In this document: positions 1 through 23,569 of the stretch, piece after piece
Layout of the letters: each line of letters starts with the position of its first letter
Numbering within the stretch: the first letter of the stretch is position 1
From: a virus
DNA length: 23,569 bases
Virus record (IMG/VR): IMGVR_UViG_3300036791_000271
Span: 1-23,569 of that record
Direction: 5' to 3' (one strand)
Program-made: the position numbers and the translations under genes
Notes under the pieces: generated by a model
What the model was told of the DNA's origin: nothing
Database searches by the model: none
Seen by the model: the letters and a program-made list of their open reading frames with translations, nothing else

Positions 1-75
1 TACATGCACGATGTTGCCACAGGCAAGCGTCGTCCAGTGGATAAAAAGGAGTTCGAACATGGCGTGGCTGGATAG
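1..75 (+). CDS. C-terminal end of an upstream phage gene (partial)
   Basis: Frame 1 is open from the window edge to a TAG at 73-75. It encodes about 24 residues (YMHDVATGKRRPVDKKEF and onward). The composition, with a T-G-K-R stretch followed by charged residues, looks like real coding sequence. The reading frame overlaps the start of the next gene by 17 bases, in line with the tight packing elsewhere on this strand. By position, just before a scaffold-like gene, it could be the end of a portal or another head gene, but the fragment is too short to assign. The start lies outside the window. Confidence 0.45.
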   Translation, partial: YMHDVATGKRRPVDKKEFEHGVAG

Positions 76-805
76 TGTCAAAGCGAAGAAGGAAGCTGAA
101 GAAGCAAAAAGACCAGAGAGACTGAGAGGAAAATCAGATGAAGACATACTCAAAGAAATCCAAGAAGCCGAAGGTTTCAAAAAGAAGTTCGAAGAAAGCG
201 AAGCAGCTCGACAGCGGGATAATGAAGAAGTTCGGAAAGTAACAACACAGTTCGAGGAACTCAAGCGATCCCTCAATGAAGCTGAAGCTCGTAGACAGCC
301 GGCACGTGAGCCAGACGAGCTAGCTAACTTCATCGAGGATCCTGACAGAGCCTTTACACAACGCGTCGCTCCTGTAGCAGCCGCAACTGTGGCTAACTCT
401 GCCATTACGGCCCGTATTCTGGCTCAACAGATACTCGATAATAACGACCTCACCTCCGGTGGCAAGAACATGGACGGACGGCTCTTCCGAGCTTGGGGTA
501 TGGAAATCGACGGTGAGTCGAGGAAGTATCAAGCGGCTCAGCTCACATCTCCGCAGGCGTGGGTCGGCATCTTCTACTACCTCAAAGGCTTACATGCCGA
601 TGAGTTACGGGATAAGGATGTTGTGAAGAAGAAGTATAACTTCCTCGAACCAGCATCTACAGAAGGTGCTCGACCCCCGGAAGGGAAGCCGAAGTCCGCG
701 GATGAGGAACTCACTGACGCTGAGAAGCACGTAGCGGATAAGATGAACGTCACCTACGAGAACTATCGAAAGCGTAAGAAGGCCATGCAGTTCATTAATA
801 CTTAA
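59..805 (+). CDS. Scaffold-like head assembly protein
   Basis: This 248-residue protein starts at the ATG at 59, chosen because an AAGGA at 46-50 lies 8 bases upstream. An in-frame ATG at 11 has no such site and lies inside the previous gene. The first 85 or so residues are dense in Lys, Glu and Arg and look like a long helix or coiled coil. An alanine-rich middle follows, then a mixed region with aromatic residues (FYYLKGLHADEL), and the C-terminus is charged again. Size, charge and position just before the capsid genes match phage scaffolding proteins, which guide capsid assembly and then leave the head. There is no sequence motif that proves this, and it could be another head-associated protein. 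The scaffold role is inferred from context. Confidence 0.45.
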   Translation: MAWLDSVKAKKEAEEAKRPERLRGKSDEDILKEIQEAEGFKKKFEESEAARQRDNEEVRKVTTQFEELKRSLNEAEARRQPAREPDELANFIEDPDRAFTQRVAPVAAATVANSAITARILAQQILDNNDLTSGGKNMDGRLFRAWGMEIDGESRKYQAAQLTSPQAWVGIFYYLKGLHADELRDKDVVKKKYNFLEPASTEGARPPEGKPKSADEELTDAEKHVADKMNVTYENYRKRKKAMQFINT

Positions 806-820
806 CTTCAGGAGATTAAG

Positions 821-1453
821 ATGCCAGATCCGACTCAACCAGCTATCACATCGAAGAACTTCACTGCCGCTCCAACTCCTCCGAAGCCGCCGGTCGTCCA
901 AAACGAAGTGGCTATCCCCTACGAGCAAATCGTAGCGAAGCCACTTCGTGCCCCTAATTTCACCAACCTGAAGCATCGTAACCCAAACATGAGTCTATAC
1001 TGGGGAAACCGTGCGGTCGGCGAAAAAGAGTCCACGATGCGCTACGACCAGCTTCTCTCGATGGGTTTCGTACCAGCGAAACCACAGGACGTTTTGCTTG
1101 CAAGCGGCGAAGCTTGTCCCCCTTCGCTGCAAAGAGATGGACGTGTTATGTACGGAGATCTCATCTTGCTTATGATCTCCCGAACCGACTACGTTGGACA
1201 GATCAAATGGAACGAGCAGAGTGCTCGTCTACGCGTCAAGAAGCCCGGTGTTACCATCGAAACAGGTAACTCACAAGACGTTATGACAGCCTCAGAGCTA
1301 GTCAAAGATACGAACGATGCTCGCAAGGGTATGACTGCAGCAGCGTTCCCTAGAAAAGTTTCGACGTACGTGCCTGCTCTTGCGGAAACGGACGCGAAAA
1401 CAGCCGATAACTCGGGACCGGAGACTGATTTTAATCTGGCCTCGAAAGGCTGA
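821..1453 (+). CDS. Unknown head-region protein
   Basis: This is a 210-residue protein with a good ribosome binding site (CAGGAG at 809-814, 6 bases before the ATG). The N-terminal 40 residues are proline-rich (APTPPKPPVV). The central region (about 55-125) looks like a compact folded domain with YWGNRAVGEKESTMRYDQLL and the acidic-hydrophobic stretch YGDLILLMISR. The C-terminus is polar and probably flexible. There is no signal peptide or membrane segment. It sits 15 bases after the scaffold-like gene and before the decoration-like and capsid genes, so it is probably part of the head or of head assembly. I do not recognise a family. Confidence 0.6.
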   Translation: MPDPTQPAITSKNFTAAPTPPKPPVVQNEVAIPYEQIVAKPLRAPNFTNLKHRNPNMSLYWGNRAVGEKESTMRYDQLLSMGFVPAKPQDVLLASGEACPPSLQRDGRVMYGDLILLMISRTDYVGQIKWNEQSARLRVKKPGVTIETGNSQDVMTASELVKDTNDARKGMTAAAFPRKVSTYVPALAETDAKTADNSGPETDFNLASKG

Positions 1454-1475
1454 GTAAAAGCCCCAATTCGCTAAG

Positions 1476-1482
1476 AAAGGAG
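1476..1482 (+). promoter_or_regulatory. Ribosome binding site deciding a TTG start
   Basis: AAAGGAG lies 7 bases before the TTG at 1490. No ATG or GTG in the same frame is as well placed, so this site decides that the following gene starts with TTG. Confidence 0.7.
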
Positions 1483-1489
1483 TACTCGT

Positions 1490-2068
1490 TTGGCTTCAAA
1501 TGAAATCCACTCGGTCCAGACCGTTTCTGGGAACCAGGCCAGGATGCGTCGGATCATTGAAGAAGCAGCGCAAGTGTTTTTGGCGGGAACTCCTGTGCAG
1601 ATAGCCGCCGGTGACGGGGGCTTGAAGGCATGGGACGGAGCGACATTAACGAATGCGATTGCTGGTTTCTCCAAGGAGGCAGCTAACAACCTCGCTGCAC
1701 TTGGCGTCGTTCCATCGGCTGCTGTGAACCCAAATCCACAGCTAGGCTTCGGATCGGTGCCATTTGAAGTGTCGGCTCAGAACATCGCTAGGCCGCCCTT
1801 CAGAGATGGTCGTATCGAATTTGAAACAGCATCTATAGACACCATCTTCTCAGGACAGGTTGGACCTGCTCAGACAGCTTTAGCAACCGACGTCGGCCTT
1901 CAGTACGGGTGTACCAAGGACGGCGATAACCACTGGTTCGTCGACAAAACCAAGACTGGTGTTAACGCGGTAGTCCAGATAGTTAAACTAGACCCGCTTG
2001 ACCAGTCTGCAACCCCGCGCGGAGTGTACTTTATAGTACTCCCCGCAGCGGCGCAGATAGTGGCGTGA
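1490..2068 (+). CDS. Putative capsid decoration protein
   Basis: This 192-residue protein starts at TTG. Residues about 34-68 carry the pattern G-T-P-V-Q, a glycine-rich turn, K-A-W-D-G-A-T and A-I-A-G-F-S-K-E-A. That pattern resembles head decoration proteins, where a small beta-barrel ends in a G-I-S/A-x-E turn. The rest alternates Gly/Ala-rich strands and ends in a hydrophobic strand (GVYFIVLPAAAQIVA). There is no signal peptide. The gene lies directly before the major capsid gene, the usual place for a decoration or head-stabilising protein. It would sit on the outside of the capsid. The family match is by pattern only, and it could be a different minor head protein. Confidence 0.5.
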   Translation: MASNEIHSVQTVSGNQARMRRIIEEAAQVFLAGTPVQIAAGDGGLKAWDGATLTNAIAGFSKEAANNLAALGVVPSAAVNPNPQLGFGSVPFEVSAQNIARPPFRDGRIEFETASIDTIFSGQVGPAQTALATDVGLQYGCTKDGDNHWFVDKTKTGVNAVVQIVKLDPLDQSATPRGVYFIVLPAAAQIVA

Positions 2069-2080
2069 GGTGAACTGAAC

Positions 2081-3034
2081 ATGACAATGGTACGTGGGCA
2101 GTTCTCTCAACTAATGGCTCCGGGATTGCATGATGAATTCGTGCATTGGCTTGACCTCCTGCAACGCGACGAGGAATATAGCCACGTCTTTCACGTCGAA
2201 GGATCGAAAATGGCGTATGAAGACGAAGCCGAGTTCGCCGGGCTACCGCCACTCATCGAGAAGCCGGAAGGCGAATCCATCTCTTACACAGATGCGATTC
2301 AAGGTGGTACAAAGCGGTATCTCCACCTGACCTACGGCCTCGGTGTCCGCTGCTCGTTCGAGCTGTACGAAGACGACCAGTATAACATCATCAACCAGGT
2401 TCCTCGTGCCCTAGCAAGGAGCGCACACTTTGTCAAAGAGCAACAGGCTTTCAACGTCTTTAACCTTGGATTTACTACGGTTACTACGACTGACGGTCTC
2501 TCCCTCTTCAACACTGCACACCCGCTTCTCGGCGGTCCTGCTGCTACTTCTATTGCCCCTGGTGTTGGTTCAATCATTACTGCTCCGGGTACGTACCCGA
2601 ACAGACCGACACCGGACATCGACCTAAGTTTCACTGGAATCCAGTTGATGGTAAACTTCTTCGAGAGGCTGCCTGACTCGCAAGGCCTCCCGGTTACCAT
2701 TAAGCCCAGAACTGTTATGATTCCACCTGAACTCAAGTGGATCGCTCGTGAGATCCTAGGTTCGCCTCATAAGCCGTACACGTCAGATAATGAAATCAAC
2801 GCTGTGCTAGCAGAGGACCTACAGTACTTCGTATGTCACTACCTGACTAGTGCGAGCGCTTGGTTCGTTATCGCTGACAAGATGGCTCACAGACTGAAGT
2901 TCTTCAACCGTCACGAGCTAGATGAGGACTTCGCGGACGACTTCGACACACGCTCTATCAAGCAAGTCAGCTTCATGCGCATCAGCACTGGAGCGACTGT
3001 ATGGGAAGGGACCTGGGGTTCGAACGGGCCGTAG
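2081..3034 (+). CDS. Major capsid protein, Mu gpT-like
   Basis: This 317-residue protein should form the capsid shell. The ATG at 2081 is preceded by GAGGTG at 2067-2072; a second ATG at 2087 is too far from that site. The layout matches the Mu-like major head subunit gpT family with the HK97 fold. In order it shows an N-terminal arm (GLHDEFVHWLDLL), then Y-G-L-G-V-R-C-S-F-E with an E-D-D pair, R-A-L-A-R-S-A-H-F-V-K-E-Q-Q-A-F-N, and the L-F-N-T-A-H-P-L loop near residue 145. Later it has K-P-R-T-V-M-I-P-P-E-L and the helix after it, S-D-N-E-I-N-A-V-L with L-Q-Y-F-V, and the C-terminal strand W-F-V-I-A-D. The length fits the family. It is flanked by decoration-like and zinc-ribbon genes. Confidence 0.78.
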   Translation: MTMVRGQFSQLMAPGLHDEFVHWLDLLQRDEEYSHVFHVEGSKMAYEDEAEFAGLPPLIEKPEGESISYTDAIQGGTKRYLHLTYGLGVRCSFELYEDDQYNIINQVPRALARSAHFVKEQQAFNVFNLGFTTVTTTDGLSLFNTAHPLLGGPAATSIAPGVGSIITAPGTYPNRPTPDIDLSFTGIQLMVNFFERLPDSQGLPVTIKPRTVMIPPELKWIAREILGSPHKPYTSDNEINAVLAEDLQYFVCHYLTSASAWFVIADKMAHRLKFFNRHELDEDFADDFDTRSIKQVSFMRISTGATVWEGTWGSNGP

Positions 3035-3038
3035 AACG

Positions 3039-3302
3039 ATGCCTAATCAGTCACATAGCGGAATACACGGCGATCCCTGGCATCGGTGCGACCGGTGCGG
3101 GAAAGACTGGCACACGTCCAAGTTGCGTCGACAGTCAGGGCTCGCCCGTGGTATTCTGGTATGTCCTAAGTGTTGGGATAATCCAATGACGTTCAATCGG
3201 GACTATCTTATACAAGAAGTTTTGTCGTTCGGCGCCGATCAGGAGATGCAGGTTGCAGATATACTCAAGCAGCCGATAAACTCCGAAGACGACGAGCGCT
3301 AA
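3039..3302 (+). CDS. Small zinc-ribbon protein
   Basis: This 87-residue protein starts at an ATG only 4 bases after the capsid stop, so its translation is probably coupled to the capsid gene. No strong ribosome binding site is visible. It has two cysteine pairs, C-D-R-C near residue 16 and C-P-K-C near residue 41, spaced as in a zinc ribbon, with a basic stretch between them (HTSKLRRQSG). The C-terminal half is acidic and helical. Small zinc-ribbon proteins of this kind occur beside phage head genes, but their job is not settled. It may bind nucleic acid or be a minor structural protein. Confidence 0.65.
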   Translation: MPNQSHSGIHGDPWHRCDRCGKDWHTSKLRRQSGLARGILVCPKCWDNPMTFNRDYLIQEVLSFGADQEMQVADILKQPINSEDDER

Positions 3303-3307
3303 TTTTA

Positions 3308-3374
3308 AGGTGCCTCGCTGAGGTTTCTAACACTTCAGGGGCTTGATTGTGTAGAATCGAGGCATGAGGCACCT
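3308..3374 (+). other. Intergenic long-range stem-loop
   Basis: AGGTGCCTC at 3308-3316 pairs perfectly with GAGGCACCT at 3366-3374, giving a 9-bp stem around a loop of about 49 bases. The left arm can instead fold locally (CCTC-GCT-GAGG at 3313-3323). The right arm is itself partly palindromic (GAGG-CA-CCTC). No clear T-run follows the right arm. The element lies in the 98-base gap between the head genes and the next group. It could be a weak terminator, an mRNA stabiliser or a regulatory switch. Confidence 0.45.
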
Positions 3375-3400
3375 CAGTTTATGGAGAAAGGAGTAGTTTA

Positions 3401-3805
3401 ATGGGAGCACTTAGTAACCTCGGTTTCGGTTCATCGCTGCACTTCCCTTACGGAGTGATTCAGAATCCGGTAGCGGCTCCAGGAGCTGCGGACGTCATTC
3501 CGGTATCCTCAGGAGTTGTTTTCGTTACAAGAGCTGGTGTGAACGCAATGACGCTCGCACTACCGAAGGCTGGTGTATACCCTTCAGGTAATGCGCAGTC
3601 ACTTGGCGACCCTCGAGACGACGGTAAAGAGCTTACTATCGTGTCTACGACAGCCTTTGCTCACACTATCACAACTCCAACGAATGGGATTAACAAAACC
3701 CTTCACCTTCTCACCTTCGCCGCGGCTGTAGGCAACTGGGTTCAACTCATATCCTTCGGCGGGACGTGGTACGTCACGGGACTTCTCGGCGTAACTATAT
3801 CCTAA
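3401..3805 (+). CDS. Beta-rich phage structural protein
   Basis: This 134-residue protein has a clear ribosome binding site (AAAGGAG, 7-8 bases before the ATG). The composition is rich in Val, Thr, Gly and Ala with regularly alternating hydrophobic residues, as expected of a beta-sandwich or beta-barrel. The C-terminal half contains N-G-I-N-K-T-L-H-L-L-T-F-A-A-A-V-G-N-W and ends in a strand with G-G-T-W-Y-V. That pattern is seen in phage proteins of unknown function near head and tail genes. It has no signal peptide, membrane segment or catalytic motif. Its place directly after the head module suggests a head-surface or head-fibre protein. Confidence 0.55.
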   Translation: MGALSNLGFGSSLHFPYGVIQNPVAAPGAADVIPVSSGVVFVTRAGVNAMTLALPKAGVYPSGNAQSLGDPRDDGKELTIVSTTAFAHTITTPTNGINKTLHLLTFAAAVGNWVQLISFGGTWYVTGLLGVTIS

Positions 3806-3816
3806 GGGGGGAGACA

Positions 3817-4107
3817 ATGGCAAACGATATATCAGCACGCCCGTGGTTTATCGACACGGCAGGTGTAGGAATCATCTTCCAACCTCAGGTGTACATCAAG
3901 TTCCTCGAGGTTGTCGGCGGTGCTGCCGGATCTATCGGTGGTACTGAGGCTGACGTCAGGGACAGAAACAATAAGTCCATCGTGATGTCACTCTACCAGA
4001 CAGCGAATGCTGGTGAGGTGCAGACATTTAACATAGAAAACTGGTTCGAGGGACTCATCGTAGCTACCCTCGGTACGGGTGTGACTCTTCGAGTCCACGT
4101 AAAGTGA
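3817..4107 (+). CDS. Small beta-rich structural protein
   Basis: This 96-residue protein starts at the ATG at 3817, which follows a purine-rich AAGGGGGGAG. The longer open frame upstream overlaps the previous gene and lacks a site. The sequence alternates hydrophobic and polar residues with several glycine turns (VVGGAAGSIGG) and ends in a strand (VTLRVHVK). A charged middle (ADVRDRNNKS) looks like an exposed loop. It is probably a small virion component, and no family is recognised. It sits 11 bases after the preceding gene and 6 bases before the next. Confidence 0.55.
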   Translation: MANDISARPWFIDTAGVGIIFQPQVYIKFLEVVGGAAGSIGGTEADVRDRNNKSIVMSLYQTANAGEVQTFNIENWFEGLIVATLGTGVTLRVHVK

Positions 4108-4113
4108 GGCATT

Positions 4114-4431
4114 ATGCTGAAAGGCGTAGATCAAATGGCTGTAGGTTTCAAACAACAGCTCACAAATCTGTCCAGCGCCTGTGACCGCCGTTATCTGACC
4201 CTAGTTATGACCAAGATTATATCTCCTACTAGTGCTACTCTGGTTCCTCAGACTATGATTGACCAAGGTAGAGATGTATGGGACATTACAAATCCTATCT
4301 GGAGGCAGGTGGGAGATATAGCTCAAGTATTTGGTATCTACTGGGGTGGACAGGCGGTCGACAGCAACAACGGAACCGGCACCCCTACGCCTTCGTACTT
4401 CGCGGCTTCTTCTAAAGAAAAGAAGAGTTGA
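4114..4431 (+). CDS. Unknown small virion-region protein
   Basis: This 105-residue protein has a weak GAGG 5 bases before the ATG at 4114. It has a helical N-terminus (MLKGVDQMAVGFKQQLTNL), a central hydrophobic part with D-V-W-D-I-T-N-P-I-W-R-Q-V-G, and a polar, Lys-rich C-terminal tail (AASSKEKKS). No signal peptide or catalytic motif is seen. The stop lies 9 bases before the next gene, so it belongs to the same transcript. The function is unknown. Its position suggests a minor structural or assembly role. Confidence 0.5.
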   Translation: MLKGVDQMAVGFKQQLTNLSSACDRRYLTLVMTKIISPTSATLVPQTMIDQGRDVWDITNPIWRQVGDIAQVFGIYWGGQAVDSNNGTGTPTPSYFAASSKEKKS

Positions 4432-4440
4432 AGAGGGTCA

Positions 4441-5802
4441 ATGTCTCTATTCGGAATACCAAAGTTTGCGGTGCATTCTAACACTACTACCTCTGCACCC
4501 AATGCGACTGTCAACACAAGTCTCAACGACTTGGTCGTTTCGATGTGGGCAGGACAAAACTCTCCGACTGGTGTCACAGACACAATCGGGAATACGTACA
4601 TAGTAACTGGACTTCCAGCGCAGAACGGATTCGGTGCCTTTGAGTTTTTCGCGTACTGTTTATCGAGCATCGGAACAAATCCGTCAAACGTAGTCTCATG
4701 GGCTTTTGGAGCCGCTATTAGCGGTATAGTTTCTGTCTGGAGTGTCCCTAGCGGTGGAGCATCAGTAACGTTCGACGCGCAAGCGAAGCAAATCAGTAAC
4801 GGCGCAGCGAATCCGGCCGTCGTCGCCATGAACACCACTGGAAGCGACGAGATAGTATTCGTCGGAGTATGTAGTGTGACTACAGGAGTCGCTTACACTC
4901 CAGGAGGCGGATTCACACTTAGTAACAACGGTACGTTGGCTCCAGGTATAACAAGTCAGGCCACCGAATTTGGAACGTTCGCTTCTCCTCAAACAGGTAT
5001 CACGCCCGGATTCACAGCTCTCTCTAGCGATTATGCTATCATCGCTTGCGCTTTTAAGGCGTCGGGACTTGGACCAATCGCGAAGGTCTTTAGGATTGTA
5101 GACTTCTCCGCTGGTGTCAAAACAGTAACTTCTCCAGCGATCAGCGTACACACAGGAGATCTCGTCGTTGTTGGGACGTTTGGGCCTGGCGGACCAAGTC
5201 CACCGAACCTAGTACTCTCCGACACAATAGGTAACTCCTATACGCCGATATCACCGGATGGAGTAAATCCTGGAGCTGGTACTCACGCTACTCTTAACTA
5301 CGTCGTCAGTACTGGAACAAATGCGGCGAACGTAGTCTCGGCCACTTGGCTGACTGCTAATGCTATGGCTATCGTCGTCTTCGTCGTACCTCGTACACCG
5401 GGAGCAGTAGTCTCTCTTGATACCAGCGCATTCTTCGGTGGGCTTGCTGTCGCTAACGTTGCGACTTCGAGTTCCTATACTACGACCGGAGTTGACGATC
5501 TCGCATTTGTAGTCGCTGGTGTAGACTTGAGTAATACAGTCACCTTCACGGCTGGGACTAACTTCATACTCGATGGAAGCATCAACAATACTACTTCCAC
5601 TAGCGTTGGATTTGAGCATCAGGCTTACAGCTCTGCTCAGGCTGGTGTGACTGCGACGATCAATACGAGCACAGCTACTCCTCAAGTTGGTATGGCTGTA
5701 GGAGTCTTCAAGTCAGTTGGTGGAAGTATACCTGGATCAGGAGGGAAGGCTCCGTGGGTTTCACCATTGATTAACTCCTCTATTGAGAAAGGGAACGCTT
5801 GA
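4441..5802 (+). CDS. Two-repeat beta-sandwich protein, possible fibre or adhesin
   Basis: This 453-residue protein consists of two homologous units of about 214 residues (roughly 6-209 and 219-424) plus a short polar tail. Each unit has D-L-V-V-x near its start, then D-T-I-G-N-T/S-Y, N-V-V-S in the middle, and a closing strand of the type A-x-x-A-F-K. The composition is Val, Thr, Ser, Gly and Ala with almost no Lys or Glu, typical of beta-sandwich surface domains. The D-T-x-G-N-x-Y pattern recalls Ig-like or concanavalin-like modules in secreted bacterial and phage proteins. It probably decorates the head or forms part of a receptor-binding fibre. No signal peptide is present. Its stop overlaps the TTG start of the ATP-grasp gene by 4 bases (TTGA). 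Confidence 0.55.
   Translation: MSLFGIPKFAVHSNTTTSAPNATVNTSLNDLVVSMWAGQNSPTGVTDTIGNTYIVTGLPAQNGFGAFEFFAYCLSSIGTNPSNVVSWAFGAAISGIVSVWSVPSGGASVTFDAQAKQISNGAANPAVVAMNTTGSDEIVFVGVCSVTTGVAYTPGGGFTLSNNGTLAPGITSQATEFGTFASPQTGITPGFTALSSDYAIIACAFKASGLGPIAKVFRIVDFSAGVKTVTSPAISVHTGDLVVVGTFGPGGPSPPNLVLSDTIGNSYTPISPDGVNPGAGTHATLNYVVSTGTNAANVVSATWLTANAMAIVVFVVPRTPGAVVSLDTSAFFGGLAVANVATSSSYTTTGVDDLAFVVAGVDLSNTVTFTAGTNFILDGSINNTTSTSVGFEHQAYSSAQAGVTATINTSTATPQVGMAVGVFKSVGGSIPGSGGKAPWVSPLINSSIEKGNA
4672..4697 (+). repeat. Copy 1 of a 26-base direct repeat
   Basis: GGAACAAATCCGTCAAACGT and the next 6 bases recur at 5314-5339 with only 3 mismatches. The copies lie 642 bases (214 codons) apart in the same frame. 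They mark equivalent points in the two protein repeats and show that the duplication is still visible in DNA. Confidence 0.75.
5314..5339 (+). repeat. Copy 2 of a 26-base direct repeat
   Basis: This is the partner of 4672-4697: 23 of 26 bases match, in the same reading frame. It encodes the N-A-A-N-V-V-S segment of the second beta-sandwich unit. Confidence 0.75.
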
Positions 5803-7400
5803 AGAAAGTGGGCAAATTCCTCATACTAAGCGACAGCGGCCAAGGCCACGGACTTACGTTGCGTCTAAAGACTGAAGGTCACGAGGCGCAGCTGAAGGTC
5901 TTCGGTTCCGATTACGAAGGTCTGGGTCACGACATCGTCGACTGCGCGTGTGAGTATCTCACAGGAGAAACAGTCGTAGCCGACGGCGTTAGCTTCGGTC
6001 ATGTTTTGGAGAGCTTTCGCGATGCAGGTACGCGGATATTCGGGGGCGGAGTCTTCGCTGATAAACTAGAGACAGACCGCCTCTTAAGCGAGGAGGTGTT
6101 TCGAAACGCGGGCATAAAAACTCCTGATTCACATCGGGCCAATGACTGGGACGACGCAGAAAAAGTAGCGAAGAAATTCGCAAAACTAGGGGGTAAAGTG
6201 GTGCTCAAGCCAGAAGGGGGTTTGAGCGGCGTCGTCCCCTCTCTAGTAGTAGATGGAGAGGAGGAGGTCAAGGATGCAATAGATCACTTTCACCATTCGG
6301 CTGGGAACTCCGAAATTAACATCACCATTCAGGAATATATCAAGGGCGTAGCGGTTTCAACTGAGGGATGGTTCAACGGAGAAAACTGGATTCCTGGTAT
6401 GTTCAACCACACGATAGAGAAGAAGAAGTTCCTCAACTGTGACCTTGGACCTTCGACTGGATGTACCGGAAACCTCGTATGGGCTGCGGACGATGATGAC
6501 GATATTGTGACAGAAACGTTAACAAAGTTAACGGTTACGATGCGAAAGCATAATTACGTCGGGCCAATTGATGTCAACTGTGTTGTAAATGAGGAGGGTA
6601 TATATGCGCTCGAATTCACGCCGCGATTTGGATATGACGCTTTTCCAACTCTTCTTACTTGCCTTTGTGACTTTGATTTTGGTGCTTTCATCGACGATGT
6701 CGCAAGAGGAGATGAGCCGAAGGTTAAACTATCGCCTGGATACGGAGCTGGAATAAGGATAGGAATACCTCCTTGGCCATCAGATACTGAGCATGGAATT
6801 CCAGGCATCGCCCTTCGTGGTTTCAAGGAAGAGGACAAGAAATGGTTCTACCCTTACGAAATGCAGCTCGTAGACGGAGAGCTAAGAAGCTCGCGAGGCT
6901 ACGGACTCTTGGGCGTAGTCAACGGCCACGGCGGAACCCCAGGTGAGGCATTTGCTAGAGCTTACGAAATCTGCTCTCGCTTGCACGCAGTGGACTTACA
7001 ATATCGAACTGATCTGTATTGTGCTTGCATGAAGGATTTCAGGGACCTACGTAGTATATTTGACGGCTACACAGGTGGGTGGCTGGGGGTGGACCTTGAC
7101 GGCACTTTGGCTCATCATAACGGTTGGACTCGTTCTATTGGTGATCCTATCCCTGCTATGGTCAGCAGGGTCAAAAGATGGATTCGGGAGGGCAAAGAGA
7201 TTCGTGTCTTCACTGCGCGAGGGTCGATCGAAGGAGAAGGAGACACAGGTCGATACCAGCAGCTCTGCCGAATCTACGACTGGATCAACGAGCACATCGG
7301 AGAAGCCCTTGAAGTAACACACGAAAAAGATCCTGGAATGATCAGGTTGTATGACGACCGAGTAGTTGAGATAAATAAAAACGAAGGGACGATAGCCTGA
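5799..7400 (+). CDS. PurD-like ATP-grasp ligase fused to a HAD phosphatase-like domain
   Basis: This 533-residue protein starts with TTG at 5799, behind GAAAGGG, and overlaps the previous stop by 4 bases. Residues 1-415 follow the whole layout of phosphoribosylamine-glycine ligase (PurD). They include an N-terminal domain with S-G-Q-G-H-G-L-T, the ATP-grasp lysine at 137 (VVLKPEGG), Q-E-Y-I-K-G with Glu179, and D-L-G-P-S-T-G at 215-221. They also include L-E-F-T-P-R-F-G with Glu272 and Arg276, and a C-terminal domain with A-R-A-Y near 386-389. In PurD the glycine loop reads G-P-N-T-G-G-M-G; here it is G-P-S-T-G-C-T-G. Residues 427-525 are a HAD domain: V-D-L-D-G-T-L-A (Asp432, Asp434), F-T-A-R with Thr472, and Y-D-D-R (Asp519, Asp520). 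PurD joins glycine to phosphoribosylamine using ATP, and HAD enzymes usually remove phosphate. The real substrate here is unknown. The setting between virion genes is odd. Confidence 0.75.
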   Translation: MKKVGKFLILSDSGQGHGLTLRLKTEGHEAQLKVFGSDYEGLGHDIVDCACEYLTGETVVADGVSFGHVLESFRDAGTRIFGGGVFADKLETDRLLSEEVFRNAGIKTPDSHRANDWDDAEKVAKKFAKLGGKVVLKPEGGLSGVVPSLVVDGEEEVKDAIDHFHHSAGNSEINITIQEYIKGVAVSTEGWFNGENWIPGMFNHTIEKKKFLNCDLGPSTGCTGNLVWAADDDDDIVTETLTKLTVTMRKHNYVGPIDVNCVVNEEGIYALEFTPRFGYDAFPTLLTCLCDFDFGAFIDDVARGDEPKVKLSPGYGAGIRIGIPPWPSDTEHGIPGIALRGFKEEDKKWFYPYEMQLVDGELRSSRGYGLLGVVNGHGGTPGEAFARAYEICSRLHAVDLQYRTDLYCACMKDFRDLRSIFDGYTGGWLGVDLDGTLAHHNGWTRSIGDPIPAMVSRVKRWIREGKEIRVFTARGSIEGEGDTGRYQQLCRIYDWINEHIGEALEVTHEKDPGMIRLYDDRVVEINKNEGTIA

Positions 7401-8239
7401 TGCCGTTTCCACCGTCATTTGACCGCGCTTGGGATGTAACCCAGCCACTCGATTCTCAACTAGCGAATCTGCTCGGGCAAGACATTCGCAACCTTAAAGA
7501 CGATATAATGCAGCGTATCTCGCTGCTGAGCGGTGTGCTCGCCAACAGGCCAACGCCTGAAATGGTGAACGCGACTTGGGGAGGGGCTGGTTACGGTCTG
7601 TTATACTTCTCTACCGACAACAGTAAAGTCTATCAATGGTCCGGCGCCGCCTGGGTAGATATCACTTCGTCGATAGGAGGAGGTGGTGGTGGGATCACCT
7701 TACAGACTAACGGTGTGGCCAACGCCGTCCAGAACCTCCTCAACCTAATTGCTGGTACGGGAATCACACTAACGAACGTCGGTGGAGGCGTCACGATAGA
7801 TGCCGTTGGTGGTGGAGGAGTCCCGGTACAGCTTCACGGCAGAAAGAATCTAGTCGGACCTGTCGGAGTAGCAGGTCACTCGCTAGTACAAGTCGATAGT
7901 ATAACGGTCACCTTCCCCGGCGCAGGAGGTCCCTGGCGTGTTCTGGGTAGCTACCACTACTGGATGAATGGTGGAGTTGGATGGGAGTCCGGCATATTCG
8001 ACGGAGCCAACTGGTTCGCTCAAGGATGGGTGCAAGCACAGAATAACAACTCGATGCTCCAAGGTACTGACATGTCGGTAACCACCTATCTGAACGCTTC
8101 GGTTCACACCTTTGCGACTTACGTATATGGTGATGGAGCTGGTACTGTAGTGACATCCGCAGGCGGTATGGGTGACCCGGCACGTGTCACGGATATGGGA
8201 CCTAGTCATATGGATCTTTCGGTAATGGCGAGTAACTGA
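7400..8239 (+). CDS. Tail fibre-like protein
   Basis: This 279-residue protein has an ATG that overlaps the previous stop by 1 base (TGATG). Residues 1-45 form a helical stretch (PLDSQLANLLGQDIRNLKDD), as seen in the particle-binding end of phage fibres. Residues 48-90 carry N-R-P-T-P and L-Y-F-S-T-D-N-S-K-V-Y-Q-W-S-G-A-A-W, a common small beta module of fibre proteins. A poly-glycine linker follows, then a T-G-I-T-L-T-N-V-G-G-G-V-T-I-D unit typical of trimeric fibre shafts. The last 140 residues are beta-rich with many aromatics and glycines and are the likely receptor-facing head domain. It lies in a run of tail genes. The exact receptor is unknown. Confidence 0.65.
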   Translation: MPFPPSFDRAWDVTQPLDSQLANLLGQDIRNLKDDIMQRISLLSGVLANRPTPEMVNATWGGAGYGLLYFSTDNSKVYQWSGAAWVDITSSIGGGGGGITLQTNGVANAVQNLLNLIAGTGITLTNVGGGVTIDAVGGGGVPVQLHGRKNLVGPVGVAGHSLVQVDSITVTFPGAGGPWRVLGSYHYWMNGGVGWESGIFDGANWFAQGWVQAQNNNSMLQGTDMSVTTYLNASVHTFATYVYGDGAGTVVTSAGGMGDPARVTDMGPSHMDLSVMASN

Positions 8240-9831
8240 TGCCAGCCTTCCAAAATCGCGGACAACAAGCTCGCTCGGAAGAGCAGCAAGAATTTGCGAT
8301 GACTGGTCCCTTCGGTGGGATACAGAGTGAGCTACCTGCTACGCAAATTGAGACGCTAGGATTCTTTGACGCGAATAACATCATCTTCAGGAAGGGTACA
8401 GCGTCGCCGAGGCCTGGACTATCGATGCTGCCTCCACTAGTCCCACCTGAAGCTATCATGGGTATCTACCAATTCTATAATATAACCGGAGCTCTAGTTC
8501 AGGGCGTAATGACTCCTACACGGCTCTATAAGTTTGATGCAGGAGTTTACACCGAGATCACAGGTGTAGGACTACACGGAACTAACACAGAGCTTTACAG
8601 TTGGGATGTGGTGAATTACAAGCTCTGCTTCTCGCAGGGCGAGGACCCAGTCAATATATGGGACGGGATAACTCCTGGCTACACTGTAGTAGCAGGCTCT
8701 CCCGCTCATGTGAAGTATGTAGCCGAGGTCGGTTTGCATCTCATTGTTGTCAGTAAGGACTTTCCACTCAGATACTACTGGTCCGGAGTCGGGGACCCTA
8801 CGGATTGGACTGGGTTTACCTCTGGCCTGAATGACATCGTCGGCAATCTGGGACCGATTAACTTCGTTATAAAAGTTAATCAGTATGGCTTCGGTTTTCA
8901 CCAACTTGGTCTAACACAGATTGTCCCAACAGGTATTGGAACCAATCCGTTCGCGTTTAGCTCGGCTGCTAATGCTTCGATTGGGACTCTGTGTCCCTTC
9001 AGTGTACATCACATGGACGATCAGGGACGGGAGTTCTCCACGCACGTGGGAAAGGATAATGCCTATGCCTTCGATAGCTCGTCCGTCGAACCAGTCGGAG
9101 ACAATCCCATGTCGGATGGGACTAGGAGACGTATTGGTGCTCGCGCTCGTATTATGGGTGATTTGCTTCTATCTAATGCTGTGACAGTCAAGGGATACTG
9201 TACCTACGTAGTGAACGGACAGCCTTTCCGCTCGTATTGGATCAACATGCCTGACGTGGGTATGTGGGTCCTCAATTTCGATGAAGGTAACTGGACACGC
9301 TTTATCTACAACGGAACGGTCACTTGTATAGGCCCGTTTACAAACTTTCAGTCTGCTGTACGTATCATGGATCTCGTCGGCACGATTGCAGACCAAACTT
9401 GGAGTCCAGCTACACTCATTCAGCCGCTCACGCTCGATGGAATCCTACTAGGCTTCAAGGATGGTACATCAGGTTTCGCTACCTTCGGCGTAGCGTGTGA
9501 GCTGAGTTCGTCACTAACCTCCGGCAAGTTGATTTTCCAGGATCGACGTCACAGCCATACTGTAAAGAAGTTCCGCGTGTCCTTCGTAGACCAAGGACCA
9601 GTGACATTCACACTGAATCTGACCAACGAGCAAGGGCAGGCCGAAAGTCACGCATTCACTATCGGCTCAGGTGGAGGGGACGAACTGAACTACGTTCAGG
9701 AGTACAAGATGCCTGGCTTACGCATTCAGTATGTTCTTAGCATTCCTGCGAACACCTTCACGAGCGTATCCGAGCTTGCTCCAATGTTCGATGAAGGTGG
9801 GGAACAGCGTGGAGGTTTGATAGACAATTGA
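8239..9831 (+). CDS. P22 gp10-like DNA-stabilisation or tail hub protein
   Basis: This 530-residue protein has an ATG overlapping the previous stop by 1 base. After a short N-terminal tail, residues 30-270 show a series of beta-propeller-like blades. These include N-N-I-I-F-R-K-G with R-P-G-L, then T-R-L-Y-K-F-D-A-G, then L-C-F-S-Q-G with V-N-I-W-D-G. They continue with R-Y-Y-W-S-G-V-G-D-P-T-D-W, F-G-F-H-Q-L-G-L-T-Q-I and a G-T-L-C-P-F-S turn. This order, going from genome-position readouts to a sensor-like strand, resembles the packaged-DNA stabilisation protein family of P22 gp10. Those proteins close the portal channel and connect it to the tail needle. The C-terminal part forms a separate beta domain. 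A head-tail adaptor-like gene lies nearby. The match is by pattern, so a general tail hub protein is the alternative. Confidence 0.6.
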   Translation: MPAFQNRGQQARSEEQQEFAMTGPFGGIQSELPATQIETLGFFDANNIIFRKGTASPRPGLSMLPPLVPPEAIMGIYQFYNITGALVQGVMTPTRLYKFDAGVYTEITGVGLHGTNTELYSWDVVNYKLCFSQGEDPVNIWDGITPGYTVVAGSPAHVKYVAEVGLHLIVVSKDFPLRYYWSGVGDPTDWTGFTSGLNDIVGNLGPINFVIKVNQYGFGFHQLGLTQIVPTGIGTNPFAFSSAANASIGTLCPFSVHHMDDQGREFSTHVGKDNAYAFDSSSVEPVGDNPMSDGTRRRIGARARIMGDLLLSNAVTVKGYCTYVVNGQPFRSYWINMPDVGMWVLNFDEGNWTRFIYNGTVTCIGPFTNFQSAVRIMDLVGTIADQTWSPATLIQPLTLDGILLGFKDGTSGFATFGVACELSSSLTSGKLIFQDRRHSHTVKKFRVSFVDQGPVTFTLNLTNEQGQAESHAFTIGSGGGDELNYVQEYKMPGLRIQYVLSIPANTFTSVSELAPMFDEGGEQRGGLIDN

Positions 9832-12110
9832 AAGCTATAGCTAGCCTCGACTTCACGAAGATAGGTCCTACGCAGCAAGCTCTGTCGCTGTTTGCGAACA
9901 TGCTACGCAAGATTTATCAGAACTTGATCTTTATCGTAAATGGACATATAGGCTTCGGGGATGGGACAACTGCTGATAATATCGATGGAGTTTGGGTTAA
10001 CACAACGACTCCTGGTATAATCGCGAACTTTACCGTTACTCATAATTTGGGGAGGGTCCCCGTGGGATACATAGTTGTGAAAGAAGATGCACCTGCAACT
10101 CTATACGATGGAACCGTCGTAGCAACTAAGACTCAGATAACTTGGAGAGCGACTGGTGGAATCGCTCACATACGGGTTTTTGTCTTCGCACTACTTTTAT
10201 CGTTACTCGCATTTCGCAGCGTAGCTCAGACGACAGTTAACCTGAACGTTACTGGCACAGATGCTCAAGTATGGATGCATGGGACGTGGAAGGTTACCAT
10301 TAAGCAAGCTCAAGGAACTACTGGTGGACCTCCGTTCAGGATCATAAGTGGAGGAGGTTTTCTCAACGACCAAGCTGGAGCGCTAGATGGTTCAGGCAAT
10401 GCCACGATGAGCCTACCAGCGAACGCTAACATTGCTCCAGCGCAGAGCGTGTGGCAGTTTACGGTCTGTCCGGATGCGTCCTTTCCATGTTTCACACGGG
10501 AGATTACTATACCTATATCCTCGCCATTTGCGCTCAACATGACTCCTCCGCCGATCGTCGTGAATGTGTTGCTAGTTCCACTTCCTATAACGGCGTACAC
10601 AGATGGTGAGATATCAGGCGCTTCTAAAGGCACAATCTATTACAATACGACATCTAGCTTGTATCGTCAATGCAATGCAGCGTTTGCTGGAGTATGTTCT
10701 GCATGGGCTGGCTTCGGTGGAACAGCGGTGTGGAGTGCTATTACGGGGTTCCCAGCGGCTTGTACTCCGGGAACGTATGTTATCAATATACAGCTTGGAA
10801 CCTGTGCCCCAACTACTGGAAGTCCTGGGCTTCCACCCGGCTCTGTGCAGTATAACAACGCTGGGGCATTCGGAGGTACGGTTTTTCTCTTCAATCCGAC
10901 CGACGCTACACTAGGTATCTGCTCCGTGACCTGTGCCTCATTGACTAGTACAGTAGATACTGGTATCGGTCTTTTTTCTACCGACGCTGCGAGTACGATA
11001 GATATCGTTTCCAATCCTGATTCGATTCATGGAACAACAGTCACTAACATCTTCACTTCTGCTCAGACTGTAGATACTGAACAACTGGTTGGTACGAATT
11101 CTCAGGTCTACGCTGGTGGAAACAATACAGGAGGTGGATGCTTCACTCCTTCGCTTGGAGTAACTCCTACCTGTGCGAATGCTTATGCGTCGGTATTCGG
11201 TGACAATTCAGTTGATACTAACAATGGTCAGGATGCGGTCGGATTCCGCGCTCTTCCTGCGATGAGTAAGAGCGCAGGAAAGAATATGAACAGCATCGCA
11301 GGATTCTTGGTAATGACACCGGAATCAGCTGCTGGTGGCGGTTTCAGTCCTGTTCTCGAGACTTCTACGAACCTCTGGGGACTCGAGGTTCAGGATCTCC
11401 AGGGTCTCGGGACGACTCAAACAGTTGGAGTGCATATCGAGCCACAGACGAACGCTAGCGTTAATCACTATGCGATTAAAGTTGAGACGAATGGTGGACC
11501 TAGCACATTTCAGGGAATAACTGCCACGAACATAATTGACAGTGCTCTGACTGCTAGTAGATGCGTTCAGACTGGTGTGGGAGGTTTGCTCGGTGTCGCA
11601 GCCGGTGCGTGTGGTACAGGTACAGGAACAGTCGTTTCGTTCAGCGCTGGCGATTTCGGAGCAAGTGCTGCTGCGGTTTTCACGACAGCTGTATCGAGTC
11701 CTACGGTTAGTCCATCGCTCACGTTTACTGCGGTAAGTCACGGAGCGAACCAATTCTATGCCACACCAGACGGCTCTTCTGGCACTGCCGGGTTCCGTAC
11801 GCTAGTGTCCGGAGATTTGCCTTCGGCTGGTAAAGCGGGACTTTACACGAACTGGGCATCAACAACGACTGTCTGTTCGACGACGAACGTATCGGGAAAC
11901 ACTTGTACGACAACTGTTCCATTAAACGTCACAGAAGCGAACACAGCTTATAAAGCTTCATGCTCAGGCGTCGGCACGATTACTGGTTATCCGTTCATCA
12001 TAGGTATCGCGAAGGGAACTACCTCAATAACAGTAACGATTACGAATGGATCAGCGAGTGAGGCGGTAGTTTCTACGTGGTCTGAGGTTAATTGTGTAGT
12101 TACACGGTGA
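9828..12110 (+). CDS. Large composite tail fibre protein
   Basis: This 760-residue protein starts with TTG overlapping the previous stop (TTGA). GGAGG at 9811-9815 is 12 bases upstream. Residues 1-117 look like a complete small phage virion protein: a helix near 17-35, an I-G-F-G-D-G-T beta turn, the strand pair F-T-V-T-H-N-L-G-R-V-P-V-G-Y, and a closing I-R-V-F-V-F. Residues 115-134 read like a secretion leader, with Arg, a hydrophobic run ALLLSLLAF and A-Q-T. The rest is a long, Thr/Ser/Gly-rich fibre with repeated modules, about twenty cysteines and a compact C-terminal domain (about 690-760). It probably carries receptor-binding activity. The composite build suggests that two genes have been joined in frame. 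Confidence 0.65.
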   Translation: MKAIASLDFTKIGPTQQALSLFANMLRKIYQNLIFIVNGHIGFGDGTTADNIDGVWVNTTTPGIIANFTVTHNLGRVPVGYIVVKEDAPATLYDGTVVATKTQITWRATGGIAHIRVFVFALLLSLLAFRSVAQTTVNLNVTGTDAQVWMHGTWKVTIKQAQGTTGGPPFRIISGGGFLNDQAGALDGSGNATMSLPANANIAPAQSVWQFTVCPDASFPCFTREITIPISSPFALNMTPPPIVVNVLLVPLPITAYTDGEISGASKGTIYYNTTSSLYRQCNAAFAGVCSAWAGFGGTAVWSAITGFPAACTPGTYVINIQLGTCAPTTGSPGLPPGSVQYNNAGAFGGTVFLFNPTDATLGICSVTCASLTSTVDTGIGLFSTDAASTIDIVSNPDSIHGTTVTNIFTSAQTVDTEQLVGTNSQVYAGGNNTGGGCFTPSLGVTPTCANAYASVFGDNSVDTNNGQDAVGFRALPAMSKSAGKNMNSIAGFLVMTPESAAGGGFSPVLETSTNLWGLEVQDLQGLGTTQTVGVHIEPQTNASVNHYAIKVETNGGPSTFQGITATNIIDSALTASRCVQTGVGGLLGVAAGACGTGTGTVVSFSAGDFGASAAAVFTTAVSSPTVSPSLTFTAVSHGANQFYATPDGSSGTAGFRTLVSGDLPSAGKAGLYTNWASTTTVCSTTNVSGNTCTTTVPLNVTEANTAYKASCSGVGTITGYPFIIGIAKGTTSITVTITNGSASEAVVSTWSEVNCVVTR

Positions 12111-12113
12111 GTA

Positions 12114-12824
12114 ATGGCTACTTCATTTATCATACAAAACCTTGAGCAAGAGGTATTGCTCAAAGCTGAAAACAAAACGACGGATGCCGCTCGAGCTGAC
12201 GCTTGGTTAAAGGACGCTCTTTTGGAGCTTACTAGCAACCCGTCTTTCAGGAACGAGTTCGATCAACTCGAAGAGTACGGAAACTTGTTTAACCTCACTT
12301 CCCAGGTACAGGAGTATCCGGAAACAGCCCTCGTCCCGCTTACTCACTACAACACAGCTACGCTCGATATTTTGATATGGCAAGATCCACCGACTAATAG
12401 TATTAGAAGAAAACTGGGATTTTCTCATTATCAGAAGGCTGATAACTTCCAGCCAACTTTCAGTTTACCGACAGAATGGTATCGGTTTGCTCAGAACATA
12501 GGATTTACTCCCGTACCAGACAAGCCATACCAGGTACAGACTCGAATGCTGCGTCAGCATCCTATTAACCCAGTTCTGAATCAAACTACGATTTTGATTC
12601 CTAACGATTGGAATGAGATCCTTGTACTTGCAGCAGTCGAGAGAGGATTCATAGAGTATCTTGAGTACGAGAAGGCCGGAGCGATACACAAGCTACTACA
12701 CGGTGACCCGAAGCATCCCGAGCGTCCTGGCTTGCTAGAGGGTCGGAAGAAGCGCCGAGAGATGGAGGCGTGGCGAACAGAAGGTGCGCTACGTCCAGTT
12801 TATCGGTCTGTGTGTAGGAGGTAA
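12114..12824 (+). CDS. Head-tail adaptor-like protein
   Basis: This 236-residue protein is mainly helical in its N-terminal third (LLKAENKTTDAARADAWLKD). A middle part follows with L-P-T-E-W-Y-R-F-A-Q-N-I-G-F and P-Y-Q-V-Q-T-R-M-L-R. The C-terminal helix reads N-D-W-N-E-I-L-V-L-A-A-V-E-R-G. This pattern matches connector or adaptor proteins of short-tailed phages (T7 gp11 or P22 gp4 type) that sit under the portal and link it to the tail. The ATG is 3 bases after the fibre stop, with GGTGAG just before it. The last codons are AGG AGG TAA and double as the ribosome binding site of the next gene. The role rests on pattern and position. Confidence 0.6.
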   Translation: MATSFIIQNLEQEVLLKAENKTTDAARADAWLKDALLELTSNPSFRNEFDQLEEYGNLFNLTSQVQEYPETALVPLTHYNTATLDILIWQDPPTNSIRRKLGFSHYQKADNFQPTFSLPTEWYRFAQNIGFTPVPDKPYQVQTRMLRQHPINPVLNQTTILIPNDWNEILVLAAVERGFIEYLEYEKAGAIHKLLHGDPKHPERPGLLEGRKKRREMEAWRTEGALRPVYRSVCRR

Positions 12825-12825
12825 T

Positions 12826-14148
12826 ATGGGAGCTTTTCTAGGAAATCCTTTTGGAGCGGGTGGAAGCTTTCCAGGTCTACCTGGTCTAGATAGTATATCT
12901 AGCGGTGGTGGAGGCGTCTCTGGATTGCCTGGTCTGGGAAGTATTGGTAGTGGGACAGGAGGCTTAAATCTATCAAATATTTTCGGAGGAGGCGGAGCTG
13001 GAGGCGGAGGAGGATCTCAGCAACCTAAAATACAGCAGGGTAGAGAAGGGACACAGATCGCAGGTCAACCTCCTGTTACTACGATGGGCGGACAGAACCA
13101 GTACATGAACTATCCGTCGATGACTGGAGGTAGCTCACCCTTCGGTGGAGGTGGTAACTACTCTGCTGCACCGGCGATGGGTTATTCCTCACCGATATAC
13201 GCTCTACCAGGAATGGCTCAGGCACAAGCTATGGGAGGAGGAATGTCGTCTCCTGGAGGAATGTCGTCTGGAGGAGGATCGTATGGTCCTGGCATCGTAC
13301 CTCCATCATCCTATGGCTTCCAGCCGGGACAGAATCCCACCATGAACCCTCAGTTCAACCCGAACAATATCTATGGAGCTGGTATTGGTGGGAAGCTTCC
13401 AGGAAACTATCAGCAGAGTAGAACTATCGATCCTGCTATGACGCAGGCGATGAATCAGTATTTGATGAATATGATGGGTCAAGGGGCCTCTCCTTTTAAC
13501 CTGTCGGCGCTCATGCCGTCGACAGGTCAGGCGACCACTCCTGGGTCGTTAACGGCCCCTATGACCCCTACGATGCAAAACCTCCAGGATTTCCTGATGG
13601 GAAAGAGTGCAGGCGTCAGCGGAGTTCCTGGAACCTCAGGTCCGCTCAGCTACGTCAGTCCGATGTGGCAGAGCGAAATTAGTGCAATGAATCAGCCAAT
13701 TCAACAACAGCTCGCTAACATCAAGGAACAGTTCGGAGCACAGGGAGCGCTTGGCTCCAGTGAGATGGCTAACGCCCTCCAAAACTACGGTTCACAAACT
13801 GCGCTAGGAGAACAGGCGTTGCTCGGACAACTCACTATGCAGGCGCTCCCTACAGAGATGCAAGCTGCTGGAGGGTTCCAGCAGATGGACCAGCAAGCTA
13901 TACAAAACATGTATAATGAGTTTATCAGAACAAGACCTGAATACTCACCATTGCTCCAGGAGCAGTATGGAATGGCTACAACGTTCCCACCGATATACCA
14001 GAAGGGTGGAGGATCAGGTTCAGCCCTGATGGGAGCGCTTCCTGGTCTCGGCATGAACGCTGCTGGAAGTATCATGGAAGGTCTATCCGGTGGCGGAGGA
14101 TTAACAGACGTAATAAGCAGCCTCGCCGGAATGTTGTTGGCTGCGTAA
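12826..14148 (+). CDS. Glycine-rich internal virion protein
   Basis: This 440-residue protein starts at the ATG at 12826, right after AGGAGGT at 12816-12822. The longer in-frame ATG at 12784 lies inside the previous gene. Residues 1-70 are almost all Gly, Ser and Leu, with a duplicated G-L-P-G-L unit. Residues 90-250 are low complexity, rich in Gly, Met, Gln and Pro. Residues about 285-400 become a real domain with Q-Q-L-A-N-I-K-E-Q-F-G and then Y-N-E-F-I-R-T-R-P-E-Y-S-P-L-L, a motif pair found in phage internal or ejection proteins. A Gly-rich hydrophobic tail ends the protein. It probably rides inside the head and enters the host with the DNA. Confidence 0.55.
   Translation: MGAFLGNPFGAGGSFPGLPGLDSISSGGGGVSGLPGLGSIGSGTGGLNLSNIFGGGGAGGGGGSQQPKIQQGREGTQIAGQPPVTTMGGQNQYMNYPSMTGGSSPFGGGGNYSAAPAMGYSSPIYALPGMAQAQAMGGGMSSPGGMSSGGGSYGPGIVPPSSYGFQPGQNPTMNPQFNPNNIYGAGIGGKLPGNYQQSRTIDPAMTQAMNQYLMNMMGQGASPFNLSALMPSTGQATTPGSLTAPMTPTMQNLQDFLMGKSAGVSGVPGTSGPLSYVSPMWQSEISAMNQPIQQQLANIKEQFGAQGALGSSEMANALQNYGSQTALGEQALLGQLTMQALPTEMQAAGGFQQMDQQAIQNMYNEFIRTRPEYSPLLQEQYGMATTFPPIYQKGGGSGSALMGALPGLGMNAAGSIMEGLSGGGGLTDVISSLAGMLLAA
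13237..13269 (+). repeat. Short tandem repeat in a glycine-rich region
   Basis: The 15-base unit GGAGGAATGTCGTCT occurs at 13237-13251 and again at 13255-13269, giving an 18-base period in frame. It encodes the repeated G-G-M-S-S unit. Such repeats arise by slippage and may change copy number. Confidence 0.8.
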
Positions 14149-14157
14149 GGAGGTATT

Positions 14158-15879
14158 ATGCCAGTCACAGACCCATACAATCCAAGTCTGGTTAATTACA
14201 AGAATCCGGCAGATGCACAGTCAGGTGCATCAGGCACAGCGGAGAACGTGTTCGATCCATCTCCCTATGGATTTAATCCAGACCCCGGCATGGGAGGTCA
14301 AGGGAAGGGTACTGACCCTACTTCGGACTTCGCTAAAAAGAATGCTATGATAATGGCTCTTTCTAAGCTAGCTCAAGGAGCCTCTAAGAAAATGGGACAG
14401 GTAATTCATCCAGGACAGAGAGGACAGGGAGGTCCGCAGCCGACGACGGGTCAACCTGGACAGCAGATTGGTGCTTCTGCTCCGGCAGCTATGGCTGGAT
14501 ATCCTACGCCTCCTCCAGGAAGTGGTCCTGGTTCTGGGATGCAACCGCCCGTCGGTGCAGTTCCAGGACGGCAGGGATTCCAACAGACTGGAACTGAAGG
14601 TCAGTTCATGTCTCAGTTAACACCTCAGGCCGCTGGACTATTCCAGGGCCTTCAGGGTCTACAGCAGGTGATACAGACTAATCAGGCACGAAAGGATCAG
14701 AAGGACGCTGCTGAAGCTGGTAACGTCGCTCAAAATCTGATGCAATCCCTTGACGTAATCAATAATTCCTCAGACCAACAGGCTCGAGCCAATGCGATGC
14801 AAACAGTCGATATGATTCTGAAAAACAAGGAGTCCTCGAAGGTTCTTAACAAAGTATTTAAGGGATGGCTCCAAAAGGCCGATGAGCAAAAGAGAAAGAA
14901 GAACGCCCCGCCCGATCCTATAACAGCAGGTTTCGAGAACAGTTTACAACAATACTTCGCAGGTAAACAGGCTCAGCCTCCTCAGATGCCATCTCAGCTT
15001 TCGGGCTACCGGCTTCCCTCGGCTGGACCTGCTCAGCAGATGCAGAACATCGCGGCTCAGGAAGAGGCTAAGCGAGCGGCAGCAGATCCGAAGACGATGC
15101 TAAAGAGTCAACTGTCCTCAGCGCAGATGAAGGAGATCGAGGAAGGCGCTACTCTTGGGAAGCTCGAAGCTGAGAAGGCTGAATATCATGCCAGGATGAT
15201 GGAAGCTGCCTCTCACGTACAGACCGCAGGTCTTGCGGTTCAGCTTGAGCAAGAGAGGATTAAAGAGCAGCAGCTTCAGAATCAGTTCGCCAAACAGAAA
15301 GGAGAGACAGAGAAGAAGATTGCTGACGTAAATCTCTTGAGGGCTAATAAAAATCTCGATATAGCTAACGCGAGATTAAAGCTAGCTCTGATACCAAAGA
15401 CGACCTCTGCGCCCCCTCCTACGATGATAAATCAACTCAATGCACTACAAGAGGCCGAAAAGTATATGGATAAGATACTTTCGGACCCGAAGAGAGCAGC
15501 TAATGGCTTCAGTAAAGAAGACGTAGAGCAGCTCAGGGGACTGTTTTACAAAGGTGGAGCTGGTGCTTCGGCGAAAGATCTTCCAGACATGGTGCACAGA
15601 CATATGTGGGAGTGGCTCGGAGGTACAGGAGAAGATTCTGTTCAAGCGATGCGCGACAACATCCACTCCCAACGAAGTGCTATCGCTAAGATGGTTCAGG
15701 AGCGATTCAAGACATGGAAAGGAGCTGGTTCCGTTGAGGCTGAAGGAGGAGTGTCGGAGCCTGAGCCGGAACCAGACCTTGGTGCTGGTGAACCTGAAGG
15801 TGTTATCGAAACTCCTGAAGAGGGAGGGACAGACTTACCTCCAGGCTTTGTTCCGCCTAAGACCGGAGGGAAACCCTAA
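14158..15879 (+). CDS. Coiled-coil internal virion protein
   Basis: This 573-residue protein has AAGGAGGT just before the ATG at 14158. Residues 1-150 are Gly, Pro and Gln rich and probably disordered. Residues 155-260 are helical (GLFQGLQGLQQVIQ, then KVLNKVFKGWLQKADEQ). Residues about 295-435 form a long Gln/Glu/Lys/Ala-rich coiled coil. A smaller domain with D-L-P-D-M-V-H-R-H-M-W-E-W-L-G follows (about 475-490). The acidic C-terminal tail is repetitive (EPEPEPD and similar). It lies between two other low-complexity proteins in one transcript. This trio resembles the internal virion proteins that short-tailed phages eject to reach the cell interior. That role is inferred. Confidence 0.5.
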   Translation: MPVTDPYNPSLVNYKNPADAQSGASGTAENVFDPSPYGFNPDPGMGGQGKGTDPTSDFAKKNAMIMALSKLAQGASKKMGQVIHPGQRGQGGPQPTTGQPGQQIGASAPAAMAGYPTPPPGSGPGSGMQPPVGAVPGRQGFQQTGTEGQFMSQLTPQAAGLFQGLQGLQQVIQTNQARKDQKDAAEAGNVAQNLMQSLDVINNSSDQQARANAMQTVDMILKNKESSKVLNKVFKGWLQKADEQKRKKNAPPDPITAGFENSLQQYFAGKQAQPPQMPSQLSGYRLPSAGPAQQMQNIAAQEEAKRAAADPKTMLKSQLSSAQMKEIEEGATLGKLEAEKAEYHARMMEAASHVQTAGLAVQLEQERIKEQQLQNQFAKQKGETEKKIADVNLLRANKNLDIANARLKLALIPKTTSAPPPTMINQLNALQEAEKYMDKILSDPKRAANGFSKEDVEQLRGLFYKGGAGASAKDLPDMVHRHMWEWLGGTGEDSVQAMRDNIHSQRSAIAKMVQERFKTWKGAGSVEAEGGVSEPEPEPDLGAGEPEGVIETPEEGGTDLPPGFVPPKTGGKP

Positions 15880-18800
15880 TGCCCCCGCAGACTCCTGGAG
15901 TACCAGGAACTCAAGATGCTCAAGCGCCGATCGCTCCTGTCCAGGACGCAGGTGGACAGCAGTCGTTCGATTATCTGGGTGATATAAAAAAGCGTTATCC
16001 AAAGATGGGAGCTTATCCTGACCAGATTATCTGGGACTATCTAGGGAAGCCTCAGAACTTCAGACAAGTTTATCCGAAATACAAAGACCTAGACGACATT
16101 ACTATCACAGAGAATATCGAGAGGCTCTCGAAGATAAAGCCTCAGCAAGCTGCTCCAGCTCAAGCTCCTCCTGGTGGGCCCTCTATAACTCCTCCTACGG
16201 GGAGGCCTTCGGCTCCAGGACAGATGGCTGCGCCCTCACAGGCCGCCGTCCCTCCTCGCACAGCTACGCCTCCCCAACAGCCTTACGTACCTCCGCAAGA
16301 GCGTCAAGCTCAGGTAGCGTCGCAACAAATCGAGGCTCTGGGACGTCCGAAGTGGGATACTCCTCAGGCAATCGCTCAAGATCCGACTTGGTACGGACGT
16401 ACTCTGCGCTACGCTGGAGGGGAACTCATAGGCACAGCGAAAGCTGGAGCTGGGATGTTAGTGGGAGGAGGAAAGCTAGTTCATGACTTAGCCTCTGCTC
16501 TCGATCCTTTTGAAGGACAAAAGCGGCCTCTCGGTGACCCACAACTTCAGGTCGGAAAAGATCTCGTAGACGTCGGTAAGGGTGTCATCGATGTCGCTAA
16601 GATTGCTTGGGAGATGATGAAGAGTGACGAGGCAGCAGCCGATCCGGAGAAGTTTGGCGATACAGTATTGAAGATGGCACTTACTGTCGACGGTGCCCAC
16701 GAGTTCGCTAAGTCAGTGACAACTAAGTATCCTGGTCTGAAGCCTGCTGAGGTTGTCAAATCTCTAAATCAGGCCCGTAAAGGAGTTATCAACTCGACTA
16801 TACATCAAGAGGCAGTTGAGCGTGCTTACGTTCACAGAGAGGGAGTCAAGGTTGCTGAGGAAGAATTCCTGAAAGCTGAGAACAATGCTGAAGTACATGT
16901 GAAGGAGCATGTTACAAATCTTACGACAAAGATTGGAAACAAACCGGTCGAAGCAGATTCAACAGCTCAAAAGATTTTAGATGAGTCTAAAAAGACTATT
17001 CTAACTGAGCCTCCTGGCAGAGTAGTGAAGGGTAAAGGACCAAGAGCTGGAATTCCGACCGCGGTTCCCTCACCTTTGGACGATGTCATCTCTTATATAC
17101 GAAGTGTCAAGCCCGGTACGTGGACGTGGGAAACTGTCAAACAATTCCGGACCGAAGTCGGTCGTGCAGCGGCTCGAGCTTCAGGTCCAACAGCGAAGGT
17201 TCTTTATGACATCTACTACAACGATCTGACTCCGAAGCTTGCCAACATGGCGAAGAAGTACAAGCTCGACCCTTCATGGAAAGCGTACAACGACCTCGAG
17301 GCTAAGATTTTCAAGGGGTGGCCGATCCTCGAAAAGGCCCGCGCTATCGTAGAGGGTAATGGTGAAGGCTCTGCGATGGCGAATGCGATTAAGGATTCTG
17401 CCGTACTCCATGAGGTTTTGGAGAGTCTGAAGCCTTACGGAATAAATGCTGAGAGGGTACTGGAGTACGCTGGCAAAGCCAATAAGATTATGCGGGAGTC
17501 TAGTGAGTTCAACAAGAGCATGTTCCGGTATGTCTACCGTATCAATCCGGCAGCTCTTATAAGCATTCCCATGATGATGGCAGGTCGAGCAATCGGAGGT
17601 CTACCTGCGGGATTAGCTCTAGGCGCTGGCTCTGGTTTCGCTATCAATTTCTTGATGCATTCGGTTCGAGCAATGGGTCTAGATCCAGCTCTGTTGGACA
17701 CGGTGCTATCTCAAAGAAAATGGCCAGGTAAGACGCCTATCCCGAAGGGAGAAGGTTTCGAAGAGCCTCCCGCACCTCCGGCTCCCCCTCCTGGCGTCGG
17801 GCCAACGGAACCTCCTGGACCGCCGGGAGCGCCACCGGTTCCTGGGGGTGCGGCTGGGCCTCCCACACCGGTTCCGCCTCCGGTCCCAGGAGGAGCGCGG
17901 CCTACGCCTGAGGCTGCTGCGGCTGCGAAAGCGGCTACACCTCCTCCGACAGGTCCCAAGACACCGAAACCTTCGAAGGCAGTAGCCGCAATTCAGGCTA
18001 ATCTTGATGCCAATGCGAACAGTTTATATGGAAAAGACTATGATCAACTAACTCCAAAGGAAAAGAGAGAGGTTACTAGAGCTACTCAAAAGACAGGGGA
18101 AGTTAAAACTCCGTACGCGGGACCGGAACGTCGTACTACGGAACGTGCCATCTCGCAGGATATGTGGGCTAAGAATCAGATAGATGTAGCTAAAAAAGAA
18201 CTCGCTAAAGCGACGGATGAGAATGAGAAGAACATACTCCGCAGGAGGATCGAGGAACTTCAGAAAGATCCGACTCTTGCAGGTGGAGGAGAGGAGTTAG
18301 GTCGTGAGATTAGAGCAGCTAGAGCGGCAAAGCCTGCTGAGAGGTTGGCTACGGCTCCTAAAGAGGCTCCAACAGTTACCAAAGTCCCAGAAGGTACGAC
18401 TGGTCGTGAGCCTGGAAAACGGCCAGGTACTACTCGTGAAACGCCTCTTGTACGAGCAAAGAAACAAGCCGAGCGCGTCGCCAAGAAGCGAGCCGAGAAG
18501 GGACCAACTGCTCTCGGTGGCGGAGGCATGGAAATTACTGGCGGAGGAGTAGGCGAGGCAGCTATAAAGGCTGAAGAAGCGAAAGCTGCTCAGCAGAGTG
18601 CGGCTTCGCCGAATAGACCAGTTACTGAGATATCCACTCCGGAGAAGGAAGAGACACTCCAACTGGAGCATCCAGAGGTATGGGCGCAGCTTCAGAAGAT
18701 GAGGAAGGGAGTTCGTATGAGGGGAAAGCTTCGTCCTCTGACTGGTGACGAGTACTTAGAAGCTCTAAATTATATGTATGCAAACGCAGAGGACGAAGCT

Positions 18801-18989
18801 AGTGCTATACGTCAGGATAAGGCTGATGCCTTGATAAAGGAAAGCGAGGGCAGACCACTGAGTCCCTCAGAGCAAACGATAGCGAAGGAGCAGGGAGCTG
18901 AAGTTCCAAAGCGCAAGCCTCCGAAGAAAGCTGGGAGTATTTCGGATAAAGCTCTCCTGAAGCAGCTCAAGAAAGAGAAAGAAGATTGA
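15879..18989 (+). CDS. Large ejection-type internal virion protein
   Basis: This 1036-residue protein has an ATG that overlaps the previous stop by 1 base (TAATG). Residues 30-85 form a small domain with D-Y-L-G-D-I-K-K-R-Y-P-K-M-G and I-I-W-D-Y-L-G-K-P. Residues 88-140 are proline-rich. Residues 170-200 are glycine-rich and amphipathic (YAGGELIGTAKAGAGMLVGG). Residues 210-550 are mostly helical with many charged residues. Residues 555-598 are hydrophobic with small-residue spacing (AGRAIGGLPAGLALGAGSGF) and could enter a membrane. Residues 627-694 are a proline/glycine-rich linker. The C-terminal third is basic and helical and ends in K-Q-L-K-K-E-K-E-D. No lysozyme motif is seen. It is likely the largest protein ejected at infection. 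Confidence 0.5.
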   Translation: MPPQTPGVPGTQDAQAPIAPVQDAGGQQSFDYLGDIKKRYPKMGAYPDQIIWDYLGKPQNFRQVYPKYKDLDDITITENIERLSKIKPQQAAPAQAPPGGPSITPPTGRPSAPGQMAAPSQAAVPPRTATPPQQPYVPPQERQAQVASQQIEALGRPKWDTPQAIAQDPTWYGRTLRYAGGELIGTAKAGAGMLVGGGKLVHDLASALDPFEGQKRPLGDPQLQVGKDLVDVGKGVIDVAKIAWEMMKSDEAAADPEKFGDTVLKMALTVDGAHEFAKSVTTKYPGLKPAEVVKSLNQARKGVINSTIHQEAVERAYVHREGVKVAEEEFLKAENNAEVHVKEHVTNLTTKIGNKPVEADSTAQKILDESKKTILTEPPGRVVKGKGPRAGIPTAVPSPLDDVISYIRSVKPGTWTWETVKQFRTEVGRAAARASGPTAKVLYDIYYNDLTPKLANMAKKYKLDPSWKAYNDLEAKIFKGWPILEKARAIVEGNGEGSAMANAIKDSAVLHEVLESLKPYGINAERVLEYAGKANKIMRESSEFNKSMFRYVYRINPAALISIPMMMAGRAIGGLPAGLALGAGSGFAINFLMHSVRAMGLDPALLDTVLSQRKWPGKTPIPKGEGFEEPPAPPAPPPGVGPTEPPGPPGAPPVPGGAAGPPTPVPPPVPGGARPTPEAAAAAKAATPPPTGPKTPKPSKAVAAIQANLDANANSLYGKDYDQLTPKEKREVTRATQKTGEVKTPYAGPERRTTERAISQDMWAKNQIDVAKKELAKATDENEKNILRRRIEELQKDPTLAGGGEELGREIRAARAAKPAERLATAPKEAPTVTKVPEGTTGREPGKRPGTTRETPLVRAKKQAERVAKKRAEKGPTALGGGGMEITGGGVGEAAIKAEEAKAAQQSAASPNRPVTEISTPEKEETLQLEHPEVWAQLQKMRKGVRMRGKLRPLTGDEYLEALNYMYANAEDEASAIRQDKADALIKESEGRPLSPSEQTIAKEQGAEVPKRKPPKKAGSISDKALLKQLKKEKED

Positions 18990-18993
18990 TTTT

Positions 18994-19011
18994 CGGTAGG
19001 GACGCCTACTG
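18994..19011 (+). terminator. Hairpin just after the late gene block
   Basis: CGGTAGG at 18994-19000 pairs with CCTACTG at 19005-19011, with one G-U pair and the loop GACG. It starts 4 bases after the stop of the 1036-residue gene. No T-run follows, so it may be a weak or factor-dependent terminator, or an mRNA end-protection hairpin. Confidence 0.45.
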
Positions 19012-19014
19012 AGA

Positions 19015-19049
19015 TAACTGTTATTAAAGTTAATGATTAATAATAGTTA
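19015..19049 (+). promoter_or_regulatory. AT-rich inverted repeat in the leader of the lone gene
   Basis: TAACTGTTATTA at 19015-19026 pairs with TAATAATAGTTA at 19038-19049, giving 12 pairs with one G-U around an 11-base loop. A shorter competing pair, GTTAA at 19029-19033 with TTAAC at 19047-19051, uses part of the right arm. The element ends about 8 bases before AAGGAGG of the following gene. It could be an operator or an RNA switch on translation. Confidence 0.5.
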
Positions 19050-19068
19050 ACCTTGCAAGGAGGACACA

Positions 19069-19302
19069 ATGGCAAACGGTAAATCAGCACACGCAACAGT
19101 GGCGGAGGTTAGGTCTATCTGCCATGAACTCGAAGTCTCGCCGAGCTGTCACAGCGAGACCAGCCCCATCTACGGAGGTGGAGGACAGACTGTAAAGCAG
19201 CCTGAGCATAGTGACGGTGGGAAGACACACGCCGGCTCCCGTGGTCAAACTAAGGAGGTGCCGGCGAAGTTCAATCCGGCTAACGAGAAGCGTGGTCACT
19301 AG
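19069..19302 (+). CDS. Lone small protein at the convergence point
   Basis: This 77-residue protein has a strong AAGGAGG just before the ATG at 19069 and its own structured leader, so it may be expressed separately from the late genes. It is polar with no membrane segment. The N-terminal part has S-I-C-H-E-L-E-V-S and S-C-H-S-E, so two C-H pairs sit close together. Then come a glycine run (IYGGGGQTV), several His residues, and a basic C-terminus (NEKRGH). The Cys/His pairs could bind a metal, but the spacing does not match a standard zinc finger. I do not recognise a family. It is transcribed toward the minus-strand replication genes. Confidence 0.6.
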   Translation: MANGKSAHATVAEVRSICHELEVSPSCHSETSPIYGGGGQTVKQPEHSDGGKTHAGSRGQTKEVPAKFNPANEKRGH

Positions 19303-19317
19303 AGCGTAGCTAGGCTC
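19302..19317. repeat. Palindrome spanning the convergent stop codons
   Basis: The 16 bases GAGCGTAGCTAGGCTC read nearly the same on both strands, with one mismatched G pair. The plus-strand TAG at 19300-19302 and the minus-strand stop at 19310-19312 lie in or against it. There is no loop, so it is not a normal terminator. It may be chance or a protein-binding site. Confidence 0.3.
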
Positions 19318-19657
19318 CCTCTGCCGCGATCTCTGGACTGTCTTCGTGTAGGATCGCCAGTACTTCGTTGTAGCCAATGCAGCGGAGTACTGGCGTATCA
19401 TCGAACTTCAGTAGATATCCCGCAAACTGAGAGTATAGGATTTTGTCTCCTACCTTGATGTCTGTGATGTCGTCCGCGATGCCAACGACTCTACCCTTCG
19501 TGGGCAACGCTTTCGCTCTCTCAGGAATAACAATCTTACCAGTGTACCTGAAGTTGTCGATTGAGATCATCAGATGACCGTTTAGAACTTTCTTGAATGG
19601 CCACTTGATTCCCGGTTCTACTATATTATCGAGCGTTTGAGCTAGTTGTTCATCCAT
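19310..19657 (-). CDS. GroES-like co-chaperonin
   Basis: This 115-residue protein starts at the ATG at 19657, behind AAAGGAG at 19663-19669 (minus strand). Residues 27-103 match the GroES fold. They include a first strand and mobile loop (MISIDNFRYTGKIVIP) with the hydrophobic I-V-I step that would touch GroEL. Then come K-G-R-V-V-G-I, K-V-G-D-K-I-L-Y-S-Q-F-A-G, and the C-terminal strand G-Y-N-E-V-L-A-I-L. The loop is shorter than in GroES, and about 25 residues precede the fold. GroES caps GroEL and helps fold proteins; T4 gp31 does this for the T4 capsid. The last gene of the replication operon, it starts 10 bases after the helicase stop. Its ribosome binding site overlaps that stop. Confidence 0.75.
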   Translation of the reverse strand: MDEQLAQTLDNIVEPGIKWPFKKVLNGHLMISIDNFRYTGKIVIPERAKALPTKGRVVGIADDITDIKVGDKILYSQFAGYLLKFDDTPVLRCIGYNEVLAILHEDSPEIAAEGA

Positions 19658-19667
19658 AACTTCTCCT

Positions 19668-20846
19668 TTACTTTACGAAGTAGAGAGTCTGTCCGCCTAT
19701 GACCTGGCGTTCGCCTAAGGTCCCAGCTTCTCTGAAAGTTGCTATGATAATGTCCAATTCCCCAGATGTCATATGCTTCCAGTTCCTTGCTAAGATATCC
19801 TTCCGGGATGCATAACCTTTCGTTTCAATGAACTTGAGTACTTTGTCCGAAGCGGACGCAAGTGAACTCTCGCCTACGGCTCGAAACACAATCTTCAGGT
19901 CCGCAACAACATCCTCGATCTTGTGCGTAGCCATCATAAAGTCTAGTTCATTTATCTCTAGCTTATCGCTCCTTGCTGCGCTAATTACCTGAGCTAATTT
20001 GGAAGCGTTGGCCCACTTGGAGGTTTTGTAGACGCAAGTCGCTTCATCATCAAACTCGTTTGGCTCGCAGCTATTATAGTAGCGCTCGAAGAGCTTTCGA
20101 GCGCCTGGAGTAAATGTAAATTCACCTCGTAGACAACTAATGCTACGGAGGTCTTCGATGAGGTCATCTGTGCCAGCGATATAAGCCGTAGGCCAAGGAA
20201 CCTTCTTATCCTTCTTGGTAGCGAGAACGAAGTTAACACGACGAGTAAAGCCACCACCGACAGCGTCAGCAGGAATAGACTTGACAAGCCATTCTTGAGC
20301 GCTACCACCGAAAAGCGAAATGCATGGAGAGTTGATATTCCATTCACCTTTTCCTCTAGTTCCATATTGGTAAACTCCCTCCTTGGAGTCCCACAAATCT
20401 GATAAAGCAGTGATGCTGAATTGCGATGCCGTTATAAATACGGACAGCTCTGTAGACACTAGCAAAGCTGCACTTTCGATACCGAGTTTTATAGAGGGTT
20501 GACCATTCGAGCTGGGATGAACTCTCGGAAAGCCTTTACTCAACTTCTCCAAAACATACTCCATTGTAATACGATCAGACAAGACGTTAACGGTCCCGGC
20601 TGCCTTCATAAGGCTTAGTGCCGGGTTCATCGCCGCACCTTTTCCCAGACCTGGTCGTCCTACCAGAACTACGTAGAGGTTTGGGTATAGTTTCCAGAGT
20701 GTTCGGTCGATCCAAACGTTCCGCTTGAGGGTTGCAGCGATGGCGAGGGCTGCACTCCACCAATGATACTTTGTTGGACTTTCCGTTGCGTCTGTAACAT
20801 ACTGTATGTACTCGCTAATGAAATCTCGTTTAAGTCGGCGGGACAC
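19668..20846 (-). CDS. DUF3987-like P-loop ATPase, probable replicative helicase
   Basis: This 392-residue protein starts with GTG at 20846, with AGGGG 8 bases upstream. No other start codon suits the conserved N-terminus, since the next in-frame Met is residue 73. The N-terminus (FISEYIQYVTDATESPTKYH) is the lead-in common to the DUF3987 phage primase-helicase family. Residues 63-70 are a Walker A loop, G-R-P-G-L-G-K-G. A Walker B-like strand (ALLVSTEL, Glu133) follows. The middle has F-G-G-S-A-Q-E-W-L and G-G-G-F-T-R-R-V-N-F, where the arginines are candidates for an arginine finger. Residues about 335-392 look like a winged-helix domain. It would unwind or load at the replication fork beside the polymerase, and no primase domain is seen. 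Its first 59 codons lie inside the polymerase gene in another frame. Confidence 0.65.
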   Translation of the reverse strand: MSRRLKRDFISEYIQYVTDATESPTKYHWWSAALAIAATLKRNVWIDRTLWKLYPNLYVVLVGRPGLGKGAAMNPALSLMKAAGTVNVLSDRITMEYVLEKLSKGFPRVHPSSNGQPSIKLGIESAALLVSTELSVFITASQFSITALSDLWDSKEGVYQYGTRGKGEWNINSPCISLFGGSAQEWLVKSIPADAVGGGFTRRVNFVLATKKDKKVPWPTAYIAGTDDLIEDLRSISCLRGEFTFTPGARKLFERYYNSCEPNEFDDEATCVYKTSKWANASKLAQVISAARSDKLEINELDFMMATHKIEDVVADLKIVFRAVGESSLASASDKVLKFIETKGYASRKDILARNWKHMTSGELDIIIATFREAGTLGERQVIGGQTLYFVK

Positions 20847-23350
20847 TTCTTCAACCCCTGGATTGAATAACCGATCTTGAAATCAACTGGTATCTTCACT
20901 TCAAACCCACTCACCGGAAACCTCAAAACCCTATCATAAGCCTTCTGCATCAGTCTGAGCGTACTGAGCAAAGACTCAAAATCATCTTTACACTCACATA
21001 ACACTGAGTCGTGACCGTCCATTAGGACGAGTCCCGGAGACTGAGTGTGTAAATAGAGAATGGCAAGACCGTTGTTGTCTCCCACTGTTGACTGGGGGAT
21101 ATAAGCGTAGCCCTCACGAAAGATTTTACCATTATCTCCATAAGGTCTGAGTCCATGAAATACTCTTTCCCTACCGAGAGGCGTAGACAAGAACTTCTTG
21201 TTACAAAGCTCATGCTGTATGTATTTGTGAAATACACCGCGAACCGCTGGCTCGACCTTGTGAAACTTATCGAGAACCGCAGCACAGAAGTCCACTTTAA
21301 TAGTGCGACCCTCTTTAGCGAACTCGGTGGCCATTTTGTCTTCGTGCATATCATAATTCCCTGCGTGTCTTACTTTCTTCCCAAGGTAGTATTCTAGACA
21401 CTCCTTGTTGTTTGTTCTCTCTATGGGTAGCCCGAAGATTTGCGATGCTAGGACTGCGTGCCTTGAGACGCCGGTCGAAATACTTCGATTAAGCTCTTCA
21501 ATTCCTTTTCTATCTCCACTAACGTCGGCGATGATTCCTTGAACGATCCACTCCTCTGCCGAAGCTTGATCGCAATAAGCGAATATAGTATTAGGTCTAG
21601 CAATGAATATTCCTTGGAATTTTTCTCCGAGATCTGAGTGTTTAGGCTGATTCTGTCCGTTGCTTCCAAATCCGAGAAAGTTTTGGCGAGAAGCTCGACG
21701 GCCAGTAACAGTTCCGGTGACCGAGTAACAGGAATGGAACACCCCATTGTTAAGTCTGGCATTGACATAAGTTCCGAGAACTTTATTGAGTTCACGTACC
21801 CTGAGGATGTCCTTAAGAACAGGATCGCCTTTAGTTGCGAAGGCTTCGTTGAGTGATTCTTCTCCAGTTGATTCATTGAATTCCCCTTTCTGATTTTTGA
21901 CCATCTTTAGTTTAATCTTCAAATCCTTCTTTAGAACTTCCTTCAGCTGTGGTACCGACGATAGATTAAGAATCGCTTCAGGGCCGCAGCCGAGTTGCTT
22001 CGCAAGCGCATCTCCCATTTGTCTGGAGTATACGATAGGTCGATTGTGAAGGTTTCCTGATATCGAGACACACTTCTTATTAAGTTCGTCAATAATCTCT
22101 TCGCGGAGTCGGGGGAGAGCTTCAGCGTCTGTGAGGATTCCCCGTTTGTCGATGGAGTGAAAGCTTCGAGCGAGTGGCATTTCGTATTCGTCGTAGAAGC
22201 GTTTGAGGCTTGGATTGTCAGCGAACTCCGTTTCTTGTTCTTCCCATACTTCGTAGGTGCTACAGGCGTCGAGGCAGTTGTACCTTTTGAGTTTCGGGAG
22301 GCCTTCACGGAGTGTCCATCCTTTTCCCTCGTCTTTGAAGTACGGAAGTCGAGTGTATTGCATCACTTGAAAATCCAGTTTGTGACTGAGTTCGGGGTGT
22401 AATACATGATGTCGTACCAGAGTATCGTCAACAAGGTCCACGCCAGGAGGTAGACCAATAACCTCAATCCAGTTTGCATCAAACGTCGTCCAATTTTGGC
22501 CAATGCCTCGGTGTCCGCGGAGGTTTTCCGTAAGAAGCCTCCACGTTCGCGCGAGATTACGAGGGTCGCCTTCAAATAAGCTAATGCTGAGTGCGCTACG
22601 TCGAGAACAAGATAGACTAATACAAATAGGAACCCGGCGAGCAATAAGCTCAATATCACGCGAAGTGGGATTTGTAGAAGCATTGCACTCACGGACGTAG
22701 TCCTCGATTTCTCCCTGTGAAGGATTCGCTATCAGCTCTCTTTCTTCCAAGGGTTTGTGAATTCCGGTGTTTCTCCAGAAATCATATTCTTCTCTAAATT
22801 TAGAGAAAATGAAAACGACAGTATCACGGTCTGACCACTCTCGCAATACATAGGCGGGGTGAAAGTTGGGGAAACATATATGCGGCCATCCCAGTTCCGG
22901 AGATACAAGTATACTTCCTCTCCATTTGGAGATTTTACTTTCGTGGTCTTTAGCATCGATTGTAGCTGGGCACAGAATTGAGAGAGGAGTTCCTCCGAGA
23001 GGGATAATAAAGCTGGGTCGATAGAATCGAAGCTCTTCGAAGAACTGAGCAATACACAGGTCGACGGATATTCCGGTTTCAGCGAACCTTGATATATCAT
23101 TATCTGGTGGCCTCACTTTATATGGATTTGTAAAACAACACTTAGACGGAGAAATTCCTGCCGCGATTAACATTCGGTCTAGTTCTCGCCCCGAGGCGCC
23201 GACGAATGGAACTCCCACCTGATCCTCATCGGCGCCCGGAGCTTCTCCGACAAGCCAGATAGGGGCTTGCGGATCTCCTCGGAACCCTACGTACTTACGT
23301 CCTAGCTTGCTACACAGAGCTTTTAGTTCGTCAGTCTTCGGACCTATCAT
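20669..23350 (-). CDS. DNA polymerase I with uracil-DNA glycosylase and exonuclease domains
   Basis: This 893-residue protein starts at the ATG at 23350, with GGAG at 23358-23361 seven bases upstream. A TTG at 23383 is possible but has a poor site. Residues 30-165 are a family 4-like uracil-DNA glycosylase with G-E-A-P-G (35-39), P-F-V-G-A-S-G and H-P-A (His164). Residues 230-370 are a 3'-5' exonuclease with D-I-E (Asp232, Glu234), F-D-A-N-W (Asp291) and Y-N-C-L-D-A (Asp361). The family A polymerase follows. It has T-G-R-R-A-S near 548, motif A C-D-Q-A-S-A-E-E-W (Asp594), motif B K-K-V-R-H-A-G-N-Y with His662 and Tyr666, and motif C G-H-D-S-V-L (His780, Asp781). The family usually ends near V-D-F-K-I-G-Y (about 829), but this frame runs 64 residues further, into the helicase gene. 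It replicates the phage genome and may check for uracil. Confidence 0.85.
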   Translation of the reverse strand: MIGPKTDELKALCSKLGRKYVGFRGDPQAPIWLVGEAPGADEDQVGVPFVGASGRELDRMLIAAGISPSKCCFTNPYKVRPPDNDISRFAETGISVDLCIAQFFEELRFYRPSFIIPLGGTPLSILCPATIDAKDHESKISKWRGSILVSPELGWPHICFPNFHPAYVLREWSDRDTVVFIFSKFREEYDFWRNTGIHKPLEERELIANPSQGEIEDYVRECNASTNPTSRDIELIARRVPICISLSCSRRSALSISLFEGDPRNLARTWRLLTENLRGHRGIGQNWTTFDANWIEVIGLPPGVDLVDDTLVRHHVLHPELSHKLDFQVMQYTRLPYFKDEGKGWTLREGLPKLKRYNCLDACSTYEVWEEQETEFADNPSLKRFYDEYEMPLARSFHSIDKRGILTDAEALPRLREEIIDELNKKCVSISGNLHNRPIVYSRQMGDALAKQLGCGPEAILNLSSVPQLKEVLKKDLKIKLKMVKNQKGEFNESTGEESLNEAFATKGDPVLKDILRVRELNKVLGTYVNARLNNGVFHSCYSVTGTVTGRRASRQNFLGFGSNGQNQPKHSDLGEKFQGIFIARPNTIFAYCDQASAEEWIVQGIIADVSGDRKGIEELNRSISTGVSRHAVLASQIFGLPIERTNNKECLEYYLGKKVRHAGNYDMHEDKMATEFAKEGRTIKVDFCAAVLDKFHKVEPAVRGVFHKYIQHELCNKKFLSTPLGRERVFHGLRPYGDNGKIFREGYAYIPQSTVGDNNGLAILYLHTQSPGLVLMDGHDSVLCECKDDFESLLSTLRLMQKAYDRVLRFPVSGFEVKIPVDFKIGYSIQGLKKCPADLNEISLASTYSMLQTQRKVQQSIIGGVQPSPSLQPSSGTFGSTEHSGNYTQTST

Positions 23351-23522
23351 GTGGACACTCCACAGCTCCCAGAATGGACTCAATCCAGTGCTGCTCCATC
23401 ATTCGTTTTGTGAGTCCTTTTACCTGAGGTGCGAGCCAGCCATACACGTCGTCGAATTTCCAGCCACGAGCTTGCATTTCTTCGAGAAATCTGTCTTTGT
23501 TTAGTGTATGTTTAGTCTTCAT
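23331..23522 (-). CDS. Small unknown protein upstream of the polymerase
   Basis: This 63-residue protein starts at the ATG at 23522, which overlaps the stop of the preceding gene by 11 bases, so translation is probably coupled. A longer frame opening with GTG at 23558 would run through that gene. The sequence is helical and charged (LNKDRFLEEMQARGWKFDD), followed by V-Y-G-W-L-A-P-Q-V-K-G-L-T-K-R, and it ends with a polar tail. It overlaps the polymerase start by 20 bases. No membrane segment or known motif is seen. Position suggests a small replication accessory protein, but this is a guess. Confidence 0.55.
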   Translation of the reverse strand: MKTKHTLNKDRFLEEMQARGWKFDDVYGWLAPQVKGLTKRMMEQHWIESILGAVECPHDRSED

Positions 23523-23569
23523 ACCAGAGGTTGTCCCATCCATAGAAGTACCACTCACAATCCCAGATG
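23512..23569 (-). CDS. C-terminal end of an aromatic-rich protein (partial)
   Basis: Reading into the window on the minus strand, one frame gives 18 residues, IWDCEWYFYGWDNLWYED, then TAA at 23514-23512. The dense Trp, Tyr and Asp content is not what random sequence gives and looks like a real C-terminus. The rest of the gene is outside the window. The stop overlaps the start of the 63-residue gene, as is typical in this phage. Confidence 0.5.
   Translation of the reverse strand, partial: IWDCEWYFYGWDNLWYED

Follow-up and report, generated by a model that had tools for sequence, protein, structure and literature searches.

The stretch of viral DNA analyzed here, hereafter the window, comprises the 23,569 nucleotides of IMG/VR record IMGVR_UViG_3300036791_000271, and contains a gene whose product resembles the purine enzyme PurD in its N-terminal part and a HAD phosphatase in its C-terminal part. 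As illustrated in Table 1, this gene lies among capsid and other structural genes on the same strand, and is coupled to both of its neighbors by stop-start overlaps, as had originally been predicted. Neither neighbor gives a significant Pfam or PHROG match, and the labels previously attached to them, a beta-sandwich protein upstream and a fiber downstream, are plausible. No tRNA or Rfam features were found in the window.

Table 1. Features of the window surrounding and within the ligase gene.
Feature	Position	Strand	Evidence or remark
Major capsid protein	2081..3034	+	Pfam PF25209, E=3e-9; phrog_371
Degenerate relative of M15-type endolysin, catalytic His/Asp motif missing	4114..4431	+	BLASTP
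453-aa upstream gene, 4-nt overlap with ligase start	4441..5802	+	No significant family match
Fusion of PurD-like ATP-grasp ligase and HAD phosphatase	5799..7400	+	533 aa, TTG start
Predicted four-domain ligase part of GARS/PurD type, residues 1-415	5799..7043	+	
HAD phosphatase domain, residues 427-533	7077..7397	+	Motifs D432xD434, T472, K510, D519-D520
279-aa fiber-like gene, 1-nt overlap with ligase	7400..8239	+	
Virion structural protein	8239..9831	+	phrog_3287, E=4e-21

In close relatives of the window, an M15-type endolysin gene directly precedes the ligase. The corresponding slot in the window holds a degenerate M15 relative, which is one gene removed from the ligase; its product matches no Pfam or PHROG family, and its relationship is apparent from a BLASTP match to the M15 endolysin of L009 (E=1e-10) and from 37% identity to that of L070. 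The original prediction had placed the ligase inside the virion gene block. While the gene does lie in the late, virion-related block, a position beside the lysis genes (endolysin/holin) fits better than a purely virion one.

The similarity to PurD is not due to chance, since the window protein is matched by Pfam GARS_A (E=1e-11), by the TIGR00877 purD model (E=4e-19, over residues 69-406) and by PurD chains from the PDB (E down to 2e-14). An AF2 model was built from a 52-member alignment, every member of which matches TIGR00877. It attained a pLDDT of 90 and a pTM of 0.91, and the best 15 Foldseek matches in the PDB were all PurD/GARS structures (TM up to 0.80 of target). As modeled, the ligase part comprises the complete four-domain fold of the GARS/PurD type, in agreement with the earlier proposal of a full-length PurD-like ATP-grasp enzyme and with the structural comparison to PurD that had been suggested as a check. 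The residues of this part that are invariant are E91, R94, K137, E207, K209, D258, N260, E272, T274, R276, R403 and D405.

When the window protein alone served as the query, no relatives were found in IMG/VR. The family was opened up by alignment with an unannotated 443-aa homologue from the INPHARED phage ct2os315 (MW202796), which is 30% identical to the window protein, lacks the HAD domain and is likewise encoded in a late block. Scans based on alignments and on homologues recovered 49, 124 and 319 related viral contigs, in partly overlapping sets. The related contigs form 80 clusters at 90% identity; with later loci added, the wider set gives 89 clusters at 85% identity. Altogether, the clade is carried by more than 400 IMG/VR contigs. 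The phages concerned number in the hundreds, are uncultured and come from soil and freshwater, and in all relatives the ligase is co-directional with virion genes. For most pairs, dN/dS lies between 0.03 and 0.14 (30 non-overlapping pairs, one misaligned pair aside), showing that the viral ligase is under strong purifying selection. An unbiased set of relatives was chosen via the major capsid protein alone, and 15 of the 17 such records of at least 37 kb possess the ligase, the exceptions being L228 and L231. The ligase therefore counts as near-core in this group of phages, and not as sporadic cargo.

This clade is virus-only. A quick maximum-likelihood tree splits PurD from the viral proteins at a single branch with an SH-aLRT support of 100, and a profile of the viral family scores 416-542 bits on clade members against at most 144 bits on PurD (120 whole genomes from two phyla). 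Within cellular genomes, the clade occurs on only three small MAG contigs, for which the viral profile gives 416-540 bits. On two of these, terminase and portal genes adjoin the ligase, identifying them as phage contigs by gene content, while on the third (L291) a tail-spike-like and a holin-like gene lie nearby. Conversely, when IMG/VR was scanned for authentic PurD, the hits consisted of five true PurDs of full length, six viral clade members and one partial match. The PurD and viral profiles, scoring oppositely, separated the true PurDs from the clade members by hundreds of bits; the proportion of five to more than 400 contigs is indicative and no census, because the scans used different short peptide patterns. 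BFVD has no counterpart that spans the full length, its best match reaching a TM of 0.54 of target, and the ligase parts that were scanned against PHROG matched no PurD-like family, save for a partial and weak match to phrog_29784.

The TIGR00877 score of the window protein, 68.7 bits, falls below the curated equivalog cut-off of 288 bits for PurD, and a comparison of 74 viral relatives with 43 cellular PurDs reveals where the two groups diverge. Common to both, in addition to the four-domain fold (TIGR00877, PF01071, PF02843; PDB 2YW2, 1VKZ, 1GSO), are the invariant residues E91, K137, G183, K209, G217, G221, G255, E272, R276, G278, R403 and D405. The ATP-grasp lysine pair and the acidic/arginine cluster (K137, K209, E272 and R276) are thus present in all proteins of both sets, together with the ATP-binding E91 and the C-domain pair R403/D405. 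One further residue, Glu179, had been listed alongside K137, E272 and R276 as binding ATP. While the other three are invariant in the viral family, this position is Glu in only 47 of the 74 viral proteins; it is Q178 and G183 nearby that are invariant or nearly so, and Glu179 is thus not a conserved ATP residue.

At a second group of positions, the viral proteins and PurD are fixed, or nearly fixed, for different residues. These are, with the viral residue given first, R94/K, Q178/E, W191-F192/other, E207/D, C or E222/G, D258/Y or F, N260/G, T274/N, Y or W279/D, and A or L281/E. The REH of the N-terminal GGREHA loop of PurD (positions 14-18) is gone from the viral proteins, the GDPE motif has become GYDA or GWPL, and GPNTGGMG (positions 217-224) has been replaced by GPxxGCxG or GVATGEQG, the window protein having GPSTGCTG, as claimed. 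The GREHA and GPNTGGMG loops presumably serve phosphoribosylamine in PurD, and Asn285 is taken here to be a ligand of the second metal. In A. aeolicus PurD, glycine is held by Asp212, Arg287 and Glu292, while ATP is held by Lys103, Lys143, Glu185, Glu192 and Lys214 (PMC8880213). HMMER alignments place Asp212 at E207 and Arg287 at R276 of the window protein. Asp212 is replaced by Glu, and Asn285 by Thr (T274), in 74/74 viral proteins, whereas both are retained in 43/43 PurDs; the position of Glu292, likewise Glu in all 43 PurDs, is Ala, Leu or Ser in the viral set and never Glu. Lys103 has become Arg, and Asp258 and Asn260 have been added. From this residue mapping it follows that the machinery for binding ATP and activating a carboxylate has been kept, while the parts that recognize the amine and the sugar have changed clade-wide.

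In keeping with the claim that no other purine gene accompanies the ligase, 42 related records contained no PurF above cut-off and no PurN, while the controls were positive. Judged by its sequence, the viral clade enzyme is not PurD: the low score and the fixed residue replacements make an ordinary PurD very unlikely. A PurD-like enzyme with a consistently altered active site is probably an unrecognized phage ligase.

The last 107 residues of the window protein form a HAD domain that matches phrog_1238 and phrog_415 and is 40-44% identical to orphan phage HADs, such as those of Rhizobium phages, BcepSauron and Tunturi_5. These share the same motifs, but stand alone or begin other large proteins, whereas that of the window is fused behind the ligase. 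The motif I-IV residues D432, D434, T472, K510, D519 and D520 show no variation across 31 copies, from which the phosphatase domain is judged to be catalytically intact. A search for the same fusion in other phages did find it, but only in the window's own branch (51-66% identity), where it is sometimes lost: L076 and L096, although 60-62% identical to the window protein, lack the HAD domain, and in the tree L076 groups with relatives that possess it. The majority of relatives lack it as well. The ligase is therefore the core of the system, and while the predicted fusion is present, the HAD domain is not its essence; its role as an essential half was rejected.

Across the relatives, the slot directly upstream of the ligase is often filled by an endolysin from one of several non-homologous families. 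Among 44 directly upstream genes, Pfam identified ten as M15_4, four as Tlde1, two as lysozyme, at least one as M15_3 and one as a 3TM holin, and the PHROG calls were mostly endolysins. As each phage has approximately 60 genes, chance alone would place an endolysin immediately before a given gene about once in 60 cases; since the clusters are related, no p-value is claimed for this adjacency. The two genes are nonetheless separable, as L231 keeps its M15 endolysin without the ligase. By eye, and with weak or no profile support, the upstream genes of L060, L061, L075, L087 and L096 look like LAS peptidases (H...D...HxH), and others resemble 'NRNPGNLE' muramidases. A spanin-like gene occupies the upstream slot in L137. 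On the downstream side, the family of the fiber-like gene of the window follows the ligase in 15 of the 80 clusters.

Two further lineages are arranged differently. In that of ct2os315, a large internal protein is followed by the ligase, a small fiber-like gene, a GH24 lysozyme, a holin-like gene and a spanin-like gene, so that the lysis genes lie 2-5 genes downstream of the ligase. In the third lineage, the ligase is located between terminase and portal, and most members have no adjoining endolysin, although a lysozyme gene lies upstream in L122 and L123. Given this terminase-portal position, the link to lysis is not universal, and it may reflect late expression only.

That the window protein and its relatives are active ATP-dependent ligases with a substrate other than that of PurD is highly probable. 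As to what they ligate, the explanation tentatively favored here is that the clade descends from PurD (GAR synthetase), has changed its substrate, and acts late in infection, around the time of lysis, on an amine of the cell envelope. In such a reaction, ATP would be used to turn a carboxylate into an acyl phosphate, and the retention of R276 together with E207 suggests that this carboxylate may resemble an amino acid. The acyl group would then be joined to an amine, such as that of an amino sugar or a peptide in peptidoglycan or in a peptidoglycan precursor. The envelope is the likeliest setting because the ligase recurrently adjoins endolysin, holin or spanin genes, whatever the type of endolysin. 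In the window's branch, the fused HAD domain would probably strip phosphate from the substrate or the product, a step that the other branches would manage without. Considered on its own, an acceptor of the envelope or peptidoglycan type is possible but doubtful, and a virion protein as acceptor is unlikely. It would be bolder still, and must be regarded as rather unlikely, that a near-core enzyme of a large group of uncultured phages ligates a carboxylate to an envelope amine at lysis as an undescribed step beyond holin, endolysin and spanin.

The constant co-direction of the ligase with structural genes could also be read as a sign that it modifies the virion, adding an amino acid or a similar group to a capsid, fiber or ejection protein during assembly. 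The fiber-like gene directly after the ligase in both the window's branch and the ct2os315 lineage, the location between terminase and portal in the third lineage, and the 1-4 nt overlaps with neighboring genes are all consistent with this. However, no structural partner is constant, as the structural neighbors on both sides vary by lineage. The substrates of PurD-type enzymes, moreover, are small molecules, and the full four-domain PurD fold is retained in the model, while the RimK/TTL-like ligases that act on proteins are only distant matches. Virion modification is thus an unlikely, though not negligible, alternative.

ATP-grasp ligases commonly produce dipeptides and small amides. The product of the clade might therefore be an inhibitor or a small peptide directed at the host, where it would block cell-wall synthesis or exclude superinfection, with no polymer being modified. 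The lysis neighbors and the active-site residues would suit such a product as well as they suit an envelope amine, but no export or resistance gene is constantly found beside the ligase, and this explanation is considered improbable.

A nucleotide- or DNA-modifying enzyme, which might for example link a modified base, or the precursor of one, to an amino acid while the HAD domain acts on the nucleotide phosphate, is more improbable again. The relatives of the HAD domain are indeed similar to the phosphatase portion of polynucleotide kinases (phrog_415), and a gene for a DpdA-like transglycosylase lies near the ligase in one branch. Yet this gene is present in only 13 of the 42 records, all from that branch and none from the window's, for which reason it was rejected as a partner, and the ligase itself is placed among late genes rather than among early genes of DNA metabolism.

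Least tenable is an auxiliary metabolic gene (AMG) for a PurD, either ordinary or only slightly diverged, with which the phage would raise purine synthesis in its host. PurD is the closest characterized family by sequence and fold, and surveys of ocean and snow viruses have described 'GART/purD' genes as AMGs of purine metabolism (PMC11360552, PMC11097641). Such a role was nonetheless rejected on account of the scores, which are far under the PurD cut-off and opposite to those of the few authentic viral PurDs, of the residue differences fixed in all 74 viral proteins, of the structure of the clade, and of a late-gene context in which the 42 records gave no PurF above cut-off and no PurN.

For the preferred reading, a late ligase acting on an envelope amine, a literature search brought up no precedent, there being no account among the papers found of a PurD-like or lysis-linked ATP-grasp enzyme in phages. 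The LUZ24-like cassette of ATP-grasp, amidoligase, glutamine-amidotransferase and GGCT genes (PMC3890496) likewise includes a phage-encoded ATP-grasp enzyme, but that protein has only about 290 aa and is encoded in the early module alongside its amidoligase and GGCT partners, whereas the present ligase is late; no Pfam match to amidoligase or GGCT was found among the ten window proteins scanned. The late position and the recurring, mutually unrelated endolysin neighbors pose the question of what a phage ligates just before lysis.

A widespread, conserved and virus-only clade has in this way been missing from PHROGs and BFVD, and similarity searches would name its members PurD. The 'GART/purD' genes of the surveys cited above are likewise PurD-similar genes in viral contigs that were read as purine metabolism, and if some of them belong to the clade, they have been wrongly counted as purine-metabolism AMGs. 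The diagnostic residues described here separate the viral clade from true PurD, and would do so for the published viral GART/purD sequences as well.

The ligase and the capsid protein of the window differ greatly in their divergence from L008 and L009, two relatives of the window. While the capsid protein (2081-3034) retains 90-91% identity to its counterparts in both, the ligase (5799-7400) retains only 57-66%, which means that the ligase is evolving far more quickly than the capsid. In the public record of phage ct2os315, the ligase gene, whose product lacks the HAD domain, carries no annotation. The same HAD domain as in the window's ligase fusion also forms the N-terminus of the very large Tunturi_5 protein gp273, which is annotated as MutT/NUDIX and adjoins a minor head protein.

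Coordinates of the features discussed
Feature	Location	Strand	Remark
ct2os315 ligase gene	L001:19992-21323		MW202796.1, about 42140-43471
DpdA-like (tRNA-guanine transglycosylase-like) gene	L097:12629-13405	-	near ligase
125-135 aa family members	L136:11272-11664; L249:14512-14907; L251:4098-4490; L255:11287-11691; L258:4775-5161; L264:7381-7752
Partial PurF-profile matches	G039:C1:24942-25322; G041:C1:2929-3309		records of L164 and L180
Tunturiibacter phage Tunturi_5 gp273	L002:2941-6312
Degenerate M15-endolysin relative	window 4114-4431	+	catalytic His/Asp motif missing
Collar-like + secreted-looking protein gene	window 9828-12110	+
GroES-like, DUF3987 and DNA polymerase I genes	window 19310-23383	-

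A DpdA-like gene lies near the ligase in 13 of the 42 related viral records (L097 and 12 others), all within the L084-L100 branch, and the phages of this branch that carry it may modify their DNA with 7-deazaguanine. Another recurrent neighbor, immediately before or after the ligase, is a protein family with the pattern IPHxxQRYxTVGDW...HExxE and a zincin-like motif; two members, each scanned singly, gave no PHROG match. The PurF-profile matches in the L164 and L180 records are partial, covering positions 55-204 only, and probably represent a class-II glutamine amidotransferase domain rather than PurF.

On the opposite strand of the window, the DNA polymerase I is fused with a family-4 uracil-DNA glycosylase-like domain.

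In these phages, the products of several late genes have the look of exported proteins, an example being an FN3-like protein with a signal peptide and a C-terminal TM segment in L231, a record that lacks the ligase. In the window, a 115-aa collar-like N-terminus continues without a break into a signal-peptide-like hydrophobic stretch and then a secreted-looking, beta-rich protein. The collar-like and secreted-looking parts are encoded by two separate genes in L231 (13688-15965 and 18629-20949). Upstream of the window's ligase, the slot of the degenerate endolysin relative is occupied by an intact endolysin in close relatives.
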